Source of the DNA: Kordiimonas sp. SCSIO 12610 | GTDB lineage: Bacteria; Pseudomonadota; Alphaproteobacteria; Sphingomonadales; Kordiimonadaceae | Assembly: GCF_024398015.1 (NCBI RefSeq) | Contig: NZ_CP073747.1 | Coordinates: 248,001-312,000, forward strand | Reading direction: 5' to 3' | DNA length: 64,000 nucleotides | Notes under the pieces: model-generated | What the model saw: only the letters and a program-made list of their open reading frames with translations | Told to the model about the DNA's origin: nothing | The model's database searches: none | Shown here: positions 1-64,000 of the stretch, one piece after another | Position numbering within the stretch: position 1 is the first letter of the stretch | Layout: each line of letters starts with the position of its first letter | Made by a program: the position numbers and the translations under genes

Positions 1-1
1 T

Positions 2-2485
2 GAAGAAGCACCACTTCCAAGGCCGCACGCTGAAATATGGGTTTATTCCCCACGTGTGGAAGGTGTGCATCTGCGCGGTGGCCCTGTTGCCCGTGGTGGT
101 CTGCGTTGGTCCGATCGCCGTGAGGATTTCAGAACCGAGGTACTTGGCCTGGTAAAAGCGCAGCAGGTGAAAAATGCGGTAATTGTTCCACAGGGTGCGA
201 AAGGTGGCTTTTTCCCTAAACAATTAACCCCTTCAATGAACCGTGATGCTTTCATGGAAGAGGGCGTTGCGTCTTATCGCTCATTCATATCCAGCCTACT
301 CTCAGTTACTGATAATCTTGTAAAAGGCAAAGTGAAACCCCCACAAGAGTTAGTGCGCCGCGACGGCGATGACCCGTATCTTGTTGTTGCAGCCGACAAG
401 GGAACAGCGACCTTTTCCGATATTTCGAACGGTATTTCCGAAGGCCAAGGGTTCTGGCTGGATGATGCATTCGCGTCAGGTGGGTCCAATGGCTATGACC
501 ATAAGAAAATGGGTATTACGGCCAAAGGTGCGTGGATCAGCGTCCAGCGTCATTTCAGAGAAATGGGTGTCAATGTTCAGGAAGATGTCTTCTCGGTTGT
601 TGGTGTCGGCGATATGGCGGGTGACGTTTTTGGAAACGGAATGCTGCTCTCCAAAACCTTGCATTTGAAGGCGGCCTTTAACCACATGCATATCTTTATC
701 GACCCGGAAGCAGGAGACAGCAAAGCCAAGTGGAAAGAGCGTAAGCGCCTCTTTGATTTGCCGCGCTCAAGCTGGGAAGACTATAATAGCAAACTGATTT
801 CCAAAGGCGGCGGGATTTTCTCTAGGGCCGCGAAGTCAATTGATCTATCGCCTGAAATTCAGGCTTGGTTAGGGACAGAAGAGACGTCCATGGCTCCTAA
901 TGTCCTTATTAATACAATCCTGAAAGCTGAGGCCGACCTCTTGTGGTTTGGTGGTATTGGTACATACATTCGTGCAACCACAGAAACAGATGCCGATGTT
1001 GGTGACCGTGCGAACGATCCGCTCCGCGTTACCGCACCTGAGGTTAAAGTAAAAGTTATCGGTGAAGGTGGTAACTTGGGCATGACACAGGAAGCGCGGA
1101 TCGAATACGGTCGTTTGGGTGGTCGCTCAAACACTGACTTTATCGATAATTCGGCGGGTGTGGATTGTTCTGATAAGGAAGTGAATATCAAGATTTTGCT
1201 TGCTGATGTTATTTCCAAGAAAAAACTTACCCGCGAGGACCGCGATAGCTTACTCGTCGAGATGACTGATGAAGTTTCTGATATTGTTCTCTCGGACAAC
1301 TATTTGCAAACGCAGGCTATTTCCCTAGCTGAGGCAGAGGCTGTCAATTCGCGTCAATATCATTTGGGCCTTATCCGTACATTAGAGCGTGATGGTGGTT
1401 TGAACAGGGAAATTGAGAACCTACCGTCTGATGAGGGCTTTTTAGAGCTTGAAGCGAATGAAAAAGGTCTCAGCAGGCCAGAAATTTCAACCCTGCTTGC
1501 GTATGCGAAAATGTCACTTGTTGATATTTTGATGAAGGGGTCTTTAATTGATGATCCTGTTCTGGAGCCCGAGCTTGAGTGGGGGTTCCCGACGACGCTT
1601 CGTAAACGGTTCCCTGAAGAAATTCGGTCTCATAGACTACGGAGAGAAATTGTTGCTACAGTTCTTGCGAACGAGGTTGTCAACTGGGGCGGTTTGACCT
1701 TTGTATACGAAGTGAAAGAAGAAACCGGGCTTGGTGTTGAGGATATTGTGGCGGCTTTTGTTGCAGTTCGCGGCATCTATGGGCTTCAAGGCATGTGGGA
1801 TGCAGTTAACGCGCTTGATTACAAGGTTGATGCTGCGCTTCAGTATGATATGCACCGTTCGCTTTCAAACTCCTTGAAAGATCAGGTGTTATGGGTGCTT
1901 AGAAACTTGCCGCGTCCTTATAATATCGTCGATTTGATCGATCGTTTTGCGACGCCTGTGAAAGCGCTCTTTAATATCAAGCAGGAGATACTGAGCAAAC
2001 CAGCGCAGGAAGCCTTTATCAGCCGCAGGGACCCCCTTAAAGAGGGAGGCGTTAGCCATAAACTCGCAACATTTGTTGCAGGCTTTGAAGTTCTCAGTTC
2101 GGGTGCGGATATTATTTCTGTTGCTGAAACAGAGAATAAGAAGGTTGATTTTGCTGCGACAATTCATTTTGCGCTTGGGGATATGCTTGGGTTTGACTGG
2201 TTACGTCAACGCGCGGACCGCATTGTACCTGATGATCACTGGGAAGTGCTTGCAATTCGTTCGCTAAAGGAAGACTTGGCAGATCAGCAAACTGAACTTG
2301 TGAAACAGGTTTGTAAATCAGCTGGCAAGAAGCCTGCTTTGAAGGCTACGTCCGATTGGCAGGCTGAACAGCAAACCTCAATCATTCGTGCACAGCGGTT
2401 GATAGATGACCTTCGTTCAGCAGGGACATTGACCGTTGCCAAACTTAGCTTCGCGACACGTCACCTGCGGTCAATTTTGGGATAA
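2..2485 (+). CDS. NAD-specific glutamate dehydrogenase, C-terminal half (5' partial)
   Basis: Oxidatively deaminates glutamate to 2-oxoglutarate with NAD in the cytoplasm. The frame is open from base 2, before any start codon, and begins inside the conserved block IWVYSPRVEGVHLRGGP, so the gene is cut at the window edge. The next stretch, GGLRWSDRREDF followed by VPQGAKGGF, is the substrate and catalytic lysine region of glutamate dehydrogenases. The family of about 1,600 residues (the large 180-kDa type) is typical of alphaproteobacteria, and about 827 residues lie here. NAD-binding elements (VVGVGDMAGDVFGNGML; IGEGGNLG) follow. The gene ends at a TAA 22 bases before the next start. Confidence 0.95.
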   Translation, partial: EEAPLPRPHAEIWVYSPRVEGVHLRGGPVARGGLRWSDRREDFRTEVLGLVKAQQVKNAVIVPQGAKGGFFPKQLTPSMNRDAFMEEGVASYRSFISSLLSVTDNLVKGKVKPPQELVRRDGDDPYLVVAADKGTATFSDISNGISEGQGFWLDDAFASGGSNGYDHKKMGITAKGAWISVQRHFREMGVNVQEDVFSVVGVGDMAGDVFGNGMLLSKTLHLKAAFNHMHIFIDPEAGDSKAKWKERKRLFDLPRSSWEDYNSKLISKGGGIFSRAAKSIDLSPEIQAWLGTEETSMAPNVLINTILKAEADLLWFGGIGTYIRATTETDADVGDRANDPLRVTAPEVKVKVIGEGGNLGMTQEARIEYGRLGGRSNTDFIDNSAGVDCSDKEVNIKILLADVISKKKLTREDRDSLLVEMTDEVSDIVLSDNYLQTQAISLAEAEAVNSRQYHLGLIRTLERDGGLNREIENLPSDEGFLELEANEKGLSRPEISTLLAYAKMSLVDILMKGSLIDDPVLEPELEWGFPTTLRKRFPEEIRSHRLRREIVATVLANEVVNWGGLTFVYEVKEETGLGVEDIVAAFVAVRGIYGLQGMWDAVNALDYKVDAALQYDMHRSLSNSLKDQVLWVLRNLPRPYNIVDLIDRFATPVKALFNIKQEILSKPAQEAFISRRDPLKEGGVSHKLATFVAGFEVLSSGADIISVAETENKKVDFAATIHFALGDMLGFDWLRQRADRIVPDDHWEVLAIRSLKEDLADQQTELVKQVCKSAGKKPALKATSDWQAEQQTSIIRAQRLIDDLRSAGTLTVAKLSFATRHLRSILG

Positions 2486-2507
2486 GCTGAAAAAGGTTAG
2501 TGAAACA

Positions 2508-3128
2508 ATGGCAAAAAAATCAGAGCAGTCAACTCGAATTACCAAGGATACCCTTAATCTGGTAATTGCTGTGTGTGCTGTTCTGATTTCTGCCGCTAGT
2601 TTTTATGCCACCTTTCTTCAGGCCCAATCAGAAGAAAAACAGGTTAAGGCCGCTACCTGGCCTTACCTGCAGTTTTCGTCAGGAAACTATGATACTGAAG
2701 CCGAGAAAGCGAAGATATATCTTCAAGTGGAAAATGTTGGTGTTGGCCCTGCTATTATCAAAAATTTTTCCATGTCATATGATGATGGTGACGCAAAAGG
2801 TATTAAAAAAAGCAGTAATGTTTATGATATCCTTCTGGCGTGCTGCGCTCCCGAAGGGGCAGATCGTTCGTGGTTTGCAAAGCCGGAAGCAAAGGCCGGA
2901 TTTATTGTGACAGGAATTGTGAACAACAAGATTATGCCGGTCGGTAAAGAACTTCAGGTTTTATCTCTAGAGCTTGATGATAATAATCGGGAATTTTGGG
3001 ATCGCTTGAACAATAGCCGCTGGAAAATAAAGGCCGAGGCTTGTTATTGTTCGCTTCTGGAAAACTGTTACCAGACTGATTTTGTCAACGAACCTGTCGC
3101 CGTAAAGGCCTGTATGCCTCACAAATAA
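2508..3128 (+). CDS. Small membrane-anchored protein of unknown function
   Basis: I do not recognise a characterised family. The 206-residue product has a short lysine-rich N-terminus, one hydrophobic segment (about residues 13-35, LNLVIAVCAVLISAASF), then a soluble domain that starts near WPYLQF and contains several cysteines towards the end (CYCSLLENC). It probably sits in the inner membrane with its C-terminus outside, although the topology is inferred. The start at 2508 is chosen because AAAGG lies about 10 bases upstream; a longer reading from 2436 would overlap the glutamate dehydrogenase gene. It is on the same strand 22 bases after that gene and may be cotranscribed. Confidence 0.75.
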   Translation: MAKKSEQSTRITKDTLNLVIAVCAVLISAASFYATFLQAQSEEKQVKAATWPYLQFSSGNYDTEAEKAKIYLQVENVGVGPAIIKNFSMSYDDGDAKGIKKSSNVYDILLACCAPEGADRSWFAKPEAKAGFIVTGIVNNKIMPVGKELQVLSLELDDNNREFWDRLNNSRWKIKAEACYCSLLENCYQTDFVNEPVAVKACMPHK

Positions 3129-3202
3129 TCTGCGTATGCATTTCAAAATTACAGATACTCGGCCTCTGGTCAGTGGGTTCCTCAGCTGTCGGTCTTCTGT
3201 CT

Positions 3203-4036
3203 TTAACTTTGCCCGGGAAAACGCTTGTTATTGAAATCATCAATGGTCGCCAGTATTTCCTCACGAGTATTCATAACAAACGGGCCATAGCGGGCAACAG
3301 GTTCGTTGATTTTGCGACCAGCGACTAAAAGGAAACGGCTGTTTTTGTCCCCACTTAATTGAACCTTTTCGCCGTCCGTTAAAACAATCAGACTGCGTTG
3401 CTCCAGGTTTTGGCTGTCTATTTTGACGGCGCCTGTTATCACATACAGAAAAACAGTGTGTTCGGCTTCAACAGGGATGGAAACTTCCCCATCGCCTGAA
3501 AGAGTTATGTCCATATATAATGGATTGATCGCCACGTCATTGATTGGTCCTTGTGTGCCTTCGAACTCGCCAGCGATAATTTGTGCAATATAGCCATCCT
3601 TTTCGATTAGCGGGATGTTGGTTGCTGATGCATCGCGGTATTGGGGTGCTTTCATTTTGTCTGCGGCGGGCAGATTTACCCAAAGCTGAAGGCCGTGAAT
3701 GATATCACTTTCCCCCGCAACGGGCATTTCGGAATGAATAATACCGCTGCCTGCTGTCATCCACTGCGCGTCTCCGGGTCTGATAACACCGGTATTTCCA
3801 ACCGTATCTGTATGCTTGATGGCGCCCGATAACATATAGGTCATGGTTTCAAAACCCCGATGTGGATGCTCAGGAAAGCCAGCGCCAGTTCCTGGTTTTA
3901 ATTCAAACTCATCTAAAAGGAGAAAGGGGTCTAAATTCATCAATCCGCGTTTCCCAATGGTGCGATGAACGGTTACACGAACACCTTCGCTCATGGTTTC
4001 TGCGGGATAAACCATCTGAATGTGGCGTGCTGTCAT
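3203..4036 (-). CDS. Pirin family protein
   Basis: A bicupin protein of 277 residues; some pirins act as quercetin 2,3-dioxygenases, others as regulators. The N-terminal cupin shows the family metal ligands: HPHRGFET (His57, His59) and later SGIIHSEMP (His and Glu near residue 100). The start at 4036 is supported by AGGAT 8 bases upstream; the longer reading from 4084 would overlap the upstream gene. It lies 28 bases after the glutathionyl-hydroquinone reductase gene and below a LysR gene on the same strand. Pirins next to quinone reductases are common, so a role in quinone or flavonoid handling is inferred. Confidence 0.88.
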   Translation of the reverse strand: MTARHIQMVYPAETMSEGVRVTVHRTIGKRGLMNLDPFLLLDEFELKPGTGAGFPEHPHRGFETMTYMLSGAIKHTDTVGNTGVIRPGDAQWMTAGSGIIHSEMPVAGESDIIHGLQLWVNLPAADKMKAPQYRDASATNIPLIEKDGYIAQIIAGEFEGTQGPINDVAINPLYMDITLSGDGEVSIPVEAEHTVFLYVITGAVKIDSQNLEQRSLIVLTDGEKVQLSGDKNSRFLLVAGRKINEPVARYGPFVMNTREEILATIDDFNNKRFPGQS

Positions 4037-4064
4037 TATTCTATCCTTAAGTTGGCTTGCATGA

Positions 4065-5042
4065 TTATAATTGATCGCGTCCATGCGGTGCGTTTAAATC
4101 AAATCCGTTACCGACAGGCACGACACCTGTTGGGTTGATAGTGCGGTGGCTCGCGTAATAATGGGTTTTGATATGATCCATATTTACCGTGTCTGCGATG
4201 CCAGCGATTTGATAGATATCGCGCACAAAACCTGTTAGCGCAGAATAGCTTTCGAGCGATCTGATATTACATTTGAAATGGCCAAAATATACTGGGTCGA
4301 ATCGAACGAGCGTTGTAAACAGTCTAATATCTGCTTCTGTTAACTGGCTTCCGAGCAAATATCGCTGTTTTTCAAGGATGTCTTCCAACCAGTTCAAGGC
4401 TTCAAAAAGGGGATATATAGCCTCTTCATAGGCTTCCTGGCTTGTGGCAAACCCTGCTTTGTACACGCCGTTATTTACCTCATGATAAACTCGGGTGTTT
4501 ATGGCTTCGATGTCATCTCTCGCGCTTGTCGGCCAATAATCACCTTCCTTTGCGCCGACCGTGTCAAAGGCACTGTTGAGCATACGGATAATATCAGCCG
4601 ATTCGTTCGATACGATCGTGTTTTGTTTTTTATCCCACAAAACAGGAACGGTAACACGGCCAGAATACTTGGGGTCTGCCTTTGTATATATTTGGTGGTG
4701 AAAATCGAAACCAAACAAGGGATCACCGGTGCTTCCTGTGCCTACGTCAAATGTCCAGCCTTCAGATAGCATAATAGGACTAACGAATGAGACACTGATC
4801 ATTTCCTCAAGGCCTTTTAGGCTTCGCATAATCGCTGTTCGGTGCGCCCACGGGCAAGCATGTGACAAATATAAATGATAGCGACCAGCCTCTGCCTTGA
4901 AACCGTCAGTGCCTGTGGCTCCGGCGCTTCCATCTGCTGTTATCCAATTTCTGAACTGGCTTTCACTTCGGATAAAGCGTCCGCCGCTTGATTTGGTATC
5001 ATACCATTTATCGTGCCATTCGCCGTCAATTAGTAAACCCAT
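4065..5042 (-). CDS. yqjG: Glutathionyl-hydroquinone reductase (Xi-class GST)
   Basis: Reduces glutathionyl-hydroquinones to free hydroquinone using glutathione, via an active-site cysteine. The 325-residue length fits the YqjG/PcpF/ECM4 family, which is longer than ordinary GSTs. The diagnostic motif HACPWAHRT is present with the catalytic Cys at residue 63. The helical C-terminal GST domain follows, including TRVYHEVNNGVYKAGFA. The start at 5042 has AAGGGCAAG upstream. It is the middle gene of lysR-GHR-pirin. Function is known from the family; the physiological quinone is not visible here. Confidence 0.92.
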   Translation of the reverse strand: MGLLIDGEWHDKWYDTKSSGGRFIRSESQFRNWITADGSAGATGTDGFKAEAGRYHLYLSHACPWAHRTAIMRSLKGLEEMISVSFVSPIMLSEGWTFDVGTGSTGDPLFGFDFHHQIYTKADPKYSGRVTVPVLWDKKQNTIVSNESADIIRMLNSAFDTVGAKEGDYWPTSARDDIEAINTRVYHEVNNGVYKAGFATSQEAYEEAIYPLFEALNWLEDILEKQRYLLGSQLTEADIRLFTTLVRFDPVYFGHFKCNIRSLESYSALTGFVRDIYQIAGIADTVNMDHIKTHYYASHRTINPTGVVPVGNGFDLNAPHGRDQL

Positions 5043-5125
5043 TGTCTTGCCCTTTTATTTGAAGTGATAGGGCGAATATAGGGTCAGTTTTCATGACACA
5101 CTAGCTTAGTTTATTGCATTACCGT

Positions 5126-5142
5126 GTTGCTTTTTTAGCAAC
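5126..5142. other. Inverted repeat in the lysR-yqjG gap
   Basis: GTTGCT and AGCAAC flank five T residues, just downstream of the lysR stop. There is no U-tract after it on the minus strand, so it is not a convincing terminator. It could be an operator, an attenuating hairpin or chance. Confidence 0.3.
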
Positions 5143-5151
5143 TTAAGAAGC

Positions 5152-6057
5152 TTATAGGCATTTTTGGTGCTGAGGCTGAGTAAACCAGCTTGTTATAAAG
5201 TCGATCAAGGTTCGAACCTTCAGGGGCAGGTGCCGTTTCTCTGGATATAAGGCATAAAGGGCGCTTTCATTCTTGATATAGTCATCCAATATCGTGACCA
5301 GTTGCCCATCCTCTAATGCATCGTGAAGGAAGAAATGCGGTAAGGTTGCTACCCCGAGGCCGTTGATAGCGGCTTCTAACTGAAGGGTGCCTGAATTTGA
5401 CATCATGGGTCCGGTCACCCGAACGGATTTCATCTGAGAGCCGTCCAAAAACCGCCATTGCTGGTTGGCGGAGACATTGGCATAAAACAAACATTTATGA
5501 TGCCTAAGGTCGTCCGGTGTTTGCGGGGTTCCATATTCCTTTAGGTAATCGGGGCTTGCAACGGTGTGAAAGCGCATGGGGGCGACCTTTTTGGCAATAA
5601 GGGCGCTGTCATCAAGGTTTGATGTAATCCGAAACCCGAGGTCATAGCCACCGCTTACGATATCGACGCGTTCATCGGTTAGGTTTAATTCAAGAGTGAC
5701 CGCTGGATGCAGTTTCATAAACGCAATAAAGGCTTTTCTAAGGTGAAGGTCAGCGAAGCTTCGCGGTGCTGTAACCCTTATATGCCCAACCAGATTATCG
5801 CTCGCGTGCTTAACCGCTTGCTGTGCGTCATCAAGATCATCAAGGATGCGTTGGCACCGCTCATAGAATAGTGCGCCTTCGTCTGTAGGGCTAACGCCCC
5901 GGGTTGCGCGCTGAAGCAAGCGTACTCCTAAATCTTCCTCGAGGGCCTGAAGGCGTCTGCTCGCGACCGATTTGGTGATATGAAGCGCCTTGGCGGCCGC
6001 GGTCATATTCCCGGCTTCAATGGTTCGGCAAAAGGTTTTGATGGCATTTAGGTCCAT
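5152..6057 (-). CDS. LysR-family transcriptional regulator
   Basis: A 301-residue regulator with the typical layout: an N-terminal winged helix-turn-helix (residues 1-60, MDLNAIKTFCRTIEAGNMTAAA, then SVASRRLQALEEDLGVRLL) and a substrate-binding domain starting near residue 90 (GHIRVTAPRSF). It belongs to the AaeR/DmlR-like group by sequence feel. It lies 109 bases upstream of the glutathionyl-hydroquinone reductase on the same strand, rather than divergent as usual, so autoregulation of a three-gene unit is possible. The inducer is unknown. Confidence 0.9.
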   Translation of the reverse strand: MDLNAIKTFCRTIEAGNMTAAAKALHITKSVASRRLQALEEDLGVRLLQRATRGVSPTDEGALFYERCQRILDDLDDAQQAVKHASDNLVGHIRVTAPRSFADLHLRKAFIAFMKLHPAVTLELNLTDERVDIVSGGYDLGFRITSNLDDSALIAKKVAPMRFHTVASPDYLKEYGTPQTPDDLRHHKCLFYANVSANQQWRFLDGSQMKSVRVTGPMMSNSGTLQLEAAINGLGVATLPHFFLHDALEDGQLVTILDDYIKNESALYALYPEKRHLPLKVRTLIDFITSWFTQPQHQKCL

Positions 6058-6102
6058 AATATAGCCCCGTTTGCAACAGTAATGCCTTTATTATGATTGG
6101 GC

Positions 6103-6150
6103 GTTGTGTTTTTCACAACAAAAAACCGCCCTAACATAGAAAGGGCGATT
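6103..6150 (-). terminator. Rho-independent terminator after the XRE membrane regulator
   Basis: Read on the minus strand, CGCCCT and AGGGCG (6142-6147 and 6127-6132) form a 6-bp stem with a 9-base loop, followed by GTTTTTTGTTG. A second small hairpin (GTTGTG/CACAAC, 6103-6119) follows. It lies 18 bases past the stop of the gene at 6168-6905. Confidence 0.75.
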
Positions 6151-6167
6151 TAGTGAGACTTGTTGTT

Positions 6168-6905
6168 TTATCTCCAGCGAAAACTTACAAAGAAGCAGCC
6201 TATACTCCCAGCAAGAAACATAAAGGCCGGCGCTAAAAACCATTTTAGTGACGACTCAACCTCTTTCTCACTATCGTTAAAAAACCTATATCGTCTTTTG
6301 CCTTTTAGTGTTTTCTTGACGTACTGCTCACCTCTAAAACTACTGTGGGTCTCAATAAGTTCGTGCATCCGGTCAGTCATCGTTTGTTTTCGCGCATTAA
6401 ACTCTGCCTCGCGTTTACGCACAGCTTCTAATGAACCGCTTGACGCATGTGATGTGTAGATAACGTCAAAAACATTCAACGGTTCTCCGGGCAAAATTAT
6501 GCCCAATGATTTATAGTGGAATTGTTGATGGCGCTCTGGAAGTTTACCTATTCCAATAAACCCTAATCCAAGCGAGCCCCCACCCAGCATGAGCATAACC
6601 AAACCTGCAACCATCCAGCCTCGGGTAAATTTAATCTCATTGGTTTGACGTTCCAGCACCACTGAACGGACTTCCTTAATTTCCCGCAGTTTATCGAGTT
6701 CCGCTGAGAAAATAGATCTGCTCATGTCACCGGCGTCAATATCATAGGCCTTTAATAACCTATTGAATATATCTTCCGATGGGTATGACTTCCCAGTTTC
6801 CAATTTTGAAAGATAAGACTGCTCGATATCCATCCTCGCTGCGGCCTCGGGCTGGGTCCAACCATTTGCCTCTCGCTTCTGTCGTATATAATCACCAAAC
6901 TTCAT
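6168..6905 (-). CDS. Membrane-embedded XRE-type helix-turn-helix protein
   Basis: The N-terminus (residues about 4-58) is a Cro/C1-type HTH with the signature WTQPEAAARMDIEQSYLSKLETGKSYPS. A short helical linker leads to a hydrophobic segment at about residues 97-119, a charged middle region of roughly 100 residues, and a second hydrophobic segment at about 222-242 (WFLAPAFMFLAGSIGCFF) ending in FRWR. This predicts a cytoplasmic DNA-binding domain tethered to the inner membrane with a periplasmic loop, in the manner of one-component membrane regulators; that role is inference. SD-like AGGAG precedes the start. The region upstream carries phased GAATAT motifs. Confidence 0.85.
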   Translation of the reverse strand: MKFGDYIRQKREANGWTQPEAAARMDIEQSYLSKLETGKSYPSEDIFNRLLKAYDIDAGDMSRSIFSAELDKLREIKEVRSVVLERQTNEIKFTRGWMVAGLVMLMLGGGSLGLGFIGIGKLPERHQQFHYKSLGIILPGEPLNVFDVIYTSHASSGSLEAVRKREAEFNARKQTMTDRMHELIETHSSFRGEQYVKKTLKGKRRYRFFNDSEKEVESSLKWFLAPAFMFLAGSIGCFFVSFRWR

Positions 6906-6990
6906 GTTGGTCTCCTAAGCTATTGTTTTTAATACCCTCTTGTCGGTGGGGTGATTGCAGTCTTCAGAAGTCTTGCCGAGAATGCCAGAT

Positions 6991-7057
6991 GAATATACTG
7001 GAATATAGCGTTAAATTCAGGAATATTTATACGTACGGCGGAATATATCCGCCGTAC
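6991..7057. promoter_or_regulatory. Phased GAATAT(A/T) motifs and a perfect palindrome upstream of the XRE gene
   Basis: The heptamer GAATATA or GAATATT occurs at 6991, 7001, 7021 and 7041, spacings of 10, 20 and 20 bases, so all copies face the same side of the helix. The last copy overlaps a perfect 10-bp inverted repeat, GTACGGCGGA (7033-7042) and TCCGCCGTAC (7048-7057). It lies 86-152 bases upstream of the membrane XRE gene start. An operator for that regulator is inferred. Confidence 0.5.
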
Positions 7058-7082
7058 AGCTGGATCGTTTAAGAACAGAATG

Positions 7083-7129
7083 AATTATTTATCTCTGTAA
7101 TAATAATTATTTATCTCTGTAATAATAAT
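7083..7129. repeat. 22-bp tandem duplication
   Basis: The unit containing TTATTTATCTCTGTAATA is present twice in direct tandem with period 22 (7083-7104 and 7105-7126, with three further matching bases). It covers the putative stop codon of the SEC-C remnant. Confidence 0.85.
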
Positions 7130-7357
7130 GACGATTGCTACCGTCATGTTTTTTTGTCTTCATACAGCATCGCTTGAAACCGATAGCCGGACCCACAAGG
7201 ACAAGGGTCATTACGGCCAAGTTTTTCCACAAGCTCTATATTACCATGAACATATCGTTCACCGCGCTTGACCTGTGTTTCTGATGGATAGGATTTCCGT
7301 CGCTTGCTGATGACCTCAAAAGAACGGCTGATTTGTATATGTTTTGAACGTAGGCAT
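7107..7357 (-). pseudogene. SEC-C zinc-binding domain protein, frameshifted remnant
   Basis: A good SD (AAGGAG) precedes an ATG at 7357, but that frame stops after 13 codons. Dropping one C after the ATG would give a continuous reading ([16 protein letters not shown]...) that runs into [13 protein letters not shown], the first half of a SEC-C zinc motif. A second one-base shift (extra base near 7179) is needed to read the second half, [16 protein letters not shown] motifs (CPCGSG...KCC) bind zinc in SecA tails and small stand-alone proteins. Two single-base shifts suggest decay, although sequencing error at both sites cannot be excluded. The gene would otherwise encode roughly 80 residues. 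Confidence 0.55.
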
Positions 7358-7428
7358 TGTTTCTCTCCTTACGTTGAACTTCATTTAGAAGCTCGGCTTA
7401 AGGCGATAAAATCAAAAACGCAATAAAA

Positions 7429-7455
7429 AAGCCGCTTCAAATTTTAAAACGGCTT
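7429..7455 (-). terminator. Terminator downstream of infC
   Basis: On the minus strand AAGCCG (7450-7455) and CGGCTT (7429-7434) form a stem followed by a run of T (TTTTATTG). It lies 25 bases after the infC stop. Confidence 0.75.
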
Positions 7456-7479
7456 GATAGATCACTATGTAAAAAGCGA

Positions 7480-8016
7480 TTATTTAGGAGCAACCACCAT
7501 AATCATTTGGCGGCCTTCCAATTTTGGTCTTGCTTCAATTTTTGCTGATTCTTCAACATCTGCAACAACCCGGTTTAGAACCTCCATACCAAGATCCTGG
7601 TGCGCCATTTCGCGGCCTCTGAATCGAATGGTTAGTTTAACCTTGTCACCATTATCAATGAACTGATGAACTTTTTTCAATTTCACATTGTAATCATGTA
7701 CGTCGATATTTGGACGCATCTTGATTTCTTTGACATCTTGGGTTTTTTGTTTTTTCCGAGCAAGGTTAGCTTTTTTCTGCTGCTCGTACTTATATTTACC
7801 GTAGTCGAGAACCTTACATACAGGGGGTTCGGCATTTGGTGAAATTTCAACAAGATCAAGGCCGGAATCTTTTGCGATTCCAATTGCTTTATCGATTGAT
7901 ACTACACCGTGGTTTTCACCTTCTGCTCCTATTAAACGGACCTCATTCACTCTGATTGATCCATTGACGCGTGGTCCTTCCTGTTTGGGTGGACCCGCAA
8001 ATTGCCCTCTACCTAT
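7480..8016 (-). CDS. infC: Translation initiation factor IF-3 (ATA start)
   Basis: Binds the 30S subunit and polices start-codon selection. The N-domain ([20 protein letters not shown]) and C-domain ([46 protein letters not shown]) are complete. The first ATG/GTG/TTG in frame is GTG at 7950, which would delete 22 residues including the conserved RVN segment. Upstream in frame there is no ATG, GTG or TTG before a stop, but an ATA at 8014-8016 has GGAG 7 bases before it and gives 178 residues, the usual family length. IF-3 genes use rare AUU/AUC/AUA starts in other bacteria for autoregulation, so ATA is my choice. It follows thrS. Confidence 0.93.
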
Positions 8017-8029
8017 GTTCGGTCTCCTA
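8011..8029 (-). promoter_or_regulatory. Shine-Dalgarno and ATA initiation region of infC
   Basis: On the minus strand AGGAG, then ACCGAAC, then ATA. The spacing is optimal for initiation at ATA, which decides the infC start. Confidence 0.65.
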
Positions 8030-8100
8030 TTGCTTGTTGAACCATATTGGGGGTGATTTTTTCAGTTAAAACCTCAAAAATCGTTAATTCATCTATAGTA

Positions 8101-8141
8101 TAGCGCCTTAAACCGCTGCTGGCGAGGGGTTTTTGGCGCTA
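8101..8141 (-). other. Inverted repeat in the thrS-infC spacer
   Basis: TAGCGCC and GGCGCTA can form a 7-bp stem around 27 bases just after the thrS stop. No U-tract follows on the minus strand; a TATACT box overlaps its distal arm and could be a -10 element for infC. Its role is unclear. Confidence 0.3.
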
Positions 8142-8162
8142 TTCTTTTTGTTATCCGGCTTG

Positions 8163-10151
8163 TTACGCCTCTCCGTTCGGCATTTTACCTTCAAGAGCAA
8201 GTGCAGCGATTGCCTCTTCAAGATCCACAACGGTTTGGTCTTTGCTGCCGATACGGCGAATGCTGACCTTGTTTTCGTCTGCTTCTTTCTGGCCAACAAC
8301 AAGAATTGCAGGAACCTTGGCGTGGCTGTGTTCGCGGACCTTATAGTTTATCTTCTCATTACGGGCGTCCAGTTTCACCCGCATACCAGCGGCTTCTAGC
8401 TTCTCCACAACCGATTGAGCATACTCTTCAGTGCTTGTTGTGATGGTCGCAACAACGGCCTGCGTCGGTGCCATCCAAAGCGGCATTTTACCGGCATAAT
8501 GCTCGATCATAATTCCAATGAAACGTTCCAATGTCCCCAGGATCGCACGGTGTAGCATAACAGGGCGATGTTTGGCCCCGTCTTCACCGATATAGTGAGC
8601 ATCAAGGCGTTCAGGCAGAACAAAATCAAGCTGAAGCGTTCCACATTGCCACGTACGACCAATTGCATCGCTTAGGTGAAACTCTAGTTTCGGTCCGTAA
8701 AATGCCCCTTCACCCGGCGCATAATCAAATTCAATTCCCGCTTGATTAAGGGCTTTTTCCAGACCTTGCTCAGCGCGGTCCCAAACGTCGTCATCACCGG
8801 CGCGCATTTCAGGGCGCGTTGCCAGAAGAACCTTAAAGTCAGGGAAGCCAAGGTCACGGTATACGGAAGATAAGAGCGCACAGAATGCAACGCTTTCTTC
8901 AGTGATCTGGTCTTCGCGGCAGAAAATATGGGCGTCATCCTGTGTCATCTGGCGAACACGCATCAGACCGTGCAGCGCACCATGCGCTTCATTTCTATGG
9001 CAGCAACCAAATTCAGCAAACCGGATCGGCAAATCGCGGTAACTTTTGATCCCTTGCTTGAAAACCTGAACGTGCGCAGGGCAATTCATCGGCTTGAGAG
9101 CCATCAATTTTGCGTCCGCAGGAATGATCGGGGCATCCTCCTCAGTGGAAGGAACCTCGTCTGGCACGACAAACATATTTTCCCGGAACTTGGACCAGTG
9201 TCCTGATTGTTCCCAAAACTTACTGTCGAGAAGTTGCGGCGTTTTAATTTCCTTGTATCCAGCATCTTTGAGGCGATTTCGGATGTAGGCTTCTAACTGG
9301 AGCCAGATCGTATACCCCTGCGGGTGCCAGAAAACCGATCCCTGCGCTTCCTCTTGAAGGTGGAACAGGTCCATCTCGCGGCCAAGCTTGCGGTGGTCGC
9401 GCTTTTCAGCTTCTTCAAGGCGGTGAAGGTATGATTTCAGTTCCTTCTTGTCGCGCCAGCAGGTGCCGTAAATACGGGTCAGCATTTCGTTTTTGCTATC
9501 ACCGCGCCAATATGCGCCAGCAACCTTCATTAGTTTAAAGGCGTCACCTAGTTTTCCTGTTGAAGGAAGGTGTGGGCCGCGGCAAAGGTCAAGCCAGTTA
9601 CCTTGGCGGTAAATAGTGACAACCTCATCAGCGGGAAGATCTGAAATGATCTCGGCTTTGTATTCTTCCCCAATTGATTTAAAATGGGCGATGGCTTCAT
9701 CACGGTCCCAAACCTCACGGATGATTTCCTCGTCGCGGGCAACAATTTCCTGCATGCGTTTTTCAATGACTTCGAGGTCATCTTCGGAAAATGGTTTATC
9801 ACGTGCAAAATCATAAAAGAAACCATCTTCGATAACGGGGCCGATTGTTACCTGAGTGCCCGGAAATAGCTCCTGCACAGCTTCAGCCATAATATGCGCC
9901 GCATCGTGGCGCATTAGTTCAAGGCCGTCTTCATCGCGCTTTGTAATGATAGAAACGTCAGCGTCTGCTTCGATCAAACGTGAAAGATCCCACATTTCAC
10001 CGTCAACAGTAATGGCAAGCGCGGCCTTGGCCAAACCAGGGCCAATATCCATGGCAAGGGTGGTGCCCGTCACCGGTCCATCAAACGTGCGTACGCTGCC
10101 ATCGGGCAGGCGCAGGTTGACCGGAGAGTTTTCCACTTTTACATCGCTCAT
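8163..10151 (-). CDS. thrS: Threonine--tRNA ligase
   Basis: Charges tRNA-Thr with threonine. At 662 residues all domains are present: an N-terminal TGS domain ([19 protein letters not shown]), an editing domain with the [10 protein letters not shown] motif that hydrolyses Ser-tRNA, a class II catalytic core with zinc ligands in [10 protein letters not shown] and the motif 2 region [11 protein letters not shown], motif 3 ([17 protein letters not shown]), and a C-terminal anticodon-binding domain (AILVVGQKE). It is followed by infC on the same strand, a conserved bacterial pairing. Confidence 0.97.
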
Positions 10152-10318
10152 GATATAGCTTCCTGTTAAAAAAATATAGATAGAAGCGGGTTAACGGGCT
10201 GTTGGTTCCGAGTCAAGAGACCGCGAATAAAAAGGGCGTAAAAGTTCAGAAATCACATGATAATACCCGCCTTTTGTGGCATCAAAACCATGATGGATAT
10301 AAAAGGGAAGCCCTTCAA

Positions 10319-11083
10319 ATGATCGAACCTAAGTTTATAAGAACCAGCCACGGTACAAAAATCGCGTATCACAAGACACCTGCCGTTCGTGCAAAATCAC
10401 CTGGTGTGGTTTTTCTTGGCGGGTTTATGAGCGACATGGAAGGGTCTAAAGCATTGGCCTTAGAGGCGATGTGCAAGGCTGAAAACCGATCTTTCGTAAG
10501 GTTTGATTATTCAGGCCATGGCCAATCGTCAGGAAAGTTTGAAGATGGCACCATTGGTCTATGGTTAAAAGACGCGTTGGCGGTTATCGATGAATTAACT
10601 GAGGGCCCTCAAATTTTGGTCGGATCATCGATGGGGGGCTGGATTTCATTGCTGGCAGCAAAGGCTCGACGCGCGCGGGTCGCTGGATTTATTGGGATTG
10701 CGGCAGCGCCGGATTTTACTGTCCGTATGTGGAATGAGGAGTTCTCGGATGATCAGCGCAGGGCAATTCTTGATGAGGGTTTTGTGAAAATTCCAACAGA
10801 ATACGGCGATCAACCCTACACAATTACGAAGGCACTTATGGATGATGGGTGGCAAAACCGGGTGGTCCATGGCCCTATTCATCTTGATGTCCCCGTCCGG
10901 TTAATTCAAGGCCTTGAGGACGCAGATGTTCCTTGGCAAACGGCACTTAATATTGCGGATAAACTTACAGGCGACGATGTTGATATTATTTTGGTGCCGG
11001 GCGGTGACCATAGGCTTTCAACTGACCATGATTTGGAGCGATTGAAGGATCAGGTAAGCATGATTGCAAAAAAGCTGACCTGA
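10319..11083 (+). CDS. Alpha/beta hydrolase (ABHD10-like carboxylesterase)
   Basis: A single-domain serine hydrolase of 254 residues. The oxyanion region GGFMSDMEGSKA, the nucleophile elbow GSSMGG (Ser104), an acid in QGLEDADVPW and the catalytic His in GGDHRLS make a full triad. The GFMSDM block is typical of the group related to mitochondrial ABHD10, which removes acyl groups from proteins or small acyl conjugates; the substrate here is unknown. The start at 10319 is chosen for AAAGGGAAG about 9 bases upstream; an earlier start at 10202 would add 39 residues unlike the family. The gene is convergent with the RTX gene. Confidence 0.88.
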   Translation: MIEPKFIRTSHGTKIAYHKTPAVRAKSPGVVFLGGFMSDMEGSKALALEAMCKAENRSFVRFDYSGHGQSSGKFEDGTIGLWLKDALAVIDELTEGPQILVGSSMGGWISLLAAKARRARVAGFIGIAAAPDFTVRMWNEEFSDDQRRAILDEGFVKIPTEYGDQPYTITKALMDDGWQNRVVHGPIHLDVPVRLIQGLEDADVPWQTALNIADKLTGDDVDIILVPGGDHRLSTDHDLERLKDQVSMIAKKLT

Positions 11084-11103
11084 TATCAGATATCAGATCA
11101 GCT
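11067..11103 (-). terminator. Terminator of the RTX gene, inside the hydrolase 3' end
   Basis: On the minus strand AGCTGA (11098-11103) pairs with TCAGCT (11073-11078) around an inner palindromic TGATATCA region, followed by seven T residues. The U-tract lies within the last codons of the convergent hydrolase gene. Confidence 0.6.
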
Positions 11104-11127
11104 CTCCGCAGCTTGGTAGATGGATGT

Positions 11128-14100
11128 TTACCAAGTAACCTTTTCGATCCCTTCGAAATCGATTGATGTTCCATCTTCGAAATCAATTGTTCCAGACGCA
11201 TCTTCTGTTAGATCGAGATAATTATCATTCTCGCTGGTTATTTGCGAACCATCGTCGAGGTTGATTGTCCAACTTTGACCGCTTAAGCTGTCACCAACCT
11301 TGTCACCAATATCTAATGTATCGGTCCAGCCGTCGCCACCACTTACGGCATCGTTTCCGCTGTCGGCACCGAATGTGAACAGGTCATTGCCTGATCCACC
11401 GGAAAGCGTATCGTTGCCCGCACCACCATCAATGGTGTCATCACCGAAACTGCCGCTGACAAAATCATTGCCGTCGCCTGCATTTACACTATCGTTACCT
11501 GATCCTGCGTAAACGACATCATTACCATCACCAGCATCAACAGTATCATTGCCCGAACTGGCGCTGATACCATCATTTCCTGATCCAGTTGATACACTGT
11601 CATCGCCAGAGCCGGCATATACTGTGTCGTTGCCGTCACCTGAATCAACGGTGTCATTTCCAGAACTAGAGCTAACAAAGTCATTGCCCTGGCCGCCGGT
11701 TACACTGTCGTTACCGGAGCCCGAATATACAGTATCATTTCCATCGCCAGCTTCTACGGTGTCGTTACCTGCACCAGACTGAACCTGGTCGTTTCCTGCA
11801 CCAGCATTAATATCATCAGCATCATTACTTCCAATGAGCGTGTCATTTCCGTCACCACCATTGAATCCAGAGAATGACTGTAAGCCTTCAGTTTCGGGTG
11901 TGCTTTCAACACCACTTTCAAGTTTGACGTTATCAATCGTGTAGGTTTCGCCTGCGAGTGTTGTTTTGGCTTCTACTTCGATGACCGCCACAGAGCCCTC
12001 AGGAAGGCCAGTGATTTGAATACTAACCGATCCATCAGGGTTCGGAGAGCCATCGACATCGACAACTTGGTGTCTTTCCCCGTCGATTGTTACATATACA
12101 TTCAAATAGTCTGCAACAGATCCGCCAGCTTCCAGACCACCGCTTGCGCTTATATCCAGGCTAAGAGCAAGATCGGTTTCGCCGCTAATGTCGATTTCGC
12201 TACTTGTTAGGGTAACAGCCCCGTCAGGTGCGCTTTGATTGGTCGTACCATTGAAGGTATAGGCGCCGTTACTCGTGCCATGGCTTCCTTGATTAACATT
12301 GCTACCCTCTGTTGCTGTGAAACTGGAAGACCCATCATTGAAGTTTTCTTCAAATAGTGTTTTTGGTTCTTGAGTTTCTTCAGCGTCGCTTTCAGAAGCA
12401 GCACTATCGCTAGAGTCTGATTGACTGGACTGTGCTGATGTACTTACGGATTCGTCACCTTCCGATTGTGTTGGTACTTCATCGTTTCCTTCATCATTAC
12501 TTGACGAACTGTCGTGATCTGAATTGTTACCTTGGTTTCCGTTTCCGTTTCCGTTTCCGTTTCCGTTTCCGTTTCCGTTTCCGTTTCCGCCATTATTACC
12601 AGGATTGCTGGCATCTACGCCGTCAGCGTCATTGCCGTGGCCATTATTGCCATCATCCTGACTTTCCTCTTCAGACGTCTGTGTTTCCTCAGTTGCTTGC
12701 TCAGGTGCTGCGTCTTCCGCAGGGGCATCCGCCTCTGCTTCTGCTGCTGGCTGTTCGCTCTCAGCTTGCGGTGCAGGCGTTTCTTCAGCTGCCGGAGTTT
12801 CCTCAGCCGCTTGCTCTGAAGCCGCTTCTTCCGCTGCTGGCGCTTGGGCATCCGCTTCAGCTTCTGCCGCTGGTTGCTCGCTCTCAGCTTGTGGGGCAGG
12901 CGTTTCTTCTTCAGCCGCCGGAGTTTCCTCAGCTGCTTGCTCTGAAGCCGCCTCTTCTTCTGCTGGCGCTGGAGCATCCGCTTCAGCTTCTGCCGCTGGC
13001 TGTTCGCTCTCGCCTTGTGGTGCCGGCGTTTCCTCTTCAGCTACCGGAGTTTCTTCGGCTGCTTGCTCAGGTGCTGCACCTTCAGCTTCCGCCGCTGGCG
13101 TATCAGTTTCAGATTCTTCCGCTGCTGGTGCGCTCGCTTGTTCTGACGCCAACTCGATTAGGTCTGACTTGCTAATATTGCCATCTGCGAAAGAGAAGGT
13201 TTCCACATTTGTGACTGTATCGGTTCCCTGTTCGCCTGTAATAGTGAAGCTGTCAGTGGTTGAGTCGTATGTTACGGTATAATCATCAGCGTTACCGTCA
13301 AATGTGACAGTATCGTTTCCGTTTCCGCCGTCAATTTGATTATCTCCGCTTCCCCCACTTATGGTATCTTTACCATTGCCGCCAGAAATAACATCGTTTC
13401 CTGCACCGCCGTCAATGAGATCGGGATTGTTACCGCCATCAATTGTGTCGTTTCCGGCACCGCCGCTGAGTGTGTCACGTCCTTGACCACCGGATAAAAC
13501 GTCGTTGCCATCACCGCCAGCAACATTGTCGTGTCCTCTATCGCCTAGCAGGGTATCATTACCGTTTCCGCCAGAAATATGGTCAGCATTTTTTCCGCCG
13601 TTGATATTGTCGTCACCATCACCGCCGCTGATTGTGTCGTGACCTTTACCGCCTGTTATCGTATCTGCGTTATCACTGCCTGTCAGAGCGTCATTTTGGT
13701 TGGTACCAACAATTGTTTCACCTGCCTGAGTTTCAGGTGTTTCTTCTTCCGCTGCTGGCGCTTGGGCATCCGCTTCAGCTTCTGCCGCTGGCTGTTCGTT
13801 CTCAGCTTGTGGGGCCGGTGTTTCTTCTTCAGCTACCGGAGTTTCCTCGGCTGCTTGCTCTGAAGCCGCCTCTTCTTCTGCTGGCGCTGGAGCATCCGCT
13901 TCAGCTTCTGCCGCTGGCTGTTCGCTCTCGCCTTGTGGTGCCGGCGTTTCCTCTTCAGCTACCGGAGTTTCCTCGGCTGCTTGCTCTGATGCTGCTTCTT
14001 CCGCCGCTGGCTGTTCGTTCTCAGCTTGTGGCGCTGGCGTTTCTTCTTCAGCCACCGGAGTTTCCTCGGCTGCTTGCTCAGGTGCTGCTTCTTCTGCTGC

Positions 14101-16635
14101 TGGCGCTGGGGCATCCGCTTCAGCTTCTGCCGCTTGGGCATCAGCTTCCGCCGCTGGTTGTTCGTTCTCGGCTTGTGGTGCGGGCGTTTCTTCTTCAGTT
14201 GCCGGAGTTTCCTCGGCTGCTTGCTCAGGTGCCGTCTCTTCTGCTGCTGACGCTGGAGCATCCGCTTCAGCTTCGACTGCTGGCTGTTCGTTCTCGGCTT
14301 GTGGTGCGGGCGTTTCTTCTTCAGTTGCTGGAGTTTCCTCGGCTGCTTGCTCTGGTGCTGCTTCTTCCGCTGCTGGCGCTGGTGCTTGGGCATCAGCTTC
14401 CGCCGTTGGCTGTTCGCTCTCAGCTTGTGGTGCGGGCGTTTCTTCTTCAGTTGCCGGAGTTTCCTCGGCTGCTTGCTCTGGTGCTGCTTCTTCCGCTGCT
14501 GGCGCTGGTGCTTGGGCATCAGCTTCCGCCGTTGGCTGTTCGCTCTCAGCTTGTGGTGCGGGCGTTTCTTCTTCAGCCGCCGGAGTTTCCTCGGCTGCTT
14601 GCTCAGGTGCCGCTTCTTCTGCTGCTGGCGCTGGGGCATCCGCTTCAGCCGCTGGCTGTTCGCTTTTTTCTTCATCTGAAGCATCGGTTGGAATTGTTTC
14701 GAAATTACTTCCTATTGTAGAATCAACAGCAGTGTCGTCTAAATCTAAAACATTACCGGAGAGTGCTTCGGTAATATCGCTGTTGCTCTCATCAACCAGG
14801 TCAAAGGAGACGCTTTTGATAGTAAAATCTGAACTGTCAGTTCGATTGTCACCAACGGCTATTTCATTTCCGTTTTGGTCTATAAGGTCAAAACTACCAT
14901 CATCTGCAAGGCCATCACTATTCTGGTCTTCACCATTTGAATTGGCACCGTTCGTATAATCAACAGCAGAGAAGACAATTTTGTCAAAGGGTTCATCAGA
15001 TTGAATGTTGAATGAGCCATCATCGCGGCCAGAGTTAGCGACAAATGTTCCTGATCCAACCTCTACACCGTCTCTGAACAGGGTATATTGGCCTGTTTCA
15101 TCTGTTCCGCTTAGGCCGTCTCGGTTTTCATTTGTGAATAACCGATCAATTTCAAAAGATACGCCTTCTGCCAAACGATCAATTTCAATAACAACGGTTT
15201 CGCTTTGCCCCGTTGCTGCATCAAATTCGATTTGGCTGATGCGGTCATCACCTGTATCGACGCCGACACCATTTCTACCGTGATCTAGTTCGACCACATT
15301 GCCTTCGAGGTCTGTACCATAGATGTTGACATTTAAGGTATCGTCCGCCGGTGCTGGATCAGTTGTTTCTGCCTCTGGCGCAGGGTCAGTTGTTTCTGCC
15401 TCTGGCTCAGGGTTATTTGTTTCCGCCTCTGGCTCAGGGTTATTTGTTTCTGCCTCTGGCTCAGGGTCAGTTGTTTCCGCCTCTGGCGCTGGGTCAGTTG
15501 TTTCCACCTCTGGCGCTGGGTCAGTTGTTTCTGCCTCAGGCTCAGGATCGGTTGTTTCTGCTTCTGGCGCTGGGTTAGGTGTCTCAGCCTCTGGCGCTGG
15601 GTCAGTTGTTTCTGCTTCTGGCGCTGGGTTAGGTGTCTCAGCCTCTGGCGCTGAGTCAGTTGTTTCTGCCTCAGGCTCAGGATCGGTTGTTTCTGCCTCA
15701 GGCTCAGGATCGGTTGTTTCTGCTTCTGGCGCAGGGTCAGTTGTTTCTGCTTCTGGCGCTGGGTTAGGTGTCTCAGCCTCTGGCGCTGGGTCAGTTGTTT
15801 CTGCCTCAGGCTCAGGATCGGTTGTTTCCGCCTCTGGCGCAGGATCGGTTGTTTCTGCCTCTGGCGCAGGGTCAGTTGTTTCCGCCTCTGGCTCAGGGTC
15901 AGTTGTTTCCGCCTCTGGCGCTGGGTCAGTTGTTTCCGCCTCTGGCGCTGGGTCAGTTGTTTCTGCCTCTGGCGCAGGGTCTGTTGTTTCCGCCTCTGGC
16001 TCAGGATCGGTTGTTTCCGCCTCTGGCTCAGGGTCAGTTGTTTCCGCCTCTGGCGCTGGGTCAGTTGTTTCTGCCTCTGGCTCAGGGTCTGTTGTTTCCG
16101 CCTCTGGCGCTGGGTCAGTGGCGTCGATATCAAACAGGCCAGACCGTGCTGCGTCGTCTGCGGTGAATATTTCAGCAGTTTCTTCCGATAAAGCGGCGGC
16201 AGGCGCTGATGTTGCCTCGAAATTTTGTTCAGGTGCCGGGGCTTGGTCCACTGAAACCGTGTCGATCGTTACTTCAGGGTTCTCAGTTTGGTTGCTAGCA
16301 GCCTCATTATCGGATTGTGGTGACACTTCTGTGGGTGCTGTGTTGACAAAAGAGTTGTCCTGATCACGGTCTTCATCCTGTGATCGGCTTTGTGAAGTGG
16401 CACTGGTGGTAACCGAAGGGTCAGATGCTTCAAAGCCAGAGGAATTGAAATTGTCCCCAGACGATGTGGATCCGGTGTGCAAATTGGGGGCAGTCAGGTT
16501 TTCACTGCCTTCTAACTCGATATTGGAAGCGAGCTTTGCTTCCTCATTCTGAGTATTCTGTGTCTGCGATAAAGCCAACTCATCCTGAGCTTGATCGACG
16601 CTACTGGTACGATTAGATGTTTGTTTATCAGTCAC
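11128..16635 (-). CDS. Giant repeat-rich RTX protein, type I secreted
   Basis: At 1,835 residues this is a very acidic, cysteine-free modular protein. In order: a Ser/Asn/Gln-rich N-terminus; 28 full 9-residue repeats (DPAPEAETT type, residues about 173-431); a beta-rich domain (about 432-645); a block of about 40-residue Glu/Ala/Pro repeats (about 652-965); a first set of GGxGxDx(L/I/V) calcium-binding RTX nonapeptides (about 972-1108); a second Glu/Ala/Pro block (about 1166-1322); a Gly-Asn linker; a beta-sandwich domain (about 1426-1579); a second RTX array (about 1599-1749); and a C-terminal secretion signal region ending in FEGIEKVTW. No N-terminal signal peptide. The divergent ABC/ABC/HlyD operon is the likely exporter. 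A surface, matrix or adhesive role is inferred; no enzymatic domain is visible. Confidence 0.92.
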   Translation of the reverse strand: MTDKQTSNRTSSVDQAQDELALSQTQNTQNEEAKLASNIELEGSENLTAPNLHTGSTSSGDNFNSSGFEASDPSVTTSATSQSRSQDEDRDQDNSFVNTAPTEVSPQSDNEAASNQTENPEVTIDTVSVDQAPAPEQNFEATSAPAAALSEETAEIFTADDAARSGLFDIDATDPAPEAETTDPEPEAETTDPAPEAETTDPEPEAETTDPEPEAETTDPAPEAETTDPAPEAETTDPAPEAETTDPEPEAETTDPAPEAETTDPAPEAETTDPEPEAETTDPAPEAETPNPAPEAETTDPAPEAETTDPEPEAETTDPEPEAETTDSAPEAETPNPAPEAETTDPAPEAETPNPAPEAETTDPEPEAETTDPAPEVETTDPAPEAETTDPEPEAETNNPEPEAETNNPEPEAETTDPAPEAETTDPAPADDTLNVNIYGTDLEGNVVELDHGRNGVGVDTGDDRISQIEFDAATGQSETVVIEIDRLAEGVSFEIDRLFTNENRDGLSGTDETGQYTLFRDGVEVGSGTFVANSGRDDGSFNIQSDEPFDKIVFSAVDYTNGANSNGEDQNSDGLADDGSFDLIDQNGNEIAVGDNRTDSSDFTIKSVSFDLVDESNSDITEALSGNVLDLDDTAVDSTIGSNFETIPTDASDEEKSEQPAAEADAPAPAAEEAAPEQAAEETPAAEEETPAPQAESEQPTAEADAQAPAPAAEEAAPEQAAEETPATEEETPAPQAESEQPTAEADAQAPAPAAEEAAPEQAAEETPATEEETPAPQAENEQPAVEAEADAPASAAEETAPEQAAEETPATEEETPAPQAENEQPAAEADAQAAEAEADAPAPAAEEAAPEQAAEETPVAEEETPAPQAENEQPAAEEAASEQAAEETPVAEEETPAPQGESEQPAAEAEADAPAPAEEEAASEQAAEETPVAEEETPAPQAENEQPAAEAEADAQAPAAEEETPETQAGETIVGTNQNDALTGSDNADTITGGKGHDTISGGDGDDNINGGKNADHISGGNGNDTLLGDRGHDNVAGGDGNDVLSGGQGRDTLSGGAGNDTIDGGNNPDLIDGGAGNDVISGGNGKDTISGGSGDNQIDGGNGNDTVTFDGNADDYTVTYDSTTDSFTITGEQGTDTVTNVETFSFADGNISKSDLIELASEQASAPAAEESETDTPAAEAEGAAPEQAAEETPVAEEETPAPQGESEQPAAEAEADAPAPAEEEAASEQAAEETPAAEEETPAPQAESEQPAAEAEADAQAPAAEEAASEQAAEETPAAEETPAPQAESEQPAAEAEADAPAEDAAPEQATEETQTSEEESQDDGNNGHGNDADGVDASNPGNNGGNGNGNGNGNGNGNGNGNQGNNSDHDSSSSNDEGNDEVPTQSEGDESVSTSAQSSQSDSSDSAASESDAEETQEPKTLFEENFNDGSSSFTATEGSNVNQGSHGTSNGAYTFNGTTNQSAPDGAVTLTSSEIDISGETDLALSLDISASGGLEAGGSVADYLNVYVTIDGERHQVVDVDGSPNPDGSVSIQITGLPEGSVAVIEVEAKTTLAGETYTIDNVKLESGVESTPETEGLQSFSGFNGGDGNDTLIGSNDADDINAGAGNDQVQSGAGNDTVEAGDGNDTVYSGSGNDSVTGGQGNDFVSSSSGNDTVDSGDGNDTVYAGSGDDSVSTGSGNDGISASSGNDTVDAGDGNDVVYAGSGNDSVNAGDGNDFVSGSFGDDTIDGGAGNDTLSGGSGNDLFTFGADSGNDAVSGGDGWTDTLDIGDKVGDSLSGQSWTINLDDGSQITSENDNYLDLTEDASGTIDFEDGTSIDFEGIEKVTW
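12535..12588. repeat. Hexanucleotide microsatellite (GTTTCC)9
   Basis: Nine perfect copies of GTTTCC on the plus strand, encoding the alternating Gly-Asn linker of the RTX protein. Length changes by whole hexamers would stay in frame and alter only linker length. Confidence 0.95.
13740..14680. repeat. Tandem repeats of about 123 bp in the RTX gene
   Basis: Encodes roughly 40-residue units such as AEEAAPEQAAEETP followed by EEETPAPQAE. Two adjacent copies (around 14370-14495 and 14495-14615) are nearly identical at the DNA level with period 123. Shorter related copies lie at 12670-13140. Confidence 0.85.
15345..16120. repeat. 27-bp tandem repeats (28 full copies) in the RTX gene
   Basis: Each unit encodes a nonapeptide of the form DP(A/E)PEAETT. 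Counting the protein gives 28 full units and one truncated unit. Variation is mostly GCG versus GAG (Ala/Glu) and a few TT-to-PN or NN changes. No unique spacers lie between copies. Confidence 0.95.
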
Positions 16636-16973
16636 AACTTTGTTCCTTGCACTTCAGGTTAGATAGACCTCACCATCTGTTTTCCTGATAATTGGTTACT
16701 GACCCGCCATCGAAACCAATTCATTAAAATATACTCACAGATATTATTGATCAGATTGAGTTAAAAAAAATGCAAAGGTTAGCTAAAATTTTAATAGAAA
16801 TTGCTGAAAATTATACTTGCTGGACATATGAAGGTAATTATGCTTCAAATGATGTAAAGGTGTTGAAGAATCATGATTTTTTACGAGTTTTGTGTTTAAA
16901 TTTTAGAAGAAATAATTCACAGAGCGTCGATTTCAGATGCTTAATTACACGATGACAAGGTTGTTACCTGTTA
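16636..16973. other. Divergent intergenic region between RTX gene and its exporter operon
   Basis: An AT-rich stretch of 338 bases that must hold both promoters. A possible plus-strand promoter is TTGCTG, 16 bases, TATGCT around 16817-16844. A 61-codon open frame (16770-16955) has no SD and no recognisable features. Nothing else stands out. Confidence 0.5.
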
Positions 16974-18752
16974 ATGATTAAGGGAAAAAAAGTCCGTTTC
17001 ATGCCGTCACTAACCGAATCAGCACGCTCTGATGGTGATATTGCGCACCTTTGGAAATACTATATGCCACTGGCACGGGCTGACATACTTGTATGTTCGC
17101 TTATCATTAATATCCTGTCGCTCGCATTACCGATGTTGAGTTTGCAGGTTTACGATAGAATTATTCCAAATAATGCGATTGAGACCTTTTCGTATTTGCT
17201 GATTGGGCTATTGGTTGTTCTGGTATTTGAAACAATCCTTAAAATCGGCAGGTCGTGGCTCGCGGGATGGGCTGGCGCAAGATATGAGCACCAGGCAGGA
17301 ACAAAAGCCCTTAATCGTTTATTGAATAGTGATTTGGAAAAGGTTGAATCTATTCCAGCGGGTATTCACTTGGATCGAATAGCCAGTATTGAAAATGTTC
17401 GCGATTTTTATGCCAGTCAGGCATCGTTGGCGATGGTTGATTTGCCCTTTGTGTTGCTGTTCCTGGGGTTAATTTTCTATATTGGTGGCGCTATTGTTCT
17501 TGTTCCCATCGTCATGCTTGCCCTCGCGCTTGCTGTCGGATTTTGGCTCGCGAAGGGGCTTAAAAGCGCAGTTGAGGGGCGCAGTGTGTGGGATGACAGG
17601 CGTTATAATTTCATTATTGAAACGCTTGGGGGTATTCATACGGTTAAAGGCCTTGCGATGGAAGCCCTTATGCAGCGACGCTATGAGCGCTTGATGGCAA
17701 GCAGCGTTGATGCCGGCCATAAAGTGACAATGCTTGCGTCAATCAGTCAGGCTGTTGGGGGCTTTTTCTCACAGGCGACGCTTGTCTTTGTTGTGGCGAT
17801 TGGTGCTTATGGCGTCATATCTGCGGAGGGCAGTATTTTTTCACTGTCAGTTGGTGGCCTTGCTGCTTGTATGTTGCTATCTGGGCGAACTGTGCAACCT
17901 GTAATGCGTGCCCTATCGTTGTGGACACAATATCAGTCGGTTTTGGTTGCAGAACAAAAACTGTCAGAAGTTGATGCGTTACCCCGTGATGACACATCGT
18001 CTGGTGAAGATGTTGTTGTAGAGAAGCTTGAGCTTAAGGATGCGGCGTTTCGATTTAACAAAGATATGCCGTTTGTTTTTAAAGACCTGGATTTGTCGGT
18101 CAAGCGCGGTGAAATTATTGGTATTCAGGGCGATAATGGTTCTGGTAAAACTGCGTTGCTTCATAGCCTGATGGGCCGATTGAAACTTGAAGAAGGGTCG
18201 CTTCTGATTAATGACCGGGATGCAGGCGATTTTGCCATGGATACGGTGCGGCCACAAATTGCGTATTTACCGCAGCGCCCGATTTTGATGCAGGGAACGG
18301 TTTTAGAGAATTTAACATTCTTCCGTTCGAGAGAACATCTTGATGTCGCCCTAGAATATGCCGCCCGTTTGGGACTTGATGCTATATTTGCCCGGATGCC
18401 TGATGGTTACGACACTCAGGTTGGTGAAGCATCAGCCAGTAGTTTACCAAGTGGTGTCGCTCAGCGAATTGTAATTGCACGGGCGCTGGCTCTCAATCCA
18501 AGATTTATCCTATTTGATGAGGCGAATGCGTCTTTGGATTATAGTGGTGAAACGCTTCTTAAAGACCTTGTGCAAAGTTTGCGCGATGATACAGGAATTG
18601 TCCTGGTGACCTATCGTCCATCAATGCTGTCTATGGCGGATCGGCGCTATATACTCCGTAATGGTGGGCTTGAAGCGCATGAGCCTCAGCAAAGGCAGGC
18701 ACACACGAAAAAATCAATTACCAAGCAGAATAAAAAGGGAGAAGGGTCATGA
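16974..18752 (+). CDS. Type I secretion ABC permease/ATPase, first subunit (degenerate NBD)
   Basis: An exporter half-transporter of 592 residues: membrane domain first (LPMLSLQVYDRIIPNNA is the typical PrtD/HlyB start), then a nucleotide-binding domain from about residue 340. Walker A is GDNGSGKT (about 385) and Walker B FILFDEANASLD (about 512), with the catalytic Glu present. Two elements are odd: the LSGGQ signature reads LPSGV, and the H-loop His is Tyr (TYRPS). There is no N-terminal peptidase domain. It overlaps the next ABC gene by four bases (ATGA), which suggests a heterodimer. The start at 16974 lacks a strong SD; an internal ATG at 17001 is possible. Confidence 0.88.
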   Translation: MIKGKKVRFMPSLTESARSDGDIAHLWKYYMPLARADILVCSLIINILSLALPMLSLQVYDRIIPNNAIETFSYLLIGLLVVLVFETILKIGRSWLAGWAGARYEHQAGTKALNRLLNSDLEKVESIPAGIHLDRIASIENVRDFYASQASLAMVDLPFVLLFLGLIFYIGGAIVLVPIVMLALALAVGFWLAKGLKSAVEGRSVWDDRRYNFIIETLGGIHTVKGLAMEALMQRRYERLMASSVDAGHKVTMLASISQAVGGFFSQATLVFVVAIGAYGVISAEGSIFSLSVGGLAACMLLSGRTVQPVMRALSLWTQYQSVLVAEQKLSEVDALPRDDTSSGEDVVVEKLELKDAAFRFNKDMPFVFKDLDLSVKRGEIIGIQGDNGSGKTALLHSLMGRLKLEEGSLLINDRDAGDFAMDTVRPQIAYLPQRPILMQGTVLENLTFFRSREHLDVALEYAARLGLDAIFARMPDGYDTQVGEASASSLPSGVAQRIVIARALALNPRFILFDEANASLDYSGETLLKDLVQSLRDDTGIVLVTYRPSMLSMADRRYILRNGGLEAHEPQQRQAHTKKSITKQNKKGEGS

Positions 18753-20950
18753 CTGATCAAAAATCCCCGAACCATTCTGCTAAAGTCTTAAAAAAGACCT
18801 CTGGCCCAAGACTGTCGGCAGGTGGTTTCGATGAATTGGCTGGCGCGTTAGAGCGCGGTAGCTATGGCTCATTTGAGGCTCATTCACCTATTGCAGGCTT
18901 ATTGTTCCCGATATTACAGGCCTTGGGGTGGCGCGGAAACTTAAGAGAACTATTTGAATCGTTACCGCATTTTGCGGACTCGCTTGATATTTCTGATCTC
19001 AGGAATGTACTGGCGACGCTTGGGTTTAATAGTCATCTAAAAGCTGTTGGTCAGATTGGCGAAATTGATGAACGCCTTTTCCCTTGCATCATTATAGATG
19101 ATGAAGAAAAGCCTTATGTTTTGCTGAGTAGTGGTGCTGATGGCATAACGGCATTCAGCGGCGCTGATAGCAAACAAGTTATATTGAGCGGCGATGTTAA
19201 ACCTGCCAAAACGTACTTAATCGAAAACCCAGACCGCAAGTCCGAAAGAGCAGCATCCAAACCACAAGTCGATGACAATTGGTTTTTAACAATGATCAGG
19301 CGCTTTGATGGTGCAATATGGCGATTGTTGTTCCTGACGTTTTTTATCAATCTGTTGGCGCTAGCGGTACCGTTATTTACATTATCTGTTTATGATCAGG
19401 TTATCCCGATCAGGGCTGCTAATATTCTTGCAGGATTAGCGGTCGGCATGGTGCTCGTACTGGTTTTTGATATGGCCCTCAAATTGGTTCGTAGTCGATT
19501 AATTGCATTTGTTGGCGCTCGTATCGAGCATCTTGTGGCCGTGAGTACCTTCCAAAAAATATTGCGCTTGCCGGCTAGCATGACTGAATCTGCGCCGCTT
19601 GGTGATCAGGTCGCCAAAGTTCGCAGTTTTGACTCGCTCAGAGATATTTTTACAAGTGTTCTGGTAACCATTGGCCTTGAACTACCGTTTGTGGTTATTT
19701 TTCTGGCAGTGATAGGTATTCTGGCGTTGCCGCTGCTTGTCGTGCCGCTGATTATGATCGGTATCTATGCTGTTATCTGGTTTATTTTAGCCCCTAAACT
19801 ACGTCAAACGGTAAAGGAAGCCAGTCAGGTTAAAGCGCGTAAACATAGTTTTCTCGTTGAAACGATATCTAATATGCGGACAATTCGGGAAGCATCGGTT
19901 GAAGATGTCTGGACCGATAGATACCGAGATTTGTCAGCCGGAAGTGCGCTTGCCCACCACTCTACTGCACAGATATCATTTCTCTTTCAGACGCTTGGGC
20001 AAAGTGTAATGTATGCAGCGGGACTGGCAACACTGGCGCTTGGTGTTAATTTGGCAATCTCAGGCACGCTCTCCGTTGGGGAATTGATCGCATCAATGGC
20101 TCTTGTCTGGAAAGTATTGTCCCCTATTCAAAATCTGTTTCTCACATTTGCCCGTGCTGAGCAAATTCGGGTATCTGTCGATCAGGTTAATGCCTTGATG
20201 AAAATCCGTGAAGAACAAGGCCGGGCCAAGCAAGCTTCGGGTGTTATTCGTGCATGGCAGGGCGGATTGAAGTTTAACCGCGTATCCCTGCGTTACAATA
20301 ATCAGTCAGAACCAGCACTTTTGGGTGTAAATTTTGATGTTGCCCCAGGCGAGTTTTTGGCGGTTTCTGGATCTAATGGTTCTGGTAAAAGTTCTATTCT
20401 AAGGGTTTTCTTAGGGTTGCAGGCCCCGCAAGGCGGGCAGGTTACATTGGACGACGTAGATATTCGTCAAATCGCACCTCCGGAACTCAGAACCGCTATG
20501 AGCTATGTTCCGCAGCAAACGAAACTGTTCCATGGTACGATTGCCCAGAATTTGCGGCTTGGAAACCCAACGGCCCGTGATAGTGAAATGTATGAAGCAT
20601 GTGAACTTGCGGGTGTTTTAGAGGATATTGAGGCGCTTCAAAACGGTTTTGAAACCCGTGTGGGTGATCAGAGCATATGGCAAATGAACTCTGGCCTTCG
20701 TCAGCGCCTATCGCTTGCCCGGGCTTATATTGCTGACGCACCAGTATTGTTGATGGATGAACCCGCTCATGCTCTCGATGATAAGGGCGATGCAGTTCTG
20801 ATGGAAACCTTGAAGAAGCTAAAGCACAATAAAACGATTGTTATGGTATCGCATCGACCAAGCCATTTAAAACTGGCTGACACACTTATTCTGCTTAATC
20901 AGGGCACCGTTAGTGATATTGGTGCACCCGACAAAGTAATGGCATCCTAA
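18749..20950 (+). CDS. Type I secretion ABC permease/ATPase, second subunit (with C39-like domain)
   Basis: At 733 residues this differs from its neighbour by an N-terminal domain of about 150 residues resembling the inactive C39-peptidase-like domain of HlyB-type transporters; I see no catalytic Cys/His pair. The membrane domain (LAVPLFTLSVYDQVIPIRA) and the NBD follow: Walker A GSNGSGKSS (about 540), signature replaced by MNSGL (about 647), Walker B VLLMDEPAHALDD (about 667) and an intact H-loop, SHRPS (about 701). The C39-like domain probably holds the unfolded RTX cargo. SD AAAAGGGAGAAGGG precedes the start. Confidence 0.9.
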   Translation: MTDQKSPNHSAKVLKKTSGPRLSAGGFDELAGALERGSYGSFEAHSPIAGLLFPILQALGWRGNLRELFESLPHFADSLDISDLRNVLATLGFNSHLKAVGQIGEIDERLFPCIIIDDEEKPYVLLSSGADGITAFSGADSKQVILSGDVKPAKTYLIENPDRKSERAASKPQVDDNWFLTMIRRFDGAIWRLLFLTFFINLLALAVPLFTLSVYDQVIPIRAANILAGLAVGMVLVLVFDMALKLVRSRLIAFVGARIEHLVAVSTFQKILRLPASMTESAPLGDQVAKVRSFDSLRDIFTSVLVTIGLELPFVVIFLAVIGILALPLLVVPLIMIGIYAVIWFILAPKLRQTVKEASQVKARKHSFLVETISNMRTIREASVEDVWTDRYRDLSAGSALAHHSTAQISFLFQTLGQSVMYAAGLATLALGVNLAISGTLSVGELIASMALVWKVLSPIQNLFLTFARAEQIRVSVDQVNALMKIREEQGRAKQASGVIRAWQGGLKFNRVSLRYNNQSEPALLGVNFDVAPGEFLAVSGSNGSGKSSILRVFLGLQAPQGGQVTLDDVDIRQIAPPELRTAMSYVPQQTKLFHGTIAQNLRLGNPTARDSEMYEACELAGVLEDIEALQNGFETRVGDQSIWQMNSGLRQRLSLARAYIADAPVLLMDEPAHALDDKGDAVLMETLKKLKHNKTIVMVSHRPSHLKLADTLILLNQGTVSDIGAPDKVMAS

Positions 20951-20977
20951 ACGCGGTGGTAATGATGGAGAAAAGAA

Positions 20978-22360
20978 ATGGCTGAAAAGGCAGAGCAGGC
21001 AAAGAATTTACCCGTTACCTGGACAGCATCTAATGTTGCCAAGTCGCTTAGTCGGGATGATTCTAAATTACTCGCACGGGCAGTTCAGTTGGAAGAAACC
21101 GATCCTCCACAGGCACTAAGGCTGGCGTTACAGTTGATTACAGCAGTTGTCGTGGTTTTCATTATCTGGGCATCTTTTACTTCCTTCGCGGAAAAGGCAA
21201 TTACACCTGGGGAAGTGTTGCCGGTAGGGCGTGTTGAGCCCATCCAGCATCTCGAGGGTGGTCTGGTCAAAGAGGTGTTGGTTCAAGAAGGTCAGGAAGT
21301 GAAGTCGGGAGAGGTTCTCATGCGGCTTGATGGTGCGGCCCTGAATAATGAACTTAACTCTGCTGCTGCAAGAACGGCTAGCCTTGCGCTCGAGCTTGAG
21401 AGGCTCCGCGCTTTTGTTGAAGAACGTGAGCCTGATTTTGGTGTTTATGCAACCACCTTCGCGGAAATTGTCAGCGATCAAAAAGCTGTTTTTGAAAGCG
21501 CAGTCGCTAACCGTAAGGCGCGGCGCGAAGCATTGGATGCACAAATCACAGCGCGCGGCCGAGAGATTACTGGCGTACAAAGTGAGGCGGCGAGCTTTGA
21601 AGAACAGGTTGCTATTGCAACAGAAACGGTTCGTATTCGCCAAGATCTGGCTGGATCAGGATCAGGATCCAGATTAGCACTTCTGGAAGCACAAGAGCAG
21701 TTAGCATCAGCTAAGGCGGCACTCGCTTCACGCCAAACTGCATTAGGGCGTGCGCAAGCCGCTCTTGCGGACGCACAAGCGACACGCCTGGAGCTCGATG
21801 AAGAATTATCGAATGAAGCGCTTGAGAATATTAGCCGTATTAACACCGAATATTTAACCGCGAAGGAACGGCTTGATCTTCTGGAGGAACGGTTGGAGCG
21901 AACAGCGATCAGGGCTGGCGTTGATGGGATTGTTACAGGGTTGGTAACCGAACGACCCGGTTTGGTCGTAGGGTCTGGTGATACCTTGATGAATATTGTT
22001 CCCTCCAATAATAACCTGATTGCAGAAGTAAAACTGTCCCCCAAAGATGTTGGCCATATCAAAGCAGGGGTGTCGGTTTTTGTACGTGTCGACAGTTATA
22101 AGTTTGGCCGTTATGGGGGGATAAACGGTGTCGTTGAACAGGTTTCAGCAGACTCGTTTGATGATGATCCTGAATACGGCCCGTATTTTAAAACACGAAT
22201 TAAACTTGAAAAAGATTATGTTGGCCCCGATCCGGCTTCAAACCGAATTGTGCCCGGCATGACTTTAACTGCCGATATTAAAACAGGCGAAAAAAGTTTG
22301 CTTGCATATTTGCTTCGACCAGTTCGTAATTCCCTCGAGAGCGCGTTTAGTGAACGCTAA
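20978..22360 (+). CDS. HlyD-family periplasmic adaptor of the type I system
   Basis: A membrane-fusion protein of 460 residues joining the ABC pair to an outer-membrane channel. There is one transmembrane helix (about residues 46-68), then the family block PGEVLPVGRVEPIQHLEGG, a half-lipoyl segment, a long coiled coil (about 120-300, rich in Ala/Glu/Arg), the returning lipoyl half (AIRAGVDGIVTGL) and a beta-barrel domain with KVDSYKFGRYGGINGVVEQVS-like sequence. It starts 27 bases after the second ABC gene with GGAGAAAAG as SD. No TolC-type gene follows; the next gene is nth, three bases away. Confidence 0.93.
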   Translation: MAEKAEQAKNLPVTWTASNVAKSLSRDDSKLLARAVQLEETDPPQALRLALQLITAVVVVFIIWASFTSFAEKAITPGEVLPVGRVEPIQHLEGGLVKEVLVQEGQEVKSGEVLMRLDGAALNNELNSAAARTASLALELERLRAFVEEREPDFGVYATTFAEIVSDQKAVFESAVANRKARREALDAQITARGREITGVQSEAASFEEQVAIATETVRIRQDLAGSGSGSRLALLEAQEQLASAKAALASRQTALGRAQAALADAQATRLELDEELSNEALENISRINTEYLTAKERLDLLEERLERTAIRAGVDGIVTGLVTERPGLVVGSGDTLMNIVPSNNNLIAEVKLSPKDVGHIKAGVSVFVRVDSYKFGRYGGINGVVEQVSADSFDDDPEYGPYFKTRIKLEKDYVGPDPASNRIVPGMTLTADIKTGEKSLLAYLLRPVRNSLESAFSER

Positions 22361-22363
22361 CGT

Positions 22364-23005
22364 ATGCCTAGTATGAAAAAAGCCGATATACAGACATTTT
22401 TTGAGCGACTTCACGCTGACAACCCTAATCCAGAAGGTGAATTGAACTATGTAAACGAGTTCACCCTATTGGTTGCGGTTGTGTTGTCAGCGCAGGCAAC
22501 AGATAAAGGTGTGAATAAAGCGACCGAAAAATTATTTCAGATCGCGGAGACGCCAGAAAAAATGGCGGCGCTTGGCCTTGATGGCATCATTAGCCATGTG
22601 AAAACTATTGGGCTATATAATGCCAAAGCGAAAAATGTATTGGCCTTAAGTGAAATACTGATTGCCGATCATAATTCCAAGGTCCCTCAAACCAGGGAAG
22701 AGCTTGAAAAGTTACCAGGCGTAGGGCGCAAAACGGCAAATGTTGTTTTAAATATCGCTTTTGGTCAGCCAACATGTGCGGTTGATACCCATATTTTTCG
22801 TGTATCAAACCGAACGGGCCTTGCACCCGGTAAAACGGTACTTGCTGTTGAAAAAAAACTGATGAAAGTTATCCCCAAGGAATTTGGAGTTGATGCCCAT
22901 CATTGGCTCATTTTACTTGGGCGATACATCTGTAAAGCACGCAAACCCGATTGCGGCAGCTGTAAGGTTTATGATCTTTGTCGCTTTAAGGGCAAAACTG
23001 TCTAA
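22364..23005 (+). CDS. nth: Endonuclease III
   Basis: A bifunctional DNA glycosylase/AP lyase that removes oxidised pyrimidines. The 213-residue protein has the helix-hairpin-helix with catalytic Lys (LPGVGRKTANVVLN), the catalytic Asp in VDTHIFRVSNR, and the C-terminal 4Fe-4S ligands with spacing C-x6-C-x2-C-x5-C (CKARKPDCGSCKVYDLC). It begins three bases after the hlyD-like stop, so it may be read through from the secretion operon although the functions are unrelated. Confidence 0.97.
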   Translation: MPSMKKADIQTFFERLHADNPNPEGELNYVNEFTLLVAVVLSAQATDKGVNKATEKLFQIAETPEKMAALGLDGIISHVKTIGLYNAKAKNVLALSEILIADHNSKVPQTREELEKLPGVGRKTANVVLNIAFGQPTCAVDTHIFRVSNRTGLAPGKTVLAVEKKLMKVIPKEFGVDAHHWLILLGRYICKARKPDCGSCKVYDLCRFKGKTV

Positions 23006-23031
23006 TCATCAAGAATGAAGGGGAATTGGGG

Positions 23032-24510
23032 ATGATCAAAAAAACTGGCCTCTTCATCCTATCTATCATGTCTTTGGTCATTTTGATCTTCGTTGGTAAG
23101 GCGTCAATTTTACCCGGCCCTACCGATCTTTCCTCTATAAACCGGCCAGACAACTCCGATGAGCTTGGGTACAGTGTGGCTGAAAACCTCGCGAAAGCTA
23201 TTCGTTTTAAAACGATTAGCGTTTCCTATGATGTTCCTTATGCTCAAGTAGCATTTGAGGGTTTTCACAAATTTCTTGAGGATACATATCCGAATGTCCA
23301 CAGCACGCTAAAGCGGGAGGTCGTAGGCCCTGCATCGCTTTTGTATCATTGGAAAGCTGATCAGCAATTAGAAAAAAGGCCAATAGCCTTTCTCGCGCAT
23401 ATGGATGTTGTTCCGGTGGAAGGTGGTACGGAATCAGGTTGGAGTTATCCAGCATTTGATGGTGAAATCAAAGATGGGTTTGTATGGGGGCGCGGCTCTT
23501 CTGATAACAAAATGTCAGTAATAACGCTGATGGAATCTGTTGAGCGTTTGATTAAAGCAGGCTTTAAACCCAGCCGCGATATATACTTTGCGTTTGGTCA
23601 TGATGAAGAAATCGGCGGCAGGCAAGGTGCAAAGGCGATTGTCGATTTGTTGGAGCAACGGGGTATTGAATTGGATTGGACCTTAGATGAAGGCTCAGGG
23701 ATAGCGGATGGGATTATCGCAGGTCTGCAGGTTCCAGTAGCATTAATCTCTCTAGCGGAAAAAGGGTCTGTGACACTGAAACTCACAGCAACATCGTCGG
23801 GCGGGCATTCCTCAACACCTGCGCCTGATACAGCCATTTCAATTGTGGGCCGTGCAGTTGGTACCTTGGCGGAAAATCAATATCCTCTTGAAATGACAGA
23901 TGCAGTTCGTGAAATGCTTCAAACACTTGTGCCAGAATATCCGTATTCTCAAAAAGTTGTGCTGGCGAACTTATGGGTATTTGAAGCCCTTGTGACCGAA
24001 CAGATTGGCGAAAGCCGTGTGATGGCCGCGAGCCTGAGAACAACAACGGCGCCAACAATTTTTCACGCAGGGACAAAAAGTAATATATTGCCCCAAAAGG
24101 CCGAAGCCTATGTAAATTTCAGAATTCATCCACGCGATAGTGTCATGGGTGTTTTGGAGCGGGCGAAGGCAGTTATCAATGATCCACGAGTAACTGTTAC
24201 CACAGAAGGTGGCGATGTTGGTAGTGAACCAACAAAACAGTCATCCTTTACATCTGACGGGTTTGCAGAAATCAAGGCGTCTATTGGTGCAGTTTTTGGG
24301 GAGGTTCCCGTTGTTCCGTCGCTTACAGTGGCGGGCACGGATAGCAAACATTACGCACGCATTGCCGAAAATACATATCGATTTAACCCATATTTTATCA
24401 CGAGTGATGATCTGAAACGTGTTCACGGAACAGATGAGCGCATCAGTATCGGAAATTTAGCTGTTTCCGTTCGGTTCTATGAGGATATAATAAAGCGTTC
24501 AGCATCCTGA
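23032..24510 (+). CDS. M20-family metallopeptidase, membrane anchored
   Basis: A 492-residue zinc peptidase of the yeast CPS1 / PM20D1 (Gly-Xaa carboxypeptidase) subfamily. An N-terminal hydrophobic segment (residues about 4-24) serves as signal or anchor, so the enzyme acts outside the cytoplasm. Metal ligands appear in LAHMDVVPVE, GRGSSDNKMS, GHDEEIGGRQG and near the end in GTDSKHY; the dimerisation segment contains GGHSSTPAP. ATG at 23032 is preferred over a TTG six bases upstream because of the GAAGGGGA SD. It lies just before a TRAP transporter; joint uptake of released acids is possible but speculative. Confidence 0.9.
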   Translation: MIKKTGLFILSIMSLVILIFVGKASILPGPTDLSSINRPDNSDELGYSVAENLAKAIRFKTISVSYDVPYAQVAFEGFHKFLEDTYPNVHSTLKREVVGPASLLYHWKADQQLEKRPIAFLAHMDVVPVEGGTESGWSYPAFDGEIKDGFVWGRGSSDNKMSVITLMESVERLIKAGFKPSRDIYFAFGHDEEIGGRQGAKAIVDLLEQRGIELDWTLDEGSGIADGIIAGLQVPVALISLAEKGSVTLKLTATSSGGHSSTPAPDTAISIVGRAVGTLAENQYPLEMTDAVREMLQTLVPEYPYSQKVVLANLWVFEALVTEQIGESRVMAASLRTTTAPTIFHAGTKSNILPQKAEAYVNFRIHPRDSVMGVLERAKAVINDPRVTVTTEGGDVGSEPTKQSSFTSDGFAEIKASIGAVFGEVPVVPSLTVAGTDSKHYARIAENTYRFNPYFITSDDLKRVHGTDERISIGNLAVSVRFYEDIIKRSAS

Positions 24511-24552
24511 TGCTGTTATAGCGTGTTTGTGCGAGAGTGGAGTATGTGAATA

Positions 24553-25635
24553 ATGGTAAATTCTCCTGCATTAAATGATGATGATCAAATGCGTTTCTTG
24601 TATCCCTTTAAAGTTTATTTGGCCGCGTTTGGTTTATTTGCTGCTGTAATCATTATTTTTTTGGTGCTTGCAAACAGTTTTGACCGCGCACCAAAGCAGC
24701 TTGATCTGTCAATTCCCTGGGCTGAGAGCGAGTTTCATACACAGAATGCTATCCGCTTTGCGAGGGAGGTTGGCCGAATAACAGAGGGTCGGGTTCAGAT
24801 CACGGTGCATCCCGGTGCTATTTTGGGCATTAAGGGCCCTGATAGCTTGCGTGCGGTGTCAACAGGCATCGTTCCGATGGCTGAAATGGCCGGATTCCAA
24901 CAGGTTGGTAGTGAACCAATCTTGGGATTTGAATCGCTTCCTTTCCTGATCGATACACAGGAAGAGCTGAGAGCACTTTATACAATTTTACGTCCTGTGG
25001 TCGAGGAGGCTTATGCGCGGCATGGATTGAAGGTGCTGTATATCGTGCCTTGGCCCAACCAGAATTTGTTTAGTGATGCACGGCCCGAAACCCTGCGCGA
25101 CCTTCGGGGGCTGAAAATCCGAACGTTAGATGCAAACACTACCGAATTGATGGATAGGTTGGGGTTGGTTTCCATTCAAATGCCCTATGCTGATGTGGTG
25201 CCATCGCTTGCTGCTGGTTCGCTTGATGGTGTTTTAACGTCGACAAGCACTGCGTCCGCTCAGAAATACTGGGAATTTATTACAACAGTGCTCAGAACCA
25301 ATCACCATTGGATCTCGAATATGATGATCATTAAAAAAAGTGTCTGGGACGAAATAAGTCAAAACGACCGAGACGCGATTAATGCACTAACGCAGGAATT
25401 GGAACCCGAGTTTTGGGCAATATCGGCACGTGACGATAAAGAAAAACTGAAATTACTCGCAGAAAATGGCGTAGAAGTTCTGGAACCCAATCCCGAGCTT
25501 CAGAAAAGTATCCGCTCGGTATCTCATCAAATGTGGCGAGAATTCATTGAACGCGTGCCAGAAAGCGAGGACATTCTCGACGCATATTTAAAAATGACCA
25601 ACCGCCCGCCGTTGAAAAAAGAAGGGCAAGAATAG
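24553..25635 (+). CDS. TRAP transporter substrate-binding protein (DctP-like), membrane anchored
   Basis: A 360-residue periplasmic receptor of a tripartite ATP-independent transporter. The conserved DctP fold elements are visible: RFAREVGRITEGRVQITVHPG, LRGLKIRT (the Arg that usually holds the carboxylate), and YADVVPSLAAGSLDGVLTS. The N-terminus is unusual: about 17 polar residues, a hydrophobic segment (about 18-44) and no clear AxA cleavage site, so it may remain tethered to the inner membrane. An alternative start at 24589 would shorten the leader. The substrate cannot be told from sequence; a carboxylate is likely from the family. Confidence 0.88.
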   Translation: MVNSPALNDDDQMRFLYPFKVYLAAFGLFAAVIIIFLVLANSFDRAPKQLDLSIPWAESEFHTQNAIRFAREVGRITEGRVQITVHPGAILGIKGPDSLRAVSTGIVPMAEMAGFQQVGSEPILGFESLPFLIDTQEELRALYTILRPVVEEAYARHGLKVLYIVPWPNQNLFSDARPETLRDLRGLKIRTLDANTTELMDRLGLVSIQMPYADVVPSLAAGSLDGVLTSTSTASAQKYWEFITTVLRTNHHWISNMMIIKKSVWDEISQNDRDAINALTQELEPEFWAISARDDKEKLKLLAENGVEVLEPNPELQKSIRSVSHQMWREFIERVPESEDILDAYLKMTNRPPLKKEGQE

Positions 25636-25639
25636 ATTT

Positions 25640-26155
25640 ATGCCGCGCAGTTTTCAAAATATTACTAAGTTTCTCGATAAGGTTTGCCTGTATTCTGCTT
25701 ATTTAGCGGCTTTGTTACTCTGTATTTTAGTCTTGCTTGGTACGGTAGAAATATTTGTCCGGAACCTATTTAGCACCAGTATTAGCTTCAGTGTGGAATA
25801 TAGCGGTTATCTGGTTGCTGTGATTTTAATGCTGGGGAGTGGTCAAGCCTTAAAGGACGGTACGCATGTTCGGGTCACCTTGCTGGAGGAGCGATTGAGC
25901 GGCCATGCAAAGGCGGTATTTACGCTTTTGGCGATGATGCTCAGTATAGCTATTGCTGCCTATTGGGGCTTTGCAGCTGTACGTTTTGCATTTGATACCT
26001 TTGTAGCGGGAACTGTTTCTTATTTCCCTAGTCAGACGCCGCTTTGGATACCACAGTTGCTGGTAGCGATCGGCCCAATTGTATTGCTGTGTGGTTTAAC
26101 ATCGAAATTCCTAAGATTAATCTGGAGCAATCAGGTGGCAGGAGACGATGTATGA
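25640..26155 (+). CDS. TRAP transporter small permease (DctQ-like)
   Basis: A 171-residue protein with four predicted membrane helices and the DctQ-family central pattern ([30 protein letters not shown]). Its role is to couple the receptor to the large permease. It starts four bases after the receptor gene and its stop overlaps the dctM start (ATGA). Confidence 0.9.
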
Positions 26156-27441
26156 TTGGCATTATCATCAGCGGTGTTTTCCTCCTGTTTGTTATGCTGG
26201 GTGTTGGGGTCTGGGTTGGTCTCGCTCTTATGTCTGTTGGGGCTGGGACCCTATTTGTTTTTCGGGATATTGATGTCGCAACATTTCTGGCCGGTGATAT
26301 CTGGCGCGGGTTGAATTCACCAGAGCTTGCAGCGCTCCCTCTTTTCATTTTGATGGGGGAAATATTGTTTAGAACACGGGTTGCAAGCGATATGGTACAG
26401 GCCCTTGCGCGTTTTATGCGGCCCATCCCAGGCCAACTTCTGCATATTAATATTATTGGTTGCACCTTATTTGCTGCGGTGTCGGGGTCTTCGGTCGCGA
26501 CAACAGCAACCGTCGGTCGGATCACCCTGAACGAGCTTGATGCCCGCGGTTATGACCGAAGCCTTTCAATTGGGTCATTGTGCGGGGCTGGAACACTTGG
26601 GTTTTTAATTCCACCTAGTCTGATTTTGATCATTTACGGTGTGCTCTCGAATACATCCATTCTTGATTTATTTATTGCGGGGATTGTTCCCGGTGCGTTG
26701 CTCGCAGGTGCATATATTCTTTATATTGCGATACGTTTATTCCTAAATCCTGACTTAGGCCCCAAAGTTGTCCCAGATGAAAACAAAGATGATGTATCTA
26801 TCTGGATTTCCTTGTCGCGGTTGCTTCCTGTTCTTGGGTTGATCGTTGCTGTGATCGGTTCGATGTATGCTGGTTTTGTTGGGCCGAGTGAAGCAGCAAC
26901 TGTTGGCGTTCTTGGTAGCTTCCTGATCGCTTTATCGCAGAAAAGCCTGAGTATGACATCGATCATTGAGGCAGTTATGGGGGCGGTTAAAACATCCTCT
27001 ATGATCGGGTTGATCATTGCGGGAGCGTTTTTTCTTTCCAAAGCGATGGCAATTTTCACGATCCCGCAGGCCATTGCTGGTGGTATTGCAGCGCTTGAAC
27101 TTTCGCCGTTTCTGCTGATTTTGATATTGCTAGTTTTCTATATCATTCTGGGTATGTTTCTTGATGGGCTTTCGATCATCGTGATGACCTTGCCAATAGC
27201 ACTGCCGCTTGTTACTGCCGCTGGTTTTGATCCTGTTTGGTTCGGCATCTTTCTGGTTATCGTTGTTGAGATGTCACAAATTACCCCGCCAATCGGATTT
27301 AGTCTTTTCGTTGTACAGGGACTGACGGGTGAGCCTATTTCAAAAATAGCGCGAGCAAGTGTACCGTTCTTTTTGATATTGGCAGCAATGGTTTTACTGA
27401 TTACAGCCTTGCCACAAATAATTTTATGGCCAGTTCAGTAG
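26152..27441 (+). CDS. TRAP transporter large permease (DctM-like)
   Basis: A 429-residue channel subunit that uses a sodium or proton gradient, with about 12 membrane segments. Family motifs: [57 protein letters not shown] and [19 protein letters not shown] at 26152 overlaps the dctQ stop by four bases; a longer in-frame reading from 26044 lies within dctQ and is not needed. Confidence 0.95.
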
Positions 27442-27471
27442 TTGACCGCTCCAAATTTCAAAACAATAACT

Positions 27472-27858
27472 CTAAGCGCTTAAGGCTTCATCATATTCAT
27501 TTTCAGCTATTCTAAGTTGGATAGAACGAATGGCGTCGCTTGCGAGGTCTGCGTGTTTGCGGGCGATTGATAATTTAATTTCGGCATGCTTTTGACCGGG
27601 GATAGACCGGATCAGGTCCAGCCTATTGAGCCGTAGTTCGATTTTATTGCCCCAGATGCTTTTGGTAAATCCGATCTCATCGATGGCATCAAGGGGGATG
27701 GTAACGCTTTTAACGCCCGACCTAAACATACCAAAAAGAGCATCCTGAGTTTCAAAGTCCAGCCTTATTTCATCACGGGTTACGGCCAACAATCCGATCG
27801 ATTCGGCAAAACCTTCATAGCTGTCAGAAATTTTGAAGGGAACAGTGCTGCGTGTCAT
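27472..27858 (-). CDS. Small protein with PH-like fold pattern, unknown function
   Basis: A 128-residue soluble protein. It shows alternating beta segments with a central LFGMFRSGVKSVTIPLDAIDEIGFTKSIWGNKIELRL and a C-terminal helix, a pattern that recalls bacterial PH-like domains; I could not assign it to a named family with confidence. It is convergent with dctM and stands alone, divergent from the HIT gene. Role unknown. Confidence 0.75.
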   Translation of the reverse strand: MTRSTVPFKISDSYEGFAESIGLLAVTRDEIRLDFETQDALFGMFRSGVKSVTIPLDAIDEIGFTKSIWGNKIELRLNRLDLIRSIPGQKHAEIKLSIARKHADLASDAIRSIQLRIAENEYDEALSA

Positions 27859-27963
27859 ATGATTTTCCTCGCGGTTATTTTATGATTATATAAATTAGAT
27901 ATGACTTCAGTTGCGGTTTTCAAGAATACCTTACAGCGACCAAACCTATAAATAGGCTATATA

Positions 27964-28374
27964 ATGAGTGATTTTACCTTACACCCTCAATTGGTTAGCG
28001 ATTGTGATATTGTGGGCGAGCTTCCTTTATCGCTGGTTTTGTTGATGAATGATGCCAATTACCCATGGGTGATACTGGTGCCAAAACGCCATAATATTCG
28101 GGAAATGTATCAATTGTCTGAGGGCGATCGGGCACAATTGATGAAGGAAATTTCAACTGCCAGCGAAGTGATACAAAAGCTTTTTAAGGCAGATAAGATG
28201 AATGTAGGAGCGCTCGGTAATATGGTGCCGCAACTGCATGTCCATATTATTGCGCGGCATGAAAATGATGCCGCATGGCCAAATCCTGTCTGGGGGGCGG
28301 TACCAAGAATAGAATATGTTGATGAGGAGCGATTGGACCTTATTGGTAAAATAAAAGAAGCCCTGGCCTGTTAG
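27964..28374 (+). CDS. HIT-family hydrolase/transferase
   Basis: A 136-residue histidine-triad protein. The family motif reads QLHVHIIAR: the first His of the usual HxHxH is Gln, as I recall from an alphaproteobacterial subgroup with PQLHVHV. The nucleophile His and one neighbour are kept. The N-terminal part (WVILVPKRHNIREMYQLS) matches the HIT fold. Known HIT proteins hydrolyse nucleoside phosphoramidates or dinucleoside polyphosphates; the substrate here is unknown. Confidence 0.9.
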   Translation: MSDFTLHPQLVSDCDIVGELPLSLVLLMNDANYPWVILVPKRHNIREMYQLSEGDRAQLMKEISTASEVIQKLFKADKMNVGALGNMVPQLHVHIIARHENDAAWPNPVWGAVPRIEYVDEERLDLIGKIKEALAC

Positions 28375-28383
28375 CAAGGGCTT
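28358..28383. terminator. Hairpin between the convergent HIT and purH genes
   Basis: AAGCCCT (28358-28364) and AGGGCTT (28377-28383) form a 7-bp stem with a 12-base loop at the HIT stop codon. The T-tract is weak on both strands (TCTCTAAT on plus, CTTTTAT on minus), so it may serve both genes. Confidence 0.55.
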
Positions 28384-28407
28384 CTCTAATCGCATACTAA
28401 ACAACTA

Positions 28408-29991
28408 TTAGTGTTTGAAGTGGCGCATTCCGGTGAATACCATTGCAAGTCCAGCTTCATCAGCAGCATCGATAACTTCCTGGTCACGCATGGAACCGCC
28501 TGGTTGGATAACCGCAGTTGCGCCTGCTTCTGCCGCGGCTAAAAGGCCGTCAGCAAAGGGAAAAAAGGCGTCTGATGCAACAACTGAACCTTTCGCGAGG
28601 CTATCGCTCTCATTCGCCATTTCAGCGGCTTCACCTGCCCTGATCGCTGCAATTCTAGAACTATCGCGGCGGTTCATTTGTCCAGCGCCTATCCCTACCG
28701 TCATACCGCTGCGAACATAAACGATTGCATTTGATTTTACATGCTTCCCGACTTTGAAGGCAAACAGCATATCCGCAAGCTCAGCTTCGCTAGGTTGCCT
28801 TTTGGTAACCACCTTCAAATCGTCCAGTGTGATATTTCCTGTGTCGCGGTTCTGGACAAGGTAGCCACCGGCAACGGATTTGATCATTTTTGCTGATTGC
28901 ATAGGATCAGCAAGGCCGCCTGTTGTTAAGAGGCGCAGGTTTTTCTTGGCTGCAATGATTGCCTTCGCGTCATCGCTAACGTCGGGGGCAATAATGACTT
29001 CAGTGAAAACCTTTACGATCTCCTCTGCGGTTTCTGCATCCAATGTCTGGTTAAGGGCAACAATCCCACCAAACGCAGATACAGGGTCGCATTTTAGCGC
29101 TTTAAGATAGGCTTCTTTCATCGTGCCACCAGTTGCGACACCACAAGGGTTTGCATGCTTGATAATGGCAACAGTCGGGGTATCAGCACCAAATTCGCTA
29201 ACAAGTTCAAACGCCGCATCAGTGTCATTTAGATTATTGTAGGAAAGTTCCTTACCTTGGTGCTGTGTCGCTGTAGCGATACCAGGCCGCTCTTCAGCGT
29301 TTTTATAGAAAGCGGCACTTTGATGTGGGTTTTCGCCGTACCGACAGTCTTGAACCTTGCTACCAGCAAAGGCAATCCGGTCAGGGTATGCAGTATCGGT
29401 TTGTTCTGCGAACCAAGCTGAAATTGCAGCATCATATGATCCTGTACGGCTGTACGCTTTGGCGGCTAGTTTTTTTCTCGTATCGAAACTGGTACCACCA
29501 TTCTCATCGATTTCATTGATGATATCTTGGTAGTCAGCCGGGTCTGTAACAATGGTAACAAATCGATGGTTCTTGGCCGCTGAGCGCACCATTGCAGGGC
29601 CGCCGATATCGATATTTTCAATGCATGTATCGAAATCAGCCCCTGATGCGACCGTTGCTTCAAAGGGATAAAGGTTTATTGCAACAAGGTCGATCGGGCC
29701 AATGGCATGTTCGTTCATGGAACCAACATGATTATCATTATCGCGAAGCGCCAACAGTCCACCATGAATTTTGGGGTGAAGTGTTTTGACGCGGCCATCC
29801 ATCATTTCAGGAAAACCTGTATAGTCAGCGACTTCTGTAACGCTAATGCCTGCGTCTCTGATCGCCTTTGCTGATCCACCGGTAGATAAAATTTCAACCC
29901 CTGCTTTTTCGAGGGCTCTGGCCAGGTCTATTAGGCCTGATTTGTCGGATACGGAAAGAAGGGCGCGTTTAATAGATACAAAATCGGTCAC
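28408..29991 (-). CDS. purH: Bifunctional AICAR transformylase / IMP cyclohydrolase
   Basis: Catalyses the last two steps of de novo IMP synthesis. It has an N-terminal MGS-like cyclohydrolase domain ([43 protein letters not shown]) and a C-terminal transformylase with the KHANPCGVA motif (catalytic Lys-His). GTG at 29991 has AAGGA about 7 bases before it and gives 527 residues, matching the family; the longer TTG reading from 30024 adds 11 unrelated residues. It is the last gene of rsmB-rpe-heparinase-purH on this strand. Confidence 0.96.
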
Positions 29992-30039
29992 AATCAGGTC
30001 CTTGCCATTGTGGGTTAGCGACAAAATTTCAGAATTTGG

Positions 30040-31821
30040 TTAGCGGGTGTTTATGCGCTCCAGAAACCATTTGCAAGAGAGCGCTGCTTCATCAGACGGT
30101 GAAATCCGAATAACAATTTGCTTTGTAGGACGTATTTCATCTGGCCTTGGGAGATACAGACTATCTTCCAACCTTGAGGTGCCACCAACCACATCAAAAA
30201 TCCATAGCTTCCCGCTTTGGCTTTCAAGCGTAATTCGCCCGTCCGGTGTCGATGCAACCGTAACAGATGGATGTAAATGAAAGCGAATAAGGGCTTCTGC
30301 ACCATTCAAGCGCCTTCTATCAACACCGTCCAAACTATCTATACCGGACAGCTTTAGGCCGTCATGCCTAAGGGTAAGGCTGCGTGAATGGGTTACACCA
30401 AAACGGCTCAGGTATCCGTCATGCTCGATATCTAACTTCGCAGAACCATCGACATACTCGCGTTTAAAGCTAACTTCGTTTACCCCTTTTCCAAGAGAGC
30501 CATCCTCGTTAATCTTTGTAGAGTTTCGATCAGCAATTATAAGTGTTGAATGTGCCGCAGTTGTCCGGCACATCTTTTGAAGTTCAGGGATTGGACCATG
30601 CGTAGCGGCGCTGCCCATATTAACAATAATATGCTCACTACCGCTGGAAAATTCAAACGCAGAAGTGCTTGCATGAGCACTCATGGAAATATCTTGTGCG
30701 GGCGGCGGCCCAGCGTCCACAATCAGGCAACCATTGCCGGCTTTAAGCCTTTGATATCCTGTGTGTGATGCGCTATCGAGGGCTTTGCCCTTGGCCTCAC
30801 TAACGGCAAGAACAGCATCTGTGCCGTGGCCGCCTTCCGCTGAGGAGCCAGAGAAATGGCATAGATTACCATTTTCATGACGCATGGCCTTAATGAATGG
30901 AACCATCCTGTCTATTGCAGGCTGCAACCAAACGGGTTGGTCTTTCTGTACGTCGCGAAATGCATTTCTTACCAAAATCAGTGTCTGGATTGATTTGATA
31001 ATATCAGACGGGTTTCTGCTTGCAGGACCGCCGTCAGGCAGAATGAAGGCTTGAATAATGGCTTCAAGGGTTTTAATCCCGCGTGTGAACCAAGCACTTC
31101 CACCTGGTAATAATAAGCCTGATAGCGTTAGCGCTGATGCTGTATAGATTTGTGGTAATCCAATGTCAGTATCATTTTGCGCCCTCAGCAAATGACGGGC
31201 CTGTCGCGCCATTGATAATAAGACTGTAGAGCGATACACAAGATCACTCGATGACAAAATTAATGGTGCGTGCGCTAACCAATTAATAAGTCGTCTCGAA
31301 AGAATTTCAGCATTCCATGTATCACCGCGCCATGTCGTGCCATATAGATCGAGCCAGCGCCGCGTTAAAAACTCACCAGTTTCACGCGCCTGCTGCTGAT
31401 CCTTAACTTGCGCTAAATCCTGAAGCCAATGAAACCGGTGTCCATACGAAAAAAAGCTCGTGTTTTTCTCATCCAAGCGTGTCCAGAACCGTTCATTAAT
31501 GCTGAGGCTGTCATTTCCAAATAACATATCACCGCCAAGCAGCGCGGAGCCCAGAGTTGCATTGCCTGGTGCGGGGTCATCGGGGCTGGCCAGTAATTGT
31601 ACGGGGTGCCTGCCACTTAGCCGGTGTTTGTATAAATCATTGCTATAGCCCCATTCGCGTACCATGCGCCCAGCGAATTTAAGTGTTGAGGAATTGGCAT
31701 GCTTGTCTGCGCGCTTCAGCGTTTTTGACTGTGCGGGGCTGTTTTGAGGAGAAACAGAAATTTCATTATAGGCTGCAGTCATTGTTCGCTTTGCCTGTTC
31801 GGGGACACTTGAATTATCCAT
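30040..31821 (-). CDS. Heparinase II/III-family protein
   Basis: A 593-residue protein with the two-domain layout of heparinase II/III-like lyases: an alpha-helical toroid (about residues 50-330, including [22 protein letters not shown]) and a C-terminal beta-sandwich (from about 370). It has no clear signal peptide. It is widely found next to purH in alphaproteobacteria. The substrate is unproven and true heparin degradation is unlikely; cell-envelope or capsule polysaccharide is a guess. Its start overlaps the rpe stop by eight bases. Confidence 0.87.
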
Positions 31822-32479
31822 CGCCTCTTAGGGTTTTGATGTTATTAGCATATGCGGTTTCACCGCCTTTGAATGTCGCACTACCCGCGACCAGAACGGT
31901 TGCCCCTGCCGCAATAACTTGAGGCGCCGTTTCAAAATTAACACCGCCGTCAACTTCTAGTTCGATATCTAAGCCCAATTGATCAATACGCTTACGAATC
32001 GCTTCAAGCTTACGCAATTGGTTTGAAATAAACGACTGACCACCAAATCCGGGGTTTACGGACATAACCAGGATCAAATCCAAATCCTCATACAGATATT
32101 CAAGGACATTTTCAGGCGTTGATGGGTTTAGGGATATGCCTGCCTTTTTACCCGTCGCCCTGATGGCTTGAACAGTTCTGTGTGTGTGGTGCCCTGCTTC
32201 TGCGTGTACAGTAATGATATTGGCACCCGCATCAGCAAAGGCTTCGATGTAAGGGTCGACAGGTGCAACCATCAAGTGAACATCAAAGGTTTTGTCCGTG
32301 TAAGGACGGATTGCCTTAACTACATCAGGGCCAATTGTAATGTTCGGTACGTAATGACCGTCCATAACATCAATATGGATATAGTCAGCGCCAGCGGCGT
32401 CGATGGCTTTAATTTCTTCACCGAGTCGCGCGAAATCAGCGGACAGGATTGAAGGGGCGATTTTTATAGTGTGTTGCAT
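31814..32479 (-). CDS. rpe: Ribulose-phosphate 3-epimerase
   Basis: Interconverts ribulose-5-phosphate and xylulose-5-phosphate. The 221-residue TIM barrel has the family motifs [55 protein letters not shown] and VDGGVN with its metal and acid/base residues. It ends in an eight-base overlap with the heparinase-like gene and lies 68 bases after rsmB. Confidence 0.97.
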
Positions 32480-32547
32480 GACCGTTTATTAACAGTTTGC
32501 AAGAGTCGCTGCAAGCGCCAGAATACAATGATTCGCTAAAAATTTTG

Positions 32548-33888
32548 CTATTTACATTTTGTAAGTCGTGAAATGTAGAACCCGTCCATTCCGCCAATGT
32601 CTGCTACATGATGTGGCAGGCACAAAATATCACCATCTTGGGTGACAATTTCTTCAATTCCATCAACATCTTCAGCAGTAATGATATGGCGTTCGGCAGT
32701 TGGGTTTTCGCTCAGAAAATGATTGATTTGCTCAATGCCTTCTTCTGCTTCGATTGAGCATACGCAATAGATCAACGTTCCACCCACAGGTAACAGGCTA
32801 TATGCATGATTGAGGATACGAGCCTGAAGGCTGGATAGCTTTTGAATGTCTTCCGGGCTTTTGTGGATCATCAGGTCTGGGTTACGCCTGTATGTCCCTG
32901 TAGCACTACAGGGTGCATCTAGCAAAATATGATCAACTGGTTTTTTCGGGCTATAGCTAGCGGCGTCTGCCGTGAATATATCGGCAGATAGCTTGGTGCG
33001 GTCCAGATTATCCTGAAGTCGCCTCAAACGATTTTTAGAACGATCTATCGCCGTTACATTTGCGCCAAGGCTGCCAAGTTGCATGGTTTTCCCGCCGGGT
33101 GCTGCACACATATCCAAAACATGTTTGCCCTTCAAATCGGGAAATAACTTAGCTGGCAAGGATGCTGATAAATCCTGCACCCACCATTTTCCCTCATCAT
33201 AACCTTCCAGTTTTTTTACATCCGTAAAACTGCGCCGGAGGGAGCCAGTGGGCATAGCTTGGGCGTCAATACTCTCAGCAATTGCCTCGATTTCTGCGGG
33301 GTTTTTAACGCTGATATCGAGCATGGGTTCATTGCGTAGTGCCATAGCTAATTTTTTTGTTGCGTCAGCACCATATGTCTTTGTCCAGCGATCACGTAAC
33401 CACTTGGGTAGGTCTTGATTGGGATCATTATCAATAATGTCCAGAAGTTTATCTTTTTCACGTACTGCCCTGCGCAATACCGCATTTACAAGGCCAGAAA
33501 ATCCTTTTTCTTTGCCAGGTAGCCGTTTGATGAGTTCAACCATTTGATGGGCAGCGGCAAAGTCGGCGGCACGCATAAAAAGAATTTGTGCCAACCCAAT
33601 AACAATAGCGGCCTTGGTCCATGTCGCATTTTGAGGAAGCCCACGGTCAAGCAGCTTTGATGCAATATAGTTAAGGCTGCCGTATCGGCGCAGGCTGAGC
33701 ATAACAATATTTAGGGCAAAGGCACGGTCCCTGCTGTCAAGCTTTGCTTCGCTTGCCATATCATCAAAGGCAATCTCGAGCGGGCGGTTTTTCAATGAAA
33801 CGGCCATCAATACCCGAACAGCGGTTTCGCGTGCTGCTATGCCGGTTAGATTTGCTTCAGAGGGTTTGTTTTGATTTTCTGTCTTCAT
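32548..33888 (-). CDS. rsmB: 16S rRNA (cytosine-C5)-methyltransferase, RsmB-like
   Basis: Methylates a cytosine of 16S rRNA (C967 in E. coli). The 446-residue protein has an N-terminal NusB-like RNA-binding domain (about 20-150) and a C-terminal SAM domain with DMCAAPGGKTMQL, DAPCSATGTYRRNPD and the catalytic cysteine in YCVCSIEAEEG. First gene of the minus-strand run rsmB-rpe-heparinase-purH. Confidence 0.93.
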   Translation of the reverse strand: MKTENQNKPSEANLTGIAARETAVRVLMAVSLKNRPLEIAFDDMASEAKLDSRDRAFALNIVMLSLRRYGSLNYIASKLLDRGLPQNATWTKAAIVIGLAQILFMRAADFAAAHQMVELIKRLPGKEKGFSGLVNAVLRRAVREKDKLLDIIDNDPNQDLPKWLRDRWTKTYGADATKKLAMALRNEPMLDISVKNPAEIEAIAESIDAQAMPTGSLRRSFTDVKKLEGYDEGKWWVQDLSASLPAKLFPDLKGKHVLDMCAAPGGKTMQLGSLGANVTAIDRSKNRLRRLQDNLDRTKLSADIFTADAASYSPKKPVDHILLDAPCSATGTYRRNPDLMIHKSPEDIQKLSSLQARILNHAYSLLPVGGTLIYCVCSIEAEEGIEQINHFLSENPTAERHIITAEDVDGIEEIVTQDGDILCLPHHVADIGGMDGFYISRLTKCK

Positions 33889-33988
33889 GGCGTCTTTTGA
33901 CCATAATTTCCGGCATTATGAAAGCAGTTACTTGCAAATCTTTTGTCGCTGCCAGTAGTGTGGAGGAAAAGAGAGGGTAAAAAGCACA

Positions 33989-34708
33989 ATGACCATAGGT
34001 GAAAAATTAGCGGATGTTATCATTGCCCGCCGTTTCAATGGGCCACCATCGAGCGGTAATGGGGGATATGTCTCCGGCTTGGTTGGCGCGCATATTAAAG
34101 GTGCTGCCGAGGTATCCCTTAGGTTGCCACCTCCTCTTGATACTGCGATGGAAATATCAAGGAATGAGGACGGTGTTATTCTGCATACTGGTGAAACTAT
34201 ATATGGTGTGGGGAAATCCGCTATACCGGACCTTGAGGTTCCAAGCCTATCACATGGCCTGACATACGATGATCACCCCTCAGACGTTAAATTTCAGCCT
34301 TTTGATACCTGTTTTGTTTGCGGTGACGCGCGTACCCTTGGGGACGGGCTTTGTATCCATGCGAAACCGATTACTGGGTATGATGGGCATGTCGGTGCCA
34401 ATTGGAAACTTCATAAAAGCCTCGCGGACAAAGATGGGTTTGTTGACCCTGTTTACATCTGGTCCGCCCTTGATTGTCCGGGGTATGCAGCATGTGCATA
34501 TGGTGAACCCGCGCTTCTTGCGCGTATGACAACCAAGATCACGGCAAAAATCAAATGTGAAGGCACGGCATTTGTGATGGGATGGAGCAAAGGAGCAAGT
34601 GGCAGAAAACGCTTTTGCGGAACGGCAATTTATGATCAGGACTGTAATTTGATCGCGGCATCTTCTGCGCTTTGGGTTGTGGTTAAATCAGAACAGATTG
34701 CTGTATAA
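33989..34708 (+). CDS. Probable hotdog-fold (thioesterase-like) protein
   Basis: A 239-residue protein of two halves, each resembling a hotdog domain: ARRFNGPPSSGNGGYVSGLVGAH in the first and VDPVYIWSALDCPGYAACAYG in the second, separated by a CFVCGDAR cysteine motif. Similar double-hotdog proteins are acyl-CoA thioesterase-like, with no activity shown for this group as far as I know. It shares one base with the next gene (TAATG), so the two are likely cotranscribed. Confidence 0.7.
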   Translation: MTIGEKLADVIIARRFNGPPSSGNGGYVSGLVGAHIKGAAEVSLRLPPPLDTAMEISRNEDGVILHTGETIYGVGKSAIPDLEVPSLSHGLTYDDHPSDVKFQPFDTCFVCGDARTLGDGLCIHAKPITGYDGHVGANWKLHKSLADKDGFVDPVYIWSALDCPGYAACAYGEPALLARMTTKITAKIKCEGTAFVMGWSKGASGRKRFCGTAIYDQDCNLIAASSALWVVVKSEQIAV

Positions 34709-36021
34709 TGAATGAAGTAAACGCAAATAATACGATACAAGCTGGCTTAAGAGCATATTTTGAAAAGCCGGTTTTTGCGACATTCCTTCTGGGTATTTCC
34801 CAAGGGTTTCCATTAACGTTAGTGATAAGCTTATCCGGGTTTTGGCTCGCGCGTTACGGCGTTGATAAAAAAACGATTGGGCTGTTGGCGCTTGCAACAA
34901 CACCCTATGTCCTGAAGCCTTTGTGGGCCCCGATAATTGACCGGCTAGAATTGGGTGTGTTGGCCCGAATTGTCGGGCACCGCCGGATCTGGATGTTCTT
35001 AATTCAAGGGATGCTGGCAATTGCCATTTTGTGCTTGTCGTTTTTGCGACCAGACCAGCAGATAGAAACAGTTGCTTTCCTTATCGTCCTTATAGGGTTT
35101 CTGTCTGCTAGCCAGGATATTGTGATCGACGCGTACCGTATTGAAATTGTTGATGACTCCCGACAAGGGTACGGTGCTGCGATGGTGGTGTTTGGGTACC
35201 GAGCCGGTAATTTATTAGCGGGTTATGGTGTTTTAAAAATCGCAGATGCTTATGGGTGGAATTTGGCGTTATCATTGCTGATCTTTCTTCTGATCCCGGG
35301 TGTAATAGCCGCCTTATGGGTTGGTGAGCCAGAGAAAAAAGCAGGTAACTTTATTGCCGACGAAAAAGACAAAGCGGCTAATTATAGCAAAACAGCTTTG
35401 TGGGTATACGAAGCTGTTATCCTTCCATTTAAGGAATTTATGCGGCGGGATAACTGGTATCTCATTTTACTGTTTATTGTTTTCTTCAAGGCGGGTGATG
35501 CGATTGCCGCTATTATGACGGCACCTCTAATTGTTGAATTGGGGTTCAGCGATTCTGAAATTGCTGACGCCAATAAACTGGTAGGGGCAGCGGCGTTATG
35601 GATAGGTATCGGGTTAGGTAGTTGGTTATATTTTGCAGCAGGTGCGTTCAGAGCGCTTTTTATCACTGGCGTCTTGATGATGGTGACGAATTTGGCCTTT
35701 GCCTGGTTAGCTCTTGTTGGTCACGATGTGTATGCGCTGGCGTTTACAATAGGCGCTGAAAATTTTGCAACAGGCTTGGGAAATACGGTCACAGTGGCAT
35801 ATTTTGGTAGCCTGTGTAATGTTTCTTTCACAGCTACTCAGTATGCACTCTTGAGTTCGCTCGCGAGCCTTGCACGGTCCTTCATAGGATCTTCGGGTGG
35901 ATATATCGCCGAAGCGACGGGCTGGGTTGATTTCTTTATTTACTCAACATTTGCTGCGGTGCCCGGCCTGATTTTGCTGGGAATATTATGGAAGCTGGAT
36001 ATTCGCGCCCAAAAAGAGTAA
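34708..36021 (+). CDS. AmpG-type MFS permease
   Basis: A 437-residue membrane protein with about 12 segments. The start (GISQGFPLTLVISLSGFWL, TTPYVLKPLWAPIIDR) and the SQDIVIDAYRIE block are hallmarks of the AmpG/acetyl-CoA transporter branch. AmpG imports anhydromuropeptides for cell-wall recycling; that role is likely but not certain without the recycling neighbours. Coupled to the preceding gene by a one-base overlap. Confidence 0.85.
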   Translation: MNEVNANNTIQAGLRAYFEKPVFATFLLGISQGFPLTLVISLSGFWLARYGVDKKTIGLLALATTPYVLKPLWAPIIDRLELGVLARIVGHRRIWMFLIQGMLAIAILCLSFLRPDQQIETVAFLIVLIGFLSASQDIVIDAYRIEIVDDSRQGYGAAMVVFGYRAGNLLAGYGVLKIADAYGWNLALSLLIFLLIPGVIAALWVGEPEKKAGNFIADEKDKAANYSKTALWVYEAVILPFKEFMRRDNWYLILLFIVFFKAGDAIAAIMTAPLIVELGFSDSEIADANKLVGAAALWIGIGLGSWLYFAAGAFRALFITGVLMMVTNLAFAWLALVGHDVYALAFTIGAENFATGLGNTVTVAYFGSLCNVSFTATQYALLSSLASLARSFIGSSGGYIAEATGWVDFFIYSTFAAVPGLILLGILWKLDIRAQKE

Positions 36022-36085
36022 AAGAGAAGCTAATTTGTAACATAAGCCTGTTAAAGCTTTGCATCACACGCTCGTAACCTGTTTG

Positions 36086-36105
36086 TCACTTGAATATACA
36101 AGTGA
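36086..36105. promoter_or_regulatory. Perfect inverted repeat upstream of olsB
   Basis: TCACTTG (36086-36092), AATATA, CAAGTGA (36099-36105). It lies 21 bases before the olsB start, just upstream of its SD, so it could be an operator or a leader hairpin. Confidence 0.45.
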
Positions 36106-36125
36106 GGACGTATAGGAGAGAAGGC

Positions 36126-37019
36126 ATGAAAAAATACGCTCTTATTCGCCCGCGCGTTGCCGCGGCACAAGCTATGGCAGGTGCACCGACCTATGTTCGT
36201 CAGGGCAGCATCGAGGTTCGTCTTGCACGTTCATTCAAGGAAATCAAACTGGCGCAGAAACTGCGCTATGATATTTTCTACAATGAAATGGAAGCAAAAC
36301 CTGATTGGCGTATGCGCATGACCAAGCGTGATATCGATCCATACGATTCCGTTTGTGACCATTTGCTTGTGATTGACCATGACCTTCCAAAAGGTAAGCG
36401 AATTGTTGGTACTTACCGCCTATTGCGTCAGGAAATTGCGGATCAACATAGCGGGTTCTACTCGTCTGGTGAATATGATCTCTCTCCTTTGAATAGTGAT
36501 AGTTTCAAGGAGCATATGGGTGCTGGTCGTCAGTTGTTGGAGCTTGGCCGAAGCTGTGTGCATCCAAATTACCGCGCCAATTCTACGATTAATATGCTTT
36601 GGAAGGGTATCGCTGAATACCTGAAAGAGCACAATATTGCCTATATGTTTGGTTGTGCGAGCTTTGAAGGCGTAGACCCAGCCGAGTTCAAGGAAGCATT
36701 GGCATACCTATATCATAATCACCTTGTGGCTGATGACTTTAAGGTTCGGGCACTTGAAGATCAGTTTGTTGACATGAATACGATGGCAACCGATGATGTC
36801 GATGCTCGTAAGGCCCGCCGTGCTTTACCCCCTCTTATTAAGGGGTACCTGCGGCTTGGGTGCTTTATTGGTGACGGCGCGGTTGTTGACGAGCAGTTTG
36901 GAACAACTGACGTATTTATCCTATTGCCTGTTGAGCGTATCGCGAAGCGCTACTCCAAACATTATGATGTGGGGACGCAGGCGAATGATAGTGACGCCGG
37001 GATCGCTGCGGTTCAGTAA
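36126..37019 (+). CDS. olsB: L-ornithine N-alpha-acyltransferase (OlsB-like)
   Basis: Transfers a 3-hydroxyacyl chain from acyl carrier protein to ornithine, the first step of ornithine lipid synthesis. The 297-residue protein has the GNAT-related fold of this group: ARSFKEIKLAQKLRYDIFYNEM, VCDHLLVIDH, GRQLLELGRSCVHPNYR and IAYMFGCASFEG. ATG at 36126 follows GGAGAGAAGG; the longer start at 36090 lacks one. No OlsA acyltransferase lies nearby in the window. Confidence 0.88.
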   Translation: MKKYALIRPRVAAAQAMAGAPTYVRQGSIEVRLARSFKEIKLAQKLRYDIFYNEMEAKPDWRMRMTKRDIDPYDSVCDHLLVIDHDLPKGKRIVGTYRLLRQEIADQHSGFYSSGEYDLSPLNSDSFKEHMGAGRQLLELGRSCVHPNYRANSTINMLWKGIAEYLKEHNIAYMFGCASFEGVDPAEFKEALAYLYHNHLVADDFKVRALEDQFVDMNTMATDDVDARKARRALPPLIKGYLRLGCFIGDGAVVDEQFGTTDVFILLPVERIAKRYSKHYDVGTQANDSDAGIAAVQ

Positions 37020-37033
37020 AAGCTGGCCTTGGC

Positions 37034-37690
37034 TTAGCTCTTCTTAAAAACAAGTGAAAAATTATTTGCGGGCATCGGAATGATTTCTGGTGCATTGAAG
37101 CCTTCTGCCATGGCCAATTCGGTAATGGTTTCCATATCCCGTACCCCCCATGATGGGTTGCGTGACTTTAAGGATTGGTCAAAATCAGCATTTGACTGTG
37201 ATGTATGTTCGCTGTTCTGTTTGTATGGCCCGTATAAAAACAGAATACCATCCTGCTTTAAGGCTGTTCCTGCATGCCTGATAAGCGCCTCTGTAACACT
37301 GAAAGGCGCGATGTGAATTAAGTTAATCGCACAGATTGCCGTTAAGTCACTGTCATATAAGAGCGGGATTTTCTCATCCAGAATATTAAGTTTTTGTGCT
37401 GGTCGGATGTTGATCGTTTCTGATCTATTTGCTGATAAAGCGTGGTCACGCCATGCATCAATACTAAGAAGGTGATTTTCTTCAATGTCAGTCGGTTGCC
37501 AGACAACCTGACCTAATGACGGTGCAATATGATAGGCATGTTCACCCGTACCGCTTGCAATTTCGAGCAAAACACCTGTGTTAGGTATATGCTTTTGGAA
37601 AACGTCTTTAAGGATATCCCGGTTTCGCGCAGTTGCAGGGGCATGCAGGCGTTTATCACCCATATCGTCAGGATTAAAGAAGTTTGCCAT
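37034..37690 (-). CDS. DUF938 SAM-dependent methyltransferase-like protein
   Basis: A 218-residue protein with a class I methyltransferase pattern: motif I LEIASGTGEHA, then DIEENHLLSI and INLIHIAP. The whole-length match, including the N-terminal HAPATARNRDIL, is to DUF938. The substrate is unknown. It is the last gene of a minus-strand group with the DUF6460, lipoprotein and EI24-type genes, five bases after DUF6460. Confidence 0.88.
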   Translation of the reverse strand: MANFFNPDDMGDKRLHAPATARNRDILKDVFQKHIPNTGVLLEIASGTGEHAYHIAPSLGQVVWQPTDIEENHLLSIDAWRDHALSANRSETINIRPAQKLNILDEKIPLLYDSDLTAICAINLIHIAPFSVTEALIRHAGTALKQDGILFLYGPYKQNSEHTSQSNADFDQSLKSRNPSWGVRDMETITELAMAEGFNAPEIIPMPANNFSLVFKKS

Positions 37691-37695
37691 AATGG

Positions 37696-37938
37696 TTAGC
37701 TTTTGCTGCGCCCACGAAAGTGGGAGATCAGGAAGATAGGAACAACAATCGCAGCCCCAAGCATCATGTATTCAAGCCCTGAGCCAACAAGCCATGACCA
37801 CAAACCGGCTATCTTGTTCGCAATCCACCCATATATATCGCCCGGGCTTGCCTTAAATTGATAAAGAACAAAACCAACCGCCAGGCTCCACAGAGCAAGT
37901 TTAATAATTGTGCCAGCGTCAATACGTTTAGATGCCAT
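37696..37938 (-). CDS. DUF6460 small membrane protein
   Basis: An 80-residue protein with two hydrophobic segments (about 11-25 and 54-72) and the pattern KLALWSLAVGFVLYQFKASPGDIYGWIANK that I associate with DUF6460 of alphaproteobacteria. Function unknown. Five bases separate it from the DUF938 gene. Confidence 0.75.
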   Translation of the reverse strand: MASKRIDAGTIIKLALWSLAVGFVLYQFKASPGDIYGWIANKIAGLWSWLVGSGLEYMMLGAAIVVPIFLISHFRGRSKS

Positions 37939-37982
37939 TTAATGATCCAATCGACTAAGTATGCCTAGGATAAACCGAGAAA

Positions 37983-38471
37983 CTAATTCTGCCAACCGTC
38001 AGGTAATAAACTGGTCAAGCAGGAGGTTTTATCTGCGGGGTTGCCCTGTCTGTCACGGGTTTTAAGGCTTTCTGATTTCAGGTTACCATCTGAGTTCTCT
38101 CTCAGGATCACCTCAAGGACACATGTTGAACTTTCATAAAGGAAAACTTGAATATTCCCGTCTTCCCGTTTGAGGTCAGGGATGCCCATCAGATTCTCGA
38201 TCTCACGCGGGTTCAGGCCAGCAAGCGTATTGATATCAGGCAGGGCGCTACTTTCCTCGATAATAGGCTGTGTCACCACATTATTGATGATTGGGGTGTC
38301 CTCAGCATTAGTTTGTGCGTTATCGGCGGTGTTACTTGCTGCACTTGTATTAGCGGCACTTGGGTTAACGTTTGTTGCCGTGTTGCTGCACGCGCTCAAG
38401 ATTAATATAAATGCACCTGCGATGATGGAACGTGTTGGTACAGTATTCATGCGTGAAGCAGTGTAGGGCAT
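37983..38471 (-). CDS. Putative lipoprotein
   Basis: A 162-residue protein. A signal peptide ends in the lipobox LILSAC, then a Ser/Asn/Ala/Thr-rich linker, then a small C-terminal domain (about 75-160) containing GLNPREIENLMGIPDLKREDGNIQVFLYES, reminiscent of BamE-like folds; two cysteines could pair. Probably anchored to the outer membrane. ATG at 38450 is an alternative start. It begins two bases after the EI24-type gene stop. Confidence 0.78.
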   Translation of the reverse strand: MPYTASRMNTVPTRSIIAGAFILILSACSNTATNVNPSAANTSAASNTADNAQTNAEDTPIINNVVTQPIIEESSALPDINTLAGLNPREIENLMGIPDLKREDGNIQVFLYESSTCVLEVILRENSDGNLKSESLKTRDRQGNPADKTSCLTSLLPDGWQN

Positions 38472-38473
38472 AA

Positions 38474-39175
38474 TCAGATTGTTTCCTTTTTAAGGTTCAG
38501 GTTTTTGTCTTCAGCAAGAAACTGGAATATATGTGTCATTAAAGCTGCACCAACAATAGGCGCAAGTAAATTCAAAAATGGAATTGTGAACATGCCGGCA
38601 ATTGCAAATCCGGTGATAAAAATTGTGCCGCTATTTTCTTTGCGAAATATATGAAGGGGTCTACGTGTCATATGGCGCATACCGACCATTTCATAATATT
38701 CACGGCCTAACAGAAACCCGTTAATCGTAAGAAATAATAATAAGGTTCCCACACCTGCGGTCAGGGCAAAAAGGATAAGATAGGGGATAATAGCAATGAT
38801 ATTCACAACGATTAATATCAGCGTCAGCTTTAGGCCGGAAACTATCGCCTCTGAAATCGGAACACGCCGGGTTGCCTTACGGTGGGGGTAATATTCATCT
38901 TCGACGGCGTCAGCGATTTGGTCCGCCATTAAGGACATTACGGTTGTTGCAATGGGTGGGAACAGGACATAGCTGGCAAGGGTTGCAAGCATCGTAAAAC
39001 CACCTGTATCTATCCATTCAAAACCGGTTTGATATTCCTTTGGCCAAAATTCATATAAAGAATAAATCAAAGATCCCAAAACAAGAATTGCCGAGATAAT
39101 CCCGATAAAAAAAACGGTTCTGAATTTTGGATGCAGTAACTGCGCCCATGTCCGATTGAAAGCCGTGACAAGCAT
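38474..39175 (-). CDS. EI24/CysZ-family membrane protein
   Basis: A 233-residue protein with four or more membrane segments and the family pattern FPPIATTVMSLMADQIADAVEDEYYP and LLLFLTINGFLLGREYYEMVGMR. E. coli CysZ conducts sulfate; most alphaproteobacterial members have no tested role, and there are no cysteine genes here. SD GGAGGAA lies before the ATG at 39175. Confidence 0.87.
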   Translation of the reverse strand: MLVTAFNRTWAQLLHPKFRTVFFIGIISAILVLGSLIYSLYEFWPKEYQTGFEWIDTGGFTMLATLASYVLFPPIATTVMSLMADQIADAVEDEYYPHRKATRRVPISEAIVSGLKLTLILIVVNIIAIIPYLILFALTAGVGTLLLFLTINGFLLGREYYEMVGMRHMTRRPLHIFRKENSGTIFITGFAIAGMFTIPFLNLLAPIVGAALMTHIFQFLAEDKNLNLKKETI

Positions 39176-39361
39176 TGATTTCCTCCGTCGTTGCGCCTGT
39201 CGTTGATCGTTTGCAGGCTTTATGGGAACACATAGGTATTTTCCCGCTCAGTTACAACAATCAGTTTATTATAAACTAGGGGTCGCTATCTTGCTTTCAA
39301 TATACTAAAGCTTGGGTTTCATGATTGAAATGGGATAATTGTCCAGAAATAAGGGTATTCT

Positions 39362-40375
39362 ATGGCCGCAAATACAACAAATTTATCAGAAAAAGCCAAG
39401 TCTGGTGTTTTATGTATTGGAAACGCAATTGTTGATATTATTGCGCGTGTTGATGATGCATTTCTTGCGAAGCATGACCGAATTAAAGGGTCAATGATGC
39501 TGGTTGATGCTGACACATCAGCAAGTATTTATGCCGATATGCCACCGGCTGTGGAGCATTCTGGTGGGTCTGCGGGCAATACAGCTGCAGGTATCGCATC
39601 CTTTGGTGGTGATGTGGCCTATATTGGTAAAGTTCATGATGATCAGTTGGGTGCGGTGTTCACCCACGATATTCGTGCAATTGGTGTTTCGTTTGATACC
39701 AAGCCATTGACCGAGGGTCTTCCTACAGCAACGAGCATGATTTTGGTAACCCCTGACGCTGAACGCACAATGAGTACGTTTTTGGGTGCCTGCGGGCAGT
39801 TAACGGTGGACGATATCGATGAAGCAACCGTTGCTGGTGCAGAGGTTACATATTTCGAAGGCTATATGTGGGATACGGATAACCAGAAAGCTGCGATTTT
39901 AAAGGCGATGGACTATGCTCATGCAAGCGGTGGCCTGGTTTCCATTTCGTTGTCGGATAGTTTTTGCGTTGACCGTTTCAGGGCTGAATTTCTGGAATTG
40001 ATCCGTGATCGTGTCGATATATTATTTGCCAATGAAGACGAAATTAAATCGCTTTATGAGGTCGATAGTTTTGATGAGGCATTGGAGTTACTGCGCCCGC
40101 ACGTAAAGGTTGGTGCCTTAACCAGAAGTGCCAAGGGATCTGTTGTTGTCGCAGGCAATGAGACAATAGTGGTGGAAGCCGAAGCAGCAGACGTTTTTGA
40201 TACCACAGGGGCGGGCGATATGTATGCCGCAGGCTTTTTGTATGGTTACACAAATGGAAGGTCGTTAGAGAATTGCGGTAAATTAGGAAGTCTCGCTGCG
40301 GCGGAAGTTATATCGCATTTGGGCGCACGCCCTGAGGTTAGCCTTCATTCGCTTGCTATAGAGAAAAGCCTGTAG
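39362..40375 (+). CDS. Adenosine kinase (PfkB family)
   Basis: A 337-residue ribokinase-fold enzyme that phosphorylates adenosine or a related nucleoside. Substrate-side signature HSGGSAGNTAAGIASFGG and the ATP-site signature DTTGAGDMYAAGFLYG with catalytic Asp are present; the N-terminus (GVLCIGNAIVDIIARV) fits adenosine kinases. It stands alone, ending in a strong terminator shared with the htpX 3' end. Confidence 0.9.
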   Translation: MAANTTNLSEKAKSGVLCIGNAIVDIIARVDDAFLAKHDRIKGSMMLVDADTSASIYADMPPAVEHSGGSAGNTAAGIASFGGDVAYIGKVHDDQLGAVFTHDIRAIGVSFDTKPLTEGLPTATSMILVTPDAERTMSTFLGACGQLTVDDIDEATVAGAEVTYFEGYMWDTDNQKAAILKAMDYAHASGGLVSISLSDSFCVDRFRAEFLELIRDRVDILFANEDEIKSLYEVDSFDEALELLRPHVKVGALTRSAKGSVVVAGNETIVVEAEAADVFDTTGAGDMYAAGFLYGYTNGRSLENCGKLGSLAAAEVISHLGARPEVSLHSLAIEKSL

Positions 40376-40400
40376 CAGCTTGAATGGGAGCGCACGTATA

Positions 40401-41399
40401 TTAAGCCCAAGGATTCTTGGGCTTTTTTTTGTTTGATGTTTTCGGCGCTGTAGTTTGACCGCTATTAGGTATGCCTGAAGTGCCAAACGTGCCCTGGCGA
40501 GGTGCTTCCTGCGGTCTTTTATATTTTGCCTTGATTGGATCATAGTCAGCGTTTGAGTATGTATGTTTTCCCTTCATTTGGTTCAGCCGTCGGATGCGTT
40601 CTTCCATATTTGGGTGGGTAGAGAACAGGCTATCGATCGATTTTCCTTTTAGTGGATTGACGATAAATAAATGGGCGGTTGCAGGATTATTTTCTGCGCG
40701 TGCGTTTTGGGTTCTACTGGCGCCGTCATGTAATTTCCTGAGCGCATTGGCGAGGCCTTGAGGGTTTCCGCAAATTTCAGCGCCTGTTTTATCTGCTTCA
40801 TATTCACGTGCTCTGGAAATTGCCATTTGCACGAGCATTGCTGCCACAGGGGCCAAAAACATAACCAACAACGTTCCGATAATACCAAGTGGATTGTTTC
40901 TATTGTCACCAAAGAATAGGGCGAAATTCGCTAACATTGATATGGCACCGGCGATTGTGGCCGTGATCGTCATTGTTAGTGTATCGCGGTTTTTGATATG
41001 AGCTAACTCATGGGCCATAACCCCCTCAATTTCGCTGTAATTCAAACGCTCTAATAGGCCCGTTGTTGCTGCAACTGCAGCATTTTCAGGGTTTCGTCCC
41101 GTCGCGAACGCATTGGGTTGGTTGCTCTCAATAATATATATTTTCGGAACCGGCAGGTTAGCCTGATAAGAAAGTCGTTCGACCATTTGGTGCAGTTCGG
41201 GAGCGGATCTTGCGTCAACCGGGCGAGCGCCGTGCATTTTCAGAACCATTTTGTCTGAGTTCCAATAGGCGAATATATTCATCGCACCGGCAATGAAAAA
41301 TGCGATGACAATCCCACCGGACCCACCCAACAGAAATCCAACGCCTAAAAATAAAGCCGTCATGGCAGCCATTAAAAGAGCGGTGCGGAATAGGTTCAT
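40401..41399 (-). CDS. htpX: Zinc metalloprotease HtpX
   Basis: An inner-membrane quality-control protease of 332 residues. N-terminal hydrophobic segments, the zinc motif [10 protein letters not shown], and the third ligand in [12 protein letters not shown] are present. ATG at 41399 is preceded by GAGGAT and matches the family's [11 protein letters not shown] start; an upstream 75-residue reading (to 41624) is not needed. The last codons (KNPWA and stop) lie in the stem of the neighbouring terminator. Confidence 0.95.
40403..40430 (+). terminator. Strong rho-independent terminator of adenosine kinase
   Basis: AAGCCCAAG (40403-40411), loop GATT, CTTGGGCTT (40416-40424), then T residues. A 9-bp perfect stem, embedded in the 3' coding end of htpX on the other strand. 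Confidence 0.9.
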
Positions 41400-41595
41400 T
41401 GTATCCTCTTGTCTGCGTGGTTTGTGTATTCTGCTATTATATATGGATGCAAATTGGGGAAATTCCAGTCTGTTCAAAACTGTTGATCGTTTACAGCGCA
41501 CAGTTAGTCGGTTTTCCCGTTGGTTTTCAATGGGCGTATGATAAGGATTGAGAAATTTTAATGGTGCAGACTTTAATGAGTTACGAGAAAATACA

Positions 41596-42456
41596 ATGGC
41601 ATTAGCGTCCAGAGATAAAACCATTCGTTTGGTGCTCGTTTTTTCCTTGCTGACAGGTCTGTTTGCATTGTTACCCTATTATCTAACGATTGAGCTTGGC
41701 CTGAGGCGCTATTATGTGGCGCTCTTGATGTGGACGCCTGCTTTAGGCGCTTTCGCCACATGCAAGATTTATAAGATTAGAATTTCTGACCTTGGATGGA
41801 AATGGCCATCCCTTTCCTTTAATTTGTGGGCTTATGTGTTACCTGCAATTTATGGAATAATCGCATATGGGATTATCTGGATCAGCGGGTTTGGTGGCTT
41901 ATTTGATCATGGTTTTATCAAAGAACTGGGTAGCCTGTTTGCGCTTTATGGTTGGAGTAAATCATCAACCCTGATTTTTGGCATCATTATGCTAAGCACC
42001 GTTGGTATGTTATGGAATCTCATCACCTCGCTAGGGGAAGAAATTGGTTGGAGGGGATTTTTAACACCTGTTTTGATGGAACGGTTTTCTTTCCCGGCCA
42101 CGTCGATCATTACTGGCTTACTTTGGTCACTGTGGCATATCCCTTTGATTTTATATACAAATTATAATGCTGGACCATATGATCTGCATATACAGTTGAT
42201 TAATTTTACCCTTGGGTACATTGGCCTGTCATTTATCATGACATACCTGCGTGTGCGTTCTGCAAGCGTCTGGCCTGCGACAGTCTTACATGCTGCGCAT
42301 AACACCTTTATTCTCTATATCTTGCAGCCGATGACCGTAAAATATGAAGGCACTGCGTTTTATGCCGGAGAGTTCGGGATTGTAATGCCAATGGTGCTGT
42401 TGATTTTAGCGGGATTTGTCTGGTATCGTTACAATCAGAAATCACAATCTGTATAA
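41596..42456 (+). CDS. CPBP-family intramembrane metalloprotease
   Basis: A 286-residue membrane protein with about eight segments. The CAAX-protease/bacteriocin-processing motifs are complete: EEIGWRGFL (two Glu and Arg), WHIPLI and HAAHN. The physiological substrate is unknown. ATG at 41596 is preferred to an earlier TTG at 41548, whose SD would be too close. The SDHAF4 gene follows closely in the same frame. Confidence 0.87.
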
Positions 42457-42468
42457 GGGATTATAGGT

Positions 42469-42633
42469 TTGTCTGATACTGAAAAAGAAGCTGGTTTTGA
42501 AGCTGAAGCAGGCGATAAGGCTGACAGCAAAGAAAAGAATACCAAACTACCTAAAGAGATTGGAGGGCGTGAGGGCCCGGAACCAACCCGTTATGGGGAT
42601 TGGGAAAATAATGGAATAATTTCCGATTTTTAA
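42469..42633 (+). CDS. DUF1674 / SDHAF4-type succinate dehydrogenase assembly factor
   Basis: A 54-residue protein starting at TTG, with AAGGGA 8 bases upstream. Its conserved C-terminus GGREGPEPTRYGDWENNGIISDF is the hallmark of DUF1674/SDHAF4, which binds flavinylated SdhA during complex II assembly (this residue run is quoted as motif blocks GGREGPEPTRYGDW and NNGIISDF). The N-terminus is acidic and low-complexity. No ATG is in frame, so automatic calling may miss it. It follows the CPBP gene by 12 bases. Confidence 0.88.
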   Translation: MSDTEKEAGFEAEAGDKADSKEKNTKLPKEIGGREGPEPTRYGDWENNGIISDF

Positions 42634-42650
42634 ATAGCAGCTAGGCTATA

Positions 42651-44351
42651 TCAAATATCATCCACACGGTTAATCCCAGCGCGTTCCAATAACGCCCGAA
42701 AATCTAAAAGTGCAATGGGTCGCTCTGCAGCCGGTAAGTCAATTATAAGGCCCTCTGTAAATCCGGTTTGTTTCATGTAAAGACGGACCTGCTTTTCCGC
42801 TTGTTCACGGCAGTCGCCCTCAGTGAAGTAATTTTCCGCCAACATGGTCAAAAGCTTCATCGCTTTATCCTGAATTTTAATATTCAGCTGATGAACCTTT
42901 TTTAAAATCTGGGTGCTATCCATGATCGTACGGCAGAATTTATCAAGTTCTTCAGATATTTTCCGGCGATGCATTTCAGAAAATTCAGTTTTCAAAATTC
43001 GCGCTTGTAAATCAGCAAGTTTAGGCATGCAATGCAGAGGGTTTTCATTCAATCCCATAAAAATGGTTTCGTAATCCGGGCGTGACAATATCGGCAGAAT
43101 AAAGTTTGCTAGTGTCCGCTTGTTACTCGCCCCTAATGTATGTTCTTCTATATCCAGTAAGGTATTGATTTGTTCAAATGGGCATTCAATTTCGTATAGA
43201 ATTTCCCCAATGGTCTGGCTGTTAATTAACCGTCCCATGCGGGTGTTGATAATGTCTTCTATATCTTCGAGGATATGATCCTCGGTTTCAAAGGACACAA
43301 GCAAATCTTGAAGGGTTTTGAGCTTCTCAATTTGCGCGTTCAAGCCGTTATTATTGATAGGTTTGGGTTCGGTGATTTCGTGTTTTAGGCGCTCTAATAA
43401 AACGTGTCTGGTTGCGGGCAGTTTTTTCTCTGAAATAAAACTGTTTATCCTGAGGACATCATCTGAAAATTTTGCCGAATGATTGGGTGTATCGACCAGA
43501 TTAAGGTTACCGCTTTGCAGATACACTAATTGTGAGAGAAACGGCCCTCTATCGTCTTCATTTTTTGTGCCTAACATTTGCACAATTAGGCCAGGGTGCA
43601 GTAAAAATTCACTCAGTAATTGATCCAGCGCTTCCATGACCCAGTATGGTCTGGACGGGGACAAAAGAACTGCAATGCGGCCAAATTTATCACTAAGCGT
43701 TAATGTTGGTTTGATATAATTTGTAATGGCAGATAACAGAAGGAAAGTCCGATTGGCCCGTTCTGATAGCGATTGAACCAGCGGGTTCAATTTGCCAGCG
43801 TCAAGTGAAGGGATATCGTCTTGAGCCTGTTTCATAACGGTCACGGCAAGTTCAATCACCTTATAAAGCTTTTGCATTCTGCTTTGGATGGAGTTTTCTT
43901 CGTCCTCAAAGGTAACAGCCGTTCTTTGAACAGCATCCTGAAGCTTATTTCCTTCATTATAAAGCTTGTAATAATGCTCTAAATTATGCAGTAGCTCGGT
44001 TGGTGTTATTTGCCATAGGGTTAGCGTGTTATTCAGAAGGTCCCAAATTGATTTTCTGCCATCTATACTATAGAGATCATTGGGGCTGAGGCAGGGCGCA
44101 ATTTGTCCTGTTTTATCATATTTGGATTCTTTTCGGTTGATACCGCGACTGAAAATTTCAACCGATGAAAACTGTTTTGATTCCTGATCAAAACTTTCTT
44201 TGATTACCCTAATGCCAATATATTGGCCGTTTTTCCATATTTCCTCAGCATCATTCAGCGCAACTTCGCGTGTGTTCCTAACCTCGAGAATTGCCCAGGT
44301 GCGAACTTGTTTAACAAGAATCTCATAATGTGTTTTCTGTGTAATCGACAA
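42651..44351 (-). CDS. Uncharacterised 566-residue partner of a HerA-type ATPase
   Basis: I do not recognise a family. The N-terminal 70 residues look beta-rich (THYEILVKQVRTWAILEVRN), and the rest is mostly helical with amphipathic stretches (LLERLKHEITEPKPINNN, DHILEDIEDIINTRMGRL); the C-terminus is LLDFRALLERAGINRVDDI. No membrane segment, signal peptide or obvious nuclease motif is visible. TTG at 44351 has GGGAGG five bases before it; GTG at 44369 is an alternative. It lies 28 bases downstream of the HerA-type gene, and nothing else is in the unit, so a joint function is likely. Confidence 0.8.
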   Translation of the reverse strand: MSITQKTHYEILVKQVRTWAILEVRNTREVALNDAEEIWKNGQYIGIRVIKESFDQESKQFSSVEIFSRGINRKESKYDKTGQIAPCLSPNDLYSIDGRKSIWDLLNNTLTLWQITPTELLHNLEHYYKLYNEGNKLQDAVQRTAVTFEDEENSIQSRMQKLYKVIELAVTVMKQAQDDIPSLDAGKLNPLVQSLSERANRTFLLLSAITNYIKPTLTLSDKFGRIAVLLSPSRPYWVMEALDQLLSEFLLHPGLIVQMLGTKNEDDRGPFLSQLVYLQSGNLNLVDTPNHSAKFSDDVLRINSFISEKKLPATRHVLLERLKHEITEPKPINNNGLNAQIEKLKTLQDLLVSFETEDHILEDIEDIINTRMGRLINSQTIGEILYEIECPFEQINTLLDIEEHTLGASNKRTLANFILPILSRPDYETIFMGLNENPLHCMPKLADLQARILKTEFSEMHRRKISEELDKFCRTIMDSTQILKKVHQLNIKIQDKAMKLLTMLAENYFTEGDCREQAEKQVRLYMKQTGFTEGLIIDLPAAERPIALLDFRALLERAGINRVDDI

Positions 44352-44379
44352 ATGTGCCTCCCGGACCACAATAGGCTAC

Positions 44380-46017
44380 TTAACGTACGCCTTTACGCCA
44401 GCGCAGGATGGTGTCGTTAACAAATTCGTCGGGGCCATCAATATCGCTGCGCCAGCTATTGAGGAAGCTAGGGTCATTACTGGCGGGTCGAAGGTGTTCT
44501 TCAAGGAAATCCAATTGCAGGCGTAAGGGGCAGCCCACGCCTTCACCTGCAACAATACATTCGCGGTTTTGTAGTGTCGGGAGTGCCGAGAGAAGGCTAC
44601 TGGTTCCCTCAGGCATAGCATTTTCAACAAACGCCCGGTCTTGTTCGTTATTCATGCGCATTGACAAAATCGTACCGCACTGGGATAGAACCGCTTCTGA
44701 CAAGTCAGATGGCCGCTGTGATACGAGGCCAAGCGAAACACCATATTTTCTGCCCTCTTTTGCAATGCGTTCCAGTGATTTTCTCGCGGCTTGAATCCGG
44801 CCGTTTCCATCAAGCCGAGCATTTGGGACGTATCTGTGTGCTTCTTCACATACGAGTAAAATAGGGTTTGTAGAACTGTGTTTCTGACTCCACATAGAAA
44901 AGTCAAATATTAACCGGGATAACAAAGATACAACAACATCTACGATTTCACTTGGAACCCCTGATAAGTCTAATGTGGTAACAGGTCGGCCATTGGTTGG
45001 AAAACGCATTAGTTTTGATACCGTCGCAGACAATGTATCCTGGACCAGCAGGCCTGAAAACATGAAAGCAAACCTTTGATCTGATCGCAGTTCTTCTATT
45101 TTATTTCGAAGCCTGAAGAAAGGACTGAGGTCTTCGGCTTTGTCCAGTTTCCCCATCTCATCATCGATGATTTGTACAAGTTCAGTCAGTTTATAGGGAA
45201 TAGGAGTATCAACAGTAAACCGTGATAAAGACAAGCTCGGTGCTGAGCGTTTTCGGGCGCCGAACAGGCACCGTTTCAGAATATCAATATCACTCTCACG
45301 GCCCTCTGTGTTTCCCCCGATTAAAAGTTCAACATGTTCCTCGAAATTCATCAACCAATAAGGCAATGAGAAGTTTTCAGTTGAAAGGTGAACGCCGTTA
45401 TCAAGGAATGCCCGTTCATACTCATTGTGTGGGTCAAGGATGATAATATGCGCAGCTGGTGAAATATCTGTTAGTCGGTGCATCAGAAGGGCAACAGTGC
45501 TTGATTTACCTGTGCCGGTACTTCCAAGAACAGCGAAATGCCGCGATAACAAGGTTTCGGCATTCAAACCACCGGGTGTGTTTTCGCTGGGGAACACCGT
45601 TCCCATTTTGATAGTGCCCTCGTGCTTCGGGGCGAAAGACGCGTCGAGGTCAGCATCGTTAGCTGCATATACTTCACTTCCGGGCATCGGGAAGTGACGA
45701 ACCCCGCGCGAAAACCCGCTTCCGCTTAATTCACCGAGCAAGTCAACAGTTAAGAGAATTGTGTCATCAGCGTCCATACTGGTTTGAACGGTTTGGACCG
45801 TTCCATAAATATGACATTCTTCTACGGGTACCTTGATCACAGATCCAATTCGGCATGATTTTGCCAGTTGTCGGGAATCGATCTGGTCAGAGTTAACAGC
45901 AACAATCAATGAAGATGTGCCGACATTGATGATCGTACCCAAGCGCCCTTGTTCAAGAGGTGTTGCATAGCTATCGTTATATGTGTTTGCTTCCTGTTGC
46001 ATGTGCAAAAAGTCCAT
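44380..46017 (-). CDS. HerA/FtsK-type ATPase (DUF87)
   Basis: A 545-residue hexameric-type ATPase. An N-terminal HAS-barrel-like domain (about 20-110, GRLGTIINVGTSSLIVAV) precedes Walker A (GSTGTGKSSTV, about 168), Walker B (ILLVCEEAH) and a sensor/arginine region (SQRPSDLSEAVLSQCGTILSMRM). HerA proteins translocate DNA and act with a nuclease or another effector encoded alongside; no NurA-like gene is present here, and the downstream gene is unassigned. A shorter start at 46002 (MQQEANTY) is possible. Confidence 0.9.
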   Translation of the reverse strand: MDFLHMQQEANTYNDSYATPLEQGRLGTIINVGTSSLIVAVNSDQIDSRQLAKSCRIGSVIKVPVEECHIYGTVQTVQTSMDADDTILLTVDLLGELSGSGFSRGVRHFPMPGSEVYAANDADLDASFAPKHEGTIKMGTVFPSENTPGGLNAETLLSRHFAVLGSTGTGKSSTVALLMHRLTDISPAAHIIILDPHNEYERAFLDNGVHLSTENFSLPYWLMNFEEHVELLIGGNTEGRESDIDILKRCLFGARKRSAPSLSLSRFTVDTPIPYKLTELVQIIDDEMGKLDKAEDLSPFFRLRNKIEELRSDQRFAFMFSGLLVQDTLSATVSKLMRFPTNGRPVTTLDLSGVPSEIVDVVVSLLSRLIFDFSMWSQKHSSTNPILLVCEEAHRYVPNARLDGNGRIQAARKSLERIAKEGRKYGVSLGLVSQRPSDLSEAVLSQCGTILSMRMNNEQDRAFVENAMPEGTSSLLSALPTLQNRECIVAGEGVGCPLRLQLDFLEEHLRPASNDPSFLNSWRSDIDGPDEFVNDTILRWRKGVR

Positions 46018-46142
46018 TATCTTCTGATATCTTGATCAGGCGTTTTAAATCGTTGATACAGTTTGCTTCGGCTAAGCTTAAAAAGTCTTTAAATTTCATA
46101 TGTTTTTGCTATTTTTGGCGCAATTATTTAAGGCCTTTATCC

Positions 46143-47369
46143 ATGAATCTCAGTTTTGTGCGCAAAAATTCCCGATTTTTGCTTTTTGGTGTTTTGATCA
46201 GCGTCTTTTCGAGCTTTGGACAAACGTATTTTCTCGGCGTTTTTCGGCCTGAAATGATGCGGGAATATTCACTTGATAATAGTGAATTTGGATCTTTGTA
46301 CCTCATCGTTACGCTTGGCAGCGCGGTGGGATTAACGGTATTTGGCCATTTGATCGACCAGAAAGATTTAACACAGTATATCCTCTCGCTTTGTCTGGCT
46401 ATTGCCATAGTCTGCTTTGGCTTTTTATTTGCCGGTCCATTGTGGGCTGTGTTGATCCTGATGCTATTCATCCGCCTCTTGGGTCAGGGATTAATGAGCC
46501 ATGCAGCCATGACCTCAATGTCGCGCTATTTTGACTCCAATCGCGGGGTTGCCATTGCGATTGCAGGTCTGGGAATTCCTATCGGACAATCAGCCTTTCC
46601 CGCATTTGCCGTCTACTTGATGGACATGATGGTATGGCAAAATGTTTGGGCGATATTTGGCTGCATTTTTCTGGTGGTTGGTGTGCCATCGATTTGGTGG
46701 ACGTTAAAAGGCCATAAGGCAAGGCATCGAAATTGGTTAGAGCGTCAAAATGCAACAGAAACTGATGATTTAGGATCAATAAATTCGTCAAAACGCAGGG
46801 ACGTGATCAGAGATTACAGGTTTTATCTTATTTTACCGGCACTTTTGTCGGTGCCGTTTTGGATCACGATGGTTTTCTTTTTTGCAGAGACAATAGCGTC
46901 AGATAAAGGGTGGAGTTTACAGCAGTATACAGCACTGTACTGGGTCAACGCTATTGGTGCTGTCACGTTGCCTATCTTGACTGGTGCATTGGTGGACAAG
47001 TGGGGCGGGATTAAACTACTGGCTTTGTATCCACTTCTTCTCGCGCTTGGCCTTTATGTTGGAACTGTGGCAACTACGGAATTGGGGATTGCTGCATTTA
47101 TGTTTCTGATGGGGGCAACAGTGGGTGTCGCGATGCCTGTTAACAATGCAATGTGGGCAGAACTTTATGGTACGCGGTATTTGGGGCAAATCAAATCACT
47201 TAGTGCTTCAATAGCTGTTCTATCTACTGCTTTGGCCCCCTATTTAATGGGTGAACTTTTAGACCGGGGGCACCTGATAACAGATTTGATCCTTATGGGT
47301 GTGGTGACCACTCTGCTGTCATGTGCTCTGGTTTTGCCGGTTGTTATTGGAAACCCTCAGAAAACTTAG
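46143..47369 (+). CDS. MFS transporter
   Basis: A 408-residue transporter with about 12 segments. The loop between helices 2 and 3 reads GHLIDQKDLTQYIL, helices 4-5 contain RLLGQGLMSHAAMTSMSRYFDSNRGVAIAIAGLG, typical of the oxalate/formate or monocarboxylate-like branch, and helix 8-9 has GALVDKWGGIK. Substrate unknown. ATG at 46143 follows AAGG; the frame stays open to 45960 but that part lies in the promoter of the divergent gene. Confidence 0.88.
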   Translation: MNLSFVRKNSRFLLFGVLISVFSSFGQTYFLGVFRPEMMREYSLDNSEFGSLYLIVTLGSAVGLTVFGHLIDQKDLTQYILSLCLAIAIVCFGFLFAGPLWAVLILMLFIRLLGQGLMSHAAMTSMSRYFDSNRGVAIAIAGLGIPIGQSAFPAFAVYLMDMMVWQNVWAIFGCIFLVVGVPSIWWTLKGHKARHRNWLERQNATETDDLGSINSSKRRDVIRDYRFYLILPALLSVPFWITMVFFFAETIASDKGWSLQQYTALYWVNAIGAVTLPILTGALVDKWGGIKLLALYPLLLALGLYVGTVATTELGIAAFMFLMGATVGVAMPVNNAMWAELYGTRYLGQIKSLSASIAVLSTALAPYLMGELLDRGHLITDLILMGVVTTLLSCALVLPVVIGNPQKT

Positions 47370-47380
47370 GGTTTCTTTTA
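47350..47380 (+). terminator. Terminator of the MFS gene
   Basis: GAAACCCT (47350-47357) and AGGGTTTC (47368-47375) form an 8-bp stem, followed by TTTTA. The stop codon lies in the loop side of the hairpin. Confidence 0.75.
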
Positions 47381-47469
47381 TTGCAAAGCATAGGTATATG
47401 CATGCTCAAAGAAGCCACATTTCACAATCATACAAAGAATATTATATAAATTAGAAGGAAACTCGGGCA

Positions 47470-48480
47470 ATGGGTTATAAATTGAATAAGGTGGGTTGCA
47501 TTGCTGCATCTTTATCGTTTGCCTTGATTATGTCACCGTCCAGCATGGCAGATGTCCCAGAAGGCATTAAAGGCCTGTTATCAACTGCAGCAACCAACGG
47601 CGATAAAGCAACATTTGATATTGTTTTTAAAACTGCTGTTGATACGTACCCTGACGAGCGTATCAATATTCTAGAGTTGGTAAAGTCCATCAACCCTGCA
47701 TGGCTGACGAATGCTCAGGCGCAAGAGCTGGAAAGCATAGAAGCAGCAGCGATCGCGGCAGAAGAGGCCTCGAAAGCGCGCGGTATATGGTATTATCTTG
47801 ATCCTGTTTTATGGAACGGTCAAATTCAGGTTGGTGCGAACAGCAGCTCGGGTGATACGTCGCAACAAGCAGGTAATATCGGACTTAGTTTTAATCGTAA
47901 ATTCGGTACTGATTGGGAACATGGTTTCCGGTTCAATTTTGATTATGCACGCCGTGACGGCGAAACGGTTCAAGAGCGCTTTGTTGGTGTTTATGATGGT
48001 GTATGGCGCGCTTGGGAAAAAGGCTTTGTTTCAAACTTTACCCAGATAGAGATCGATCGCTTTTCCGGGTTTGATTATCGTTTAACGGAAACGTTGAGTA
48101 TTGGTTATCAGCTTGTTGATAATGATAGACATAAGTTACGCGTGGAAGTCGGGCCAGGTTTCCGTCTGAACCGTGCTTTTGCTGTTTTGGATGATGATGG
48201 GAATATTATTACGCCAGCTGATAATCAATCAGAACTTATTGGTCGACTATCGAGTACATATAACCTGAAGCTTAGTGACGCTATTACATTCAGTGACCAA
48301 GCTTCAGCAATTTTTGGTACTGAATTTACGTCGCTTCGCAATGTGGCGCAGGTTTCGACAAAGCTAACAGATAGTTTGGCACTTAGATTGTCGTTTGAAG
48401 CAAATTACGACTCTCCGGTGCCAGAGAATACATCTTCCTTCGATACAATCAGCCGTGTCAGCGTTTCCTATGATTTCTGA
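47470..48480 (+). CDS. DUF481 outer-membrane beta-barrel protein
   Basis: A 336-residue protein with a signal peptide (cleavage likely after SPSSMA), a short helical segment (about 30-100), and a C-terminal beta-barrel of the DUF481 family: alternating strands from WNGQIQVGANSSSGDTS to the terminal VSVSYDF with C-terminal Phe, the usual BAM signal. Function of DUF481 proteins is mostly unknown. SD AGAAGGAA lies before the ATG. Confidence 0.9.
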   Translation: MGYKLNKVGCIAASLSFALIMSPSSMADVPEGIKGLLSTAATNGDKATFDIVFKTAVDTYPDERINILELVKSINPAWLTNAQAQELESIEAAAIAAEEASKARGIWYYLDPVLWNGQIQVGANSSSGDTSQQAGNIGLSFNRKFGTDWEHGFRFNFDYARRDGETVQERFVGVYDGVWRAWEKGFVSNFTQIEIDRFSGFDYRLTETLSIGYQLVDNDRHKLRVEVGPGFRLNRAFAVLDDDGNIITPADNQSELIGRLSSTYNLKLSDAITFSDQASAIFGTEFTSLRNVAQVSTKLTDSLALRLSFEANYDSPVPENTSSFDTISRVSVSYDF

Positions 48481-48486
48481 TTACGG

Positions 48487-48906
48487 TCATTCACCGATCA
48501 GATGACATATAATATTTCTGGTGTGGCCGGATTTTCGGTGTTCGGCCACATAAATGCCTTGCCAGGTTCCCAACCCTAAACGGCCATTCACTATGGGTAT
48601 ATTCAGCGATACGTCTGTCAATGCAGCTTTGATATGCGCGGGCATGTCATCTGGCCCTTCGGAGCTATGCCTATAGAGCGTAATGTCCTGAGGTGCTAAG
48701 CGATCAAGCGCATCCGTAAGGTCGTATTGCACATCGGGGTCAGCATTCTCCTGCACCGTCAGGGATGCGCTTGTATGTTGGATAAAGAGGGTTAGCATGC
48801 CCGTTACAACCGACTGAGGTTGCAACCATGCCTCAACGTGAGCAGTGATCTCATATAACCCAACACCTCTTGTGTTTACATTTAAGCAGGTTTGTGCTTG
48901 CTGCAT
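48487..48906 (-). CDS. yjbQ: YjbQ / UPF0047 family protein
   Basis: A 139-residue protein of the YjbQ family, which has weak thiamine-phosphate synthase activity in some members. Motifs: FIQHTSASLTVQENADPDV, HMPAHIKAAL-like segment DDMPAHIKAALT, and LGTWQGIYVAEHR. It is convergent with the DUF481 gene and just below the Hsp20 gene on the same strand (gap 39 bases). Confidence 0.93.
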   Translation of the reverse strand: MQQAQTCLNVNTRGVGLYEITAHVEAWLQPQSVVTGMLTLFIQHTSASLTVQENADPDVQYDLTDALDRLAPQDITLYRHSSEGPDDMPAHIKAALTDVSLNIPIVNGRLGLGTWQGIYVAEHRKSGHTRNIICHLIGE

Positions 48907-48945
48907 GAAATGGGTCCCGATGATTGTTGGGGGAACGGTAAAAAC

Positions 48946-49353
48946 TTATGATCGGATTTTTATGGTTCGCACTGAGATTTCTGGTTCAGGTCTAAGCAAA
49001 TTAATATGCAATAGGCCATTTTCCAGATAAGCATCTTCAACATCCATGCCGTCGGCCAATACAAATTTTCTCATGAATTGGCGGGCTGCTATGCCTCTAT
49101 GCAAATATGCGCGTTCCGGTTCTGCTTGTCTTTTGCCGCGGATAAGCATTTGATTATTTTCAATGGTAATCTCCAGGTCATTTTCTGAGAACCCAGCGAC
49201 AGCCAGCGAAATGCGGATCATATTTTCATTGATATGCTCTATGTTATACGGGGGGTAGCCTTCGTTAGCGCTTTTGCTAACGCTGTCCATTAATTCTTCG
49301 AGTTGATCGAAACCCAGTAAAAATGGACTATTGAATACTGACATGCGTGTCAT
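48946..49353 (-). CDS. Small heat-shock protein (Hsp20/IbpA family)
   Basis: An ATP-independent chaperone of 135 residues. An alpha-crystallin domain (about 33-125) with YPPYNIEHINENMIRISLAVAGF, the core GIAARQFMRKFVLADGMDV, and ENGLLHINLLR is complete. It resembles alphaproteobacterial HspD-type proteins. GGGGAGAGC precedes the ATG at 49353. I did not find a convincing ROSE or sigma-32 element by eye. Confidence 0.93.
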   Translation of the reverse strand: MTRMSVFNSPFLLGFDQLEELMDSVSKSANEGYPPYNIEHINENMIRISLAVAGFSENDLEITIENNQMLIRGKRQAEPERAYLHRGIAARQFMRKFVLADGMDVEDAYLENGLLHINLLRPEPEISVRTIKIRS

Positions 49354-49460
49354 AGAGCTCTCCCCACAATAGGCGATGATAATGTGACTATTCTTGGTCT
49401 TAATGTTCCAAAATTGGCAACAGAACTATAATGTGGGGATCGTGAATGTGTGTTCAAGAG

Positions 49461-49495
49461 AAAACGGGAATATTCTTGTCAAATATTCCCGTTTT
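49461..49495. terminator. Terminator with a 14-bp perfect stem
   Basis: AAAACGGGAATATT (49461-49474), a 7-base loop and AATATTCCCGTTTT (49482-49495). It lies seven bases beyond the stop of the minus-strand SPOR gene, and A/T tails allow function in either direction. Confidence 0.85.
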
Positions 49496-49501
49496 ACTGT
49501 T

Positions 49502-50839
49502 TTATTCTGAACTATCTTGTGAGGGTAGTTTGCCCTCTGTTGGCTCAGGTGGCCTGATCCAACAATCGGTGCCTCGTTCTTTCAGGGCAGCACAGATTTC
49601 ACGTGCATGCGCGATAGATTTAAGCGGGCCCGCATTCAGGCGATAGTAAAATCCTTTTGGACCATCTTCATTGTTTCCGTGATCCACTTCTGATCTGCGC
49701 GGTGGGATATCTTTCAAGATATCGCCGCTTTGGCGATACAAAATGGTCCAGCCACGCATTAGATTTTTAATGGTTCTGTAGGCACCAATCTGTAGGGCCC
49801 AACCATCTGGCTCAACAAGCGGTGGGATTGTTGTGAGCTCATAGTTTGAGCGATCTTCTTCTGGCTCAGGTTCGGGCTCAGGCTCCGGAGTGGGTTCTGG
49901 CTCTGGCACTGGTTCTGGTTCCGGCTCGTCTGCAATTATACGTTTTGCCGCTTCTTGTCTGTCCTCGGTATCCACAACAACAAGATTACCGGCTTCGCTT
50001 GATGTCCATTCAGGGTCAATTGTACCGGTTACAAGCGCGCGCATGCGTTGGTTGGCTGGCATGCTCATAATTGTGCGGTAAAATGTAAATGTTTCCTGAA
50101 CACTTGCTGGGTCAAGGTCAAGACGAGCAAGGCGGAAAGCATCACCTTCTCTGTCCGCCATTAGGTAAGCCATAGAAAGGTTTTGTCTGTCACGAGGACT
50201 TCCCCCGCTTGCGATGATCGGCTCCAATAATTCAATCGCCGCTTCTGCTTGACCGCTTGCCGCAAGTACGAGCGCTTTATTCGACAGGCTTGTTGTGTCA
50301 CTGGTGTATTCAAACGCACTTAAAGCGGCCTCTGTTTGGCCGAGTGCAGCAAGTGCAATACCGCGACCAGAGCTCGCACGACTTTCCCCGTAATTGCTGG
50401 CTTCACTAAAGGCAGCAAGGGCTTCGTCAAACCTTCCAAGGGCAAGCCATGAGCGACCAACACCGTACCATGCTGGTGCATGTGACGCATCTTTATCAAG
50501 TGCTTTGGAATATACCTTGGCAGCTTCTTCGTGCGCACCGAGTTTTGACAAGGTTTCGCCGAGGGAATACAGATTTTCCGGAGTGCTAGAGCTTGCAGCC
50601 AAGGAACGATAAAGAGGAATAGCAGCCTCTATCTGACCGCTTTCGACAAGGTTGTCTGCAACGGCTTTGATACCGCCATCAGGGTTTTGGCTGTCCTGAA
50701 AGGTTAAGGATTTTGAATAGGGTAACTTCAGGTCATCAAGAGTATTACTGCTTTGCATACTACAGGCACCAATAGCCAAAATGCTTGTGCTCAATAATAG
50801 AATACGTGCATTATTAAGAGAGAGTAATTTCATCATCAT
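49502..50839 (-). CDS. TPR lipoprotein with C-terminal SPOR domain
   Basis: A 445-residue protein: lipobox ILAIGAC near residue 26, five or so TPR units (about 70-280, including APAWYGVGRSWLALGRFDEALAAF), a Glu-Pro linker (EPEPVPEPEPTPEPEPEPEP) and a C-terminal SPOR-type domain (WALQIGAYRTIKNLMRGW, FYYRLNAGPLKSIAHAREICAALK). SPOR domains bind denuded peptidoglycan glycans, so a septal or envelope role is inferred. It is divergent from another SPOR-like gene. Start may be at any of three consecutive ATG codons (50839, 50836, 50833). Confidence 0.87.
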   Translation of the reverse strand: MMMKLLSLNNARILLLSTSILAIGACSMQSSNTLDDLKLPYSKSLTFQDSQNPDGGIKAVADNLVESGQIEAAIPLYRSLAASSSTPENLYSLGETLSKLGAHEEAAKVYSKALDKDASHAPAWYGVGRSWLALGRFDEALAAFSEASNYGESRASSGRGIALAALGQTEAALSAFEYTSDTTSLSNKALVLAASGQAEAAIELLEPIIASGGSPRDRQNLSMAYLMADREGDAFRLARLDLDPASVQETFTFYRTIMSMPANQRMRALVTGTIDPEWTSSEAGNLVVVDTEDRQEAAKRIIADEPEPEPVPEPEPTPEPEPEPEPEEDRSNYELTTIPPLVEPDGWALQIGAYRTIKNLMRGWTILYRQSGDILKDIPPRRSEVDHGNNEDGPKGFYYRLNAGPLKSIAHAREICAALKERGTDCWIRPPEPTEGKLPSQDSSE

Positions 50840-51010
50840 GCCTGTCTTGTTTTGCCTGTTTCTTGCTTGATTCGATTGTTAAGCCCGAATCTTTTTTCAC
50901 ATATACCACCTAGGATAAACGCTAGTTATGAATGAACCTTTAATGCCCAAAGGGTGTTTTACTAGCAATTTATTAAATTTAGAGTAAAGTCACGCTCAGG
51001 GGCTTTAAAA

Positions 51011-51994
51011 ATGAACGTTAGTATAAAAAAAACTATAGGTGGAATAGCGGGATTGGTTTGTCTTGCCGCCGCGTATTCAAGTGCTCTTTTGGCGTTTGAG
51101 CCCAAAATTCAGCAGTCAAAGGTGAATGTGCAAGCGGCAGATGTAAATCATGCGCTGATCATGATCAGGCAAGGGTCTTTTAATGAAGGTTCTGAAACCC
51201 TCCGTGCATTAGGAAACTCGGGTAGCGCGGAAGCATATTTCCATCTTGGGCAAATTCATCGTCTTGGAATTCAAGGTGAAAAGTCAGATGAAGTTGCCAC
51301 TATGTATTATCGTTTGTCCAATGAACTTGGTCACAAGCGTGCCGGCATGATTTTAGCGAATCTTCTATTTTTTAAACCAAACCGAACCGCCTCCGAGGAA
51401 GATGAAGCTATTAAAATTTGGCAGGACCAAGCGCTCATAGATGATGCAGAAGCTCAATACCTATTGGGTACGGTTTATTGGAACGGTGATGGTGGCTTAG
51501 GACCAGACCCAATACGTGGTTATGGATTAATTTGGCGTGCCAGCGAGCTCGGTCATGGAGAAGCCAAAGCGAGTGAAGTTTTGATGGCATCAGATTTATC
51601 ATTCGAAGCCCGTCACCGTGCGCGCCTATATGCAGATAACCTTCGTGCAGAAGGATTTGAAGCGACGCCTTTGGAAATTGAATTGATTTTTGATGCAATC
51701 GCGACTGCTGCCGGTGACTTGGCACCTGCTGACGATCATAAGCCATGGCAGATAAATGTTGGGTTTTCACACAGCAATGATCGACTACCTTCCTATAAAG
51801 CACTTCTGGAACAAGATGTTGGTGCGTATTTGGAAGATTTAGAACAGAAGGTGGTTCAAACCCAGTCTGGTCAGTTTCTGGTGACATATGGACCCATCGC
51901 TTCATTGGATCAGGCTGTGTCACGGTGTGTGTTTCTAAAGAAAAAAGGGTACGATTGTAGCGCGGACATAGTACAAAAAACCCCACTAAAATAG
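51011..51994 (+). CDS. Sel1-repeat protein with SPOR-like C-terminus
   Basis: A 327-residue exported protein. N-terminal hydrophobic segment (about 8-28), then Sel1-like repeats (AEAYFHLGQIHRLGIQG, AEAQYLLGTVYWNGDGG, GYGLIWRASELGHGEA) and a C-terminal region with VTYGPIASLDQAVSRCVFLKKKGYDC, resembling the second half of a SPOR domain. Sel1 proteins are interaction scaffolds; an envelope role beside the divergent TPR-SPOR lipoprotein is inferred. SD AGGGGC lies 9 bases upstream. Confidence 0.82.
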   Translation: MNVSIKKTIGGIAGLVCLAAAYSSALLAFEPKIQQSKVNVQAADVNHALIMIRQGSFNEGSETLRALGNSGSAEAYFHLGQIHRLGIQGEKSDEVATMYYRLSNELGHKRAGMILANLLFFKPNRTASEEDEAIKIWQDQALIDDAEAQYLLGTVYWNGDGGLGPDPIRGYGLIWRASELGHGEAKASEVLMASDLSFEARHRARLYADNLRAEGFEATPLEIELIFDAIATAAGDLAPADDHKPWQINVGFSHSNDRLPSYKALLEQDVGAYLEDLEQKVVQTQSGQFLVTYGPIASLDQAVSRCVFLKKKGYDCSADIVQKTPLK

Positions 51995-52004
51995 CGGGGT
52001 TTTT
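51976..52004 (+). terminator. Terminator after the Sel1 gene
   Basis: AAAAACCCC (51976-51984) and GGGGTTTTT (51996-52004) form a 9-bp stem at the stop codon, with T residues in the 3' arm. It may also serve the convergent RHH gene. Confidence 0.8.
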
Positions 52005-52027
52005 CAGATTATTAGATTGCTTCTAGC

Positions 52028-52495
52028 TTAAAGGTCATCCACCCCGCATATGCAATCCAGCTCAGAGCGCTGCTTTTCCAGATATGTTGCTAAGGCACTT
52101 TCAACAATTTGTTTCTGAGACATACCTGATCTTGCTGCCAGAACTCGTAATGTAGTGTTGAGGTCTTTACGAATACGGATCGTTTTTCTGGCAACGTCAT
52201 CAGAGTTTGTTGTAGCAGCTTTTGTAGTTAATTTTTTGAAAGTCGGCTGAGGTTTTCTCTTGATTGCTTTCTTTGTCTCTTGCTTAACTACTTCAACAGG
52301 TGCTGACACGATGTTTGCCTTTTCTTCCGCTCGCTTGGGTGTTTGATTTTGTGCGGCGAGACGGTGTGTTTCCTCGAGCAACTCAACAGCGTCGTCGTTT
52401 TCAAACCTGAATGGGGTTGAACTTGGCTTGAAAGAGCTTGGCTTCGCGTGACCTTTGCGAACCAATAATCCGGATGTAAGTGAAGCCATTGCCAT
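52028..52495 (-). CDS. Ribbon-helix-helix protein, ParA partner
   Basis: A 155-residue basic protein. The first 105 residues look disordered; the C-terminal 45 (ARKTIRIRKDLNTTLRVLAARSGMSQKQIVESALATYL) have the RHH DNA-binding pattern of one beta strand and two helices. It follows a ParA-family gene by 25 bases. Such small RHH/ParA pairs resemble plasmid partition cassettes and chromosomal cargo-positioning systems; whether it binds DNA or another cargo is not visible. Confidence 0.78.
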   Translation of the reverse strand: MAMASLTSGLLVRKGHAKPSSFKPSSTPFRFENDDAVELLEETHRLAAQNQTPKRAEEKANIVSAPVEVVKQETKKAIKRKPQPTFKKLTTKAATTNSDDVARKTIRIRKDLNTTLRVLAARSGMSQKQIVESALATYLEKQRSELDCICGVDDL

Positions 52496-52520
52496 TTTAA
52501 AATTCCTAACTCAGTAACTG

Positions 52521-53255
52521 TTAACCAGCGTAATGCGTTTCTGCCCTGTCCTCTGAATGAATCTCATGCGAGGTAATGCGGCGTCCAAAATTGGCTTTGG
52601 GAAGCGCGGCTGCTTTGAATGTTGCTTTAACAGGCAATCTGCGAACGCGGCTTTCGACGTAAGCCCATAGTTTTTCAACTTCTTCTGCACTCTTACCGCC
52701 GCCATCAACTTCCATAACGGTTCGGCCATCAATCATGCTTGCCGCGAAATCCTGGCGGTTATGAATGACGATCGGGGCAACAGTACCGTGCTGTGATAAA
52801 GCAATCGCTGCCTCGCCAGTGAGACGTGCGCGAGCAGTTGCGCCGTTCACGACAAACAGTAATGGTTTGCCAGCGCGCTCCACAAGGTCCACGGTTGCAC
52901 CGGCTGCGCGAAGATCATGCGGGCTCGGTCTCGTTGGGATTACTACCAAATCGGCTTTACTGACAACCGCCTGGATTGAACGTGTGATAGCAGGTGGTGT
53001 GTCGATAACAACCAGACGAATCCCTTGCTCTTTCAGATGCTGAAGATCTTCACCAAGTGACGCAATCGTTGTTTGAACAAAAGCGGGGTTTGGGTTTTCT
53101 CGTTCATTCCACCAATCAGCGAGTGATCCTTGTGGGTCCGTATCAATAAGGGCTACAGGTCCGACGCCGGCTCTTTCTGCTGCAACGGCGAGATGACCTG
53201 AAAGAGTGGTTTTGCCTGATCCACCTTTTTGAGATGTAACTGCTATTATACGCAT
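52521..53255 (-). CDS. Orphan ParA-family ATPase
   Basis: A 244-residue deviant-Walker ATPase. Walker A' KGGSGKTT (residues 10-17) with the signature lysine, switch I DTDPQGSLADWW and Walker B VVIDTPP are intact. No parB, parS-like cluster or replication gene is nearby, so this is not the main chromosome partition ParA. It is followed by the RHH gene. Family members position plasmids, chemoreceptors, carboxysomes or division sites; the cargo is unknown here. Confidence 0.92.
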   Translation of the reverse strand: MRIIAVTSQKGGSGKTTLSGHLAVAAERAGVGPVALIDTDPQGSLADWWNERENPNPAFVQTTIASLGEDLQHLKEQGIRLVVIDTPPAITRSIQAVVSKADLVVIPTRPSPHDLRAAGATVDLVERAGKPLLFVVNGATARARLTGEAAIALSQHGTVAPIVIHNRQDFAASMIDGRTVMEVDGGGKSAEEVEKLWAYVESRVRRLPVKATFKAAALPKANFGRRITSHEIHSEDRAETHYAG

Positions 53256-53549
53256 TTTATTTTCTCCATTGGCCTCACTATTGTGGTGTTCTTTTTGAAC
53301 TTTTGGCCTTCTGTCAAAAATCAGTATGCGGGGATTGGTTAAAAAATACCTTAAAGCTAAGATAAAATTTTATCTAACCTTGTAAAAAGTACACTTTTTT
53401 CGTGAAAATAAAACGGATTACGGTGAGGTAGAGTATATATTTCAGGTAATCATATTTTTGACATTTACATGTCCTTTAATATTCACGTGCATTCAAATAT
53501 ATATATAGTAAAGCTAATAAATCTGTCGAAAACTGCCGTAAGGGAAGTC
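53256..53549. other. Intergenic region between parA-like and cyclotransferase genes
   Basis: An AT-rich 294-base divergent spacer. I see no conserved structure or convincing promoter, only runs of T and A. An in-frame extension of the next gene to 53469 is open but looks non-coding. Confidence 0.5.
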
Positions 53550-54335
53550 ATGAAAATGCGAATGTTTGTAGCCTGTATAGTATTCAGTCTTGCTGTTTTT
53601 TTGAATTTTACAGGTACTTTGTCTGCGCAAGACCAAATTCCCAGGTATGGCTATAAAATTATCAATAGTTTTCCCCATGACCCTAATGCCTTTACTCAGG
53701 GATTATTGATCGAAAACGGCGTTTTATACGAGTCTACAGGCCTTTACGGCGAATCGTCAGTTCGCCGGGTTGCACTTGAAACTGGTCAGGTCGAGCAGAA
53801 GTATAATATTTCCCGACGCTATTTTGGTGAGGGCATAGTGAACTGGAAGGATAAGCTCTTTGTTTTATCATGGCGTAAGCAAACAGGTTTTGTTCTTGGT
53901 AAAAACACTTTTCGAGTAGAGCGACAGTTTCATTATAGAGGCGAAGGTTGGGGCATCACTCAAAATGGTGAACACCTGATCATGTCTGATGGTACTAATA
54001 AATTGAGATATCTAGACCCGGAAAAATTCAATGAAGTCAAAGAGATCAGCGTAACGTTTGAAGGGAATCCAGTTCAGAAGATCAATGAGCTTGAATGGGT
54101 AAACGGTGAAATTTTCGCCAATGTATGGCAAAGTGACCTTATTTTGAGAATCGATCCTGAAACCGGAGCGGTCAAGGGCATCCTTGATTTGACGGGTATT
54201 TTACCTGACGGGACAGTGCCTGATAGACGGAACAATGTTCTCAACGGTATTGCTTATGACGCAGATACCAACAGATTGTTTGTAACAGGAAAAAAATGGC
54301 CAACCCTGTTTGAAATACAGATTGTTGAGCAATAA
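53550..54335 (+). CDS. Glutaminyl-peptide cyclotransferase (plant-type)
   Basis: Converts N-terminal Gln to pyroglutamate. A 261-residue exported protein: signal peptide (about 1-27, ending TLSAQD) and the beta-propeller of the glutamine cyclotransferase family with FPHDPNAFTQGLLIENGVLYESTGLYGESSVRR, GEGWGITQNGEHLIMSDG, INELEWVNGEIFANVWQ and VLNGIAYD (motifs split here at FPHDPNAFTQGL and YESTGLYGESS). AAGGGAAG lies upstream; ATG at 53556 has better spacing and is an alternative start. Confidence 0.9.
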   Translation: MKMRMFVACIVFSLAVFLNFTGTLSAQDQIPRYGYKIINSFPHDPNAFTQGLLIENGVLYESTGLYGESSVRRVALETGQVEQKYNISRRYFGEGIVNWKDKLFVLSWRKQTGFVLGKNTFRVERQFHYRGEGWGITQNGEHLIMSDGTNKLRYLDPEKFNEVKEISVTFEGNPVQKINELEWVNGEIFANVWQSDLILRIDPETGAVKGILDLTGILPDGTVPDRRNNVLNGIAYDADTNRLFVTGKKWPTLFEIQIVEQ

Positions 54336-54369
54336 TTTCTTTAAAGCATTGATTTATAATAATTTTTAT

Positions 54370-54390
54370 TGGACAGCGTTGTCCATTTTA
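54370..54390 (+). terminator. Probable terminator of the cyclotransferase gene
   Basis: TGGACA (54370-54375), GCGT, TGTCCA (54380-54385), then TTTTA. A short perfect stem with T-tract 35 bases after the stop; an operator is the alternative. Confidence 0.5.
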
Positions 54391-54425
54391 ATCCTGAATG
54401 ACAAGATGTCACAGTCACCAGTTTT

Positions 54426-54439
54426 TTGACAAAAGTCAA
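54426..54439. promoter_or_regulatory. FNR/FixK-type box upstream of the cco operon
   Basis: TTGAC-AAAA-GTCAA is a perfect inverted repeat matching the anaerobox pattern TTGA(T/C)-N4-(A/G)TCAA. It lies 69 bases before the first gene of the SafE-ccoNOQPGHIS operon. A Crp/Fnr gene sits at the far end of the cluster. Confidence 0.8.
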
Positions 54440-54507
54440 ATTATTGGCCTCGCAGCCCTCGTACTATTAGCCCAAGTTTGTAAATTTAATTGGCAAGGGC
54501 TTAACGG

Positions 54508-55230
54508 GTGGAATTTTTCATTCAACATTGTAGGATCGCATTTGAGAATAATGGCAGCATTGTTGTCTCCTTGTTCCTTGGCGGCCTGATTGGAAGCCTA
54601 ACACATTGTTCTGTCATGTGCGGGCCTCTTGTCTTTGCTCAATTAAAGCCTGATGCTAAACCAAAAAACTCCATCCTATTGCCTTATCATTTGGGACGAA
54701 TAGTAACTTACGTGGGGTTAGGTGTTGTCGCCGCTGGTTTCTCACAGTTTCTTGTGGGAACCGAAATTCAGCGCCTTGTTGCTTCTGTTCTGCTTGCTTT
54801 GGCGGGGCTGATTTTTTTGTTTCATGCTATTCCGGCCTTGAAACAACGATATAAATTCCAGTTGCCCAATGGGTATGTGAATTTGTTTCAAAGAGCAACA
54901 GGCCGAGTTTTACCTGTTTTATTGAATACTACGCATGCTCCATCGCGGTTCCTGACCGGAGTGTTGCTTGGTTTTCTTCCTTGCGGTCTTGTTGTTGCTG
55001 CGGTTATGGCGGTTGCTGCAACAGGGGATGTTTTGACCGCAGCCATCGGTATGATGGCGTTTGGAATCGGTACTGTTCCGATTCTTGTCTCTATAGGTCT
55101 TGGCGCGGAGATGATGAAATCGCGTTGGCCAAATCAAACGAAAATAGCCTCCACCTGGGCCATGGCATTCAGTGGCCTGGCTCTGATGGTGACTGGCTAT
55201 GGTCTTCTTACCTCGGGGTTAACATTATGA
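54508..55230 (+). CDS. SafE/UreH-like membrane protein, first gene of the cco operon
   Basis: A 240-residue membrane protein of the TauE/SafE-like (DsbD_2/UreH-like) group with six or so helices. The first helix carries [14 protein letters not shown]; another has [12 protein letters not shown], paired Cys/Met features that suggest metal or thiol handling. Similar genes accompany cbb3 clusters in other bacteria and are suspected in copper delivery. GTG at 54508 follows AAGGG. Its stop overlaps the ccoN start (ATGA). Confidence 0.87.
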
Positions 55231-56681
55231 CCAATACTTTGGATAAACCAATTTACAATGATGACATTGTTAAGCTGTTTACGCTTGCAACAGTCTTTTG
55301 GGGGGTTGTTGGTTTTGCTGTTGGGGTGTTTATTGCACTCCAGATGGCATTTCCTGCGCTCAATATCGGTGAATATTTAACATTTGGACGATTGCGGCCT
55401 TTGCATACATCAGCGGTGATTTTCGCCTTTGGTGGTAATGCTCTGTTTGCAACCAGTTATTATTCAGTGCAGCGTACGTGCCGGACGCGGTTATGGAATG
55501 ATGGCCTATCGAAATTTACATTTTGGGGCTACCAGTTCTTCATCGTAATCGCGGCACTTGGCTATGTAACTGGTGTTACACAGGGTAAAGAATACGCAGA
55601 GCCTGAATGGTATGCGGACCTGTGGTTGACTATTGTGTGGGTTGCCTATCTGGTTGTTTTCCTGATGACACTCAAAAATCGCCAGGAACCGCATATCTAT
55701 GTAGGTAACTGGTTCTTCCTTGCATTCATCGTAACGGTAGCGGTTCTACACATAGCGAATAACGTTTCTATCCCAGTTTCCCTATTGAGCTCAAAAAGCT
55801 ATCCACTATGGGGTGGTGTTCAATCAGCGCTTATTCAGTGGTGGTATGGCCATAATGCGGTGGGCTTCTTCCTAACCGCTGGTTTCCTAGGTATTATGTA
55901 CTATTTTGTACCCAAGCGTGCAGAGCGCCCGGTTTATAGTTATAGATTGTCAATCTTGCACTTCTGGTCCTTGATCTTCATCTATATCTGGGCTGGCCCA
56001 CACCATCTTCATTACACAGCGCTTCCTGATTGGGCACAAACACTTGGTGCAACTTTCTCAATCATGCTTTGGATGCCGTCTTGGGGTGGTATGATTAACG
56101 GTATGATGACACTGTCTGGTGCTTGGCATAAACTTCGCGAAGACCCTGTACTGCGTTTCATGATCATTTCGCTTGCTTTCTACGGCATGAGTACGTTTGA
56201 AGGTCCGCTAATGTCTATCAAGACTGTGAATGCGCTTAGTCACTATACAGACTGGACTATCGGACACGTTCACTCTGGTGCATTGGGTTGGGTTGCCTTC
56301 ATCACTTTTGGTGCCATCTATCACCTTGTTCCAGCGCTCTGGAAACGCAAAGAGCTGTATTCAATGCGTCTGGTAAACATACACCTTTGGATCGCGACAA
56401 CTGGTATCGTTCTTTATATCGCAGCAATGTGGGTATCAGGTATTCTCCAAGGGTTGATGTGGCGTAAGTACGATAGCATGGGCTTCCTCGAGCATAGTTT
56501 TGTCGAGACTGTAATGGCTATGCATCCTTTCTATCTTATCCGTGTGGGTGGTGGTTTGTTATTCCTCTTGGGGTCACTGATCATGGTCTACAACATCTAT
56601 CGCACTATCAAGGGCGACTATGAGCACGCTGGCGAACCAGCAGATGCTGCCGCAAATACTCAGGAGATGGCACATGCTTAA
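55227..56681 (+). CDS. ccoN: cbb3-type cytochrome c oxidase subunit I
   Basis: The catalytic subunit with heme b and the heme b3-CuB centre in the inner membrane; it reduces oxygen at low concentration. At 484 residues it shows the haem/Cu ligands [32 protein letters not shown] and [14 protein letters not shown] at 55227 overlaps the preceding stop; the frame is open further upstream (54981) but that part overlaps the SafE gene. Confidence 0.97.
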
Positions 56682-57420
56682 GCATCATGAAAAACTTGAG
56701 AAAAACTCTATCTTCTTATTAATCTGTACTGTGGTTGTCATTTCAATCGGTGGATTGGTAGAGATTTTGCCCCTCTTTAAGGTGGAAACTACTATCGAAC
56801 CGGTGAAAGGCATCAGGCCATACACACCTCTTGAGCTGGCTGGTTATAATGTATACCTGCGTGAGGGTTGTTATAATTGTCATAGCCAGCAAATTCGTCC
56901 ACTCCGCGATGAAGTAGAGCGCTATGGCCACTATTCGCTTGCGGCGGAAAGTATGTATGACCATCCATTCCAGTGGGGTTCTAAACGGACTGGCCCGGAC
57001 CTAGCGCGCGTTGGTGGTAAATATTCTGACGAATGGCATATCGAGCATATGATCAAGCCTCAGAATCTTGTACCTGAGAGTATCATGCCTCCATACCCGC
57101 ACCTTGCGGAACGTGTTCTGGATCTTAGTGACATTGGCACAGACATGAAAGTCCTCAGAATGGTAGGTGTGCCCTACACTGATGATATGATTGCCAACGC
57201 TGTGAATGACGCATATGCGCAGTCTAAGGCAGACAGCGATAACCTCGATGGTCTTTTGGATCGTTACAGCAAGGTCAATTATCGGAACTTTGATAATCAA
57301 CAGGTTACGACAGAGCTTGATGCTTTGATCGCCTACCTACAGGTATTGGGTACGATGGCTGAATTACAGGACTACAAGCCTGCAAGCCCAACATCCAGCA
57401 CAGGAGGATCAAATGATTGA
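56674..57420 (+). CDS. ccoO: cbb3 oxidase monohaem cytochrome c subunit
   Basis: Carries electrons from CcoP to CcoN. A 248-residue protein with an N-terminal membrane anchor (about 10-32), one CxxCH haem site in [18 protein letters not shown], and the axial Met region SIMPPYPHL. It overlaps ccoN by eight bases; AGGAGATGG is the SD. Confidence 0.97.
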
Positions 57421-57565
57421 TTGGTTAGCGGCAAATGCCGGAGTAACCGGCTTGATGTTCTTCTTCACAGTCTTTCTTTGCATTGCGTTTTGGGCTTTTC
57501 GTCCATCCGTCAAGCAACAGATTGAAGACTATAAAAATATTCCTCTAACAGGGGACGAGAAATGA
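57413..57565 (+). CDS. ccoQ: cbb3 oxidase small subunit CcoQ/FixQ
   Basis: A 50-residue protein with one membrane helix ([18 protein letters not shown]) and a charged tail ending TGDEK, typical of CcoQ, which stabilises the complex. AGGAGG precedes its ATG. It overlaps ccoO by eight bases and its stop overlaps the ccoP start (ATGA). Short enough to be overlooked. Confidence 0.92.
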
Positions 57566-58434
57566 GCTCAGAAAATAGAAAAATTGATGAAGCAACTGGT
57601 ACTGAAACTACAGGGCACGAATGGGACGGTATCACCGAATTGGATACACCTATGCCTCGTTGGTGGTTGATTGTCTTCTATGCGACGGTCATTTGGGCGA
57701 TTGGTTACTGGGTTGTGTATCCAGCGTGGCCTACATTCTCTGACACAAACGAACGTGGCGGCACGATTGGTACCTCTGAATGGACGCAGTACAAACAGTT
57801 AGATGAGAGCCAGTCAGAAATTATTGCTCGTCGTGCTGAGTATCAGGGGCGTTTTGATCAGGCGAGTTTTGATGAAATTTTGAAGTCGGAGGATTTATAT
57901 GCTTTTGCCCTTGCGGGCGGCAATTCTGCCTTCAAAGATAACTGCGCGACTTGTCATGGTACAGGCGGTGCCGGAGCACCTGGTTATCCTAACCTTAATG
58001 ATGATGAATGGTTATGGGGTGGTACTGTTGGTGATATCCATCAGACAATCCAGTACGGCATTCGCTCTGGTAATGATCAGGAACGTTTCTCAGAGATGCC
58101 GGCCTTTGCTGAATTATTGGCTGCTAATGAAGTCGAATCAATTGCTGACTTTATCGTAGCCAAAGCATCACAGCAGTCACTTCCTGATGAAGGACGTCAA
58201 TTATATCTGGATAACTGTGCAACGTGTCACGGTGATAATACCCAGGGTGACCGTGAATTTGGTGCTCCCAATCTCTCTGATGCGATTTGGCTCTATGCTG
58301 ATGACCGTGCGGCAATTGTGCGCCAGATTAAAAATCCCAAGCATGGTATTATGCCTGCATGGGAGCATCGTCTGAGCCCAAGTACAATGCGTCAACTAGC
58401 GATTTATGTTCATTCGCTAGGTGGTGGTGAGTAG
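57562..58434 (+). CDS. ccoP: cbb3 oxidase dihaem cytochrome c subunit
   Basis: Receives electrons from the cytochrome c pool. A 290-residue protein with a FixP_N domain (GHEWDGITELDTPMPRWW, membrane helix about 35-57) and two cytochrome c domains with CATCHGTGG and CATCHGDNTQG; axial Met in EMPAFAE and GIMPAWEH. Four-base overlap with ccoQ. Confidence 0.97.
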   Translation: MSSENRKIDEATGTETTGHEWDGITELDTPMPRWWLIVFYATVIWAIGYWVVYPAWPTFSDTNERGGTIGTSEWTQYKQLDESQSEIIARRAEYQGRFDQASFDEILKSEDLYAFALAGGNSAFKDNCATCHGTGGAGAPGYPNLNDDEWLWGGTVGDIHQTIQYGIRSGNDQERFSEMPAFAELLAANEVESIADFIVAKASQQSLPDEGRQLYLDNCATCHGDNTQGDREFGAPNLSDAIWLYADDRAAIVRQIKNPKHGIMPAWEHRLSPSTMRQLAIYVHSLGGGE

Positions 58435-58452
58435 GAAATAACGAGGATAATC

Positions 58453-59883
58453 ATGGCTGATAATGCGGTACCTTTAAAACTTTTTGAAAAGAAAGAACGC
58501 ATTTTCCCTAAGCGCGTTTGGGGGAAATACCGCCAGATGAAATGGATTGCCATGATTATCCTTTTGGGGATCTATTATCTGGCTCCTTTCCTGCGCTGGG
58601 ATCGGGGGGAGCATGCCCCTGATCAGGCAATCTTGATCGATATGTCAGCGCAGAGGGCTTATTTCTTCTTTATCGAAATTTGGCCCCAAGAGATTTATTA
58701 TATTACGGGCATATTGATCGCAGCCGCGATCGGGCTGTTTATGGTGACGTCACTATTTGGTCGTGTTTGGTGCGGTTACGGTTGCCCGCAAACGGTTTGG
58801 ACAGACTTATTTGTCTGGGTCGAGCGCATTATTCAGGGTGACCGGGCAAAACGGGCGAAACTATATAAAGCGCCTTGGTCTTTTGAAAAACTTTGGAAGC
58901 TCGGTCTTACGCATGCGATCTGGATCATTATTGGCCTGTTTACAGGCGGTGCATGGGTTTTCTATTTCAATGATGCCCCTACCTTAATCGAACAGATTAT
59001 GCATTTTGATGTTCCGATGGCAGTTATGGTCTGGATCATCGCGCTTACTTTCTCAACATATATAATGGCAGGTTTTGCGCGTGAGCAAGTTTGCACCTAT
59101 ATGTGCCCCTACGCACGCTTTCAATCTGCGATGTTTGATAAAAGCACACTTATCATCAGCTATGATGATGTCCGCGGCGAAAGCCGAGGCAAGCATAAAA
59201 AGGGCGAAAGCTGGGAAGGTCGTGGCCATTGTATTGATTGCACGGCATGTGTTCAGGTGTGCCCGATGGGTATTGATATCCGTGATGGCCTTCAAATGGA
59301 ATGTATCGCATGCGGATTATGTGTGGATGCCTGTGATGACATTATGGAGAAAATCGACCTCCCAAAAGGGTTGATTCGTTACGATACAACTGAAAACAAA
59401 GAAAACCGTCTCAAAGGATGGGCTGAACGTGTCACGTTACTCCGTCCGCGCACATTCTATTACGGTGTGGTCCTGAGCTTGGTCTTCGGCGCGATCATTT
59501 ATGGTTTGACCCACAGAACTGAAAGCGAATTACACGTACTGCATGACCGCAATCCACTATTTGTAAAATTGGCAAGTGGTGAAATTCGCAACGGATATGA
59601 TATTAAAATCCTGAATAAAACTCATGAAGATATGACCTTTAAACTTCAGGCAGAAGGTATTGAAGGGCTCTCACTACGTGTACAAGGCACGGGTGACTTA
59701 AACCCTGAAGGGCTGAATGTTTTTGCAGACAGTATCGGGCATTTCCGGGTTTTTGTAACAGCTCCAAAGCAACTGAAAAACCGTGAGAATATTATTTTCA
59801 CTGCAACAGAAGTTGGTGATCGGGACAACGGTGACATAATCGGAGCAACGTATGAAAGCACTTTTGTGAGTGACAGACAATGA
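58453..59883 (+). CDS. ccoG: Cytochrome oxidase accessory protein CcoG (FixG/RdxA)
   Basis: A 476-residue polyferredoxin, reported as a Cu(II) reductase for cbb3 assembly. Several membrane segments, CGYGCPQTVW, EQVCTYMCPYARFQ, and a double 4Fe-4S motif (CIDCTACVQVCPMGI and CIACGLCVDACD), then a periplasmic C-terminal Ig-like domain. It lies 18 bases after ccoP. Confidence 0.96.
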   Translation: MADNAVPLKLFEKKERIFPKRVWGKYRQMKWIAMIILLGIYYLAPFLRWDRGEHAPDQAILIDMSAQRAYFFFIEIWPQEIYYITGILIAAAIGLFMVTSLFGRVWCGYGCPQTVWTDLFVWVERIIQGDRAKRAKLYKAPWSFEKLWKLGLTHAIWIIIGLFTGGAWVFYFNDAPTLIEQIMHFDVPMAVMVWIIALTFSTYIMAGFAREQVCTYMCPYARFQSAMFDKSTLIISYDDVRGESRGKHKKGESWEGRGHCIDCTACVQVCPMGIDIRDGLQMECIACGLCVDACDDIMEKIDLPKGLIRYDTTENKENRLKGWAERVTLLRPRTFYYGVVLSLVFGAIIYGLTHRTESELHVLHDRNPLFVKLASGEIRNGYDIKILNKTHEDMTFKLQAEGIEGLSLRVQGTGDLNPEGLNVFADSIGHFRVFVTAPKQLKNRENIIFTATEVGDRDNGDIIGATYESTFVSDRQ

Positions 59884-60383
59884 CAGTTTCAATGCATATG
59901 AATGATAAAAACCCTTCTTCAGGGCCACGTCCCTCAGACAAGTGGATACCGTGGTATTTTGTCGCTTTCTTTGTTTTTCTTGCGATTGTAAATGTAATTT
60001 TTATCTACATTGCCTCTAGTACCCATAGTGGTGTGGTTACTGACCATGCCTATGCTGAGGGACTTCGTTACAATGAAACCATAGCGGCGGCCAAAGCGCA
60101 GGAACAATTGGGATGGCTGAATGAGATCACAGTCAAAAAGGATGTAATCACCTTTAGTCTTCGCGACAGTGAAAACGCGTTAAATGGTGCGTCTGTAACA
60201 GCAGAATTTGTCAATCCAACACGTTCAGGCGAAGACTTTAGCCTTAGTCTGAAAGAAATGGGCAATGGTGTGTATGAAGCGGAACTCCCATCAGGTATCA
60301 TAGGCCAGTGGGATGTTAGGATGCAGGTAGAATGGCAACAGATACAATATCAAACCAGCAAGCGCATCGTTATAGCGGCTTAA
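59880..60383 (+). CDS. ccoH: FixH/CcoH assembly protein
   Basis: A 167-residue protein with one membrane helix (about 23-45, WYFVAFFVFLAIVNVIFIY) and a FixH domain, including YAEGLRYNETIAAAKAQEQLGW. Required for cbb3 assembly in related species. Four-base overlap with ccoG and a 52-base overlap with ccoI. Confidence 0.93.
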   Translation: MTVSMHMNDKNPSSGPRPSDKWIPWYFVAFFVFLAIVNVIFIYIASSTHSGVVTDHAYAEGLRYNETIAAAKAQEQLGWLNEITVKKDVITFSLRDSENALNGASVTAEFVNPTRSGEDFSLSLKEMGNGVYEAELPSGIIGQWDVRMQVEWQQIQYQTSKRIVIAA

Positions 60384-62668
60384 AAGCCTGTAAGCATTGC
60401 GGGACCAAAATTGAAGGCGGCGATTTTTGTTGTAGCGGCTGTGAAAGTGCATTCGCGGTTTTGAAGGCGAATGATGTATCGGAAAAACCTGCCATTTTCT
60501 CACCGTTTGCTGTTGCTCATGACGACAATAATACTCTCGAGTTAAATGTAGAGGGTGTTCACTGCGCGTCGTGTATCCGGCTTATTGAAAATGCGTTAAT
60601 GGAAGAAGATGCCGTTAGCATGGCGCGGGTCAATATGACGACGGAACGCCTGAAATTTGAATGGGCTGGTGAAATTGCCTTAGCTGATAAATATGCCCAA
60701 AAGGTCATTGACCTTGGCTATAATTTGAAGCCCTTGGCACAAGAACAAACGCAGCATAATGATAATTCAGAAAAAAGATTGCTGAAAGCCATTGCCATTG
60801 CGGGGTTTGCCGCTGGCAACCTTATGCTTTTATCTGTTGGCCTGTGGACCAGTACGACAGAGATTATGGGGGCAGCAACCAAGGACTTTCTTCACTGGAT
60901 ATCGGCGACGATTGCCCTTCCTGCTGTTATCTATTCAGGGATGCCATTTTTTAAATCCGCGGCAAAGGTGATCCGCGCTGGCCACACCAATATGGATGTT
61001 CCTATATCGCTTGCGGTTATCCTGGCGTCTGTGATGAGCATTTCTGAAACCCTGCGCAGCGGCGATCATGTATATTTCGATTCTGCTGCAATGCTGTTGT
61101 TTTTCCTTTTGATTGGCCGGTATCTGGATATTCGCGCGAAAGGAAAAGCCCGTCAGTCTGCATCCAAACTGTTGTCACGGTTATCCGGGACAGCGCTCGT
61201 GAAAGAGCGCGATGGTAATTTCCGTGATGTTCCCCTTAGGGACTTGCAGGCAGGTATGAATATTCTTGTTTCAGCAGGCGAAAATATTCCCGCTGATGGC
61301 ACTGTTGTTAACGGTATCAGTCAAATTGATATGTCGCTGATCACAGGGGAAACGGTCCCTGAAACCGTGAATGTCGATGCACGAGTATTTGCGGGGACTG
61401 TAAATATTGACGCTCCTATCGAAATTGCGGTCACAAAGGCCAATGACAAAAGCCTGTTAAGTGAAATTGTTAAAATGATGGAGGTAGCGGAGCAGGGATC
61501 AGCGAAATATGTGCGGCTCGCGGACCGTGCTGCCAGTTTGTATACGCCAGTTGTTCACACCTTCGGTCTTTTGACATTTATCGGTTGGTGGCTTTTGGCG
61601 GGAAGTGAGTGGCAGGTTGCGCTTTTACATGCGGTAACCGTTTTGATCATTACTTGCCCGTGTGCGCTTGGGCTTGCTGTACCTGTTGTGCAGGTTTTGG
61701 CAAGCGGACGTTTGATGCGCAAAGGTATTCTATTGAAATCTGGTGATGCCCTGGAGCGTTTGGCAAATATTGATGCCATTGTGTTTGATAAAACCGGGAC
61801 ACTAACACTTGGCCATCCAGAGCTGACGTCTAAGTTTCATGAAAATGAAACGCATCGGTTAGCAGCCTCCATTGCGGCTGCCAGTAAGCACCCGCTCTCC
61901 CGCGCGCTCTTGAGATCATATGACGGTGCGCTTCTTGACCTGAAAGGTGAGGTAAGAGAAATTCCGGGCAAAGGATTAGAATATAGCTATGAAGGTCAAA
62001 CGGTTCGTCTAGGCAAGCAAAGTTGGTGTGCCCCTGATGTTTCGTATAGTGAAACTAATGTTTACGGTTTGGAGTTATGGTTTACAGAGGAAGGTAAATC
62101 ACCCGTGCGGTTCATCTTTGAGGATCAACCGCGCGCTGACGCCAAGGATGTTGTAGAGACGATCCATAAACTTGGTATTGCTACACATCTGGTTTCTGGC
62201 GACCGTGAGGGTATTGCCGCAAAAATGGCAACTGAACTTGGAATTGACACAGCCTATGGTCAGGTGTCGCCGATAGAGAAAACACAGTATATACAAAAGC
62301 TAAAGGATGCTGGCTTAAAAGTTGCCATGATTGGTGATGGGCTTAATGACGCGCCAGCACTTGCGAGCGCTGATGTATCATTATCACCATCGAGCGCTGT
62401 AGATATTAGCCAAAACACGGCTGATATTGTCTTTCAAGGGAATGAATTGGCCCCGATAATTGAAGCAATTAGGGTAGCAAAATTTTCGACAAAACTGGTT
62501 CATCAAAACTTTGGGTTGGCGGTGCTGTATAATTTGGTGGCCATCCCGCTTGCAATTCTTGGGTATGTAACTCCGCTGGTTGCTGCTATTGCGATGTCAG
62601 GGTCATCATTGGTAGTGATCTTTAATGCCTTCAGGCTTAATTTGATGCGCGCTTATAAAGGAAAATAA
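60332..62668 (+). CDS. ccoI: Copper-exporting P-type ATPase for cbb3 assembly
   Basis: Exports copper for the CuB centre. At 778 residues it has an N-terminal cysteine cluster (CKHCGTKIEGGDFCCSGC), an HMA domain with GVHCASC, the ion channel motif CPCALGLA, the phosphorylation site DKTGTLTLG, SKHPLSRALL in the N-domain and GDGLNDAPAL. The ATG at 60332 lies 52 bases inside ccoH, a long overlap, but the cysteine-rich N-terminus fits the family. Confidence 0.95.
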   Translation: MATDTISNQQAHRYSGLKACKHCGTKIEGGDFCCSGCESAFAVLKANDVSEKPAIFSPFAVAHDDNNTLELNVEGVHCASCIRLIENALMEEDAVSMARVNMTTERLKFEWAGEIALADKYAQKVIDLGYNLKPLAQEQTQHNDNSEKRLLKAIAIAGFAAGNLMLLSVGLWTSTTEIMGAATKDFLHWISATIALPAVIYSGMPFFKSAAKVIRAGHTNMDVPISLAVILASVMSISETLRSGDHVYFDSAAMLLFFLLIGRYLDIRAKGKARQSASKLLSRLSGTALVKERDGNFRDVPLRDLQAGMNILVSAGENIPADGTVVNGISQIDMSLITGETVPETVNVDARVFAGTVNIDAPIEIAVTKANDKSLLSEIVKMMEVAEQGSAKYVRLADRAASLYTPVVHTFGLLTFIGWWLLAGSEWQVALLHAVTVLIITCPCALGLAVPVVQVLASGRLMRKGILLKSGDALERLANIDAIVFDKTGTLTLGHPELTSKFHENETHRLAASIAAASKHPLSRALLRSYDGALLDLKGEVREIPGKGLEYSYEGQTVRLGKQSWCAPDVSYSETNVYGLELWFTEEGKSPVRFIFEDQPRADAKDVVETIHKLGIATHLVSGDREGIAAKMATELGIDTAYGQVSPIEKTQYIQKLKDAGLKVAMIGDGLNDAPALASADVSLSPSSAVDISQNTADIVFQGNELAPIIEAIRVAKFSTKLVHQNFGLAVLYNLVAIPLAILGYVTPLVAAIAMSGSSLVVIFNAFRLNLMRAYKGK

Positions 62669-62670
62669 TT

Positions 62671-62814
62671 ATGGATGCTTTGGTATATTTAATTCCACTC
62701 GCACTTGGCCTTGGCGGTTTAGGCCTTGGGGCATTCCTTTGGAGCATGAAAAACGGTCAGTACGAAGATTTAGACGGCGCAGCACACCGTATATTGCTGG
62801 ACGATGACGAATAG
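62671..62814 (+). CDS. ccoS: cbb3 maturation protein CcoS
   Basis: A 47-residue protein with one helix (LVYLIPLALGLGGLGLGAFLW) and the CcoS tail SMKNGQYEDLDGAAHRILLDDD (quoted as QYEDLDGAAHRILLDDD), typical of the family needed to insert cofactors. It follows ccoI by two bases and ends the operon. Confidence 0.93.
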   Translation: MDALVYLIPLALGLGGLGLGAFLWSMKNGQYEDLDGAAHRILLDDDE

Positions 62815-62829
62815 AGGCGTTTCTTTACC

Positions 62830-63561
62830 TTAGGCGTGATCGCCGCAGGGAAATTCACCAGCGCAAGCGTTACAAGTATATGTGGACAAAGCTTCGACAC
62901 TCGGGATTGATACAGTCTTGCCAGAAACAGAAATACCCGTTTCATTTTTAAGTGTTTTTAAAGCACGGGAAAATGTTTCTCCCTTCATGCTCAGGTTTGA
63001 AGCAATCAGTGATTTATCATAGGGCAGGAATATATCTTGTTCGTCATTCGCGTCCTGATCGCATAATTTCAGCATAAAACATCCAATACGCTGCGACGCG
63101 GTTTGAAAATTAATATGCTCTTTTTCCGTCAGCTGTTGCTTGTATTTGTTCGACATTGAAAGAATAACATTCAAAGCCGTTTTATGATCGTTTTGAATAA
63201 TATCGACCCACATATCATTGGGCAGCCGGACCATTTTGGTCTCAGTGGTTGTTGTAGCGGAATAGCTATAGGTTTCCTGCTGAAGGCCCGCAACATCACC
63301 AAAAGTGCGACCAACACTAACCATGTCAAGTGTTGCTTCATCGCCGTCTTCCGTTATTCGGCTCAGGCGCACCCACCCGTCCAGAATAAAGTAAAAATTC
63401 TCAGCTTCTTCACCGTGTAAAAAGAGGGTTTCCCCTTTTTTCGCTTTGATACCAACACACGCAACCCAAAGCTTCTTAAAAGTTTCTTCGCTTAAATCCT
63501 TAAAGAGCACATGGGTGCTTAGGGTGTTACGAATATCAGCGGTTAGTGATTGAAGTTGCAT
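62830..63561 (-). CDS. Crp/Fnr-family regulator with C-terminal cysteines
   Basis: A 243-residue regulator with a cyclic-nucleotide-type beta-barrel (about 18-130, KKGETLFLHGEEAENFYFILDGWVRL) and a C-terminal winged helix (PYDKSLIASNLSMKGETFSRALKTL). It lacks the N-terminal cysteines of FNR. Instead the last 15 residues hold CNACAGEFPCGDHA, a CxxC-x5-C arrangement that could bind a metal or haem. Convergent with the cco operon; it is the natural candidate to act at the 54426 box, though this is inferred. ATG at 63561 is preferred to a TTG at 63582. Confidence 0.88.
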   Translation of the reverse strand: MQLQSLTADIRNTLSTHVLFKDLSEETFKKLWVACVGIKAKKGETLFLHGEEAENFYFILDGWVRLSRITEDGDEATLDMVSVGRTFGDVAGLQQETYSYSATTTTETKMVRLPNDMWVDIIQNDHKTALNVILSMSNKYKQQLTEKEHINFQTASQRIGCFMLKLCDQDANDEQDIFLPYDKSLIASNLSMKGETFSRALKTLKNETGISVSGKTVSIPSVEALSTYTCNACAGEFPCGDHA

Positions 63562-63703
63562 GAATTTTGACCCCAAATTCAAACTGTAAAAGATATGTTT
63601 CCATACAATAATATTTGGCTATTGTAACAAATTCGAATGTATCTTGCCAAGAGACATATGACCGCAATGACGATCGCGGCGAAAACCCGAGAGGATTGAG
63701 AGT

Positions 63704-64000
63704 ATGACATCAACCAATGAAGCCTTTATTTGCGATGGTATACGGACACCTATTGGCCGATATGGGGGAAGCCTTTCGGGAATTCGGGCGGATGATCTTG
63801 CGGCTATCCCGTTAAGGGCGCTAATGGAGCGAAACCCCAACATTGATTGGTCGCGGGTTGATGATGTGATCATGGGTGCTGCTAATCAATCAGGTGAAGA
63901 CAACCGCAATGTTGCGAGGATGGCATCGCTTTTGGCCGGGATGGATACTTCGGTTCCTGGTTGTACGATTAATCGTTTGTGCGGGTCGGGAATGGATGCG
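63704..64000 (+). CDS. pcaF: Acetyl-CoA acyltransferase, likely 3-oxoadipyl-CoA thiolase (3' partial)
   Basis: The first 99 residues of a thiolase, open to the window edge. The start IRTPIGRYGGSLSGIRADDLAAIPLRAL and GEDNRNVARMA, and the catalytic Cys block INRLCGSGMDA, fit the PcaF-type group that ends aromatic catabolism at succinyl-CoA and acetyl-CoA (quoted as blocks RTPIGRYGGSLSG and DDLAAIPLRAL). A general beta-ketothiolase remains possible. GAGAG precedes the ATG. Confidence 0.85.
   Translation, partial: MTSTNEAFICDGIRTPIGRYGGSLSGIRADDLAAIPLRALMERNPNIDWSRVDDVIMGAANQSGEDNRNVARMASLLAGMDTSVPGCTINRLCGSGMDA

Follow-up and report, generated by a model that had tools for sequence, protein, structure and literature searches.

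The helically phased GAATAT array described here is probably the operator of the adjacent gene, which encodes a predicted membrane-tethered regulator of the XRE type; as a whole, the system would operate by cooperative, class II-like, signal-dependent positive autoregulation, with a serine hydrolase as its effector. How a membrane-fixed regulator finds its DNA is called unclear in the abstract of a 2025 paper (PMC11856585). The family described here, which occurs in Alpha- and Gammaproteobacteria and has about one operator per genome, located at its own gene, provides a clean test case for target finding, and for this XRE family the target, the half-sites and the control mutants can be named beforehand. 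More generally, an unnamed regulator family and a subfamily of serine hydrolases acquire a common and testable role.

The phased array and the composite operator

Within the 64-kb stretch of DNA that was analyzed (termed here the window), the heptamers GAATATA, GAATATA, GAATATT and GAATATA begin at positions 6991, 7001, 7021 and 7041, that is, at spacings of 10, 20 and 20 bp, just as an earlier reading of the sequence alone (the sequence-only reading) had claimed. That reading took them for a helically phased, regulator-type site upstream of the gene for a membrane-tethered XRE protein, an interpretation that is supported here. GAATATW is not by itself rare (47 occurrences in the window versus 20.3 expected); what is unusual about the array is its phasing and not the frequency of its motif. 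At least three GAATAT copies in one 10-bp register are found at a single place in the window and in none of 60 simulated Markov-1 windows, and at least four phased copies in none of 40,000 simulated intergenic regions of 255 bp. The organism's own genome has two mismatch-free occurrences of GGAATAT-N13-GGAATAT, both of them within the array; no copy of the intergenic region was detected there, only matches of 15-30 bases with E above 0.8. When three mismatches were allowed, 7 more sites were obtained versus 5 control matches; hence there is no evidence of more targets in this genome.

Read toward the XRE gene, on the minus strand, positions 6959-7005 have the form TATTC-10-TATTC-11-(C/T)ATTC-GA(A/C)TT-AAGA(A/C)T. 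This predicted 47-bp composite operator/promoter element agrees with the composite pattern (given below) at zero mismatches and is the single such site in the genome. Its components, all on the minus strand, are half-site A (TATTC, 7001-7005) and half-site B (TATTC, 6991-6995), at a conserved distance of 10 bp; a degenerate half-site C (CATTC, 6980-6984), 11 bp from B, which overlaps a weak -35-like hexamer, CTGGCA (6983-6988), assigned by geometry; an opposed half-site E (GACTT, 6968-6972), which lies in the promoter spacer and is conserved as GAMTT in the composite pattern; and, 18 bp from the -35-like hexamer, a conserved but weak -10-like hexamer, AAGACT (6959-6964). Farther upstream on the same strand are a distal half-site D (TATTC, 7021-7025), 20 bp from A, and a further distal copy (TATTC, 7041-7045), which is in phase and is absent at the same place in the same-genus genome G001. 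If the hexamer is taken as a -10, then the start site would fall at about 6952, with B, A and D centered near -41, -51 and -71; C would overlie the -35, and E would fall within the spacer.

Thus the sequence-only reading located its phased copies correctly, and the functional element predicted here is wider, reaching from about 7025 down to 6959; left out of its description were the degenerate third copy, the opposed half-site, the weak -10 at its fixed place and the serine hydrolase target. It had also pointed to a perfect 10-bp inverted repeat overlapped by the 7041 copy. Such a repeat is indeed present (7033-7042/7048-7057, no strand assigned), but as a component of the site it was rejected: it occurs in none of the 79 wider loci and, among the 15 relatives' loci, only in L001, which is the window's own genome. 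It is therefore considered incidental.

Other features of the surrounding DNA were noted as well. A perfect 22-bp tandem repeat (AATTATTTATCTCTGTAATAAT twice, positions 7083-7126) is situated between the XRE operator and the gene remnant that comes next. On the minus strand at about 7120-7240 is a short coding-like stretch, possibly a small gene or a remnant, which we take to encode a SEC-C zinc motif and which is also found upstream of XRE in G001 (L002). Another minus-strand ORF (7480-7950), presumably infC-like, is listed with an internal GTG as its start; the true start is probably upstream, at a rare start codon. Positions 11128-16635 (minus strand) hold an ORF of 1835 aa with two sorts of repeat, long acidic ones rich in PA/E and glycine-aspartate ones that look like those of the RTX kind.

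Conservation in the 41 related genomes

Near full-length XRE orthologues are present in 15 of 41 related genomes (the window's own included). Upstream of the gene, on its coding strand, TATTC-10-TATTC-11-(C/T)ATTC is exact in 13 of these 15, usually with one more copy 19-21 bp upstream and followed by a GACTTC-AAAAGACT-like block. Across all 41 genomes, TATTCN5TATTCN6YATTC has 13 matches without mismatch, every one of them before XRE. The composite pattern, TATTCN5TATTCN2CTNGNANNCN7GAMTTN3AAGAMT, has 24 matches in 16 of the 41 genomes when at most 3 mismatches are allowed: 15 before XRE (one for each of the 15 genomes that have the gene) and 9 before a serine hydrolase; a reversed control pattern has none in the 41 genomes. 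The two outcomes that the sequence-only reading itself had named as counting against it, namely that the motif is common and unphased elsewhere or is not conserved upstream of orthologues, did not materialize: the spaced pattern is not common elsewhere and is conserved before orthologues.

XRE is apparently absent from genome G024; there, however, only 11 bases separate the start of its LysR neighbor from a contig end, and an assembly gap is the probable cause. Two or more neighboring XRE copies occur in some metagenome-derived Kordiimonadaceae (L066, L067 and L108); in L066 and in L067 the locus has a second high-scoring site, which in L067 is located before another XRE copy.

Conservation in distant bacteria

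A scan of public genomes yielded 285 relatives, the best 80 of which were used here; these overlap with the Kordiimonadaceae genomes of the 41-genome set. The best 80 of the 285 include Kordiimonadaceae, Maricaulis, Oceanicaulis, Hyphomonadaceae and Novosphingobium, as well as the gammaproteobacteria Glaciecola, Aliikangiella, Microbulbifer, Rheinheimera and Shewanella. Each whole locus was scanned on both strands with a 47-column matrix, for which 13 Kordiimonadaceae sites had served as the training set, and in 61 of the 64 loci outside Kordiimonadaceae (Alpha- and Gammaproteobacteria) the best match of this matrix is at most 300 bp upstream of XRE. The three failures are L126, where the contig ends 18 bp before the gene; L122, where the XRE site ranks third; and L108, where two XRE genes stand in tandem and the gene scored is the second of them, the site being 827 bp upstream, before the first copy. 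Over 18 distant genomes (about 75 Mb, from rounded sizes), the core pattern with up to 3 mismatches is found before XRE in 17, with only two other, weak matches and no control matches. A search for carriage on plasmids gave no match at E 1e-15.

Phasing is conserved along with the motif. In 79 upstream regions, ATTC-ATTC spacings of 10/11 bp occur 136 times (1.3 expected), of 20/21 bp 111 times (1.0 expected) and of 30/31 bp 56 times (1.2 expected), and there is a further peak at 40-42 bp. The composite is often accompanied by extra half-sites 10 or 20 bp further upstream, and an ATTC/AGTC-type half-site lies 18-22 bp upstream of A in 34 of the 79 loci. Among five clade groups, which comprise 61 of the 80 loci and were assigned by record titles and site geometry, the site contains 1.07-1.85 bits of information per column versus 0.25-0.42 in the upstream flank.

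The spacing between the half-sites and the AAGA(A/C)T hexamer is fixed. Ten alphaproteobacterial loci have ATGACT at the aligned position (CTGACT in L091), and 6-7 nt separate the end of this hexamer from a conserved ATG, which is where the -10 of a leaderless message would lie; this group was picked by its shared geometry and consists of 8 of the 10 Hyphomonadaceae-titled loci and two other Alphaproteobacteria, the remaining two Hyphomonadaceae-titled loci (L095 and L111) having the site further from the ATG. The -35 and -10 hexamers are poor in all five clade groups. A variant layout, seen in L095, L111 and L071, has an additional ATTC following half-site C and lacks a clear AAGAMT hexamer.

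The XRE protein

The gene (positions 6168-6905, minus strand) encodes 245 aa, with a predicted helix-turn-helix (HTH) at about residues 1-64, a first transmembrane (TM) helix at about 96-120, a periplasmic domain at about 121-221 and a second TM helix at about 222-242. Hydropathy bears out the two membrane segments of the sequence-only reading as hydrophobic stretches at residues 96-120 and 222-242. Membership in the XRE (Cro/cI-type HTH) class follows from matches above the curated Pfam cut-offs to HTH_31 (48.4 bits, cut-off 27, 1.2e-12) and HTH_3 (44.8 bits, cut-off 23, 1.3e-11), and the HTH is the only part of the protein above such cut-offs. Because it combines a DNA-binding domain with one or more TM segments, it has the architecture of a transmembrane transcription regulator.

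Pfam revealed no Trans_reg_C domain (the OmpR-type winged helix) at E up to 1, only XRE-type HTH families and a sub-threshold DUF1515; by Pfam, then, the protein is not ToxR-like. RodZ likewise was rejected: HTH_25 scores 22.0 bits, under its cut-off of 24.6, and no RodZ model is listed for the window protein; three of the other four proteins match RodZ models at 12.9-19.4 bits versus cut-offs of 208 and 375. NCBIfam lists 14 families for the window protein, all of them scoring below their own cut-offs. A SinR/SinI oligomerization hook was sought after the HTH, where NCBIfam gave HTH-level matches only and most structural matches cover residues 1-71.

An AlphaFold2 model based on 39 sequences (mean pLDDT 95.9) predicts the HTH, then a long helix (77-120) that contains the first TM segment, then a small alpha/beta domain, and a helix (219-243) at the end of the protein. 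All 39 sequences agree at residues 27-36 and at others that lie in or near the recognition helix; L078, which has an internal stop, was left out of the protein alignment. A sequence search of solved structures with the XRE protein gave three matches below 0.01, all in residues 2-63, and Foldseek gave none below 1e-3 for the whole protein. The periplasmic domain, which is predicted well by itself (pLDDT 93.2), also has no Foldseek match below 1e-3, and its best VIA-align 2 match among 451 chains has Z 2.9 and rmsd 4.7 over 52 residues; such a missing match for a modeled domain does not prove a new fold.

A linked serine hydrolase as a probable second target

In 32 of the 80 loci, the gene that comes immediately after XRE, in the same orientation, encodes a member of one cluster of serine-hydrolase-type proteins; the cluster spans 33 loci, the copy in L081 being on the opposite strand. 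In Kordiimonadaceae, XRE sits elsewhere and a second operator copy precedes the unlinked hydrolase gene. The protein behind this operator belongs to PF00144 in all three Kordiimonadaceae cases scanned (E 3.1e-40 to 2.9e-47), and it matches the gene beside XRE in 20 loci at 39-46% identity and 236-313 bits, as against at most 112 bits, among the matches listed, for the relatives' other PF00144-like paralogues. By sequence comparison, then, the Kordiimonadaceae hydrolase is judged to be orthologous to the gene that immediately follows XRE in those 20 loci; in ten further loci the hydrolase next to XRE is more distantly related (54-80 bits). A simple search found an SxxK motif in 27 of the 32 downstream frames.

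The hydrolase orthologue is present in 12 of the 41 genomes, with the operator before 10 of the 12. The two without it are in G006, which has neither XRE nor the site, and in G007, where XRE and its own site are present. G019 has the operator before the hydrolase and no full-length XRE; its LysR neighbor is missing as well, and both gene loss and an assembly gap are possible. No hydrolase orthologue was found in the window's own genome (best match 26% identity) or in G001; hence XRE itself is the only target found in the window's organism.

Proposed mechanism and alternatives

From sequence comparisons we infer that the XRE protein binds the array. The main evidence for this, beyond linkage, is covariation: operator distances correlate with HTH distances when the periplasmic domain is removed (partial r 0.372; 0 of 2000 permutations) and not with periplasmic domain distances when the HTH is removed (partial r 0.088; 244 of 2000 permutations). 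The operator thus appears to vary with the HTH and not with the periplasmic domain, which is to be read as indicative, the permutation ignoring the tree. Activation rather than repression, the signal and the hydrolase substrate we infer as well. In the proposed mechanism, the XRE protein would be anchored in the inner membrane by its two TM helices, with the HTH in the cytoplasm and a sensor domain of about 100 residues in the periplasm. Several copies would bind cooperatively to one face of the DNA at half-sites 10-11 bp apart. The occupied half-sites would be centered at about -41 and -51, in many cases also at about -61 or -71, beside a promoter whose -35 and -10 hexamers are poor. A row of bound proteins would recruit RNA polymerase in a class II-like manner, as the poor hexamers together with the phased half-sites upstream suggest, and the outcome would be signal-dependent positive autoregulation of the XRE gene. 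The effector would be a secreted PF00144 serine hydrolase, encoded in the same operon in many lineages and served by its own operator copy in Kordiimonadaceae. Counting against this proposal are the operator without a full-length XRE in G019, the hydrolase without a site in G007, the lack of a hydrolase orthologue in the window's own genome and in G001, and the weakness of the -10 hexamer. XRE domains, moreover, usually bind inverted pairs. For SinR, binding to a tandem repeat is reported to be no better than to one site alone (PMC3163267).

The same protein and operator could instead mediate negative autoregulation, XRE covering the -35 and the spacer and repressing both itself and the hydrolase until a periplasmic signal arrives; this we consider less likely but quite conceivable. 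Half-sites C and E are located within the predicted promoter. The opposed half-site E would suit a repressor as well, the nearest solved relatives of the HTH include the repressors DdrO, SinR and P22 c2, and in the 10 leaderless-type loci only 6-7 nt lie between the site and the ATG. Yet the promoter hexamers are poor in every clade group, and phase-fixed half-sites extend further upstream than a simple blocking repressor would presumably need. PhoB-type boxes, for their part, resemble 10-11 bp tandem half-sites near a -35, so that the repeats might be the box of an OmpR/PhoB-family response regulator controlling XRE and the hydrolase; that there is about one site per genome, that it travels with XRE across classes despite differing neighbors and that it varies with the XRE HTH make this improbable. 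Curved, nucleoid-protein-bound or chance A+T-rich DNA with no dedicated regulator would account for the twofold excess of GAATATW in the window, but hardly for an array that none of the 40,000 simulations reproduced, and it is contradicted by conservation, both in the information content of the site relative to its flank in the five clade groups and in the ability of a Kordiimonadaceae matrix to locate the site in other classes; its probability is negligible.

Positive autoregulation by the XRE protein may also be given a spatial form, which we put forward tentatively and regard as unlikely. By transertion, synthesis and membrane insertion of the product would bring the gene along to the membrane, and the phased operator would catch freshly inserted, membrane-fixed XRE copies; because its gene is brought to the membrane, XRE would act almost only on that gene (and on the split-off hydrolase gene). 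The result would be a self-dedicated membrane-tethered regulator, that is, a cis-favored positive feedback switch reporting a periplasmic, perhaps cell-wall, signal.

Comparison with known systems

ToxR, CadC, TcpP, VtrA and TfoS carry OmpR-type or other DNA-binding domains. Like the XRE protein, for which binding is predicted, they are inner-membrane-anchored one-component DNA binders with a periplasmic part (PMC10269533); the same survey gives over a hundred types of DNA-binding domain for transmembrane one-component regulators, helix-turn-helix being the most frequent. The XRE protein differs in that its N-terminal HTH is of the XRE/SinR-like kind, that two TM helices come after it, and that in most cases there is only one predicted operator, at its own gene. 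With SinR of Bacillus subtilis it shares a similar HTH fold (Foldseek 1b0n, E 2.7e-3), and SinR promoters have several copies of the consensus GTTCTYT in varied orientations, with an inverted pair preferred (PMC3163267). SinR, however, is soluble with a tetramerization domain, whereas the XRE protein has a membrane anchor and regularly phased direct half-sites, and no match was seen between the C-terminal parts. Proteins of the DdrO, P22 c2 and C.Esp1396I type (6jq1, 3jxb and 3clc) are soluble XRE proteins; they rank with the best matches to the HTH, at VIA-align 2 Z 9.7-11.2 and rmsd 1.6-3.0 over 64-69 residues, the match being confined to XRE residues 1-71.

The hydrolases resemble other PF00144 serine hydrolases in family membership and in the SxxK of most downstream frames, and their solved relatives include a D-Ala-D-Ala carboxypeptidase and the ClbP peptidase; their only novelty is the linkage to the XRE operator. 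No paper describing the XRE regulator, its operator or the XRE-hydrolase pair was found in the open-licence PMC literature. Taken together, the XRE family and its operator would constitute a transmembrane one-component regulator of a new variant type.
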